33,111 nucleotides of DNA. Origin: an uncultured Alphaproteobacteria bacterium. Its GTDB lineage: Bacteria > Pseudomonadota > Alphaproteobacteria > MPNO01 > UBA830. A program made the position numbers and the translations under genes. Positions 1 to 33,111 of this stretch are shown piece after piece (the stretch's first letter is position 1; each line of letters begins with the position of its first letter). The stretch spans positions 1 through 33,111 of the forward strand of contig CAJWUK010000007.1 in assembly GCA_913047365.1 (NCBI GenBank), read 5' to 3'. The notes under the pieces were generated by a model that was not told the origin of the DNA, ran no database searches, and was given only the letters and a program-made list of their open reading frames with translations.

Positions 1-2
1 TG

Positions 3-554
3 GATGCCCTGGAAGTCGATGTTTGCCATCTTGTCGGGCACTCGCTTGGCGCGATCATGGCCTGCGGCTTCACGCGAACAACGCCAGACCGGGTAGGTAG
101 CCTGTTAATCGCATCGCCCGCTTCTGGTTATGGTCCGGATGGTGAAGAAGTTCAGGCACAGCGTCGGGCAGGACGCATCAACCTGCTGGAATCACTGGGA
201 CCGGAAGGGCTTGCGCGCGAACGCCACGGCAATCTGCTCTCCGAAGATGCGCCGCAATGGGCGCGGGACCGAGTACGCGACGTGATGTCCCTCATCTGTC
301 CTGAAGGATACCGGCAGGCGGTCGAACTGTTGGTTCTCGGCGACATCAAATCCGATGCCGCCCAGATAAAACTTGCAGCAACGGTCGTCGTTGGCGGCGC
401 CGATACAGTGACACCTCCCGATGGGTGCCGGTCTGTGGCGGAGAGCTTTTCAAGTTCCAAATTCCATGTGCTGCCGGGGCTGGGCCACGCCTGCTACGTA
501 GAGGGGCCTGACGCCTTTAACGACGTTCTGTCCGACCATCTTGGCCGTCAGTAA
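3..554 (+). CDS. alpha/beta-hydrolase fold enzyme, 5' end cut by window edge
   Basis: The ORF track starts at an internal Met (57), but the frame is open to the window edge. The upstream codons read HLVGHSLGAIMA, which contains the GxSxG nucleophile elbow (GHSLG), so the gene starts outside the window. The rest of the triad is visible: Asp in VVGGADTVTPPD and His in LPGLGHACYVEGPD, the usual order and spacing for an alpha/beta hydrolase of the 3-oxoadipate enol-lactonase/carboxylesterase type. Enzymes of this family hydrolyse lactones, esters or ring-cleavage C-C bonds in the cytoplasm; the substrate cannot be read from the sequence. The stop codon overlaps the start of the IclR gene (TAATG), so it is the visible first gene of the 1-4908 operon. 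Confidence 0.88.
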   Translation, partial: DALEVDVCHLVGHSLGAIMACGFTRTTPDRVGSLLIASPASGYGPDGEEVQAQRRAGRINLLESLGPEGLARERHGNLLSEDAPQWARDRVRDVMSLICPEGYRQAVELLVLGDIKSDAAQIKLAATVVVGGADTVTPPDGCRSVAESFSSSKFHVLPGLGHACYVEGPDAFNDVLSDHLGRQ

Positions 555-1489
555 TGAGTGCCCGACCACGTAAATCGAAGGGACCCGGTTATATCGTTCC
601 AGCGTTGGAACGGGGTTTGCTGTTGCTCCAAGCATTTTCCGGCGACAAACCGGTACAGTCGTTGGGCGTTCTGGCAAAAGAACTCGACCTGCCGCGTGCC
701 ACGGCATTTCGACTGGCTAATACACTAGAGCATTTGGGGTTTCTGGTCCGCGATCCCGACAGCGGCGAATATCGGATCGGTCCCGCGGCATTGAAACTGG
801 GCTGGACTTATTTATCCGGTCTGGAGCTTCCGGAAATCGCGCATCCTTTTCTGACTTACCTTCGAAACCGGACAAACGCATCGGTTCATATGGCGGTTCG
901 GGACGGGCGCGAAATCGTTTATGTCAGCCGTCTTCCTGCCAACGCAGCACTGACCAGCAATATTCGCGTGGGATCCAGATTGCCCGCGCATGCGTCTTCC
1001 ATGGGGCGCGCCATGCTGCAGGACCTGGAAGAAGATGAGCTTTTCGGTCTTTACCGTGGTACCCGGGAACTCGCGCCGTTTTCGAAGGAAACGCCGCCCA
1101 CAGTGCCCCAGTTGCGCGATCTTTTGGTTCGCGATGCAGCGAATAATGGTGTCATCGTCAGCCGGGGCTACTACGAAAAAGGCGTGGTCAGCATCGCCGC
1201 ACCGATACGGGATGGGCGGGACCGCGTCGTCGCTGCCATAAACATAACGGCGGCATCTGACCGACTGTCTGATGAGGCACTGGAAGGGCCGGTGCGCGAA
1301 GATGTCTTGCGGACGGCACGCCAGATTTCAGAAGCTTTGGGACACGATCCGGATAGCCGCCGGACCGTGGGAATCGAACTTGCGCTGCCCAACACGGCGC
1401 TGGCGGAGCCCCGCTATAATGCGGAAGACGAACAGGGGTATCCCAAATATCAGACCCGTGACCAGCTTGAAAAAGCGGACCGACAATAA
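554..1489 (+). CDS. IclR-family transcriptional regulator
   Basis: This 311-aa protein has the IclR layout. A winged helix-turn-helix spans about residues 15-75 (VPALERGLLLLQAF, then LAKELDLPRATAFRLANTL as the recognition region). A C-terminal GAF-like effector domain follows (MAVRDGREIVYVSRL, and SRGYYEKGVVSIAAPIRDG). The LERGL.LL.AF opening resembles the PcaR/PobR branch that controls aromatic catabolism. The last 40 or so residues form a charged tail beyond the usual domain end. The ATG overlaps the hydrolase stop by one base. By family habit it probably controls this operon in response to a pathway metabolite. No operator could be identified, and the 120 bases after it contain no clear terminator. 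Confidence 0.93.
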   Translation: MSARPRKSKGPGYIVPALERGLLLLQAFSGDKPVQSLGVLAKELDLPRATAFRLANTLEHLGFLVRDPDSGEYRIGPAALKLGWTYLSGLELPEIAHPFLTYLRNRTNASVHMAVRDGREIVYVSRLPANAALTSNIRVGSRLPAHASSMGRAMLQDLEEDELFGLYRGTRELAPFSKETPPTVPQLRDLLVRDAANNGVIVSRGYYEKGVVSIAAPIRDGRDRVVAAINITAASDRLSDEALEGPVREDVLRTARQISEALGHDPDSRRTVGIELALPNTALAEPRYNAEDEQGYPKYQTRDQLEKADRQ

Positions 1490-1638
1490 AAGCGGGAACA
1501 ACGCTGATTGGAACGCGAGCACGAAGCGTAACGGGCGGAAATTGCCTGCCGGTGCAAGGATAGGGACGATAAGGGGAATTCTGAGTCGTAGATCCCGTCC
1601 TGTTTAAGGGGGTGGGTTTAATGTGGAGCGGACCAACA

Positions 1639-2454
1639 ATGACAACAAACATGGAAAACAAGGTTGCTGCTATTACCGGTGGTTCTTCCGGTATTGGGCT
1701 GGCAACGGCGCAGGTTTTTCTGCGGACGGGGGCCAAGGTTGCTATTTGTGGTCGCAGCCAGGAACGCCTAGATGAAGCAGCAGAAGGCTTGGCAAGCATA
1801 TCGGGAAAAGAAAACGTCCTTGCTTACTCCTGCGACGTGTTGGACGAATCTGCCGTGGGAGGGTTTCAGGCGGCGGTCACCGAGCGGTTCGGCCGCTGCG
1901 ATGCCCTTGTCTGCAATGCCGGACAGGCGCGAGCGAGCTATTTTCACACCACCAGCGACCAGGACTGGCGGGACGAATTTGAACTGAAATTCTTCTCCGT
2001 GATCCGACCGGTTCGGGCTTTTGCTGATGCGCTTGAAGTATCGGGCGCCGGAGCGATTGTCTGCACCAGCGCCGGTCTCGCGCGTCGGCCGGAACCGTTT
2101 CTGATCGCGACCGGCGCAACGCGGGCCGGGCAATTAAACCTTCTGAAATCTTTGTCGATCGAATTCGCACCGCGAAACATTCGGGTCAATGCGGTATTAA
2201 TAGGATTGGTCGACTCCGGACAGTGGAGCCGCCGCTACGAAGCCGGTGAAGGCCCAGACGGCCGAGAAATTCCCGACGGCATGTCTAAAGAGGAGTGGTT
2301 CGCGGATCTGGCGAAAACGCGTCATATCCCGCTTGGGCGATTGGGAGAACCGGAGGAGGCGGCGAACGCAATTTTGTTTTTCGCATCTCCCATGTCTTCC
2401 TACATTACGGGAGAGACTATCGAGGTAGCAGGGGGGCAGGCACGCAATGTCTGA
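1639..2454 (+). CDS. SDR-family protein lacking the catalytic Tyr and Lys
   Basis: A Rossmann SDR of about 271 aa. The NAD(P)-binding motif TGGSSGIG and the structural motif CNAG (for NNAG) are intact, and the C-terminus has the usual PxxxSSYITGETIEVAGG ending. The catalytic YxxxK is not there: where YSATK is expected the sequence reads TGATR, so Tyr is Thr (about residue 158) and Lys is Arg (about 162). The upstream Ser (about 144, in CTSAG) is kept. The ORF track begins at a GTG at 1612. ATG 1639 is preferred because GGAGCGG lies about 10 bases upstream; ATG 1651 is also possible. The 3' end overlaps the next gene by 8 bases, indicating translational coupling. It may be a non-catalytic subunit or use an unusual mechanism. 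Confidence 0.9.
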   Translation: MTTNMENKVAAITGGSSGIGLATAQVFLRTGAKVAICGRSQERLDEAAEGLASISGKENVLAYSCDVLDESAVGGFQAAVTERFGRCDALVCNAGQARASYFHTTSDQDWRDEFELKFFSVIRPVRAFADALEVSGAGAIVCTSAGLARRPEPFLIATGATRAGQLNLLKSLSIEFAPRNIRVNAVLIGLVDSGQWSRRYEAGEGPDGREIPDGMSKEEWFADLAKTRHIPLGRLGEPEEAANAILFFASPMSSYITGETIEVAGGQARNV

Positions 2455-4105
2455 ACTGGTGACGGCCGGCGATGTTGCTGCCGCATTTCTGGAACGCTGT
2501 GGGGTCGAACATGCCTTCGGTGTTATCAGCATCCACAACATGCCGATCCTGGACGCTATTTCAAGGCGCAACAAGGTTACTTTTATCCCGGCCCGGTCCG
2601 AGGGCGGCGCCGTAAACATGGCCGATGCCAACGCGCGCGTGCGTGGCGGACTTGGCGTTGCGGTATCGAGCACGGGAACGGCTGCAGGAAACGCCTGTGG
2701 CGCGATTGTCGAAGCGATGACGGCGGGGACGCCGCTGCTACACCTGACCGGGCAGATCGATTCTCTACATCTGGATCGGCAGAAGGGATTTATCCATGAA
2801 GCGCCGGACCAACTCGGCATGCTCGGCGCTGCGGGCAAGGGCGCGTTCCGAGTCTGGTCCGCGGACGCTATGCTGGGCACCCTGCGGGAGGCTGTGAAGC
2901 TCGCTTTCACGCCGCCGATGGGACCGGTCAGTGTCGAGATAGCCATCGACGTACAGAAATCCAATACCGTCATGCCGGCCAGTATAGATCCGTTGCCGGT
3001 TCCGGAGTTGCCCCCGGGAGAAGATGCTGTCGATGCCCTGGCTGGCGCCCTGGCCGGCAAGAAGCGAGTGATGATGTGGCTGGGCGGCGGCGCCCGCCAT
3101 GCGGCCGACCCGGTGGCGCGTCTTGCAAATCTGGGCTTTGGTGTTGTGACCAGCGTTCAGGGCCGTGGTGTGTTGCCCGGCGACGATCAGATGTCGCTTG
3201 GGGCGTTCAATCTTCAGCCCGCAGTGGAAGAGCTTTACAAGACCTGCGATGCGATGCTGGTAGTCGGGTCACATCTGCGTTCGAATGAGACGCTTTCCTA
3301 TGCACTGTCTCTGCCGCAGCCCTTGTATCAGATCGATGCCGATCCGAAAGCGGAAGGCCGGTCCTATCCCGTCGACATGTTCGTCTGCGGGGACTCGGCG
3401 CTGACGCTGGAAATGCTGGCCGATAAGTTGAAGGCGAATTTTACGCCGGATGCCGGATTTAAAAGCGATATCCGGGAAGCGCGTGCCGCGGCTGAGGGTG
3501 GCATGCGAAAGGCGCTGGGGCCCTATAACGACGTTCTGGATGCCGTGCTCGAAACAGTGCCGCGCGATTTCGTCTGGGTACGGGATATCACGCTCTCCAA
3601 CACGATCTGGGGTAACCGCTTGCCACCGCTGGGTGGTCCCCGAGACGGGGTTCATGCCCTGGGCGGCGGGATCGGACAGGGGCTACCCATGGGTATCGGT
3701 GCGGCATTGGCCGCTCAGCGTGACGATCGCAAGACGCTGGTTCTGGCGGGTGATGGTGGGTTCGCTGTTACCTTGGGGGAACTTGCTACCGCCAAACAGG
3801 AAAATGCCGATATCGCTATTCTGTTGATGAATGACGGCGGTTACGGGGTCATAAAGAACATTGCCGATGCCCACTATAACGGCAATCGCGATTACACCGA
3901 CATTCTGGGCCCCGACTGGGGCATGCTTTGCGATTCCCTGAATATACCGCATTGGGGAGTGGCGGACGTGAAGGGCCTAGCTGAGATACTGGGACGGGCA
4001 TTCGATGCGGAAGGACCGGCGCTTGTAGAGGTGGATATGACGTCAATTGGGGATTTCGCCCAAGCCTTTGCCGGACCGCCGGCCAAAACCGGAGACGACG
4101 ACTGA
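2447..4105 (+). CDS. thiamine diphosphate-dependent enzyme (acetolactate synthase-like)
   Basis: This 552-aa protein has the three-domain architecture of the acetolactate synthase/benzoylformate decarboxylase group. The N-terminal PYR domain has the ThDP-activating Glu at about residue 52 (PARSEGGAVNMADANAR). A central Rossmann-like domain follows. The C-terminal PP domain has GDG at about 435-437, followed about 26 residues later by NDGGYG, the Mg-ThDP motif. Such enzymes decarboxylate 2-keto acids or join or split C-C bonds next to a carbonyl. The substrate cannot be assigned, and it is too divergent from biosynthetic IlvB to call it that. It overlaps the degenerate SDR upstream by 8 bases and the aspartate dehydrogenase downstream by 1 base, so the three are almost certainly one functional unit. 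Confidence 0.92.
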   Translation: MSELVTAGDVAAAFLERCGVEHAFGVISIHNMPILDAISRRNKVTFIPARSEGGAVNMADANARVRGGLGVAVSSTGTAAGNACGAIVEAMTAGTPLLHLTGQIDSLHLDRQKGFIHEAPDQLGMLGAAGKGAFRVWSADAMLGTLREAVKLAFTPPMGPVSVEIAIDVQKSNTVMPASIDPLPVPELPPGEDAVDALAGALAGKKRVMMWLGGGARHAADPVARLANLGFGVVTSVQGRGVLPGDDQMSLGAFNLQPAVEELYKTCDAMLVVGSHLRSNETLSYALSLPQPLYQIDADPKAEGRSYPVDMFVCGDSALTLEMLADKLKANFTPDAGFKSDIREARAAAEGGMRKALGPYNDVLDAVLETVPRDFVWVRDITLSNTIWGNRLPPLGGPRDGVHALGGGIGQGLPMGIGAALAAQRDDRKTLVLAGDGGFAVTLGELATAKQENADIAILLMNDGGYGVIKNIADAHYNGNRDYTDILGPDWGMLCDSLNIPHWGVADVKGLAEILGRAFDAEGPALVEVDMTSIGDFAQAFAGPPAKTGDDD

Positions 4106-4908
4106 TGAATGTTTTGCTGATCGGCTATGGCGCCATCGCCCAGGAGGTCCTGAAACATATTGGGCCAGACGGCGACGCAAGGATCACGGCGATCCTAGTG
4201 CGGACGGGCCGGGTGGAAGAGGTAAGAGCCGCGGTTTCGGACAGGGGAATAGAGGTGGTGTCGTCTTTCGACGATCTCACGGTATCGCCTAAACTGGTTG
4301 CTGAATGCGCTGGACATAATGGGGTGCGGGAATACGGCGCCGACGCGTTACGCCGCGGCATGGATTTTCTGGTGATTTCCATTGGCGTGCTAGCAGACAC
4401 TGCTCTCTATGAAGAACTTCTGGCGGCTGCGAAAGAGGGCGGGGCAAAACTGGTGCTCGCCGCCGGGGCCGTTGCCGGCGCTGATGCGTTGGCCGCCGCC
4501 CGTGTCGGCGGACTGTCGAAGGTCACCTATACATCCCGGAAGCCTCCCGGCGCCTGGAAGGGAACGCCGGCGGAAGAGGTATGCGATCTCGATGCGTTGG
4601 AAACCGAAACGGCGTTGTATGAAGGCGGCGCGGACGAAGCAGCGACGCGCTATCCGCAGAATGCTAATGTAGCCGCTACCATTGCCCTGGCGGGGGCAGG
4701 GTTCGGCGACACCAAGGTCCGGCTCGTGGCTGATCCTGAAGCCGGCGGAAATATCCACCAGGTCCATGCAGAAGGGATGTTTGGCGCTGTCGATATCGAA
4801 ATCCGGGGCAAGCCGCTGCCGGATAATCCCAAGACGTCAACTCTTGCCGCACATTCGGTGGTTGCGGAAATCCGTCGCCGCGCCGCGCCGGTGGAGATCG
4901 GCGGCTAG
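4105..4908 (+). CDS. nadX: L-aspartate dehydrogenase (NadX/AspDH family)
   Basis: A 267-aa NAD(P)-dependent dehydrogenase. The N-terminal Rossmann motif is LIGYGAIAQEV. Family hallmarks follow: ECAGHNGVREYG, LAAGAVAGADALAAAR, YTSRKPPGAWKGTPAE, and NIHQVHAEG containing the conserved His at about residue 218. The family oxidises L-aspartate to iminoaspartate, which becomes oxaloacetate plus ammonia, or runs the reverse reductive amination. In organisms that lack NadB it supplies NAD synthesis. No nadA or nadC is adjacent. The TGATG overlap ties it instead to a ThDP enzyme, an SDR and a hydrolase, so a catabolic role in aspartate or related amino-acid turnover is more likely (inference). It is the last gene of the operon. 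Confidence 0.9.
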   Translation: MNVLLIGYGAIAQEVLKHIGPDGDARITAILVRTGRVEEVRAAVSDRGIEVVSSFDDLTVSPKLVAECAGHNGVREYGADALRRGMDFLVISIGVLADTALYEELLAAAKEGGAKLVLAAGAVAGADALAAARVGGLSKVTYTSRKPPGAWKGTPAEEVCDLDALETETALYEGGADEAATRYPQNANVAATIALAGAGFGDTKVRLVADPEAGGNIHQVHAEGMFGAVDIEIRGKPLPDNPKTSTLAAHSVVAEIRRRAAPVEIGG

Positions 4909-5118
4909 GTTCTCTCGGGCGGCTTCGAAGGCCAGGAACGAGTTTTCCGATTATCGAGGCGGGGTCAACGCTGATCAGTTTGTACTTGCTGAAAAACGTT
5001 TTTGCGCCGTGTTCGGTCGCGGTCCGTTGCAGTCCTGGCGTCCTCATGTTGGTCTGGCCGATATCTGGCTCTGGTTCTATAGTTTCGCCTTACTTTCGCT
5101 AAAAAAAGAGACCCAGCC
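4909..5118 (+). other. intergenic spacer with perfect palindrome AAAAACGTTTTT
   Basis: About 210 bases between the aspartate dehydrogenase and the AhpD-like gene. No gene is seen. The 12-bp palindrome AAAAACGTTTTT (4992-5003) is the only clear symmetric element. A TATAGT hexamer at 5079-5084 could be a -10 element, but no good -35 lies at the right distance. The spacer probably ends one transcription unit and starts the next. Confidence 0.35.
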
Positions 5119-5745
5119 ATGGCATCCCCCGACCGCACCGGAGAAACTCCCAAACAACTGACTGAGATCGGCGCGCTACCGATCCCCGATCCGGGTACAC
5201 TGGACGAGGATCTGCAGAAATACATGCAAATCTGCGAAGACAAGCTGGGCCACATTCCGAACGTCGTGAAGGTGTTTTCGCTGCGGCCTGCAAAGCTGCG
5301 CACGTTCATCGCCAAATACAACGAGATGATGCTGTCGGATGAAACCGATCTTTCGCGGCTGGAACGCGAGATGATCGCGGTGGTCGTGTCTTGCGCAAAT
5401 CGGTGCGTCTACTGCATCACATCCCACAGCCAGGCAGTGCGCGAATTTTCGGGCGATCCAGTGCTCGGCGATATCCTGATGGTGAATTACCGTGAAGCGA
5501 ATTTGACGCCGCGTCAGCGCGCCATGCTCGACCACGCCTGGAAAATAACGACCGCCCCGGGCGAAACCGGCGAGGCTGACCGCCAGGCTCTCGCGGATGC
5601 CGGGCTCAGCCCGGAGGAAATTTTCGACGTCAACGACGTGATCGCCTATTTCAACTATACCAACCGCATGACCCACGGCCTGGGCATGCAGCCGAACGAA
5701 TACTACTTTGGCCGCAACCGCCTCCCCGACCCGGAGGGGGGATAA
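5119..5745 (+). CDS. AhpD-like/CMD-family peroxidase-related protein
   Basis: This 208-aa protein belongs to the carboxymuconolactone decarboxylase/AhpD superfamily, 'uncharacterised peroxidase-related' subgroup. The redox motif is intact: CANRCVYCITSHSQA, giving C96-x2-C99-x3-H103, the AhpD-type CxxC...H site. Upstream are LGHIPNVVKVFSLRP and the helix LERE, both typical of the subgroup. The family reduces peroxides with thiols or acts in redox protection in the cytoplasm; the actual substrate is unknown for most members. The ATG at 5119 follows an A-rich stretch containing AAAGAGA. It stands alone between the AspDH operon and the chaperonin gene. A short GC hairpin (CGGGG/CCCCG, about 5752-5768) follows the stop. 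Confidence 0.87.
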   Translation: MASPDRTGETPKQLTEIGALPIPDPGTLDEDLQKYMQICEDKLGHIPNVVKVFSLRPAKLRTFIAKYNEMMLSDETDLSRLEREMIAVVVSCANRCVYCITSHSQAVREFSGDPVLGDILMVNYREANLTPRQRAMLDHAWKITTAPGETGEADRQALADAGLSPEEIFDVNDVIAYFNYTNRMTHGLGMQPNEYYFGRNRLPDPEGG

Positions 5746-5866
5746 GACTCAGCGGGGCGTTGCTCCCCGTCCCTGCAACTTCTTGGTATCTGACTACACA
5801 GCATTAATGCGACGGAGGCCCGGGGTATCCATTCACAGCGGAGGGGGATTGCGGTAAACCGCGCCA

Positions 5867-7546
5867 ATGGCACCTGTTTTCATAAAACTCGGGCTGGATG
5901 CGAAGCAGGCAATGATGCGGGGTGCCGACCTTCTGGCGGATTCCGTCGCGCTAACACTGGGGCCCGCAGGACGTTGCGTGTTGATTGAGGCCCAGGGCGG
6001 CGGGCTACGGGCGCCGCGGATCACCAAGGACGGTGTCACCGTGGCCGACGCGCTGGAGGTCGACGGGCGGTTGGAGAAGATGGGTCTGCGGCTGATGCGG
6101 CGAGCCGCTCAGCGCATAGGCGAAGATATCGGCGACGGCACCACCACCACCATCGTACTGGCCCGGGCGCTGGCGGCAGAGGGGTTGAAAGCGATCGCTA
6201 CCGGGATCGATCCAATGTCGTTGCGTCGCGAACTCGATGCAGGTGTCGCTGACGTTACGTCGGAATTGCGGAGGATGGCGAAACCGGTGCAGGGTCGTTC
6301 GGATTTCGAGCGGGTCGCGACCATTTCCGCCAACGGCGAAGAATTCCTCGGCAGAATGATTGCCGACGCGTTTGATACGGTCGGCGCGGACGGCGTTGTT
6401 TCCGTCGAAGGTGGCGAAGCGCTGGCGACCACGTGGGAGTGCGTGACTGGCCTGCAATGGGATGGCGGGTACGTTTCCCCCTATTTCATGACCGATCCGA
6501 TCACCACTGAATGCCGTTACGACAATCCGCTGATCCTGCTGACCGAACACATATTGGAAGATCATACGTCGCTGCTAAAAGTGATGGAAACCGCGGTGCA
6601 GGCGCGTCGGCCACTGTTTATCGTCGCCGAGGCGGTAAAGGGCGAGGCACTGCAGACCTTGACCGTGAATAAGGTGCGCAAAGGACTGCGAGTGGTGGCG
6701 GGGAAAGGACCGCTGTTTGGTGAACGCCGCCGCGCTATGCTGGAAGACACCGCGACTGTGATCGGCGGGGCGCTGATATCCGAACATCGGGGTGACAATC
6801 TGGAAATTATCGACCCGGCGGCGCTCGGCGGCGCGGAGCGCATTGTACTGACCAAAGACCGGACTACCATCATAGGTGGTGCCGGAAAACAAGTGAATAT
6901 CGACAGGCGTGTCGAGGGCATCCGGGCTGAACAAGGACTTGAGAGCAATACGCCGTTTCAGGAAAAGAACTTGCGCGAACGCCTGGCACGGCTGACCGGC
7001 GGGGTAGTTGTCGTCCGCGCCGGTGGCGGTAGCAAGATGGAGATCACCGAACGCCGGGACCGCGCGGAGGATGCCGCCGGCGCGGTGCGGGCTGCGGCAA
7101 TAGACGGTATTTTGCCTGGTGGCGGGTCGTCCTATATCCATGCAGCCCGCGAGATTTCAGAAGGGAACACGACGGAGACACGGGCGGCAATGCGTATTCT
7201 TCGAACGGCGCTGAACGCACCTGCGGCGCAGATCGCCGCCAACGCTGGGTATGACGGACGCATGGTCACGGCGCGATTGTCGGAAGAGGGGAAAGTCAAT
7301 CGCGGCTTCAACGCGCTGACCGGAGACTTCACCGATTTGATTAAGGCCGGCGTAATTGATCCAGCCCGGGTGGCGATATCGGCGCTGGAAGCCGCCATGT
7401 CCGTGGCGGGACTGTTTCTGACCATTGAAACCGTTATCGCAAAACCGCCACCCCCGCCGCGCCCCTCACGGGCCGATGACATCCCCTTCGGGCCGGAAGC
7501 CAAGGATATGACTGCCGAGGAAGCGGGCGAGTTCGGGCTGGTCTAG
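5867..7546 (+). CDS. divergent GroEL-type chaperonin paralog, no adjacent groES
   Basis: A full-length 559-aa group I chaperonin. ATPase elements are present: TLGPAGR, TKDGVTVAD, GDGTTTTIVLA (about residues 89-99), the Asp in RAEDAAGAVRAA that corresponds to GroEL D398, GILPGGG, and GVIDPARV (about D498). The apical domain keeps GYVSPYF, equivalent to the GroEL Y199/Y203/F204 substrate and GroES-binding patch. LVVN of helix I has become LTVN, so V263 is replaced by Thr. The C-terminal GGM tail is missing; the protein ends EEAGEFGLV. An in-frame TAA at 5855 rules out a start upstream of it, so ATG 5867 is used; the nearest SD, GGAGGGGGA, is rather far away (about 18 bases). No CIRCE element and no groES were found. 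It is likely a specialised second copy rather than the housekeeping GroEL. Confidence 0.93.
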   Translation: MAPVFIKLGLDAKQAMMRGADLLADSVALTLGPAGRCVLIEAQGGGLRAPRITKDGVTVADALEVDGRLEKMGLRLMRRAAQRIGEDIGDGTTTTIVLARALAAEGLKAIATGIDPMSLRRELDAGVADVTSELRRMAKPVQGRSDFERVATISANGEEFLGRMIADAFDTVGADGVVSVEGGEALATTWECVTGLQWDGGYVSPYFMTDPITTECRYDNPLILLTEHILEDHTSLLKVMETAVQARRPLFIVAEAVKGEALQTLTVNKVRKGLRVVAGKGPLFGERRRAMLEDTATVIGGALISEHRGDNLEIIDPAALGGAERIVLTKDRTTIIGGAGKQVNIDRRVEGIRAEQGLESNTPFQEKNLRERLARLTGGVVVVRAGGGSKMEITERRDRAEDAAGAVRAAAIDGILPGGGSSYIHAAREISEGNTTETRAAMRILRTALNAPAAQIAANAGYDGRMVTARLSEEGKVNRGFNALTGDFTDLIKAGVIDPARVAISALEAAMSVAGLFLTIETVIAKPPPPPRPSRADDIPFGPEAKDMTAEEAGEFGLV

Positions 7547-7702
7547 GGAGCGATCTTCAAACCCCCTCCCCACCACATGTGTTGACACTGGCGTGCCCTG
7601 CTCCATTACGACCGGTTCGATGTCGCAGGGAATATTCCCTTCCAGGATCAACGCTAGGCCTCGGCGGCAGTGCTAGGAAATTGCAAAGCAGAGGAGGGCT
7701 AT

Positions 7703-7840
7703 ATGCAAGCTCTCTTTCTTTTGAGATTGTCGTTGAAATGCAGACAGAAATATCAGACCCATCCTGACAGCCGCCTGTCGCTATTGATGCAAGACGCGAA
7801 ATTACGGGCCCTTGCGCCCTTGCCCCCGATGGGTCATTGA
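7703..7840 (+). CDS. candidate 45-aa leader ORF ahead of DMT permease
   Basis: This ORF is too short for the ORF track. ATG 7703 is preceded by GAGGAGGG at an ideal distance of about 5 bases, the best ribosome binding site in this spacer. The frame reads MQALFLLRLSLKCRQKY and continues to PPMGH, then stops at TGA 7838-7840. That TGA overlaps TTG 7837, the upstream possible start of the permease. The peptide matches no family I know. It could be a coupling leader or a chance ORF. The rest of the 7547-7845 spacer shows no other gene. Confidence 0.35.
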   Translation: MQALFLLRLSLKCRQKYQTHPDSRLSLLMQDAKLRALAPLPPMGH

Positions 7841-7845
7841 GAGGG

Positions 7846-8766
7846 ATGCCCGCCAGTGAGAGCACTGTCGAAGACAAACCGCTGTCGCCGATCGCCGTGC
7901 TTTGGCTTCGGCTACCGCCGAACCTGCGCGGCATACTATGGCTCAGCCTGGGCGCGTTTCTGTTCGCGGTAGTGGATGTATTCGTCAAATCCCTCGGCGG
8001 GCGCTTCGATCCGCTGCAGATTTCCTTTTTTCGCTACGGCTGTGGGCTGATCTTCCTGATCCCCGTGTTCATCCGCTTCGGCGCGTCTAACATGAAGACC
8101 GAGCGCCTGCCGCTGCACATCCTGCGCATGTGCCTGGCCTTTGCCGCGCAGCTTGGCATCTTCATCACCGTTATTCACATGCCGCTGGCGGATGCCACCG
8201 CCTTCATGTTCTCCAAGCCGCTGTTCACTACCCTAGTGGCCGTGTTCATCCTGCACGAGGTTGTCAGTGGCCGACGCTGGGCGGCGACGATCGTCGGATT
8301 CGTCGGCGTGCTGGTGCTGGTTCGGCCGGGGGCAGGGACGATCGATCCCTACGCCTTCGTCGCTATCTTTTCCGCCCTGACCTTCGCCATCGCAAACGTG
8401 CTTATCCGCAAAATGTCAACGACGGAGCCGACGCCTCGCATCCTGTTCTACTATCACATTGGCGGTGTGCTGCTGTTTATAGGACCCGCGGCCTGGGTCT
8501 GGACCATGCCGGTCGGCATCGAATGGGTGAAACTGATCGGCATTGGCGGACTGACCACCCTGGGTATTTTCGGCTTCATGCGTGCCTTCGCAGTAGGAGA
8601 GGCCAATGCCGTTGGCCCGGCGGAAAACGTCCGCCTGATCTATGCCGCGCTGTTCGGGTACTTTCTGTTCAGCGAAATACCGACCATCTGGACCTTCGCC
8701 GGCGCACTGATCATTGTCGCCAGCACAGTCTATATTGCCCGGGCGGAGGCGCGCGGCAAGGAATAA
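7846..8766 (+). CDS. DMT-superfamily (EamA) permease, copy 1
   Basis: An inner-membrane protein of about 306 aa with two EamA repeats and about ten hydrophobic helices. Repeat one begins NLRGILWLSLGAFLFAVVDV. The second half contains LFYYHIGGVLLFIGP and ENVRLIYAALFGYFLFSEIP, the latter a signature-like segment of the family. DMT/EamA proteins export or import small metabolites such as amino acids and nucleosides; specificity cannot be predicted. The ORF track starts at TTG 7837, which overlaps the stop of a 45-codon ORF; ATG 7846 is the more conventional choice. Copy 2 at 17288 shares the RLPxNLR opening, the TTEPT...FYY segment and the C-terminal half. A 10-bp perfect inverted repeat follows the stop. 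Confidence 0.92.
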   Translation: MPASESTVEDKPLSPIAVLWLRLPPNLRGILWLSLGAFLFAVVDVFVKSLGGRFDPLQISFFRYGCGLIFLIPVFIRFGASNMKTERLPLHILRMCLAFAAQLGIFITVIHMPLADATAFMFSKPLFTTLVAVFILHEVVSGRRWAATIVGFVGVLVLVRPGAGTIDPYAFVAIFSALTFAIANVLIRKMSTTEPTPRILFYYHIGGVLLFIGPAAWVWTMPVGIEWVKLIGIGGLTTLGIFGFMRAFAVGEANAVGPAENVRLIYAALFGYFLFSEIPTIWTFAGALIIVASTVYIARAEARGKE

Positions 8767-8792
8767 ATACAAACACTAGCAATGTTTGTATT
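8766..8792. repeat. 10-bp perfect inverted repeat, 7-nt loop
   Basis: AATACAAACA (8766-8775) and TGTTTGTATT (8783-8792) are perfect reverse complements around CTAGCAA. It lies 3' of the DMT gene and 5' of the ParE-type toxin relic. It could be a weak terminator, since the descending arm is T-rich but has no clean T tract. It could also be the operator of a former toxin-antitoxin operon, which are commonly autoregulated through palindromes. Confidence 0.6.
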
Positions 8793-8920
8793 ACGGTTAT
8801 CCTGAGGTCCGGAAATCGGGATAAGCCGTCATGCATCTATCGTCGACCTATATATAGATACCCTGAACCGGGAACTCGACGAAACCATTCCACTGGAGCC
8901 CCACGAAAATCAGAAGCCGT

Positions 8921-9220
8921 TTGACTGACTATCGGGTCACTCCGCCGGCCGGCGCGTATTTTCGTGAAAACGGTGAGTATGAGAACTTTGTCTGGGGTTC
9001 CATTCGGCAAAATTTCTACCTATCGAATCTGGCTGATAGTCTTGACCGCATTGGGCTAAATCCTGAACCTGGCCTTGATCGCGACGACATCCGACCGTAA
9101 TTGAAATGCGTTGATGTCCGGCGACATCCTTTGTTTTACAATGCGGTCACGGATGCCTTGGAGATTATTCGCGTACTCCACGGATCATGCGATGTGTTTC
9201 GACACCTGAAAGGAAATCTA
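8921..9220 (+). pseudogene. ParE/RelE-superfamily toxin gene split by in-frame stop
   Basis: The frame from TTG 8921 reads LTDYRVTPPAGAYF, ENFVWGSIRQNFYLSNLADSL and PGLDRDDIRP, then TAA (9098-9100). The same frame continues LKCVDVRRHPLFY and LEIIRVLHGSCDVFRHL. Joined, this is a complete ParE/RelE-type toxin of about 95-100 codons: the WG..Q..Y helix, a DDIRP.L turn, and the IFY...VEI.RVLHG.RD C-terminus of the family. The TAA sits where ParE proteins usually have Gly (RPGL). A 35-codon open stretch in another frame (ISRHASIVDLYI to NQKPFD) ends at TGA 8926-8928, overlapping the toxin start as an antitoxin would, but it has no start codon. Without readthrough the toxin is inactive. ORF track 9101-9325 is only its 3' half. 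Confidence 0.75.
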
Positions 9221-9224
9221 AAAG

Positions 9225-9977
9225 ATGACAGAAACGGCTATTTTCGAACCGGGCGGCTATCGCTATGTGCGGGGACCATTCCAGTATTCCGGCGGGGTTG
9301 CAGCGGAGGAGGGGTATGCGATTGAGCGTGTCCGCTTTCAGACTCCTGTGCCTCTGGAAGAAGGGTTCAGGCGGATCGAGGCGCATCTGGATTCCATCGG
9401 GCGCCCTTACGTGGCGTTTGCCGCCTGCGAGCTTCGCTCGCCCGAGCCGTTTTCCGAGCAGGGTTTTATCGATTTCAACCGCATCTATGTCGGCACGCTG
9501 GAAAGCTGGGGAATATTCGAAAACGACGAAAACCCGGTGGCGCGCTCCAACGTATGCCCCGAAATCGGTGGGCCATCTGAGCCCAGCTTCCATGCGTTTA
9601 GCTATACCGTCCCTGCGGCGGCCTCGCCGCAGAGCTTCGTCATTGCCGGATCGGCCGAAGCGCCGGAAGGCGGTGCTACATATCAGGAACGCATCATCCG
9701 CTTGGGCGACACTTCTGACGAGGCGATGGGAGAAAAAGCGGACTACGTTATCGGAACCATGGAAAAGCGGATGGCAGCGTTGGACGTCAGCTGGGCGCAG
9801 GCCACCGTGACCCACACCTATTCCATCCACAACATCCACCCCTTGCTGCCAGACCAGTTGGTCGCGCGCGGGGCCGCTGCAGCGGGCCTCACCTGGGTTT
9901 ATGCGCGCCCGCCTGTTGTGGGGCTTGAATACGAAATGGATGTGCGCGGGGTACACACCGAACGGGTTCTGGTCTGA
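9225..9977 (+). CDS. RidA-fold protein, possibly CnbZ-type aminomuconate deaminase
   Basis: A 250-aa protein. The C-terminal half follows a RidA/YjgF pattern: FVIAGSAEAPEGG, then IIRLGDTSDEAM, a helix ending MAALDVSWAQATVTHTYSIH, and PPVVGLEYEMDVRGV as the last strand. The N-terminal half (YVRGPFQYSGGVAAE, FAACELRSPEPF, ARSNVCPEIG) is conserved-looking and resembles what I recall of proteins named 2-amino-5-chloromuconate deaminase CnbZ. That name is from memory and needs a search. RidA proteins hydrolyse reactive imines or enamines, and CnbZ deaminates an aminomuconate during aminophenol degradation. ATG 9225 has GAAAGGAAA upstream. A cytochrome b561 fragment and a RidA gene follow within 20 bases, so this is a small operon. 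Confidence 0.6.
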   Translation: MTETAIFEPGGYRYVRGPFQYSGGVAAEEGYAIERVRFQTPVPLEEGFRRIEAHLDSIGRPYVAFAACELRSPEPFSEQGFIDFNRIYVGTLESWGIFENDENPVARSNVCPEIGGPSEPSFHAFSYTVPAAASPQSFVIAGSAEAPEGGATYQERIIRLGDTSDEAMGEKADYVIGTMEKRMAALDVSWAQATVTHTYSIHNIHPLLPDQLVARGAAAAGLTWVYARPPVVGLEYEMDVRGVHTERVLV

Positions 9978-9996
9978 CCGGTTCAGGAACACACCT

Positions 9997-10236
9997 ATGA
10001 GCCTGCCGCAACGGATCCGCGCCTACCACATCACCCTGATAGGGGCGCCGATTACCGGCGTTCTGCTGCCGGCCGGCGCCGAGAGAGGTCATGTGTCCTG
10101 GGAAGAATTGCACGAAACCTTTTCCAACTTGGTGATAATGCTGGTCATCCTGCATGCGTTGTATCTGCTTGCTTTTCGGCGGCCGCTCGCCCGGTTGATG
10201 CTTCGCCGGAACCGGTGGAAACCGGAAAAAGAATGA
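9997..10236 (+). pseudogene. cytochrome b561-like C-terminal fragment
   Basis: From ATG 9997 the frame encodes 79 aa. Segments such as GAPITGVLLPAG, WEELHETFSNLVIMLVILHALYLL and a basic end (RRNRWKPEKE) match the last third of bacterial cytochrome b561 proteins: the PLTGW-like loop, the LHE heme-side His and the final LH-containing helix. The first two or three transmembrane helices and their heme ligands are absent. Upstream sequence belongs to the RidA-like gene. It starts 20 bases after that gene's stop, and its own stop overlaps the start of ridA (ATGA), so it is still within a translated operon. It is either a deletion relic kept because of coupling or a minimal membrane peptide. Confidence 0.55.
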
Positions 10237-10631
10237 CGCGGCGGAATATCCGAACCGACAAACCTTCGGAAGCGCGCAACACCCACAGCGCTGCCGTTGC
10301 CGCGTCGGGAAACTTCGTCTTTACCTCCGGCATCACGCCACGAGATGAAGACGGTCAACTGGTTCGCCCGGGCGATATGGCGGCCCAGATACGGCAAACG
10401 CTGTCAAACTTGCGTGATGTGCTGCAGGCCGCGGAAACGGATTTCGGTTCGGTGGTGAAGTTCACCGTCTTTGTCACCGACATAGAAGCCTTCATGGCGG
10501 CACGGCGGGGAGCGGATACCGGCCTCGACGCCGCAATGGAAGCCGCGCCCGCCCTCTCGTTGGTGGAAGTTTCCCGGCTGGCCCATCCTGACATTATGGT
10601 GGAGATAGAGGCGACGGCCCAAACCGACTGA
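10233..10631 (+). CDS. RidA-family protein without the canonical substrate Arg
   Basis: A 132-aa member of the RidA/YjgF/YER057c family: NTHSAAVAASGNFVFTSG, QIRQTLSNLRDVLQAA, KFTVFVTDIEAFMAAR, and LVEVSRLAHPDIMVEIEATA. Archetypal RidA deaminases carry an Arg in the R-S-x-V-E-V strand that holds the substrate carboxylate. Here that position reads ALSLVEV, with Leu instead of Arg, so it belongs with the Rid subfamilies whose imine hydrolase activity is doubtful. ATG 10233 is used because it overlaps the upstream stop (ATGA); the ORF track's GTG 10215 has less support. It shares an operon with another RidA-like protein. Confidence 0.88.
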   Translation: MTRRNIRTDKPSEARNTHSAAVAASGNFVFTSGITPRDEDGQLVRPGDMAAQIRQTLSNLRDVLQAAETDFGSVVKFTVFVTDIEAFMAARRGADTGLDAAMEAAPALSLVEVSRLAHPDIMVEIEATAQTD

Positions 10632-10739
10632 GGAAGCGTAAATTTTCCCTTGGTCCGAAAGACAGGTCTTCTGTATGGATTTCCTTCTCAAGCTCTATAA
10701 TGCTGCGGTTTACCAGTGACGTTTGTGAGGGAGAGAGTC

Positions 10740-10817
10740 ATGTCGGGTAGGGTTTTTAGAACGCAGACAGTAGTGTGCGTTCTGATAGCGTTGCCACACG
10801 TTGCGCAACCGGAGTAA
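10740..10817 (+). CDS. 25-codon signal-peptide-like ORF in the ridA-aldolase spacer
   Basis: ATG 10740 follows GAGGGAGAGAG at a good SD distance. A TATAAT hexamer lies at 10696-10701, though no convincing -35 accompanies it. The peptide, MSGRVFRTQTVVCVLIALPH then VAQPE, looks like a Sec signal peptide (basic N-region, hydrophobic core) that stops where the mature protein should begin. It may be the fossil 5' end of an exported protein gene or a leader peptide. The rest of the 10632-10934 spacer holds no other gene. Just after the ORF's core lies the perfect palindrome GTTGCGCAAC (10800-10809). Confidence 0.4.
   Translation: MSGRVFRTQTVVCVLIALPHVAQPE
10758..10783. repeat. 8-bp inverted repeat AGAACGCA/TGCGTTCT
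   Basis: The arms AGAACGCA (10758-10765) and TGCGTTCT (10776-10783) flank a 10-nt loop inside the 25-codon ORF. In mRNA this could be a hairpin downstream of the ribosome binding site, or in DNA a dimeric regulator site. No family assignment is possible. Confidence 0.5.
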
Positions 10818-10934
10818 AAGCCCAGAAATGGTTTTTGACTGGAACCGGGGTCCCCGTCAGGTAAAATTGCAGGCCAACACTACTACCGGGCCGGGAACCA
10901 GTTATTTCATCGGCTCCATCCCGGAGAATGAGTC

Positions 10935-11729
10935 ATGAATGTCGTCGCTATGCCGTCCGTCGCCGTCCCGTCCATGAAAGACCGGGTGCCAGAAGCCGAA
11001 TGGGAGACGCGGGTGCAACTGGCGGCTCTTTACCGGATCGCCGCCTATATGGGGCTGGAAGATCTGACAGCGAACCATTTTGCCGCGCGCGTACCCGATG
11101 CGCCGCGCCATTTTCTGATCAAGCCAACTGCGCTGCTGTTTTCCGAAGTAACCGCTTCCAACCTGTGCTGCTACGACGAAAACAGGGAACTGGTGTACAA
11201 AACCGAACATACCTCCAGCCCGGCGGGGCCCCGAATTCATGGGTCGGTGTTGGACGCGCGTCCGGACGTGATGGCGACGATTCATCTGCATACCACGGCG
11301 GGCGCCGCGGTCTCCGCCATGGATTGCGGGTTGAAATTCATTTCCCAGTCATCCATGCGCTTTGCTGGCCAGGTGGCGTACCACCGCTACGAAGGCCTGG
11401 TGCACAAGGACGAGGAGGGTCCGCGTCTCGTAAACGATCTGGGCGACAAACATGTGATGTTCCTCGAAAATCACGGGACGTTGATCACCGGCCGGTCGAT
11501 TCCGGAATGTTTCCTGCTGCATCATTACCTGGAGCGGTCCTGCGAAATTCAGGTCGCTGCCATGTCGTCCGGCGCCGTGCTGAAGGAACCGCCAATGGAG
11601 GAATGCCTGAAAATGGCACAGGGCTGGGCAGAAAACCGCGCCCCCCCGGCAAACGAGATGGTCGGCGAACGGGATTTTCAGGCAATGGTGCGCAAGGTCG
11701 AGGCGATCGACCCGGGATTTCGGGTATAG
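10935..11729 (+). CDS. class II aldolase/adducin-family protein
   Basis: A 264-aa protein of the fuculose-1-phosphate aldolase/adducin fold. Visible features are RIAAYMGLEDLTANHFAAR (the N-terminal helix and D-x-x-x-N-H turn), FLIKPTALLFSEVTASN, the metal ligands in ATIHLHTTAG (HxH), the LENHGTL turn, and a third His in FLLHHYLERSCEIQ. Class II members use Zn2+ or another divalent metal for retro-aldol cleavage or decarboxylation of hydroxy-acid substrates; the exact substrate is unknown. The ATG at 10935 follows CCGGAGAATGAG, an adequate SD. Longer overlapping ORFs in this stretch are shadows. It is monocistronic and converges on the DUF924 gene. Confidence 0.9.
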   Translation: MNVVAMPSVAVPSMKDRVPEAEWETRVQLAALYRIAAYMGLEDLTANHFAARVPDAPRHFLIKPTALLFSEVTASNLCCYDENRELVYKTEHTSSPAGPRIHGSVLDARPDVMATIHLHTTAGAAVSAMDCGLKFISQSSMRFAGQVAYHRYEGLVHKDEEGPRLVNDLGDKHVMFLENHGTLITGRSIPECFLLHHYLERSCEIQVAAMSSGAVLKEPPMEECLKMAQGWAENRAPPANEMVGERDFQAMVRKVEAIDPGFRV

Positions 11730-11734
11730 GCTCA

Positions 11735-11790
11735 CAATGAGGTTTCGTCTTTTTCCGGAATGACAAGTTAAACGAGCGGCGTCATCCCGT
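11735..11790. repeat. degenerate intergenic palindromic repeat, copy A
   Basis: The pieces TTTTTCCGGAATGACAAGTTAAA and GTCATCCCGTCGAAAACCGGATTTT lie between convergent genes. They resemble the two halves of the repeat at 29486-29562 (CGCGGGAATGATGAATTAAA and its partner). These look like worn copies of the GTCATTCCCGCGAAAGCGGGAATC type of dispersed repeat. Confidence 0.4.
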
Positions 11791-11803
11791 CGAAAACCGG
11801 ATT

Positions 11804-12442
11804 TTACTGGTCGGTACTCCCCGTCTTTTCCATCTCGGCGATCATGCGCTCGCGTTCTTCGGCTTGCGCCTTGGTCAGCCCCCAGGTCGGCGGGATTTTC
11901 AAATATTCGTCTTCTTCCGGTGTGTTGGTGCGGCCCATCGCCTTGTTGCGGTGGGGAAAGCGGCCGAAGCGAAGGATGGCGTCTCGGTGGCCGATGGCGG
12001 ACTGCATGGATTTTTCGTCGTCAAAGGCCCGGTATTTCTCCACTGCCAGATTCTGGTCGGCCAGGCGTTCACTGTGGACTAGCGGCAGGTAAAAGAACTT
12101 ACGTGCTTCCACCGTAATCGCCGCGTCGTATTCCCTCGCGAGCGCTTCGTGCGAAATCGCACAGGCCTTGTCGTCGGTATGAAATGCCTTGCCGGACCCG
12201 CGGTAAATATTGCGGGGAAATTGGTCCAGCGAAATTACCAGCGCCAGGCATTCTTCCGGCGTCTCACGGAACCCCTCGAATTCACCGGCCGCCGCACACT
12301 TATGAACGGCTTCAAATCGCTCTATCAGTTCGGAATCGAATTCCGGTGTCGATTTGAACCATACGTCGCGGCGTTCGGTCTGGGCGGTCAGGTCAGCGCT
12401 GCCGAACCAGAAGGTCAGAATGTCTTTGGCTATTGAGTGCAT
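11804..12442 (-). CDS. DUF924-family protein
   Basis: A 212-aa all-helical protein of the DUF924 family. It has the ILTFWFG start, WFKSTPEFDSELIERF, CLALVISLDQFPRNIYRG (the family signature LDQFPRN), RKFFYLPLVHSERLADQ, and HRDAILRFGRFPHRNKAMGR. The fold is TPR-like; the function is unknown. The start at 12442 has a strong SD on the minus strand (GAGGAGAGGAT directly before the ATG). It lies on the same strand as DUF1989, 297 bases downstream of it, with an unusual inverted-repeat cluster in between. Confidence 0.93.
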   Translation of the reverse strand: MHSIAKDILTFWFGSADLTAQTERRDVWFKSTPEFDSELIERFEAVHKCAAAGEFEGFRETPEECLALVISLDQFPRNIYRGSGKAFHTDDKACAISHEALAREYDAAITVEARKFFYLPLVHSERLADQNLAVEKYRAFDDEKSMQSAIGHRDAILRFGRFPHRNKAMGRTNTPEEDEYLKIPPTWGLTKAQAEERERMIAEMEKTGSTDQ

Positions 12443-12631
12443 ATCCTCTCCTCAACTGGCGCTGGTACAACACCGCGCAAACCCGGCGGGGAACTCCATA
12501 AGCAAATAGTACATCTGACCAGTCCCCGGGGATTCCTGAATTGCCTTAAGACACTTTTTACCTACAAGAATGGTATTTGGCACGGGAATTGCCTGACCAT
12601 TCCTGGCCGAACTGGAAATCACGGAACTGTA

Positions 12632-12729
12632 GTCGGTTCAACAACGTCAACGGACAACAAATTGTTGAACCCGTACGCTGGCGTTACTCGGGGCAGGGTT
12701 ATTCGGTCTACGTTTTGCGTTGAACCGAC
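12632..12729 (-). repeat. three-arm inverted repeat, mutually exclusive stems
   Basis: GTCGGTTCAAC (12632-12642) is the exact reverse complement of GTTGAACCGAC (12719-12729). The overlapping GGTTCAACAA (12635-12644) is the exact reverse complement of TTGTTGAACC (12662-12671). One arm can therefore pair with either of two partners, giving alternative hairpins. It lies in the 297-base spacer between DUF1989 and DUF924, both transcribed leftward, so it is 5' of DUF924. Nothing else is seen in this spacer; ORF 12437-13003 appears to be a shadow. Confidence 0.55.
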
Positions 12730-12739
12730 GACGGCAACG

Positions 12740-13363
12740 CTAGTCGAAAATCTTGATTCCCAGCGGCGCGGAGTTGCCGCCATTGGTGGGGGACGTATCC
12801 GCCGGGCAGGCGCTGATAGCGGCAAGGATGTCCATATCGGCGCGGATGTCGATGTAATCGTCCGCGCTGACCTCTGTCGGCAAGATTGTAAACCCACCGT
12901 CTTCGTGCAGATCGACATTCATGAAAACGTTAAAAATGTCGAACACCTCATCACCGGATATGCCATAGGGCGCCAGTGCTTCGGTAAGATTTTCCTGGCA
13001 TGAACGGTGGCCGGCCTCGATGTTGTCGCGCAACTGGTACAGCCGGGTCGAGCACCGCCCGCCCATATTGCCCCAGTGATTGCGGCAGGTGTCGTCCACC
13101 ACTGTCATCATCACGTTTTCCCGCGGCGGTTTCGAATAGAAATGCTTGAAACTTTTTGAGGTCCCGGTGCCGCAGATCACGTTGATTGCCCATGATTGGC
13201 CGACGTGAAACATCTCCTTGTAATCGTGGGCGTTGTAAAACACGCAGTCACCGACTTGATAGCCGTCGATTTGGTGAATACGGAATGTCTGTCCCTGTTT
13301 CACCTCGAACGCAGTCGCGTGTCGGGCGGGGATCACGAATTCCTCGGTGAGCGTACCTGCCAT
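12740..13363 (-). CDS. DUF1989 (urea carboxylase-associated type) protein
   Basis: A 207-aa protein of the DUF1989 family, often called urea carboxylase-associated protein or aminomethyltransferase-like. Signatures are FVIPARHATAFEVKQGQ, DGYQVGDCVFYNAHDYKE, HRSCQENLTEALAPYGI, FNVFMNVDLHEDGGF, and SADDYIDIRADMDILAAIS followed by ACP. The conserved Cys/His set (VDDTCRNHWG, GHRSC) is present, consistent with a metal site. The biochemical role of the family is poorly defined. No urea carboxylase or allophanate hydrolase is nearby; instead it starts 2 bases after a VOC-family gene, so the two form an operon. Confidence 0.9.
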   Translation of the reverse strand: MAGTLTEEFVIPARHATAFEVKQGQTFRIHQIDGYQVGDCVFYNAHDYKEMFHVGQSWAINVICGTGTSKSFKHFYSKPPRENVMMTVVDDTCRNHWGNMGGRCSTRLYQLRDNIEAGHRSCQENLTEALAPYGISGDEVFDIFNVFMNVDLHEDGGFTILPTEVSADDYIDIRADMDILAAISACPADTSPTNGGNSAPLGIKIFD

Positions 13364-13365
13364 GG

Positions 13366-13770
13366 CTATTGCTTCCGGTCGCTCTGGGTCCAGTCATGAT
13401 CGGCGATGTCGAACACCAGACCGTTGGGATCCTTGTACTTGGTCTCCGCATCGACGCCCGGGATATTGTCCGGTAATTCCATGAAAAACTCGCCGCCCAG
13501 TTCTTCGGCCCGCCTGCCGGCAGCCTCCTTGTCGTCGACGACAAAGCCGATGTGGTGCAGTCCCGCCCAGTCGGGGCCGTTCTTACCGCCCTTAGTGCCT
13601 TCCGGGAAATGCAAAAGTGTCAGGTTCATGGTGCCGTCCGACAGCATGACCGCGTTGCCGTATTCGCTTTCCACGTCGCAGACGCGGTCCAGTTCAAACA
13701 GTTTCTCGTAATATTCCGCCGACCTCTGCAGGTCGGGCACCTGCATGGCGATATGTCGCAGCTTGGCCAT
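13366..13770 (-). CDS. VOC-family protein (glyoxalase/extradiol fold)
   Basis: This 134-aa protein is a single vicinal-oxygen-chelate module pair: LRHIAMQVPDLQRSAEYYEKLF at the N-terminus, GLHHIGFVVDDKEAAGRRAEEL in the middle, and KYKDPNGLVFDIADHDW at the end. His and Glu/Asp residues at the usual metal positions are visible. Family members include glyoxalase I, fosfomycin resistance proteins, methylmalonyl-CoA epimerase and extradiol dioxygenases; which applies is unclear. It is the first gene of the VOC-DUF1989 operon and is divergent from the tartrate dehydratase-like gene across 65 bases, so a shared promoter region lies there. Confidence 0.88.
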   Translation of the reverse strand: MAKLRHIAMQVPDLQRSAEYYEKLFELDRVCDVESEYGNAVMLSDGTMNLTLLHFPEGTKGGKNGPDWAGLHHIGFVVDDKEAAGRRAEELGGEFFMELPDNIPGVDAETKYKDPNGLVFDIADHDWTQSDRKQ

Positions 13771-13835
13771 CGCCCAATTCCCTTTTCGAATCCTTAGCTA
13801 GTGGCATTGTGCGGCGATCCACCTAAGCTGTCCAC

Positions 13836-14990
13836 ATGCGTATAATCGAAATCCGCGAGAAGCCCGTCTCGCTGTCCGATCCAATGTCCAACGCCGCGAT
13901 CAATTTTCAGGAGATGACGGCGTCAGCGGTCGCGATCGTGGTGGATGCCGGGCACAAGGGTACTTTCACTGGATACGGATTTTCCTCGGTCGGCCGCTAT
14001 GCGCAAAGCGGCCTGATTGCTGAACGTTTCGCGCCACGCCTGAAGGCGCTGGAGGAAGTGGAAGGCGCCGATGGCGGGCTGGACCCCGTGCGGGGATGGG
14101 CGGCGATGATGGCGAATGAAAAGCCCGGCGGCGACGGTGACCGTGCAGGCGCGGTCGGTGTGTTGGACATGGCGCTGTGGGATGTAGCGGCGAAAATCGA
14201 GGGCACTCCGCTGTGGCGGATATTGTCCGAGCGCTACAACGAAGACCGTCATCATGATCTGGTGCCGGTCTACGCCACCGGCGGGCACTACTATCCCGAT
14301 GGGGATTTGGAAGCCCTGAGGGAAGAGATTCGAGGATATACGGATCAGGGATACGAACGCATAAAAATCAAGTGCGGACAGGGTGATCTCGCCGACGACT
14401 GCTCGCGGATAGAAGCTGCACTTTCGGTGCTGGACGGCGACGGGTCGCGGCTGGCGGTGGACGTGAACTGCATGTGCTCCACCTCAGGTGATACCCAGGA
14501 AATGGCAGATGCTTATTCGCCCTACGGGCTAAGTTGGATTGAAGAGCCGGGGCACCCTCATGATTTCGAGCTTTTGAAAGCACTGACGGACTATTACGAA
14601 GGCGCTATCGCCACGGGCGAAAACCTGTTTTCTATGTCGGAGACCTACAATCTGCTTATTTATGGGGGGCTGCGCGGCGACCGTGATCTGATCCAGGTCG
14701 ACCCAGCGCTATCCTATGGCATGGTCGAGTATGCCAACATTGTTAAACTGTCCGAGGCCGGCGAATGGCCGCGGTCGCAGATGGTTCCCCATGCCGGGCA
14801 CCTGCTGGCGTATCACGCGGTGGCGGGCCTAAGCCTTGGCGCGCACGAAATTGCCGCCCGTCCCGATTTCATCCTGGGCGGGTTGCAGGAAGACGTGAGG
14901 GTCGCTGACGGCCACGCCACGCTGTCTCAGACCCCTGGTGTCGGGTTCGAGTCACATCCGAAACTCTGGAAAGTGCTGCAGACGCTCTAG
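13836..14990 (+). CDS. enolase-superfamily dehydratase, D-tartrate dehydratase-like
   Basis: A 384-aa mandelate racemase/muconate lactonizing-type enzyme. The N-terminal capping domain (NAAINFQEMTASAVAIVVD, GYGFSSVGRYAQSGLI, MMANEKPGG) resembles D-tartrate dehydratase (TarD) as I recall it. In the barrel are the KxK-type base (RIKIKCG), metal ligands in LAVDVNC, WIEEPG and ATGENL, and the second-half His in VPHAGH. The TarD reaction dehydrates D-tartrate to oxaloacetate; related enzymes act on other acid sugars. The substrate call is therefore provisional. It is monocistronic and converges with the VOC gene at 15173. The roughly 180-base spacer that follows shows no gene. Confidence 0.85.
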   Translation: MRIIEIREKPVSLSDPMSNAAINFQEMTASAVAIVVDAGHKGTFTGYGFSSVGRYAQSGLIAERFAPRLKALEEVEGADGGLDPVRGWAAMMANEKPGGDGDRAGAVGVLDMALWDVAAKIEGTPLWRILSERYNEDRHHDLVPVYATGGHYYPDGDLEALREEIRGYTDQGYERIKIKCGQGDLADDCSRIEAALSVLDGDGSRLAVDVNCMCSTSGDTQEMADAYSPYGLSWIEEPGHPHDFELLKALTDYYEGAIATGENLFSMSETYNLLIYGGLRGDRDLIQVDPALSYGMVEYANIVKLSEAGEWPRSQMVPHAGHLLAYHAVAGLSLGAHEIAARPDFILGGLQEDVRVADGHATLSQTPGVGFESHPKLWKVLQTL

Positions 14991-15172
14991 GTCTCGGTTC
15001 CCCGGGCGGACTTATGAGTTGGTTCGGCCCAACCGCGATAGACACTATAGAACGAAGACCGAAGAGACATCGGCATAACCCCCGCCTGAGCGGAACTTTT
15101 GCCCCGGTTCGCCAGCGCAGAACCTATCATTCTGTTTTTATTGAGAAGAATCCGAAATTTGAAATCCGGCGG

Positions 15173-15616
15173 TTAGAAGTTCCCCGGATCGTAGCGATTG
15201 GAATCATCCGGCCCTTTGCTGCCATCCGGTTCCTGAGTTGTGTCGAAATTCAATTCCACTAGCACCCCGTTGGGGTCGTGAACAAACAACTGCCACAAAT
15301 TGAAGGACGGAATATCGAATTGGCGCCAATTCAGATTGCGTTCTTCGATGGTCTTGCGCATTTCGTCGAAACCGCGGGCCGACAGCGCGATATGATCGAT
15401 AGCCGCCGATCCCTGGTCGTGTCCGCCTGCCTTATTTTTCGCCGCGTCGCCGCCATAAAGATGGATCATGGTTTCGCCGAACTGAAGCCAGGCGCCGGGG
15501 AAGTTGAAATTAGGCCGCTTAACCGAATGCGATCCGATAATCTCGTTGTAAAACTCCACCGTCGCGTCAACGTCGTGGGTCTTGATCGCCAGGTGATGAA
15601 GGTCTGTTGCGGGCAT
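15173..15616 (-). CDS. VOC-family protein downstream of Rieske oxygenase
   Basis: A 147-aa vicinal-oxygen-chelate protein. It has HHLAIKTHDVDATVEFYNEI, WLQFGETMIHLYG, AIDHIALSARGFDEMRKTIEE, and LWQLFVHDPNGVLVELNFD as the last metal-ligand strand. A polar tail of about 20 residues (EPDGSKGPDDSNRYDPGNF) extends past the fold. A strong SD (AGGAGGAACCAG) precedes ATG 15616, only 13 bases after the Rieske gene stop, so the two are co-transcribed. It may handle a product of the oxygenase (isomerase, lyase or ring cleavage), but its activity is not established. Confidence 0.88.
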   Translation of the reverse strand: MPATDLHHLAIKTHDVDATVEFYNEIIGSHSVKRPNFNFPGAWLQFGETMIHLYGGDAAKNKAGGHDQGSAAIDHIALSARGFDEMRKTIEERNLNWRQFDIPSFNLWQLFVHDPNGVLVELNFDTTQEPDGSKGPDDSNRYDPGNF

Positions 15617-15629
15617 TCTGGTTCCTCCT

Positions 15630-16934
15630 CTATGCGCTCATCAGGTCGCGCCACGCGGCATACTGCGCACGTAGCGGCAATTCGCTGGTACCGACCTCAC
15701 CGATTTCGCCTCCATCGTCATGGGCGATGTCGTGATCCAGTCCCCGCGAAAGATAAATCCATTCCGAGTCCGCCTCGTCCAACGCCTGCTGAATACCGTT
15801 GAACATGGCGATGTCATCGGTCGTGATCTGGGATGCCGGCGAATTAAGGGCGCTGAGAAACCGGACACTGCGCTGATACATCTCTTCCGGCGCGCCTCGG
15901 AGGCGGAAACACATGGAATGCACGATGGTGCAGTCCACGGCGACCGGCTGCAAAAGACGCATCTGTTGATGCTTTGGGTTCAGGATCAGGTTGGGGTAGA
16001 CCAGATGGTTGAAAGTATCCCACCCCATGATGTTTTCGGCGCGGTTCTCCCCATAGGCGCCGATCATCGCTGATCGATAGCTGGAGTTGATGGGGTCTTC
16101 GTCGGTTGTTTGGGTTATCGGCCCTTCCTTGTAAAAGCCACCCATATAGGAATGACCGCCGGGGAAACCGTGAATTTCCACCTTATCCATCATCTCGAGC
16201 GGCAGGCCGTTGCCCTTGAACATCTGCAACGCGTGATCTTCTGCGCCATCCGCCAGATCATCCGCGACGGCCTGGGCGCTATCGACCGACGACGCATGGA
16301 CGATGGAGGCATGCATAAGGTCGTTGGCATTCTCCATATGGAGTTTCCAGTTGCCGCGATAGCGCTGGCGAAACCCGCCGCCGGTCATCTCAATTTCTCC
16401 GGACGGCGCTCGGTCGACCATATTGTCAATTGCCCGCGTCATGGGGCCGAGATAGTCGGCAAGGGAAGGCCCGTCCGTGGCTCGGCTGGCGAAGACAAAG
16501 CCGCGATAGCTCTCTACATGCGGAACCCGATCCAGGCCAAGCGCCGGGTCCTTCGGATCCAGCTTGCCATTGTAGCCCTTGCCGTGCGGAATACCGATCA
16601 GGGATCCGTCGGTTGAGAATGCCCAGCCGTGATACGGGCAGACGAACCGTTTTTTTGATCCGCGCCGCGCAGAACAGACTTTCATGCCGCGATGGGTGCA
16701 CCGGTTTGCAAAAACGTGAATCTCGTCATCGGTATGGCGGGCGACAATGACCGGCCGGTCGCCCATATGGGCGGTAACGAACGCACCAGCTCCCTCCAGT
16801 TGGCTTTCGTGGGCGACGTATAGCCAGGCGTGGCCGTAGATTCGTTCCATTTCGGCCGCAAAAATGTCCGGGTCTGTGTAGACTCTTCGGTGAACGCGGC
16901 CTTCGGGCGCCAACATTTCGAATGGTTCTGTCAT
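15630..16934 (-). CDS. Rieske ring-hydroxylating oxygenase, alpha subunit
   Basis: A 434-aa terminal oxygenase. The Rieske [2Fe-2S] ligands are complete: CTHRGMKVCSARRG then FVCPYHGW (CxH...CxxH). The mononuclear iron site reads ENANDLMHASIVH, giving the bridging Asp and two His. The C-terminal domain matches the RHO alpha-subunit catalytic fold. These enzymes hydroxylate or O/N-demethylate aromatic and related compounds using electrons from a reductase. No reductase, ferredoxin or beta subunit is present in the window, so it must borrow electrons from elsewhere. It is the first gene of the Rieske-VOC operon. Confidence 0.94.
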   Translation of the reverse strand: MTEPFEMLAPEGRVHRRVYTDPDIFAAEMERIYGHAWLYVAHESQLEGAGAFVTAHMGDRPVIVARHTDDEIHVFANRCTHRGMKVCSARRGSKKRFVCPYHGWAFSTDGSLIGIPHGKGYNGKLDPKDPALGLDRVPHVESYRGFVFASRATDGPSLADYLGPMTRAIDNMVDRAPSGEIEMTGGGFRQRYRGNWKLHMENANDLMHASIVHASSVDSAQAVADDLADGAEDHALQMFKGNGLPLEMMDKVEIHGFPGGHSYMGGFYKEGPITQTTDEDPINSSYRSAMIGAYGENRAENIMGWDTFNHLVYPNLILNPKHQQMRLLQPVAVDCTIVHSMCFRLRGAPEEMYQRSVRFLSALNSPASQITTDDIAMFNGIQQALDEADSEWIYLSRGLDHDIAHDDGGEIGEVGTSELPLRAQYAAWRDLMSA

Positions 16935-17029
16935 ATGCCGAATAAAGCACCGTTCCTCCCAGGCGTAAACGGCTTTGGCATTTGCAGCTCCGTTCTGTCA
17001 CTCTACCGGACATTGATCTCGACGGGAGA

Positions 17030-17291
17030 TTTTCATGACCATCGACACCCAAAAGACGCTGTCACTGGTATATATCGTGATGGTGATGCGCACGGCGACC
17101 TCCGGTCTCTCAAGGCTGTTGTGATTGCGGGTTATGGATTTGCGTGGGCCGCCCATTTCTTCGTCGAAAAGAACCGGCAAGCGACACTCCGCTATCCGAT
17201 ATGGTCGCTGATGGGTGATTTACGTACGTTCGCGCTGGCCTGCATGGGGCGCCTCAACCATAAAATGCGCCGCTACCGGATCGGCGATTGA
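17030..17291 (+). pseudogene. decayed Mpo1-like (DUF962) gene
   Basis: The 3' part, in frame with the stop at 17289-17291, reads VVIAGYGFAWAAHFFVEKNR and YPIWSLMGDLRTFALACMG, a clear C-terminal half of the DUF962/Mpo1-like membrane family. The N-terminal half is scrambled: HRHPKDAVT appears in this frame, then VYIVMVMRTATSGLSRLL (like the first helix) in another, then the first frame resumes, suggesting two frameshifts. ORF 16830-17291 contains this relic plus antisense sequence of the Rieske gene. Its TGA overlaps the TTG start of the DMT gene. The 16935-17029 spacer holds nothing else recognisable apart from Rieske upstream DNA. Confidence 0.65.
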
Positions 17292-18178
17292 CTCAGACCG
17301 AATTTATTGGCGCGGCTAAGGACAGATGGGCGCGGCTGCCGGCGAACCTGCGCTCCATTCTGTTCGTGTCCGCGGGCGCCATCCTCCTGACCGTGATGGC
17401 GGTGTTCGTCAAAATCCTGGGCGAGCGCATGTCCGCGGCGCAACTGATGTTCTGCCGCGCGCTGGCTGGATTTCTGATCTTCGCGCCATGGCTGCTGGCG
17501 ACCGGCGGGTTTGATGTGATCCGGACCCAACGCCCGTTGATGCATTTGCAGCGGGGTTTCTGGGGGGCTTGTGGAAATTTTTGTTTTTTTTATGCCATCA
17601 CCCACCTGGTGCTGGCTGATGCGATGTCGCTGCAGTTTTCACGTCCCCTATTCATGATTCTGCTGGCATTCCTGTTTCTGGGGGAGGTCGCGGGCAGGGG
17701 ACGCATCGCCGTTACAATTATAGGTTTCGTTGGCATCCTGATCATGCTGCGACCGTTCGGCGGCGGGTTCGATCCGGACGGTATCGTTGCGGTTGCTGGC
17801 GCGGTGTTCGGCGGCATGGTGGTAATCTGCATCAAGAAGCTGGGCACTACAGAACCCACCCGGCGGATCATTTTCTACTACGCCCTCTACATGATGCTGT
17901 TTTCGGCCATTCCGGCGGCTTTCTTCTGGACCGACCCCACCTGGGGTGAGGTTTGGGTGCTTGTCTTAATCGGGTTTCTCGGCATTGTCGGGCAGTCCTG
18001 TATTACCCACGGTTTCACCTTAGGTGAGGCAACGATCACCGTGCCGTTTGATTATATGCGGATCGTCTATTCGGCAATTTTCGGGATCCTACTGTTCGCG
18101 GAAATTCCAAGTTGGTGGAGCGTCGCCGGCGCGGCACTGATCGTCGGCAGCAATCTGTATCTGATCCGGCGGGGATAG
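17288..18178 (+). CDS. DMT-superfamily (EamA) permease, copy 2
   Basis: A 296-aa integral membrane protein with two EamA repeats and about ten helices: LRSILFVSAGAILLTVMAVF, ITHLVLADAMSLQFSRPLF, TTEPTRRIIFYYALYMMLF, and FDYMRIVYSAIFGILLFAEI. It is clearly related to copy 1 at 7846. The best start is TTG 17288, whose last two bases form part of the TGA ending the Mpo1-like relic (TTGA), implying termination-reinitiation. The next ATG is too far in and would remove the first helix. The transported compound is unknown; neighbours (Rieske, LLM oxygenase) suggest a catabolic substrate or product. Confidence 0.9.
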   Translation: MTQTEFIGAAKDRWARLPANLRSILFVSAGAILLTVMAVFVKILGERMSAAQLMFCRALAGFLIFAPWLLATGGFDVIRTQRPLMHLQRGFWGACGNFCFFYAITHLVLADAMSLQFSRPLFMILLAFLFLGEVAGRGRIAVTIIGFVGILIMLRPFGGGFDPDGIVAVAGAVFGGMVVICIKKLGTTEPTRRIIFYYALYMMLFSAIPAAFFWTDPTWGEVWVLVLIGFLGIVGQSCITHGFTLGEATITVPFDYMRIVYSAIFGILLFAEIPSWWSVAGAALIVGSNLYLIRRG

Positions 18179-18266
18179 GCGTCGGAGAATTTTACAAATT
18201 TCGACTGGATTGCGCTGGCATATCCTCCCACTTGATCCACGCATCACGCCGCGCGACATTCCCTAT

Positions 18267-19370
18267 ATGGCATCGGTAAGAAAATTCACTCGCAATAAGC
18301 TGGCCATCGGGCTGTTCGGGTCGAACTGCGATGGAGGTCTCGCCTGTTCCACCTTTCCGGAGCGTTGGGAAGCAAGCTGGGAAAACTGCCGCGACCTGGC
18401 AGTCCGGGCAGACGGTGCCGGCCTCGACTTCATGCTGCCGCTGGGGCGTTGGATCGGCTATGGCGGCGACACCAACCACAACGGATCCAATTTTGAGACG
18501 ATTGCCTGGGCCTGCGGCATCCTCGCGGCGACGCGCAACATAATGGCGTTCGGCACCGTGCATGTGACCGCGCATTCACCCGCAGTGGCGGCGAAGCAGA
18601 TGGTGACGGCGGATCACATCGGCGGCGGCAGGTTCGGACTCAACATCGTGTGCGGCTGGTACCAGAAGGAATTCGACATGCTAGGCGTGGACCTGGACGA
18701 GCATGAACGCCGCTACGACCTAGGTCAGGAATGGATAGATCTGGTGACGCGTATCTGGTCTGAAGACGAACCATTCGATTTTAACGGCGAATTTTTCCAG
18801 ACGAGAGGAACGGTTCTGGGTCCGAAGCCAGTAAACCGCGAACGGCCCATGCTGGCCTGTGCGGGTACGTCCGGCCGTGGTCGTGAATTCGCCGTAAAAA
18901 ACGCCGATATGCTTTTCCACACCTTCTACGATTTCGACAAGTTTCGTGAAGATTGCTCCAGCCTGCGCCAGGCAGGGCGGGATATCGGCCGTGATGTGGG
19001 CCTCTTCACGAATATCGGAATTGTCTGCCGCCCGACGCGTAAGGAAGCGGAGGAATACCATCACTATTACGCGGTCGAACACGCGGATACGGAAGCGTGC
19101 CGCATCATGATGGTCGAACGCGGCATAGATACGGATCAGATTTCAGAGGAAGACCGCCGCGGGTTCCATCTTCGTGCCGCGACGGCCAACGGTGCAACCC
19201 CCGTGGTTGGCGACCCCGACAGCGTGGCCGAGCAGTTGATGCAGATGTCCGACGCCGGGTGCGACGCCGTTGCGGTGGGTTTGCCGAATTACTTGAACGA
19301 TCTGCCCATCCTGGTGGAAGAGGTGTTGCCGCGTCTGGCATCGGAGGGCTACCGTACGACGGTCAGTTGA
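18267..19370 (+). CDS. LLM-class flavin-dependent monooxygenase
   Basis: A luciferase-like TIM-barrel protein of about 367 aa (386 from the TTG used in the track). ATG 18267 (MASVRKFTRNKLAIGLFGSN) begins just before the first beta strand. Family features are GLDFMLPLGRW, FETIAWACGILAATRNI, HIGGGRFGLNIVCGWYQKE, HERRYDLGQEWIDLVTRIW and the substrate loop FNGEFFQTRG. The pattern is closest to the SsuD/RutA/DmoA group, which uses FMNH2 and O2 to cleave C-S, C-N or ring bonds. Use of F420 cannot be excluded, since cofGH and npdG are in the same window, but the motifs favour FMN. The 88 bases upstream contain no obvious SD. Confidence 0.9.
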   Translation: MASVRKFTRNKLAIGLFGSNCDGGLACSTFPERWEASWENCRDLAVRADGAGLDFMLPLGRWIGYGGDTNHNGSNFETIAWACGILAATRNIMAFGTVHVTAHSPAVAAKQMVTADHIGGGRFGLNIVCGWYQKEFDMLGVDLDEHERRYDLGQEWIDLVTRIWSEDEPFDFNGEFFQTRGTVLGPKPVNRERPMLACAGTSGRGREFAVKNADMLFHTFYDFDKFREDCSSLRQAGRDIGRDVGLFTNIGIVCRPTRKEAEEYHHYYAVEHADTEACRIMMVERGIDTDQISEEDRRGFHLRAATANGATPVVGDPDSVAEQLMQMSDAGCDAVAVGLPNYLNDLPILVEEVLPRLASEGYRTTVS

Positions 19371-19470
19371 TCGTCAGATCAGCGTGCAAGCGTTCAACGA
19401 TGTAGGTGACAAATGCCCGCACTTTGCGGGATGTTCGCCGTAATTCTGATTGTTCCAGGTATAGGATGAA
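19363..19470 (-). pseudogene. LysR-type regulator C-terminal relic
   Basis: On the minus strand, ending in TGA (complement of 19363-19365) and overlapping the LLM stop, one frame reads FILYLEQSELRRTSRKVRAF followed by VTYIVERL. This is the typical last 30 or so residues of a LysR protein (VY..R..LS.KVRAFVDFLVERL). Immediately upstream the frame is closed by TAA, and no further LysR sequence is recognisable. It is a short relic, probably of the regulator that once faced the LLM gene. Confidence 0.5.
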
Positions 19471-19933
19471 TTAATGCGAAGGTGCTGCCATGTCGGGTAG
19501 GAATTCAGTCTGCTCAATAATTCCGTTGCCGTTGGTGGCCGGCGCGATTGCGTCTCCGCCGGAACAAACCAGCCAGCCTGTTCCGGGACCACCGGTTTAG
19601 GACGCCCAACCGAAACCGTCTACATCGCCAATCCGGATGAGATCGAACGGCGCAGTGCTCGCCGACGCGGAAAGAACGGTGGCCGCAGAAACGGTTGAGA
19701 GGAACTTGAGGACTTTATTCCTGATTCGACCCACCAAAACGCGTAGATTTGACTTATTGCCGAAAAGTTGGGCGAGAATTGTGTCTAAATAATTCTTCCA
19801 ATAATATCAATTGCTTGTATGGCTGCGTGAAATCATGCAGGACGAAATTATAAATTTGACGGGCGTCTGGATGAAGGATTCGCAGGAAAACTGCTAAAAG
19901 GGTCCCGACATTACGATTGCCGGGAACGGTATT
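19471..19933. other. noncoding spacer upstream of AI-2E permease
   Basis: More than 450 bases without a convincing gene. A 60-codon open stretch on the plus strand without start codon (ending TVYIANPDEIERRSARRRG before a TGA near 19698) looks protein-like but matches nothing I know; it may be another relic. After about 19690 the DNA becomes more AT-rich. A TTGACT hexamer at 19749 could be a -35 element but has no good -10. The antisense ORF 19754-20254 is a shadow of the permease. Confidence 0.4.
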
Positions 19934-20956
19934 ATGCCCAACAGACTGGCAGCCTTCGGGATTACCTTCGCTATAGCTGCCCTGATGACCTATGTTCTGG
20001 TTACGGGCCGCGATCTGCTGATCCCATTCGCGGTTTCGGTGATGATCTGGTACGTCATCAATGCTCTGGCCCGGATGTTCGAAAAATATGTCAAATCCCC
20101 CGGCTGGCTGTCTCTCACCCTCTCTATCTGCAGTTTTCTGATAATGCTTGGTCTGATCGTGGAACTGATTAGCGGCAACATTGCCGCCGTCCGCGAAGCC
20201 GCGCCCGACTATCAGGCGAACCTTGGGCGCTTGATCGAGAGCCTTGCGAAACATGCTGGTATGCAGGAGATACCGACCATCGCACAGGTGATCGACCAGG
20301 TGAACGTTCGCGCCCTTATCGGAAGTGTGGCGTCCGCAGTTGCCAACGTCGCCGGCAATGCAGGCCTGATTTTGATTTATGTCATCTTTCTGTTGGCCGA
20401 ACAGCGGACGTTCAAGCGCAAGATCGAGGCGCTGTTTTCCGATGAGGACCGGAGGGGAGAAGTTTACTCGATCCTGTCCGACATTCAGCAGCGCATCCAG
20501 ACCTATGTTTCAGTGAAAACATTTCTCAGCCTCGTCACCGCAATTATGAGCTATATTGTTCTGGTCGCGGTGGGGCTGGATTTGGCCGGTTTCTGGGCCT
20601 TCGTCATCTTTCTGTTGGCTTTTATTCCAACAATCGGATCACTGCTGGGTGTCGTTTTCCCCGCGCTTATGGCAATCCTGCAATTCGGGACGATGGGCCC
20701 CTTTATCATCATCGCTGTCGGTCTCGGAGCGGCCCAGTTTGTCATTGGAAACGTCCTTGAACCGCGGATGATGGGAAAATCGCTAAACCTTTCCTCGCTT
20801 GTTGTGATTATTTCGCTTGCTGTCTGGGGTTCAATCTGGGGTGTCACCGGCATGTTTCTGTCGGTCCCCATCACGGTGATCATGATGATAGTTCTAGCCG
20901 AATTTCAGCAAACAAGGCCGATAGCCATCCTTCTCAGCGCCGACGGCAAAATCTGA
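19934..20956 (+). CDS. AI-2E-family transporter (PerM/TqsA, UPF0118)
   Basis: This 340-aa inner-membrane protein has the family plan: two N-terminal helices, a long amphipathic middle section (about residues 75-145), then a cluster of helices. The hallmark is GNVLEPRMMGKSLNLSSLVV, then SLAVWGSIWGVTGMFLSVPI. Characterised members export autoinducer-2 (TqsA) or act in ion/H+ exchange; most are uncharacterised. ATG 19934 is preceded by GGGAACGG, a weak SD. It is monocistronic and faces the DASS transporter gene across a 158-base spacer that shows no gene. Confidence 0.93.
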   Translation: MPNRLAAFGITFAIAALMTYVLVTGRDLLIPFAVSVMIWYVINALARMFEKYVKSPGWLSLTLSICSFLIMLGLIVELISGNIAAVREAAPDYQANLGRLIESLAKHAGMQEIPTIAQVIDQVNVRALIGSVASAVANVAGNAGLILIYVIFLLAEQRTFKRKIEALFSDEDRRGEVYSILSDIQQRIQTYVSVKTFLSLVTAIMSYIVLVAVGLDLAGFWAFVIFLLAFIPTIGSLLGVVFPALMAILQFGTMGPFIIIAVGLGAAQFVIGNVLEPRMMGKSLNLSSLVVIISLAVWGSIWGVTGMFLSVPITVIMMIVLAEFQQTRPIAILLSADGKI

Positions 20957-21114
20957 CTCATCACAGACTATCGAGGGGCGTGGCGAAAATCATTTGTCCG
21001 CATTAAATGCTGTTCGGCACGAACCGGCTGGAAAACGACCGCGTGTTCCATGCGCCGGCCCGAAGGGCGCCGCCGCCCAAAACTGTTCAGGCGAGTTAAT
21101 GAAAAAAACCGCGA

Positions 21115-22503
21115 TCAGCCCAGATAGCCGATCGTCTGCCACCAAAGAAATAGCAGCGGCAGCATCAAGACCCACGCCAGCGCCCACATAGCGAGGATCA
21201 TCTTCGCCATGTTGCCGCTCGAAATGCCGCCCAGGTGGGCTGCGAGTATGAACGGCGGGAACTGGTAGGCAAACATCGACATCGCCCAGCTTAGCGGTTG
21301 CATCATCAGAACCGTTCCCAGCGGCCAGCCGGTTGCTGCGGAGATGTCGGTTGCCAAGGTCGTCATAATCGCGGGCTGCCCTGGAACGGTGGTGAACAGG
21401 CTGATCACCATGCTGACGCCGCTGACGGTTGCGAAATTCCGGAAATCCTCCCCTTTAGTCAGGGGTACAGCATCGAACAGAAAGGCACTTATGTGATCGC
21501 CGAGACCGGCCTTGGCGACCACGGCGCCCATGCCGATCACGCCAGCAACGAAAAACCAGGGGGCATATGAAACCCTGCCGACCATAATGGAGGACGGCAC
21601 AGTGCCGACGCGCGGCAGCATGCAGACAGCCGCAGCGCCGAGCGCGACCCAGGCCGGCGATATGCCGTGAATGAAGTCCGTCATCCAGAGGCCCAGTGCA
21701 GCCACCAGTACAATGATCAGCCGCGTTTGTTGGATGGAAGCTTCCGATGCCTCAATATCGGAGGGGGCGTCGCTGACCTTTGCGGGGAAAAGTACTCGGC
21801 ACATGACCGGGATGCCCAGAATGGAAATAAGCCCGATAACGGGAAAGTTGGCGACCAGATATTCGGCAAAGGTGATCCGGATTCCGTGGATGCTCTCCAC
21901 TGAGCCGACCCAGGCCACATTGGGTACTGCCGCCGGCAGCACCGCCAGGCTGGGATATACCGACCCCCCGCAAACGGCGAGGGCGAGACCGGCGCGGCCG
22001 GGGCTTCCGATTTCGAATCCGACGCGGTCGGCCATGGCCATGAATATGGGCATCATGATAACGATGCGGCCTGTGTTGGAGGGAATGATAAAGCAGAGGA
22101 CGGCGCCGACCACGGTGATGCCGCTGAGGATACCAAAATAGCTGCGGGGAAAAATTCTCAGCAGCGCGCGGGCCAGCGTTTTCCCGAACCCGGTTTCCTG
22201 CACCGCCGTGCCGATTATTAATCCGCCGAATATTATCCAGACGGCGGCCGAATGAAATCCGGAAAAGACGACCGGCGCACCCGTGCCCGTGAACGCCATG
22301 GCGAGGAAGAAAAAAATGATCGCGGTGAAATATTCCGGGAACACCCCACTTGCCCAAAGTGACACGGCAATCACCACCACAGAGGCGATCCGCATCATTT
22401 CCGGCATGGCCCCCGTGGGCGGCGGCTGAAACCAAAGCCATATACCCAGCAGCAGCCCACCGACGGCCACGGCATGAGATAATAGGGAGAAGGGGGATTT
22501 CAT
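21115..22503 (-). CDS. DASS/SLC13-family anion symporter
   Basis: A protein of about 462 aa with 11-12 hydrophobic segments. Family features include FPEYFTAIIFFFLAMAF, VWIIFGGLIIGTAVQETGFG, the first substrate loop CFIIPSNTGRIVIMMPIFM, and a second-half repeat with VPGQPAIMTTLATDI. DASS proteins import dicarboxylates, tricarboxylates or sulfate, mostly with Na+. The ORF track extends to 22851 into DNA antisense to the ThDP gene. I use ATG 22503 (MKSPFSLLSHAV); ATG 22554 (MAIRLIDRPP) is an alternative, and neither has a good SD. It is divergent from the ThDP enzyme gene, about 120 bases apart, so the two are possibly co-regulated. Confidence 0.88.
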   Translation of the reverse strand: MKSPFSLLSHAVAVGGLLLGIWLWFQPPPTGAMPEMMRIASVVVIAVSLWASGVFPEYFTAIIFFFLAMAFTGTGAPVVFSGFHSAAVWIIFGGLIIGTAVQETGFGKTLARALLRIFPRSYFGILSGITVVGAVLCFIIPSNTGRIVIMMPIFMAMADRVGFEIGSPGRAGLALAVCGGSVYPSLAVLPAAVPNVAWVGSVESIHGIRITFAEYLVANFPVIGLISILGIPVMCRVLFPAKVSDAPSDIEASEASIQQTRLIIVLVAALGLWMTDFIHGISPAWVALGAAAVCMLPRVGTVPSSIMVGRVSYAPWFFVAGVIGMGAVVAKAGLGDHISAFLFDAVPLTKGEDFRNFATVSGVSMVISLFTTVPGQPAIMTTLATDISAATGWPLGTVLMMQPLSWAMSMFAYQFPPFILAAHLGGISSGNMAKMILAMWALAWVLMLPLLFLWWQTIGYLG

Positions 22504-22622
22504 TTCACGAAACTGCGCAGACCCCGGTGGCCTGTCAATGAGGCGGATCGCCATCGGGATTTGCCGACATTGCGCTGTTGCGGTGTGCGCGCTATGCCCA
22601 ACGACGTGAAGGGGCAGGAGAA

Positions 22623-24224
22623 ATGAACAACGCCGAATTGATCGTCCAGATTCTGAAACGGGCCGGCACCACGCATGGTTTTGGCATTCCCAGCGGCAAT
22701 GTGTTGCCGCTGATGGACGCCATGCGAAAACACGATCTGCCCTTTGTACTGACCGCGCATGAAGGGTCTGCCGGGTTTGCGGCCGATGTGATGGGCCGGA
22801 TGACCGGCGCGCCCGGATTTGCCCTCGCGACACTGGGGCCGGGGGCGACAAACCTAGCCACCGGCGTGGGCGATGCCTGGCTCGACAGGTCGCCGATGAT
22901 CGCTGTCACCTGCAACCTGAATACGGATCAGCTCGGGCGCCGAATCCAGATGTATATCGACCATCACCAGCTTTTTGCGCCCATTACTAAGGCAACGCTG
23001 CCTTTGCGCGAAGGAACGGTGGCTGAAACGGTCGCCGAAGCAATCCGTCTTTCGTTGTCCGAACCCATGGGGCCCGTGCATCTGGATCTTCCTGAAAACG
23101 TGGCGGTTGCGCCCGCGACCGAGGAAATTCCTGACCTGGCGGCGCCCTCCCGGTTTGCGCGGCCGGATGGGGCAGAAATCGCGGCAGGGCTTGAGATCCT
23201 CGCTGCGGCCAAAAAACCCGTCGCGGTTCTGGGCTCCAACGCCATGCGAGTAATTGATCCAGATCTTGTCCGCGCTTTGATTGACCGCCACGCCCTGCCA
23301 TTCGCCACCACGACCATGGCCAAGGGCTTGATCGACGAAGATCATCCGTTTTCCGTCGGCTGCATTGAACGCGGCAAACGGCAGATGCAGCGGGATTTCC
23401 TGCGCAGCGCCGATCTGATCGTCGGGATCGGCTACGATACCATCGAGGTCGAATACGAGGCCTGGATCCGCGCCACGCCCCTGCTACAGATTGATATCGA
23501 AAAGGTCGATGCGGCGGCATCGGTGGATGTGCGGGCGGAGGTGACCGGCGACCTAGATGCATCCCTCGGCGCTTTCGTTAATGCCGGCCCTATCTCCAAC
23601 GACTGGACGGACTTGGATATTGCTGCTCACCGGACGGCCTATCAGGCGGCGCTGCGGCCCGACGTCGAGACGTTCGCGCCCCATCATGCTATCGATATTG
23701 TGCGTGACGTGTTGCCGGCGGACGGCATTCTGACCTTCGATGTCGGCGCCCACACGCATCAGATCGCGGGCCAGTGGACGGCACATGCTCCGAAACAGTT
23801 TCATATCACCAATGGCTGGTCGTCGATGGGGTTCGGTCTGCCATCCGCCATCGCCGCCAAGCTAGCGCGGCCGGATTTGCCCGTTGTGTGTATCCTGGGT
23901 GACGGGTGTTTTCAGATGACCTGCGGCGAACTGGCCACGGCCAAACGCCTGGGAATCTGCCTGCCCGTCGTCGTGCTGGACGACCGCTGGCTCGGCCTGA
24001 TCCGGGTCAAGCAGGAACGCCGCCAGTTTCCGATTTACGGTACGGCGCTACAGGAAGAGGAATACCGTGATCCGCCGGAACATTATTTCGGGGTGACAGC
24101 TATCGGCGCCCGCGACGGAGATGCCCTACGGGCCGCATTGACCGATGCATTGGGGGCTTCCGGGCCGACGGTGATCGAGGCGGTGGTCGATGCCGGGCAC
24201 TATTCCGACACGGTCTTTGACTGA
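22623..24224 (+). CDS. thiamine diphosphate-dependent enzyme 2, variant PP motif
   Basis: A 533-aa enzyme of the acetolactate synthase/decarboxylase family. ATG 22623 follows CAGGAGAA (good SD), so the track's longer start at 22578 is not used. The PYR-domain Glu is about residue 47 (TAHEGSAGFAADVMGR), and the PP-domain GDG is at about 426-428 (ILGDGCFQMT). After GDG the usual NN or ND pair that binds Mg-ThDP is replaced by DD (VVLDDRWLGLIRVKQ). It is divergent from a DASS anion transporter and 50 bases upstream of a cupin, suggesting a carboxylate or sulfonate pathway (inference). It is not a close copy of the ThDP enzyme at 2447. Confidence 0.9.
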   Translation: MNNAELIVQILKRAGTTHGFGIPSGNVLPLMDAMRKHDLPFVLTAHEGSAGFAADVMGRMTGAPGFALATLGPGATNLATGVGDAWLDRSPMIAVTCNLNTDQLGRRIQMYIDHHQLFAPITKATLPLREGTVAETVAEAIRLSLSEPMGPVHLDLPENVAVAPATEEIPDLAAPSRFARPDGAEIAAGLEILAAAKKPVAVLGSNAMRVIDPDLVRALIDRHALPFATTTMAKGLIDEDHPFSVGCIERGKRQMQRDFLRSADLIVGIGYDTIEVEYEAWIRATPLLQIDIEKVDAAASVDVRAEVTGDLDASLGAFVNAGPISNDWTDLDIAAHRTAYQAALRPDVETFAPHHAIDIVRDVLPADGILTFDVGAHTHQIAGQWTAHAPKQFHITNGWSSMGFGLPSAIAAKLARPDLPVVCILGDGCFQMTCGELATAKRLGICLPVVVLDDRWLGLIRVKQERRQFPIYGTALQEEEYRDPPEHYFGVTAIGARDGDALRAALTDALGASGPTVIEAVVDAGHYSDTVFD

Positions 24225-24274
24225 ACGCGGCACAGGTTTAAAATCCGCATAAAGATATACGGAAAGGAAAGTAA

Positions 24275-24781
24275 ATGGCCTATACGCTTGAACAACTTTC
24301 TGCCGACTGCCGCGCCGCCATGGATGTCGATGCGGGGCCCGCCGGCCGCGAGCAAGTCCGCGATTTCGTGTCGAAGGCCTGCAAGGACGACGATTTCGTC
24401 GCGACCCATCTTGGCCCCGACAACACTACGCCCCGGCAGGTGATCTACGAGGATGACAAGCACGGATTCTGCATTCTTGCGCATGTCTATGAAGGCGCGA
24501 AGGGATCCAATCCCCACGATCACGGAACAAGTTGGGCGATTTATGCCCAGGCTGACGGCGTCACAACTATGACCGACTGGGAAAAATTAGAGCCGCCCAC
24601 GGCTGGGGAGCCCGGCAAGGTGCGTAAGGTCAAGGATTACGACATGAACCGCGGCGACGCGTATCTCTATAACGAGGGCGACCTGCATTCCCCATCCCGT
24701 GCCTCAACAACCCGCTTGATCCGAGTTGAAGGACAAAATCTCACCGGCGTAAAGCGCGATACCTACACGGCGGTGGAATGA
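24275..24781 (+). CDS. cupin protein, cysteine dioxygenase-like
   Basis: A 168-aa single-domain cupin. Motif 1 is SNPHDHGTSWAIYAQADG, with the two His (HxH), and motif 2 is GDAYLYNEGDLHSPS with the third His. RLIRVEGQNLTGVKRD ends the barrel. The layout resembles small thiol-dioxygenase and related non-heme Fe cupins, but the specific substrate is not evident. GGAAAGGAAAG upstream of ATG 24275 is a strong SD. It follows the ThDP gene by 50 bases and is probably co-transcribed with it. Confidence 0.8.
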   Translation: MAYTLEQLSADCRAAMDVDAGPAGREQVRDFVSKACKDDDFVATHLGPDNTTPRQVIYEDDKHGFCILAHVYEGAKGSNPHDHGTSWAIYAQADGVTTMTDWEKLEPPTAGEPGKVRKVKDYDMNRGDAYLYNEGDLHSPSRASTTRLIRVEGQNLTGVKRDTYTAVE

Positions 24782-24809
24782 GTCGGAGAGTCGTATAGGC
24801 CGCCACCAA

Positions 24810-24840
24810 TCGTCAGGCCGGCGAAAGCGGGAGTCCATGG
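24810..24840. repeat. degenerate intergenic repeat, half copy B
   Basis: CGTCAGGCCGGCGAAAGCGGGAGTCCATGG matches one arm of the common GTCATTCCCGCGAAAGCGGGAATCC-type palindromic repeat found between genes in many alphaproteobacteria. The second arm is not evident here. Confidence 0.45.
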
Positions 24841-24912
24841 GCATTGGTCAACACAAAAAATTGTCGTGAATTCTCGGATAAGGTCCGAGGTGACAACCCC
24901 GTTTGCCGATGA

Positions 24913-25161
24913 TCAATACTCGAATGGCAGGCCCGAGTATTGTTCTGACGCAGCCCCTATCACGTTTTCCGCCTCGTCGATGATCTGGCTGCCGCCGGCG
25001 TCACGGGCCTCGTGAAGATCTTCTGTGATCGCCGTCTGACTACTGGCGGTCATTTACCGACGGTTCTGTTTCCAAATATTGATCAGCCCTGACGGCCTGC
25101 CGCCGATGATGGCAACCTCTGTCTTGTTAATGTTTTCGACCAGATATTTCGGGGGAGTTGC
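24913..25161 (-). pseudogene. pobA: relic of pobA (4-hydroxybenzoate 3-monooxygenase)
   Basis: Directly after the ligB stop, on the same strand and in one frame, the DNA reads KTEVAIIGGRPSGLI, the FAD GxGxxG motif start of a PobA-like hydroxylase. It then runs into IWKQNRR and TAA, followed at once by ATGACCGCC... encoding SQTAITEDLHEARDAGG and IIDEAENVIGA. That second piece matches the internal YGQTEVTRDLMEAREA.G segment of PobA that normally lies about 90-120 residues in. About 70 residues between the two pieces, and everything after the second, are gone. A 9-bp inverted repeat, CAATACTCG/CGAGTATTG (24914-24942), sits at the break point of the 3' end. Together these show a once-functional ligA-ligB-pobA arrangement. 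Confidence 0.7.
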
Positions 25162-26001
25162 CTAGCTTGCGGCTTCCAGCGCTATCAGACCCATGCCCGT
25201 GGTCATGGGGGCGTAATAGTGACGGTGTACCTGTCTGACCGGGCCTTCGATGGCGCCACGCATGGTTAGCCACATGATCAGCTCGACCGCCTCGGCGCCC
25301 GCTTCTTCCATGATCTGTTGATGGGTCATTGCCGTGAGAGCCGCCGGATCGGACTCGATCTTGTCGAGAAAATCGTTATCGAATTGGGAATTCAGGTAGC
25401 CGAACCGCGCGCCGTTCAACTGGTGGGACATACCGCCGGTGCCCAAGATAACGACTTTCCTATCTTTGCCGTAGCTTTCAGCAGCCCGGCGAATTGCCTG
25501 GCCCAGCTTCCAGCAACGCGCGGCCGTCGGCAGCGGATGCTGGATAACGTTGACCGCTACCGGCACCACTTGGACAGGCCAGCCGTCATCGTGGTCCCAG
25601 CACAGATGCATGGGGACCATAAATCCGTGCTCTACTTCCATTTCCTGGCACACGGTGATGTCGAATTCGTCGTAAACCAAAGAGTTGCAGAGGTGCCAGG
25701 AGAAGTCTGCATCTCCCGGAAAATCGGGTAGGGGGCGGCGTCCCCAACCTTCGTCGCCGACCGGATAGGTCTCGGCCGCGCCCACGGCGAAGGTCGGATA
25801 TTTGTCGAAAAAGAAATCACATCCATGATCGTTATAGACCACGATGGCGATGTCAGGCTGGATCTCTTTCAGCCATTCCTTAACCGGACCGTACCCGTCG
25901 AACAGGGGTTTCCAATCCGGTTCTTCCTGACGGCCCTGGTCGTAGGCGACCCCGATGGACGGAACGTGGGAGGTGCCGATACCGGCAACAATTTTTGCCA
26001 T
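25162..26001 (-). CDS. ligB: protocatechuate 4,5-dioxygenase beta subunit (LigB type)
   Basis: This 279-aa class III extradiol dioxygenase has the normal LigB length. Iron ligands are in place: His12 in GIGTSHVPSIG, His59 in VVYNDHGCDFF, and the Glu in the EAGAEAVELIMW region. The catalytic-type His is in GTGGMSHQLNG. With LigA it opens protocatechuate between C4 and C5 to 4-carboxy-2-hydroxymuconate semialdehyde; gallate or a substituted catechol could also be the substrate. A textbook SD (AGGAGGAAAG) precedes ATG 26001. It lies 13 bases after ligA and is followed by the pobA relic. The downstream ligC, ligI and ligJ genes are not in the window. Confidence 0.93.
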   Translation of the reverse strand: MAKIVAGIGTSHVPSIGVAYDQGRQEEPDWKPLFDGYGPVKEWLKEIQPDIAIVVYNDHGCDFFFDKYPTFAVGAAETYPVGDEGWGRRPLPDFPGDADFSWHLCNSLVYDEFDITVCQEMEVEHGFMVPMHLCWDHDDGWPVQVVPVAVNVIQHPLPTAARCWKLGQAIRRAAESYGKDRKVVILGTGGMSHQLNGARFGYLNSQFDNDFLDKIESDPAALTAMTHQQIMEEAGAEAVELIMWLTMRGAIEGPVRQVHRHYYAPMTTGMGLIALEAAS

Positions 26002-26014
26002 ATTTGCTTTCCTC

Positions 26015-26377
26015 CTACCGCGCGCCCGAGGCGTTCCGGGTGTCGAGAAATTGCTCGTATGTCTGTCCGCGCTGGTGCGCGCCGATCTGATAAAGGCCTT
26101 GGCCTATGACCGCGCCTATTTTCATGATCATGTATATGTTGCCGCCATACTCATCCATGATCGCTCGCCAGTCGCGATCGCGGATAAGCTGCTTCTCGAC
26201 CTCGGTTAGGTCCGACGCAGCCAGGAATGCTTCTTCGTTTTCCTTAAAGGCATCCCGGTTTTGCGGTTTGCAGAGCGACATCGCGAATTTGTTCAGCCGG
26301 TACCCGCGGCGGGTTTCTTCGTCTGTGAAGACCTTGGTGTTTGCTATTGGACGGGATTTATCGACTTGTTCTGCCAT
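26015..26377 (-). CDS. ligA: protocatechuate 4,5-dioxygenase alpha subunit (LigA type)
   Basis: A 120-aa small helical subunit: RRGYRLNKFAMSLCKPQNRD, FKENEEAFLAAS, then LIRDRDWRAIMDEYGGNIYM, and KIGAVIGQGLYQIGAH. These are the conserved blocks of LigA, which caps the LigB active site. GGAGTAAGG lies about 14 bases before ATG 26377. It is separate from LigB, not fused as in gallate dioxygenases such as DesB. It precedes ligB by 13 bases; the 107-base spacer towards the SDR gene contains an A/T-centred hairpin (26463-26485). Confidence 0.93.
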   Translation of the reverse strand: MAEQVDKSRPIANTKVFTDEETRRGYRLNKFAMSLCKPQNRDAFKENEEAFLAASDLTEVEKQLIRDRDWRAIMDEYGGNIYMIMKIGAVIGQGLYQIGAHQRGQTYEQFLDTRNASGAR

Positions 26378-26459
26378 GGGGTTATACCTTACTCCGTATC
26401 AATTGATATTATGAAGAATGTTCACAGAATCCACAAGATTCACTGTCCATGACCGATCA

Positions 26460-26486
26460 AAGAACAAAAATTTTTCGTTCTTCATC
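26460..26486. terminator. hairpin between SDR and ligA, possible terminator
   Basis: AAGAAC and GTTCTT flank AAAAATTTTTC, giving a 6-bp outer stem around an A/T palindrome just after the SDR stop (minus strand). It may end SDR transcription before ligA or be a regulator site. The stem is AT-rich and the T tract weak, so confidence is low. Confidence 0.3.
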
Positions 26487-27240
26487 AGTTCATCGCTGAC
26501 CCGCCATCGACTGCCAGGACCTGTCCAGTAATAAAATCGCTTTCGGAGCTAGCAAGGAAGATGCAAGCGCCGACCACGTCTTCCGGTACCTGTTCTCGCT
26601 TGATGGCCCTTGTGACAGTGCCTTTTGCGATGTGGGTACGAACAATGTCCTGAGACAGCACGTTCTCGGTCATGATCCCCCCGGGCGCGATCGTGTTGGC
26701 GCGGATACCGTCATCGCCCAGCTCCCGCGCAATGGAGCGGGTAAACGATATCACCGCGCCTTTGGACGCATCGTAATGCAACAGGTTGGTCTGACCCTTC
26801 AGCGCACGGCCGGACGAGATATTGATGATCTTACCGTATTCCTGCATCCGCATTTGGGGCACCACGGCTTTGGTGCATAGGAACACGCCGTTGAGATTCA
26901 CATCGAGTACCCGGTCCCATTCTTCTTTCGGGATGTCGAGGATCGGTTTGGCGGGAATGTTCACCCAAAGTGCGGCATTGTTCACCAGCACATCTATTCG
27001 CCCGAATGCCTCTACCGTTGTCGCCGCCATTTTGGTGCAGGCCGTTTCATTGGTGATGTCGGTTTCGATGAACATTGCGGTGCCGCCGGCGTCTTCGACC
27101 TCCGCAATCAGGCTGTCGGCGGGAGCGACGTCGGCAATGACGACTTTAGCACCTTCTGCCGTAAAGCCCCGCACATAGGCTGCGCCAATGCCCTGCGATC
27201 CGCCGGTGACGATCGCCACCCTATCATCCAATTGTCTCAT
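26485..27240 (-). CDS. SDR-family dehydrogenase (classical, intact site)
   Basis: A 251-aa classical short-chain dehydrogenase. The cofactor motif is TGGSQGIG, with Asp (VVIADV) after beta-2, favouring NAD(H). NNAA, the catalytic Ser in NISSGRA, and YDASK (YxxxK) are all present, with SDFITGQVLAVDGGSAMN at the end. Such enzymes oxidise an alcohol or dihydrodiol or reduce a ketone; specificity is unknown. It starts 11 bases after the amidase stop on the same strand, so amidase-SDR form an operon, with ligAB possibly a separate unit. Confidence 0.92.
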   Translation of the reverse strand: MRQLDDRVAIVTGGSQGIGAAYVRGFTAEGAKVVIADVAPADSLIAEVEDAGGTAMFIETDITNETACTKMAATTVEAFGRIDVLVNNAALWVNIPAKPILDIPKEEWDRVLDVNLNGVFLCTKAVVPQMRMQEYGKIINISSGRALKGQTNLLHYDASKGAVISFTRSIARELGDDGIRANTIAPGGIMTENVLSQDIVRTHIAKGTVTRAIKREQVPEDVVGACIFLASSESDFITGQVLAVDGGSAMN

Positions 27241-27251
27241 CGATACGCTCC

Positions 27252-28616
27252 CTATCTACCGAAGTGTTCTTCCGCCAACCAACGGCCGACGGCGGTGAGG
27301 CGTTCGTCCTCGTCGAACTGGCCCAGTATCTGAATGCCGACTGGCACGTTATCGACCGATAACAGCGGCAGCGATAGCGACGGCATGCCGACTACGGAGG
27401 ATCCTTCATTGAACACTGCACTGCCCTGATCCATGCCGACAGGTCCGGGGCCGGGAGACGACAAGGTAATGAACGCGTCGGCACGCAGGGCAAGCTGGCG
27501 GTGCAGGTCGCGGATACGGACGCGTCGGTTTAGGGCTTCCCGGTATTCCGCCTGGCTCAGTCCCTCCGCTTCTTTCAGGCCCATCAGTAGGCGCGGCGGA
27601 ATCTGGTCAGGATAACGTTCCTTGTATTGAAGCATCGGCCACTGAAATTCGAAACGGTATAGGCTGCGCCAAAGTTCCGGCATGTCGGCGAAGACCTGTT
27701 CATAGGCCTCAATGGACGGATCGTCCGCCCGTCCGAATATTTCTACTCCTTTATCGGTCAGTGAGCCGATGAAATCCTCGAAGGTGGCTTTGGTGGCGTC
27801 GTCCGTTTGGTCCCAGCCGGCGGTTTCCAGCCGGATCAGCCGAGCCGGTCTCCGCGGCGCAGGAGGCCTGTCGGCGCCGTGCAGGCCGGGATAGCCGGGA
27901 TCGCCGCCTCCATGCTTCGAAATATGCCGCGACATAATCCAGACATCTGAGAGATCGCCGCCGAATATTCCCAGATGGTCCATGCTTTGGGCGGCGGAGA
28001 ACACACCTTGGCGGTTCAGTGCACCAAACGTCGCTTTCAGCGCATAAGAGCCGCAGAAACTGGCCGGGCGAATGGTTGATCCCCGCGCATGGGTGCCCAG
28101 CGCTCCCGGGATGGTACCCCCGCCGACAGCTGCCGCCGTGCCGGAAGACGAGCCGCCGGGAGTACGCGAGGTATCGTGCGGATTGCGGGTTCGTGCCGGG
28201 TCGCCACCGCCGAAAGTAACGGTGACGGTCTTGCCAATGATGACCGCGCCGCCTTTGCGCAGGGCGTTGACCGACGCCGCGTCACGGATGGGCTGGTGGC
28301 CCTTGAATAGCTCACTACCGTATTCGGTCGGCATGTCGACGGTTTCGATCAGATCCTTGATGCCGATCGGCATGCCATCCACCAGTGAAAGCGGTGCACC
28401 GGCTTTGTACCGGGCACCTGCCTCCTCGGCCGCCTCCCTGGCAGCGTCTCTGTTCAAGATCTCCCAGGCCATGACTTCGTTTTCGATGGCGTCGATCCTT
28501 TCGAGACACCGTTCTAGGTAATCCCGCGGCGTGTCCGACCCGTCACTGAATTTGGCGACGGCATCGTGGTAGGTGATCAGTTCATGGGTTCTCGGGTCGT
28601 AATTCGGACCACTCAT
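27252..28616 (-). CDS. amidase signature-family enzyme
   Basis: A 454-aa amidase. The Ser-cisSer-Lys triad is readable: Lys87 in GMPIGIKDLIET, the GGSSSG block at 154-159, and Ser180 in THARGSTIRPASFCG. The latter differs from the usual DTGGSIR by carrying HARGST, but the Ser is in register. The ORF track extends it to 29171, but that extension is antisense to the divergent SDR. ATG 28616 (MSGPNYDPRTHEL) has the SD AAGGGGAGG. The family hydrolyses aliphatic or aryl amides, ureides or carbamates. It is divergent from the SDR at 28716 with about 100 bases between, a likely shared control region. Confidence 0.92.
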   Translation of the reverse strand: MSGPNYDPRTHELITYHDAVAKFSDGSDTPRDYLERCLERIDAIENEVMAWEILNRDAAREAAEEAGARYKAGAPLSLVDGMPIGIKDLIETVDMPTEYGSELFKGHQPIRDAASVNALRKGGAVIIGKTVTVTFGGGDPARTRNPHDTSRTPGGSSSGTAAAVGGGTIPGALGTHARGSTIRPASFCGSYALKATFGALNRQGVFSAAQSMDHLGIFGGDLSDVWIMSRHISKHGGGDPGYPGLHGADRPPAPRRPARLIRLETAGWDQTDDATKATFEDFIGSLTDKGVEIFGRADDPSIEAYEQVFADMPELWRSLYRFEFQWPMLQYKERYPDQIPPRLLMGLKEAEGLSQAEYREALNRRVRIRDLHRQLALRADAFITLSSPGPGPVGMDQGSAVFNEGSSVVGMPSLSLPLLSVDNVPVGIQILGQFDEDERLTAVGRWLAEEHFGR

Positions 28617-28715
28617 GTCGCGGAACCTCCCCTTTATGGCTTTTGTTGTTGGGACGAAGTATAGGAAACCGCTAGCCAGCGAACAAATAACCGAACAAAG
28701 ACCTGGGGGAGAAAA

Positions 28716-29465
28716 ATGGCAGCAACACTGGAAGGTAAACGGGCGCTTATCACTGGCGCGGGCGGGGGCATGGGGCGCAGCCATGCGGTGCTGATGGCCG
28801 AACGCGGCGCTGATATTGTCATCCACGACATCAAGGATGATGGCGCGGAAGAAACAGCGGAAATGGTGCGTGAAAAAGGTAGCAAGGCAACCGTCGTGGT
28901 GGCTGATATCCGAGATATTCCGACCTTTGCCGCCGCGATCGCAGGTGCCGGACCGGTAGATATCCTTGTTAACAATGCCGGTGTCGGGGGCGCGCGCCGT
29001 ACCATCGAGGACATCAACGAACCCGTGTTCAACCAGATGTTCGAGGTGCATGTCCGCGGCACGTTCTTCGCCACCCAGACCGTGTTGCCGTCCATGAAGG
29101 AAAAGAATGACGGCAAGATTATCAATATCTCGTCCATCTATGCGATGGGGGGCAGCCAGCTTGCCAGTCACTATTCTGCGGCGAAATCGGCGATCTCCGG
29201 CTTCACCAAAAGCTGGGCCCGGGAGTTAGCGCCCTGGCACATCAAGGTGAACGCAGTCGCTCCCGGCTTCATAGTTACCGAAATGACCCAGGGGTCCAAT
29301 CCGCCTGACAAAATAGAAGAACGCGCGAAACTGATGCCGCTTGGAAAATTCTGTGAGCCAATGGATATCTCCTATGCCGTCGCTTGGTTGGCAAGCGCAG
29401 AGACTGACCTGATTTCCGGCCAGGTCATCAGCCCCAATAGCGGCGAGGTGATCGTGGGGTACTGA
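28716..29465 (+). CDS. SDR-family dehydrogenase, divergent from amidase
   Basis: A 249-aa classical SDR. It has TGAGGGMGRSHA (glycine-rich loop), Asp in IVIHDIKDD (NAD preference), NNAGVGG, the catalytic Ser in NISSIYA, and YSAAK. It ends LISGQVISPNSGEVIVGY, slightly unlike the usual VDGG ending. ATG 28716 has GGGGGAGAAAA upstream. It is related to but not a duplicate of the SDRs at 1639 and 26485. A palindromic repeat follows before cofGH, so it is probably a separate transcript from the F420 genes. Confidence 0.92.
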   Translation: MAATLEGKRALITGAGGGMGRSHAVLMAERGADIVIHDIKDDGAEETAEMVREKGSKATVVVADIRDIPTFAAAIAGAGPVDILVNNAGVGGARRTIEDINEPVFNQMFEVHVRGTFFATQTVLPSMKEKNDGKIINISSIYAMGGSQLASHYSAAKSAISGFTKSWARELAPWHIKVNAVAPGFIVTEMTQGSNPPDKIEERAKLMPLGKFCEPMDISYAVAWLASAETDLISGQVISPNSGEVIVGY

Positions 29466-29485
29466 TCCAGGCGGTATACTGTATG

Positions 29486-29562
29486 TCGTCTTTCTCGCGA
29501 AGGCGGAGGCCTTTTCGAAATGAACGCGACGCCCAGAGTCCCCTGTCTTCGCGGGAATGATG
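29486..29562. repeat. intergenic palindromic repeat, copy C (both arms)
   Basis: The left arm CGTCTTTCTCGCGAAGGCGGAGGCC and the right arm GAGTCCCCTGTCTTCGCGGGAATGATG are imperfect reverse complements about 25 bases apart. This is the fullest copy in the window of the GCGAAAGCGGGA-type repeat family. The remainder of the 29466-29697 spacer shows no gene. Confidence 0.55.
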
Positions 29563-29697
29563 AATTAAATAATCTGTGCTGCTCTTGACCCCCGCCGGGA
29601 TTCACCGTTTGCTGTAACAGCATCAAGGTCGCGTATTGCAACGCCAATGCGGTCGGCGGCAACCCTGTAATTTTAACCGTTGATACTATCGACCCGG

Positions 29698-32040
29698 ATG
29701 ACTTCGACCGACAGTTTGAGAGAAGCCATGACATCTGCACGCCTGCTGCGTGACGAGGGTTTCGGTGATCTTGTTACCTACAGCCCCAAGGTATTCATCC
29801 CGCTGACCAAACTGTGCCGCGATGTCTGTCACTATTGCACCTTTGCTCATCCGCCACGACGCGGAGAACGGGCATTCATGACGGTGGAAGAAATTCTGGA
29901 CATCGCGCGGGAAGGGGCGAAGGCCGGCTGCACGGAAGCGTTGTTCACCCTGGGCGACAAGCCGGAGCTTCGCTACCGCATGGTGCGGGAGGAACTTGCC
30001 GCGCTCGGGCATGAGACCACGATTGCTTACTTGGCGGAGATGGCGGGACTGGTTCTGAATGAAACCGGGCTACTACCACATCTGAATCCAGGCGTCATGA
30101 CGGCGGAGGACATTGCGCTATTGAGGCCAGTGTCGGCCTCGATGGGTCTGATGCTGGAAGGGGTGTCGCCTGTGCTTATGAAGCGCGGCGGGCCGCATTA
30201 TGGATCGCCTGACAAGGACCCGGTGGCGCGTTTGGAAACTATTCGCCTCGCCGGAGAGGCGAAGGTGCCATTTACCACCGGGATTTTGATTGGCATCGGG
30301 GAGACGCCGGACGAGCGCCGCGCTGCGCTAGAAAATATCGCGGAACTACAAGCGCGCTATGGCCACATCCAGGAAATCATTATTCAGAACTTTCGCGCCA
30401 AGACCGGCACTCGCATGGGCGGCGCGCCGGAACCCGGTCTTGACGATCTCTGTCAAACGATTGCCGATGCGCGGTCTGTGTTCGGGGCGGAAATGTCCAT
30501 TCAGGCACCGCCAAACCTCAGTGGTGATGATTTCCCCGCCCTTCTGGATGCCGGAATCAACGACTGGGGCGGCGTGTCGCCGGTGACGCCGGATCACATA
30601 AATCCGGAGGCCGCGTGGCCGGAACGGGAACGTCTGCGTGTTGGCACGGAAAGCGGCGGCAAAGTGCTGGCGGCCCGCCTACCGGTCTATTCACGTTATA
30701 TCTTCGAAGATGGCTGGTTGGACCATGCGGTGCGTCCGGCGGTACTGCGCGTCATGGATCAGGACGGTCTCGCCCGGGACGATTTCTGGGCGCCGGGTGT
30801 GCCGGATGTTGATCCGGTATTTCCCGCTGTAAGTGGCGGCAAGGCGCGGGCACTTATGGGTGTATTGTCGCGAGCCGCGGCGGGGACGCATCTGGAAGAA
30901 ACGGACCTGGCATTACTGTTTAGTGCACGTGGAGAGGCATTTGGCGAGGTTACAGCCGCCGCCGACGAGCTGCGAAAAAAAATGTGCGGCGATACTATCA
31001 CCTACGCGGTAAACCGAAATATAAATTACACAAATGTGTGCGGATATCGCTGCGGGTTCTGTGCCTTCTCAAAGGGGCGGCTGAGCGCAAATCTGCGCGG
31101 GTCGCCCTACGATCTCGCCCTGGAAGAAATTTCCCGGCGGGCCACAGAGGCTTGGGAACGGGGTGCGACGGAAGTCTGCCTCCAGGGCGGCATTCACCCC
31201 GACTATACCGGCGATACCTATCTGTCGATCGTCCGAGTAGTGAAAGACGCTGCTCCTGAAATGCATATCCATGCGTTTTCGCCTTTGGAGATTTCACAGG
31301 GGGCCACGACCCTGGGTCTGACGGTAGAGGCCTATCTGGGGCGCCTGAAAGACGCGGGGCTAGGATCGCTGCCCGGTACTGCGGCTGAAATTCTGGATGA
31401 CGATGTCCGCGCGATCCTGTGCGCTGACAAACTGTCCACCGATGAATGGCTGGCGGTGATGGAAACCGCCCACGGGATTGGGTTGCGGTCGACCGCGACG
31501 ATAATGTTCGGTCATCTGGAACGTCCGGTTCATCTGGCTCGGCACCTCCTGCGGGTGCGTTGTCTTCAGGAACGGACTGGAGGATTTACGGAATTCGTGC
31601 CGTTGCCCTTTGTCCACATGGAAGCACCAATTTATCTGAAGGGCTTGGCGCGGCGCGGCCCCACCTTTCGTGAAGCGATCCTGATGCACGCGGTGGCGCG
31701 GCTGGCGCTGTACCCCGTCATTGCCAATATCCAAACAAGCTGGGTCAAGCTGGGCCGGGACGGTGCGGCGGCCTGCCTTCGTGCCGGCGCCAGTGATCTG
31801 GGCGGCACACTGATGAACGAATCCATCTCCCGGGCAGCAGGCGCATCCCACGGACAGGAATTCGACCCAGTCGGCATAGGAGATTTTATCCGAGGGTTGG
31901 GGCGTTCGCCGCGTCAGAGGTCCACCCTTTACAACAATGTTGTCGATGAACGCCGGGCGGCGGGCATGGCTGCGCCCAAACTGCAGCCCATGATCCAAAC
32001 ACCCGCGAACAAATATGCCCATGGGGAAGCTGCTGAATGA
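29698..32040 (+). CDS. cofGH: FO synthase, fused CofG-CofH (FbiC type)
   Basis: A protein of about 780 aa with two radical-SAM domains in FbiC order. The CofG half has CRDVCHYC (C40, C44, C47), preceded by VFIPLTKL. The CofH half has CGYRCGFC (C448, C452, C455), preceded by NRNINYTNV. Together they make 7,8-didemethyl-8-hydroxy-5-deazariboflavin (FO), the F420 chromophore, from tyrosine and a pyrimidine precursor using SAM. Both [4Fe-4S] motifs and the following barrel motifs are intact. ATG 29698 is chosen over the track's 29680, although its SD is weak. Its stop overlaps npdG (ATGA). F420 is patchy in proteobacteria and usually horizontally acquired. cofC, cofD and cofE are not in the window. 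Confidence 0.95.
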   Translation: MTSTDSLREAMTSARLLRDEGFGDLVTYSPKVFIPLTKLCRDVCHYCTFAHPPRRGERAFMTVEEILDIAREGAKAGCTEALFTLGDKPELRYRMVREELAALGHETTIAYLAEMAGLVLNETGLLPHLNPGVMTAEDIALLRPVSASMGLMLEGVSPVLMKRGGPHYGSPDKDPVARLETIRLAGEAKVPFTTGILIGIGETPDERRAALENIAELQARYGHIQEIIIQNFRAKTGTRMGGAPEPGLDDLCQTIADARSVFGAEMSIQAPPNLSGDDFPALLDAGINDWGGVSPVTPDHINPEAAWPERERLRVGTESGGKVLAARLPVYSRYIFEDGWLDHAVRPAVLRVMDQDGLARDDFWAPGVPDVDPVFPAVSGGKARALMGVLSRAAAGTHLEETDLALLFSARGEAFGEVTAAADELRKKMCGDTITYAVNRNINYTNVCGYRCGFCAFSKGRLSANLRGSPYDLALEEISRRATEAWERGATEVCLQGGIHPDYTGDTYLSIVRVVKDAAPEMHIHAFSPLEISQGATTLGLTVEAYLGRLKDAGLGSLPGTAAEILDDDVRAILCADKLSTDEWLAVMETAHGIGLRSTATIMFGHLERPVHLARHLLRVRCLQERTGGFTEFVPLPFVHMEAPIYLKGLARRGPTFREAILMHAVARLALYPVIANIQTSWVKLGRDGAAACLRAGASDLGGTLMNESISRAAGASHGQEFDPVGIGDFIRGLGRSPRQRSTLYNNVVDERRAAGMAAPKLQPMIQTPANKYAHGEAAE

Positions 32041-32696
32041 CCGAATATCTGCCCACTATTGCGGTACTTGGTGGAACAGGGGCGGAAGGATCCGGTCTAG
32101 CCATGCGCTGGGCGCAAGCTGGATACCGTGTGCTGATAGGGTCCCGGTCGGCGGAGAAAGCAGCAGAGTTCGCCGCGGAAATAGGTGCAGAAGGCATGGG
32201 TAATGCCGAAGCCGCCGCTGGATGCGACATCGCCGTCCTGACCGTGCCTTATTCCGCGCAGCGCCCGACGCTCTCCGATCTGAAGGACGCCCTGCAGGGA
32301 AAAATTCTGGTCGACGTCACAGTACCGCTGGTGCCGCCGAAGGTGATGCGGGTGCAATTACCGGAAGAAGGCAGCGCCGCCCAGATCGCTCAAACGGTCC
32401 TAGGCGACAGCGTGCGTGTGGTGTCGGCGTTTCAGAATGTTTCTGCCGGACACCTGAAAGATCCGGATCACGTAATAGATTGCGACGTTCTGATAACCGG
32501 GGACGATCCTACCGCCCGTGAAGAGGTGGTGCGGCTGGCCAAAGCCGCCGGCCTGGTGGCAATCGAAGCAGGCCCTCTGGACAACGCCGTTGCGGCTGAG
32601 GCTCTGACGTCACTGCTGATCTGGATAAACCGGAAATACAAATCGCCGGGGGCAGGAATCCGGATTACTGCGCTGCCGCACGATCCGCCGATTTAA
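32037..32696 (+). CDS. npdG: F420:NADPH oxidoreductase (Fno/NpdG family)
   Basis: This 219-aa protein has the FNO Rossmann start IAVLGGTGAEGSGLAMRWA, then the NADP-binding VLIGSRSAEKA, CDIAVLTVPYSAQ, KILVDVTVPLVPP, and VVSAFQNVSAGHL. These match NADPH-dependent F420 reductase, which passes hydride between NADPH and F420 and so charges the cofactor made by the upstream gene. ATG 32037 overlaps the cofGH stop. The end is followed by a good intrinsic terminator. Its pairing with cofGH strongly supports functional F420 metabolism in this organism. Confidence 0.93.
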   Translation: MTEYLPTIAVLGGTGAEGSGLAMRWAQAGYRVLIGSRSAEKAAEFAAEIGAEGMGNAEAAAGCDIAVLTVPYSAQRPTLSDLKDALQGKILVDVTVPLVPPKVMRVQLPEEGSAAQIAQTVLGDSVRVVSAFQNVSAGHLKDPDHVIDCDVLITGDDPTAREEVVRLAKAAGLVAIEAGPLDNAVAAEALTSLLIWINRKYKSPGAGIRITALPHDPPI

Positions 32697-32724
32697 AAAA
32701 TCGGGCTCGGGTCCCGCTTTTTCG
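32695..32724 (+). terminator. intrinsic terminator after npdG
   Basis: An A-run leads into CGGG-CTCGGGT-CCCG followed by CTTTTT, a compact GC stem with flanking A and T tracts. It lies at the npdG stop and, being A/T symmetric, could work in both directions, also ending the minus-strand gene at the right edge. Confidence 0.6.
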
Positions 32725-33007
32725 CGAATTTGTAACGTTGTCAGCGTCGTCTGCTCTGGGCGACTGCGTTTGCGCCAAATAACAGCAGTCCCAGAATTCT
32801 AGGCGGCGCGAGTGCCGGTTCCGCGATATTGGCCTAAGGGTTTTTGCCTAATCACTGCCGTCACGGAAAAATGGCCTGCTTCTATAGATCAATATAAATG
32901 CCAGAAATAAAAAATATTTTAAAACAACGCATTAGTTTAAAGATCGTTTCTGTCTAGCCAAAAAGTGTCAAAAAACCCGACGCCAAATCCGTTTACCTTT
33001 TGAAAAT
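32725..33007. other. AT-rich noncoding spacer
   Basis: No gene is seen on either strand. From about 32875 to 32955 the DNA is strikingly AT-rich for this window (ATATAAATGCCAG, AAAAAATATTTTAAAA). It separates the F420 genes from a leftward gene and may hold DNA-binding sites or be a relic. Confidence 0.4.
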
Positions 33008-33111
33008 TCACGCATCCAGGGGCGTAATCGGCACCATTCCCGGAACGTGGATTCCTGCCGGTCGCCCGGAAGGTCCCAACACGCCGTATCGTTCCACCAG
33101 CCCGGTTGGAA
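33008..33111 (-). CDS. C-terminal end of a minus-strand gene cut by the window edge
   Basis: On the minus strand an open frame runs from the edge to TGA (complement of 33008-33010). It encodes about 33 residues: PTGLVERYGVLGPSGRPAG, then IHVPGMVPITPLDA. Composition and codon use look coding, and other frames on this strand look less natural. I do not recognise the family. It converges on npdG. Confidence 0.45.
   Translation of the reverse strand, partial: PTGLVERYGVLGPSGRPAGIHVPGMVPITPLDA

Follow-up and report, generated by a model that had tools for sequence, protein, structure and literature searches.

A conserved SDR-ThDP-aspartate dehydrogenase block as the probable lower half of a Rieske-initiated catabolic gene cluster in Proteobacteria

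The window analysed here is a stretch of 33,111 bases, contig C7 of a 3.03 Mb alphaproteobacterial MAG comprising 342 contigs. In a contig scan that yielded 80 named loci, selected as best ThDP matches, the ThDP protein most similar to that of the window belongs to Alphaproteobacteria bacterium UBA830 (82% identity). Close to the left edge of the window lie genes for an SDR (SDRa), a ThDP-dependent enzyme and an aspartate dehydrogenase (AspDH) (Table 1). The initial annotation described overlaps of 8 and 1 bases, and the sequence confirms both, the former between SDR and ThDP and the latter between ThDP and AspDH, within TGATG. It also placed a hydrolase and an IclR regulator ahead of the three genes; this holds as well, though only the 3' part of the hydrolase is present because the contig begins inside that gene. 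The TAA of the hydrolase and the ATG of the IclR gene share one base. All three proteins exceed the cut-off of their NCBIfam family: SDRa scores 352 bits against NF005468/PRK07062 (cut-off 266), the ThDP enzyme 776 bits against NF005470/PRK07064 (cut-off 495) and AspDH 319 bits against NF009828 (cut-off 177). Whether the AhpD/CMD-type protein further downstream belongs to the cluster is doubtful.

At its left edge, the window begins at an assembly break. Its first 55 bases recur, without a mismatch, as the end of C136, a further contig of this genome, which we located via the orthologue of a sister genome's cupin. Across the join, the hydrolase forms a single open frame of 268 residues with a GHSLG nucleophile motif, and genes for a Rieske oxygenase, a second SDR (SDRb) and a cupin lie upstream of it, on the same strand and contiguous with the unit. 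The order in the source lineage is HTH62-Rieske oxygenase-SDRb-cupin-alpha/beta hydrolase-IclR-SDRa-ThDP-AspDH. The 55-base join and the intact hydrolase frame therefore make the SDR-ThDP-AspDH block the lower half of a Rieske-led cluster. A stand-alone three-gene pathway, as first envisaged, is not supported in view of this extension, in which a Rieske oxygenase and a second SDR join the cupin and the hydrolase; the clusters of most relatives also hold an ALDH and an extradiol dioxygenase.

Table 1. Features of the cluster in the window and on the adjoining contig of the same genome.
Feature	Contig	Positions or length	Strand	Remarks
Contig C136	G000:C136	7,280 bases		Carries HTH62, Rieske oxygenase, SDRb, cupin and hydrolase 5' part
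Rieske oxygenase	C136	4538-5593		
SDRb	C136	5612-6370		
Cupin	C136	6386-6952		
Alpha/beta hydrolase (PcaD-like), 3' part only	Window	3..554	+	5' part on contig G000:C136 (L200 6973-end)
IclR-family regulator	Window	554..1489	+	PcaR/PobR subfamily-like, below that family's cut-off
SDR (SDRa), PRK07062/NF005468	Window	1639..2454	+	K117-A145-T158-R162 centre replaces N-S-Y-K
ThDP-dependent enzyme, PRK07064/NF005470	Window	2447..4105	+	Acetolactate-synthase/decarboxylase superfamily
Aspartate dehydrogenase	Window	4105..4908	+	NAD_binding_3 + Asp_DH_C, GxGxxA cofactor loop, NPKTS motif
AhpD/CMD-type peroxidase-related protein	Window	5119..5745	+	Downstream of unit in relative L090 only

About 110 related loci with a common layout were found in alpha-, beta- and gammaproteobacteria and in one Eremiobacterota MAG, which rules out an association unique to the source genome. 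Genes for a transporter, an ALDH and a VOC dioxygenase of extradiol type are frequent additions. The ThDP family was found in 32 of the 385 genomes searched within the class and in 20 of 31 relatives, and annotated clusters occur in plasmid records from Caballeronia, Klebsiella, Acinetobacter, Pseudosulfitobacter, Nitratireductor, Vibrio and Novosphingobium. The family comprises a cluster-associated clade (113 core loci) and 18 further loci, paralogues with almost none of the neighbours seen in the core. In the core loci, the ThDP gene is accompanied by the hydrolase (106 cases), the cupin (100), IclR (100), AspDH (96), SDRa (94), the Rieske oxygenase (91), SDRb (88), ALDH (79) and VOC (66); these counts are lower bounds because contig ends cut many loci, and four or more loci entered the set twice, from two collections. 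In an unbiased clustering of neighbourhood genes, antisense shadow ORFs obscured part of the signal. Where all three genes are present, 75 of the 79 fetched loci have them in the order SDR-ThDP-AspDH on one strand, with a median of 3 bases from the ThDP stop to the AspDH ORF; this set includes the 80 loci picked as best ThDP matches and some loci present twice. The Klebsiella and Acinetobacter clusters depart from this order, having AspDH-ALDH-ThDP instead of ThDP-AspDH. The three families thus co-occur across proteobacterial classes, and the conserved neighbourhoods support the view that they form a functional unit, catabolic in appearance, to which the IclR regulator belongs (it lies near ThDP in 100/113 core loci).

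The association also appears in an even sample of the class (385 genomes). An Asp_DH_C protein is encoded in all 12 genomes with a cluster-type ThDP enzyme, versus 80 of the 353 in which no NF005470 protein is found (p = 4e-8), and it adjoins the ThDP gene in 8 of the 12. Since the other ThDP clade is enriched in Asp_DH_C as well (15 of 20 genomes), part of this association may reflect genome size or lifestyle. Distance matrices of the cluster proteins correlate with that of ThDP at 0.95 for ALDH, 0.92 for AspDH and IclR, 0.90 for SDRa, 0.89 for VOC, 0.85 for the cupin and 0.60 for the Rieske oxygenase, and none of 200 permutations equalled any observed value; these co-evolution values partly reflect a common species history.

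The ThDP enzyme has invariant residues E52, GDGG (435-438) and N462, and an FGVISIHN motif. Its AlphaFold model (pLDDT 88) returned generic AHAS-type matches in a fold search. Acetolactate synthase, 2-ketoarginine decarboxylase (AruI-type, PRK07524) and cyclohexane-1,2-dione hydrolase resemble it in their three-domain fold and cofactor motifs, but identity is only about 19-26% to the solved structures listed. No functionally named NCBIfam family attains its cut-off with this protein, all scoring far below. The highest of them is the 5-guanidino-2-oxopentanoate decarboxylase family, NF005712 (233 bits, cut-off 500); acetolactate synthase (TIGR00118) gives 169 bits (cut-off 538).

SDRa does not have the classical N-S-Y-K catalytic tetrad. 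Among its 92 orthologues, K stands for N and R for K in every case, Y is replaced by T (90) or S (2), and the S position is occupied by S or A, with A in the window. The closest solved relative, the P. aeruginosa short-chain oxidoreductase Q9HYA2 (PDB 3lf1/3lf2; 254 bits), likewise aligns T-x-x-x-R in place of Y-x-x-x-K, and a published paper reportedly describes an 'atypical catalytic center' for it. Judging from the alignment, such invariance suggests that the enzyme has changed its chemistry, not that it has lost its function. The initial annotation had taken this SDR for an apparently non-catalytic one; a conserved K-S/A-T/S-R centre in 92 of 92 orthologues speaks against that description.

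The window AspDH combines domains PF03447 and PF01958, aligns with A. fulgidus AspDH (2dc1) at 106 bits and has the catalytic-domain residues H218 and N241-P-K-T-S. Of 95 cluster members, no fewer than 95% keep each of the residues N216, H218, N241, K243, T244 and S245. Two characterised enzymes (EC 1.4.1.21) are of the same family: KpnAspDH from Klebsiella pneumoniae and PaeAspDH from Pseudomonas aeruginosa, which we take to be the product of the P. aeruginosa cluster gene PA3505. KpnAspDH is encoded by the cluster as found in Klebsiella, since the published primers match the protein ends, encoding MKKVMLIGY... and ...CRELA followed by the stop, as in protein P0005 of locus L099. It shares with the window protein the GxGxxA cofactor loop, which in KpnAspDH goes with a preference for NADPH. 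Among the few substrates assayed, purified KpnAspDH is specific for aspartate and oxaloacetate, with values of 100 for L-Asp, 5.5 for L-Glu and <1 for L-Ala, and of 100 for OAA, 3.9 for pyruvate and 3.5 for 2-oxoglutarate (PMC5554190). Both enzymes were studied for biotechnology only, and the activity of the window protein is predicted from its family. Five otherwise rich clusters (L108, L109, L116, L122 and L138) have no AspDH beside ThDP, and in the loci of family f2 a heme-oxygenase-like (TENA/THI-4) gene takes the AspDH position. AspDH is therefore not an obligatory neighbour, nor is nitrogen release by AspDH an obligatory step.

Among the remaining cluster proteins, all 87 SDRb sequences have Y-x-x-x-K, and residues of the Rieske oxygenase and the cupin are conserved among cluster members. 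The AlphaFold model of the cupin is modest (pLDDT 72), and its matches are cupins of a general kind, quercetinase and oxalate oxidase among them. The VOC protein of the relatives keeps an extradiol-type triad (H154, H213, E264). VOC and ALDH are both absent from the cluster of the source lineage; a VOC relative (40%) is encoded elsewhere in the source genome and in five relatives, in four of which it adjoins a molybdenum hydroxylase. On the Caballeronia plasmid pNK84, the same types of ThDP, VOC and Rieske genes are found beside a molybdenum hydroxylase, an enzyme class that often acts on N-heteroaromatics. In A. baumannii, the AspDH-ALDH-ThDP genes (A1S_0956-0958) are induced together on mucin (PMC5757984). 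The pNK84 arrangement and this mucin induction support an N-containing aromatic substrate, although the argument for nitrogen rests mainly on AspDH itself.

What could such a cluster degrade? With gene content, contiguity across the contig break, conservation and co-evolution across classes, and intact catalytic motifs all directly observed, we consider it reasonably likely that the three genes encode the lower steps of a conserved, IclR-associated and Rieske-initiated pathway for the catabolism of an aromatic acid, probably an N-containing one. The Rieske oxygenase and the canonical SDRb would oxidise an aromatic or heteroaromatic acid, probably containing nitrogen; the cupin and hydrolase, together with a ring-cleaving enzyme (where present, a VOC protein of extradiol type), would then open and trim the ring. 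The atypical SDRa may reduce or rearrange an intermediate. The ThDP enzyme would decarboxylate (or cleave) a 2-oxo acid to an aldehyde, which ALDH, where encoded, would oxidise, and AspDH may either deaminate aspartate or reduce an iminosuccinate-like fragment holding the ring nitrogen. Our search of the open literature found no substrate, product or mutant phenotype for the cluster. The open-licence papers found for the P. aeruginosa and A. baumannii loci give expression notes only; others add enzymology, and searches on Rieske + AspDH, homarine and kynurenate clusters yielded no pathway paper.

The riboflavin/lumichrome pathway was considered and rejected on the architecture of its ThDP and Rieske enzymes. 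The Lum cluster of Nocardioides simplex also targets an N-heteroaromatic and also has a ThDP decarboxylase, a Rieske dioxygenase, an extradiol dioxygenase and hydrolases; however, its ThDP enzyme has two subunits, its Rieske enzyme is of alpha/beta type, it includes a P450, and no IclR-SDR-ThDP-AspDH block is described for it, so that we regard it as a separate cluster (PMC12746152).

A more specific proposal, which we judge unlikely, is that the cluster encodes the quinoline pathway, acting on kynurenate or a close relative. The Rieske enzyme would be the 7,8-dioxygenase, SDRb the dihydrodiol dehydrogenase and VOC the 8,8a-dioxygenase; SDRa would be a C=C reductase, the ThDP enzyme the decarboxylase of 5-(3-carboxy-3-oxopropyl)-4,6-dihydroxypicolinate, and ALDH would oxidise the aldehyde. 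The hydrolase and cupin would open the pyridine ring, and AspDH would release the nitrogen at the amino-acid end. The gene list fits the classical biochemical steps of kynurenate degradation, reportedly described in work by Hayaishi and Taniuchi, and the Rieske, VOC (iron triad intact), ThDP and ALDH proteins co-evolve. This route of tryptophan breakdown has long been known and is, to our knowledge, genetically unassigned; we found no genes for it in the open literature. Several observations count against the proposal. A tryptophan 2,3-dioxygenase gene is present in 40 of 53 genomes searched, but none is visibly beside the clusters, a comparison at genome level that carries little information, and the source genome shows none. 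The source lineage does without VOC and ALDH, which 66 and 79 of the 113 loci have. Kynurenate is a secretion product of P. aeruginosa, the source of the closest solved SDR homologue; in a kynU mutant it reaches up to 100 uM (PMC4938989).

The initial annotation had held a shorter route plausible, in which an amino acid is oxidised and its 2-keto product passes to the ThDP enzyme. In specific terms, AspDH, or a version of it with relaxed specificity, would carry out the oxidation, and the resulting 2-oxo acid would be decarboxylated directly by the ThDP enzyme. The tight gene overlap, the ThDP-AspDH correlation of 0.92 and the frequent presence of ALDH agree with it. So does the analogy of 2-ketoarginine decarboxylase acting after a transaminase, with the 5-guanidino-2-oxopentanoate decarboxylase family as top-scoring named relative, albeit below its cut-off. 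We nevertheless hold this route to be quite improbable: KpnAspDH is barely active on Glu, Ala, pyruvate and 2-oxoglutarate (PMC5554190), and the route offers no explanation for the genes of the Rieske enzyme, the cupin, the hydrolase and the SDRs. The unit still looks catabolic; the direct hand-over is weakened by the five rich clusters and the f2 loci in which ThDP occurs without an adjacent AspDH.

Could AspDH instead serve NAD synthesis? The source genome does encode nadC, and Asp_DH_C family membership and automatic annotations both suggest such a role, but neither the source genome nor any of 11 relatives gives a NadA (TIGR00550) match, and the control genomes do. Among these relatives, 6 have low contamination and a completeness of at least 90%. 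A de novo NAD synthesis role is therefore unlikely, in agreement with the initial annotation, which noted the absence of nad genes here. That a NadX-type enzyme supplying iminoaspartate sits in the cluster by chance is highly improbable, given also a gene order and co-evolution with ThDP kept across classes and another Asp_DH_C protein elsewhere in the source genome (contig C104), and we reject it.

The cluster, of about ten genes and probably catabolic, is conserved across proteobacterial classes and occurs in common soil genera, marine alphaproteobacteria, Klebsiella and Acinetobacter. For two of its proteins, enzymology or a crystal structure has been published, but no pathway. The context recasts the misleading 'NAD biosynthesis' and 'acetolactate synthase' annotations as testable catabolic roles, and it narrows the search for the substrate to aromatic acids, probably N-containing. 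Should the substrate prove to be kynurenate or a close relative, the quinoline pathway would be spread across soil, ocean and human-associated proteobacteria.

The position directly 3' of the ThDP gene is not always held by AspDH: in the family f2 loci (L060-L062, L089 and L091) a heme-oxygenase-like gene (PF14518/TENA_THI-4) lies at this usual AspDH position, and in those f2 genomes that were checked, AspDH-family genes are located elsewhere. The genome of the window itself encodes a second Asp_DH_C-family protein outside the cluster. It also carries nadC without nadA, and no nadA was found across the sampled lineage, comprising this genome and 11 relatives.

A short way downstream of the SDR-ThDP-AspDH unit lies a divergent GroEL-like chaperonin, which lacks the GGM tail and retains its position 3' of the unit in two family relatives (L086 and L090).

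Features inside and outside the window
Feature	Location	Details
Divergent GroEL-like chaperonin	window 5867-7546	559 aa; 220 bits to Cpn60_TCP1
Rieske ring-hydroxylating alpha subunit	window 15630-16934	
Luciferase-like monooxygenase	window 18210-19370	
ThDP enzyme, second in window	window 22578-24224	
LigB-type ring-opening dioxygenase	window 25162-26001	
Fused FO-synthase-like radical SAM protein, then F420-dependent NADP oxidoreductase	window 29680-32696	radical SAM protein 786 aa, CofH_C
Second Asp_DH_C-family protein	G000:C104:8272-8535 (L003)	same genome, another contig

In relatives, an extradiol-type VOC gene adjoins a three-subunit molybdenum hydroxylase in a conserved second locus (L202, L204-L207), of which L201 has the VOC gene alone and L202 additionally has genes for CobW, a luciferase-like monooxygenase, UbiD and an amidase. 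This locus looks like another heteroaromatic catabolic operon.

Beyond the unit, the window holds four more genes of an aromatic-catabolism-like kind, all between 15630 and 26001. Further along, the FO-synthase-like gene followed by that for an F420-dependent NADP oxidoreductase suggests that this alphaproteobacterium uses F420.

Follow-up and report, generated by a model that had tools for sequence, protein, structure and literature searches.

A divergent stand-alone GroEL paralogue with a conserved non-GGM tail, encoded in a predicted aromatic catabolic cluster of an uncultured alphaproteobacterium

A groEL gene without a neighbouring groES raises the question of whether it is the only chaperonin gene of its genome or an extra copy with a function of its own. 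Such a gene is present at positions 5867–7546 of the plus strand in the window, i.e., the whole 33,111-nucleotide stretch of DNA analysed here, which comes from a marine bacterium. Its reading frame starts with an ATG at 5867 and closes with a stop codon at 7546, giving a protein of 559 amino acids. The Cpn60_TCP1 profile matches the whole protein (220 bits against a cut-off of 34), and this full-length domain, together with D52, D87, and D398, places it among the type I chaperonins; the identities to its orthologues mark it as a divergent GroEL paralogue. The earlier note described the ATPase motifs as intact, and D52, D87, T89–T91, D398, and D495 (E. coli numbering) are all retained. Its identity is 40% to E. 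coli GroEL and 44–47% to the canonical GroELs of family relatives (45% for one of them). It scores 529.5 bits against the TIGR02348 equivalog model and thus misses the cut-off of 582.1, and it passes several broader GroEL subfamily models. The AlphaFold2 model has a mean pLDDT of 80, falling below 50 in the tail (residues 522–559), and its best PDB matches are GroEL structures, with TM scores of about 0.77–0.81 to open-form chains.

The gene is the sole Cpn60 in its own assembly (3.03 Mb, 342 contigs, 83.7% complete), and a Cpn10 search of the same assembly finds none, in agreement with the absence of a neighbouring groES in the earlier note. The absence of CIRCE, likewise claimed there, also holds, as the window contains no CIRCE-like site even with up to 6 mismatches allowed, whereas the groES genes of relatives carry a CIRCE-like operator with 2–3 mismatches. 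No CIRCE is found at the gene in the divergent groEL loci of relatives. At this completeness, one Cpn60 and zero Cpn10 are what a genome with a single groEL, and with groES at another locus or missing, would show, and the earlier note had named a sole groEL as the outcome that would overturn its proposal. However, three relatives (G002, G003, and G004) each hold an orthologue (67–71%) together with a canonical GroEL (46–47% to the window protein), and groES in the relatives is confined to the canonical loci. The canonical locus of the family has the order TrkA, aminotransferase, Hfq, HflX, groES, groEL, and inositol-monophosphatase-like protein, where the names TrkA, aminotransferase, and inositol-monophosphatase-like are presumptive, being read off the sequences with no family search behind them. 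In the genome under study, the homologous contig C179 carries the TrkA gene (87%) and ends at base 6 inside the aminotransferase gene. As the contig breaks off just before groESL, the canonical operon falls in a gap of the assembly, from which the orthologue of HflX is likewise missing. Since the relatives hold both copies and C179 stops at the groESL locus, the window gene is a paralogue; its sole status is true of the assembly only and is explained by the contig break. The sole-groEL reading is rejected on these grounds, and we consider it very improbable. There is good support for a divergent stand-alone paralogue, as the earlier note proposed, and against the housekeeping GroEL, whose upstream groES, CIRCE operator, and GGM tail the window gene lacks. 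It is also not an orthologue of the family groESL copy, as G002, G003, and G004 each have the two copies, which fall in separate clades.

Orthologues are present in five of seven family genomes including that of the window, and the other four copies are 64–71% identical to the window protein. Related copies are found in five of six genomes of a second family of the same order (f3), of which three are intact, one is split across contigs, and one is frameshifted; none was seen in 14 genomes of the order's other two families. No further members were found among 399 phylum-sampled genomes or, by profile search, among 385 class-sampled genomes, and plasmids gave no close relative, the best match being 47%. 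The GroEL tree suggested by the earlier note was run with the chaperonins of relatives. Without the tails, the window group and the f3 group form one clade separate from the canonical GroELs (support 100/98). The tree sets this clade outside the GroELs of the order; its branches are long, and the AU test allows an origin inside (p 0.40), which leaves room for a recent duplication in the order as well as for an older origin or a transfer.

Long branches, together with the frameshifted f3 copy, could also mean a decaying duplicate heading toward a pseudogene. In contrast, the reading frames are intact in all five family copies, the tail and the start region are conserved, and dN/dS is low: 0.057–0.129 in the window group, about 0.2 in f3, and 0.04–0.06 in canonical GroEL, all rough values since synonymous sites are near saturation in some pairs. 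Judged by these ratios, the window-type orthologues are under purifying selection. The dN/dS of 0.06–0.13 rules out a pseudogene for the window lineage, and decay is scarcely credible as an explanation of the gene. The frameshift itself lies near residue 420 of the f3-type GroEL of G015 (L045, G015:C21, ~9260–10972), and the f3-type gene of G013 is divided between contigs near the corresponding position; the cause may be assembly error or decay.

The GGM tail was described as gone in the earlier note, and the window GroEL indeed terminates in ...RADDIPFGPEAKDMTAEEAGEFGLV, with a different conserved tail in its place. The replacement tail comprises residues 522–559 (positions 7430–7543, plus strand), ends in IPFGPEAKDMTAEEAGEFGLV, and is conserved in all five family copies, where IPFGPEAKDMTAEEAGGFGLV takes the position of the GGM repeat. 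The tail DDIPFGPEAKDMTAEEAGGFGLV is nearly invariant within the family, while the identity of the body is just 64–71%, and its dN/dS is at most about 0.06. In the AlphaFold2 model, it is of low confidence and looks disordered. The pattern FGPxxxDxxAxExxGxGL[VA] is common to the window group and the f3 sister lineage, a character left out of the tree that joins them. In a GroEL-type ring, such a tail would line the floor of the cavity and bias the chaperonin toward a restricted client set.

At the apical GroES-contact positions 199, 203, 204, 234, 237, 259, 263, and 264, six of eight residues are identical to those of E. coli (Y199, Y203, F204, L234, L259, and V264), and the changes are L237M and V263T. 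The apical helix reported as LTVN instead of LVVN is thus present (V263T with V264 kept), but it is no fixed signature: residues 263/264 are TV, AV, TL, VT, IT, or TT across the eight copies and never the canonical VV, and LTVN was dropped as a signature for this reason. R197, the partner of E386 in an inter-subunit contact of E. coli GroEL, has given way to Gly in each of the five window-type copies, and in the f3 copies to Gln or Glu. The window protein would form a GroEL-type ring with altered allostery, which would hydrolyse ATP. The housekeeping GroES would cap this ring, though perhaps less tightly, since no copy has VV at the V263/V264 contact.

The f3 sister lineage differs in its catalytic residues. 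The f3 GroELs (L036:6539–8191, L037:9187–10839, and L038:7534–9186) have Ala, Thr, or Ser at D398 and Arg at T89, and remain constrained though D398 is lost. In E. coli GroEL, D398A greatly reduces ATP hydrolysis, and the f3 proteins lacking D398 are possibly non-hydrolysing chaperonins. Their genes are part of an operon with the order catechol 2,3-dioxygenase, hydrolase, hydrolase, GroEL, dehydrogenase, and DUF1330, in which groEL is flanked by gaps of 50 and 19 bp, and several f3 genomes retain this arrangement. No orthologous client is common to the neighbourhoods of the window and of f3, which have just weakly similar alpha/beta hydrolases (24%) between them.

These residues bear on a role as a holdase or scaffold that works without GroES, binding clients but not encapsulating them, with ATP hydrolysis lost in f3. 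The V263/V264 positions, which contact both GroES and substrate, are altered in all eight copies (TT occurs in f3), the R197–E386 contact is lost, and the f3 copies, in spite of their substitutions at D398 (A, T, or S) and at T89 (R), still show a dN/dS of about 0.2. On the other hand, the window copy keeps Y199, Y203, F204, L234, L259, and V264 (L237 being Met) together with the full catalytic set, and relatives have a canonical GroES available. We regard a GroES-independent holdase as unlikely. A broader proposal, that the two families of this one alphaproteobacterial order hold a new type I chaperonin subfamily for ring-cleavage pathways, in which the fixed tail would be a client selector and the D398-less branch an ATP-binding, non-hydrolysing one-shot cage or holdase, is speculative and given a small chance.

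A second private feature lies directly before the start codon. The element TTGCGGTAAACC... (family form TTGCGSTAMACC; positions 5849–5866, plus strand) is common to all five window-type copies (including the upstream regions L064–L067), among which 55% of positions from −20 to 0 are invariant, as against 0–10% from −150 to −40. It has two occurrences in the whole 3.0-Mb genome, which is not above a reversed control pattern. Near the ATG, the window-type copies show no clear Shine–Dalgarno sequence, and a scan for sigma-70-type promoters around the gene gave nothing above chance on the plus strand. The element may be a private promoter or operator, and possibly represents the −10 region of the gene's own promoter with a leaderless or non-Shine–Dalgarno start. 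Expression of the gene would then come from its own non-heat-shock promoter. The element travels with the gene in G002 despite a different neighbourhood there.

In the window, the gene belongs to a run of genes on the plus strand, named by family matches. The run begins with a PcaD-like alpha/beta hydrolase (57–554), whose 5' part is cut by the contig start, followed by an IclR-family regulator that is PcaR/PcaU/PobR-like, under that model's cut-off (554–1489), a short-chain dehydrogenase of PRK07062 type (1612–2454), a thiamine-diphosphate enzyme of PRK07064 type (2447–4105), an aspartate dehydrogenase-like protein (4105–4908), and an AhpD/CMD-family peroxidase-related protein, TIGR01926 (5119–5745). 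Downstream of groEL are an EamA (DMT) transporter (7837–8766), which by synteny is a conserved partner of CnbZ, a CnbZ-type 2-aminomuconate deaminase, NF049982 (9225–9977; 377 bits against a cut-off of 220), a Rid-family (L-PSP) enamine/imine deaminase-like protein (10215–10631), and a class II aldolase/adducin-type protein (10935–11729). The AhpD-like protein and the transporter are the flanking genes that the earlier note had recognised. Beyond the aldolase are VOC proteins, an enolase-superfamily protein, and the alpha subunit of a Rieske ring-hydroxylating oxygenase (15630–16934, minus strand), which by family match and synteny is within the same conserved block. By these assignments, the window GroEL sits in a conserved aromatic-amine-type (2-aminomuconate-type) catabolic cluster. 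The same contig also carries a luciferase-like monooxygenase gene (18210–19370), LigA/LigB-type extradiol dioxygenase genes (25162–26377), and one ORF (29680–32040) with two radical-SAM stretches and a CofH C-terminal domain, which suggests an FbiC-type FO synthase of F420 biosynthesis.

G003 and G005 keep the catabolic block, and G004 keeps the half of it on the EamA side. Four of the five window-type copies have the EamA–CnbZ pair on one side and an aspartate dehydrogenase or AhpD gene on the other. The orthologue of G002 (L032, G002:C144) is flanked by a chemotaxis receptor and a taurine-type ABC ATPase in place of the catabolic cluster. CnbZ is common in genomes of the order without a window-type GroEL, no GroEL adjoins CnbZ in the other families, and the CnbZ gene of f3 adjoins an EamA gene. 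Moreover, plasmid pNK84 of Caballeronia sp. NK8 (L161) has the hydrolase–IclR–SDR–TPP–AspDH core together with Rieske, cupin, and ALDH genes and no groEL. Because CnbZ and the Caballeronia core occur without groEL, the chaperonin is an addition in the window lineage, and for the same reason none of the cluster enzymes needs a window-type GroEL in general.

The reading that we prefer, at about an even chance, is that of an accessory GroEL which works beside the housekeeping CIRCE-groESL, borrows its GroES, and serves restricted clients, perhaps the neighbouring catabolic enzymes. The client set would most likely include at least one enzyme of the surrounding aromatic (2-aminomuconate-type) cluster. 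The private conserved tail, the private upstream element, the recurrent aromatic catabolic setting, and purifying selection favour specialisation, whereas the G002 orthologue outside the catabolic cluster and the homologous Caballeronia operon working without groEL speak against it. The specialised chaperonin of the earlier note is thus upheld as a divergent stand-alone paralogue, and its restriction to one client or one condition is plausible, although the loss of the catabolic neighbourhood in G002 counts against it. Compared with the housekeeping copy, the window GroEL probably has a narrower range of client proteins.

The synteny around the gene may be simply inherited, and the same locus could then encode a general accessory chaperonin for a growth condition or stress, such as oxidative stress or starvation, with the catabolic genes as mere neighbours. 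The upstream element, which the gene retains in the other neighbourhood of G002, agrees with this, adjacency is weak evidence where a neighbourhood is conserved as a whole, and an AhpD-like neighbour is present beside three of five copies. However, the f3 sister lineage independently has its place in the catechol 2,3-dioxygenase operon, where the gaps around groEL are very short, the G003 orthologue has no AhpD neighbour, and the promoter scan gave no evidence of a stress-type promoter. A general accessory role is possible, if rather doubtful. The link to oxidative stress through AhpD was set aside as weak, as this neighbour is absent in G003 and nothing else points to such stress.

Neither the purpose of extra GroELs nor that of the GroEL tail is settled, and a paralogue that exchanged the GGM repeat for a conserved tail, together with a D398-less sister under selection, is a natural experiment on the tail and on ATP hydrolysis. 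If the catabolic enzymes are truly served by the accessory GroEL, pathway-dedicated chaperonins would extend past di-iron monooxygenases, which would be relevant when such pathways are expressed in a heterologous host. Searches of the literature for a GroEL in meta-cleavage clusters gave nothing pertinent.

Among known systems, the housekeeping GroEL (TIGR02348; CIRCE-groESL) shares with the window copy the full-length fold, the ATP-site residues, and most of the apical hydrophobic residues. In contrast, the window copy has neither groES nor CIRCE, has lost R197, and carries a conserved non-GGM tail. Stand-alone groEL genes account for 834 of 5,658 (14.7%), and the stand-alone GroEL2 of M. xanthus requires the single GroES (PMC5406781). 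Non-GGM, atypical tails are known in GroEL paralogues, for which novel functions are supposed (PMC5904260, PMC11978752).

A precedent for the accessory reading is given by the GroEL-like proteins of di-iron monooxygenase operons, where smoABCD enables growth on alkanes only if the dehydrogenase and groEL genes that flank it are moved along with it (PMC11057499). For MmoG, shared use of the endogenous GroES has been suggested (PMC9324122). MmoG, MimG, BmoG, and Smo-GroEL resemble the window protein as stand-alone divergent GroELs in catabolic clusters, without a groES of their own and proposed as dedicated folding helpers (PMC11057499, PMC9324122). However, the window GroEL has no di-iron monooxygenase nearby: no hydroxylase (PF02332) was found among the scanned window proteins, while one adjoins the GroEL-like gene of L039 (L039:4857–10863, G053), which lies directly behind a di-iron monooxygenase and its coupling protein. 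The L039 protein has H203, M204, Q234, R237, and E264, and by its residues and linkage is an MmoG/MimG-type chaperonin that has lost the apical GroES-binding residues, which the window GroEL keeps. The two are 34% identical and are not sisters in a quick tree, in which the L039 row is very long-branched. Membership of the window GroEL in the MmoG/MimG type is ruled out by linkage and tree.

The Myxococcus GroEL2, the rhizobial Cpn60s, and mycobacterial GroEL1 are similar in being extra groEL copies without an adjacent groES. Unlike these, the window type has a tail of fixed sequence, not a pattern-less or His-rich one, and it recurs in aromatic catabolic clusters. A stand-alone extra GroEL is thus a known kind of gene; new in the window type are the tail of fixed sequence, the repeated occurrence in a catabolic setting, and the sister lineage without D398.
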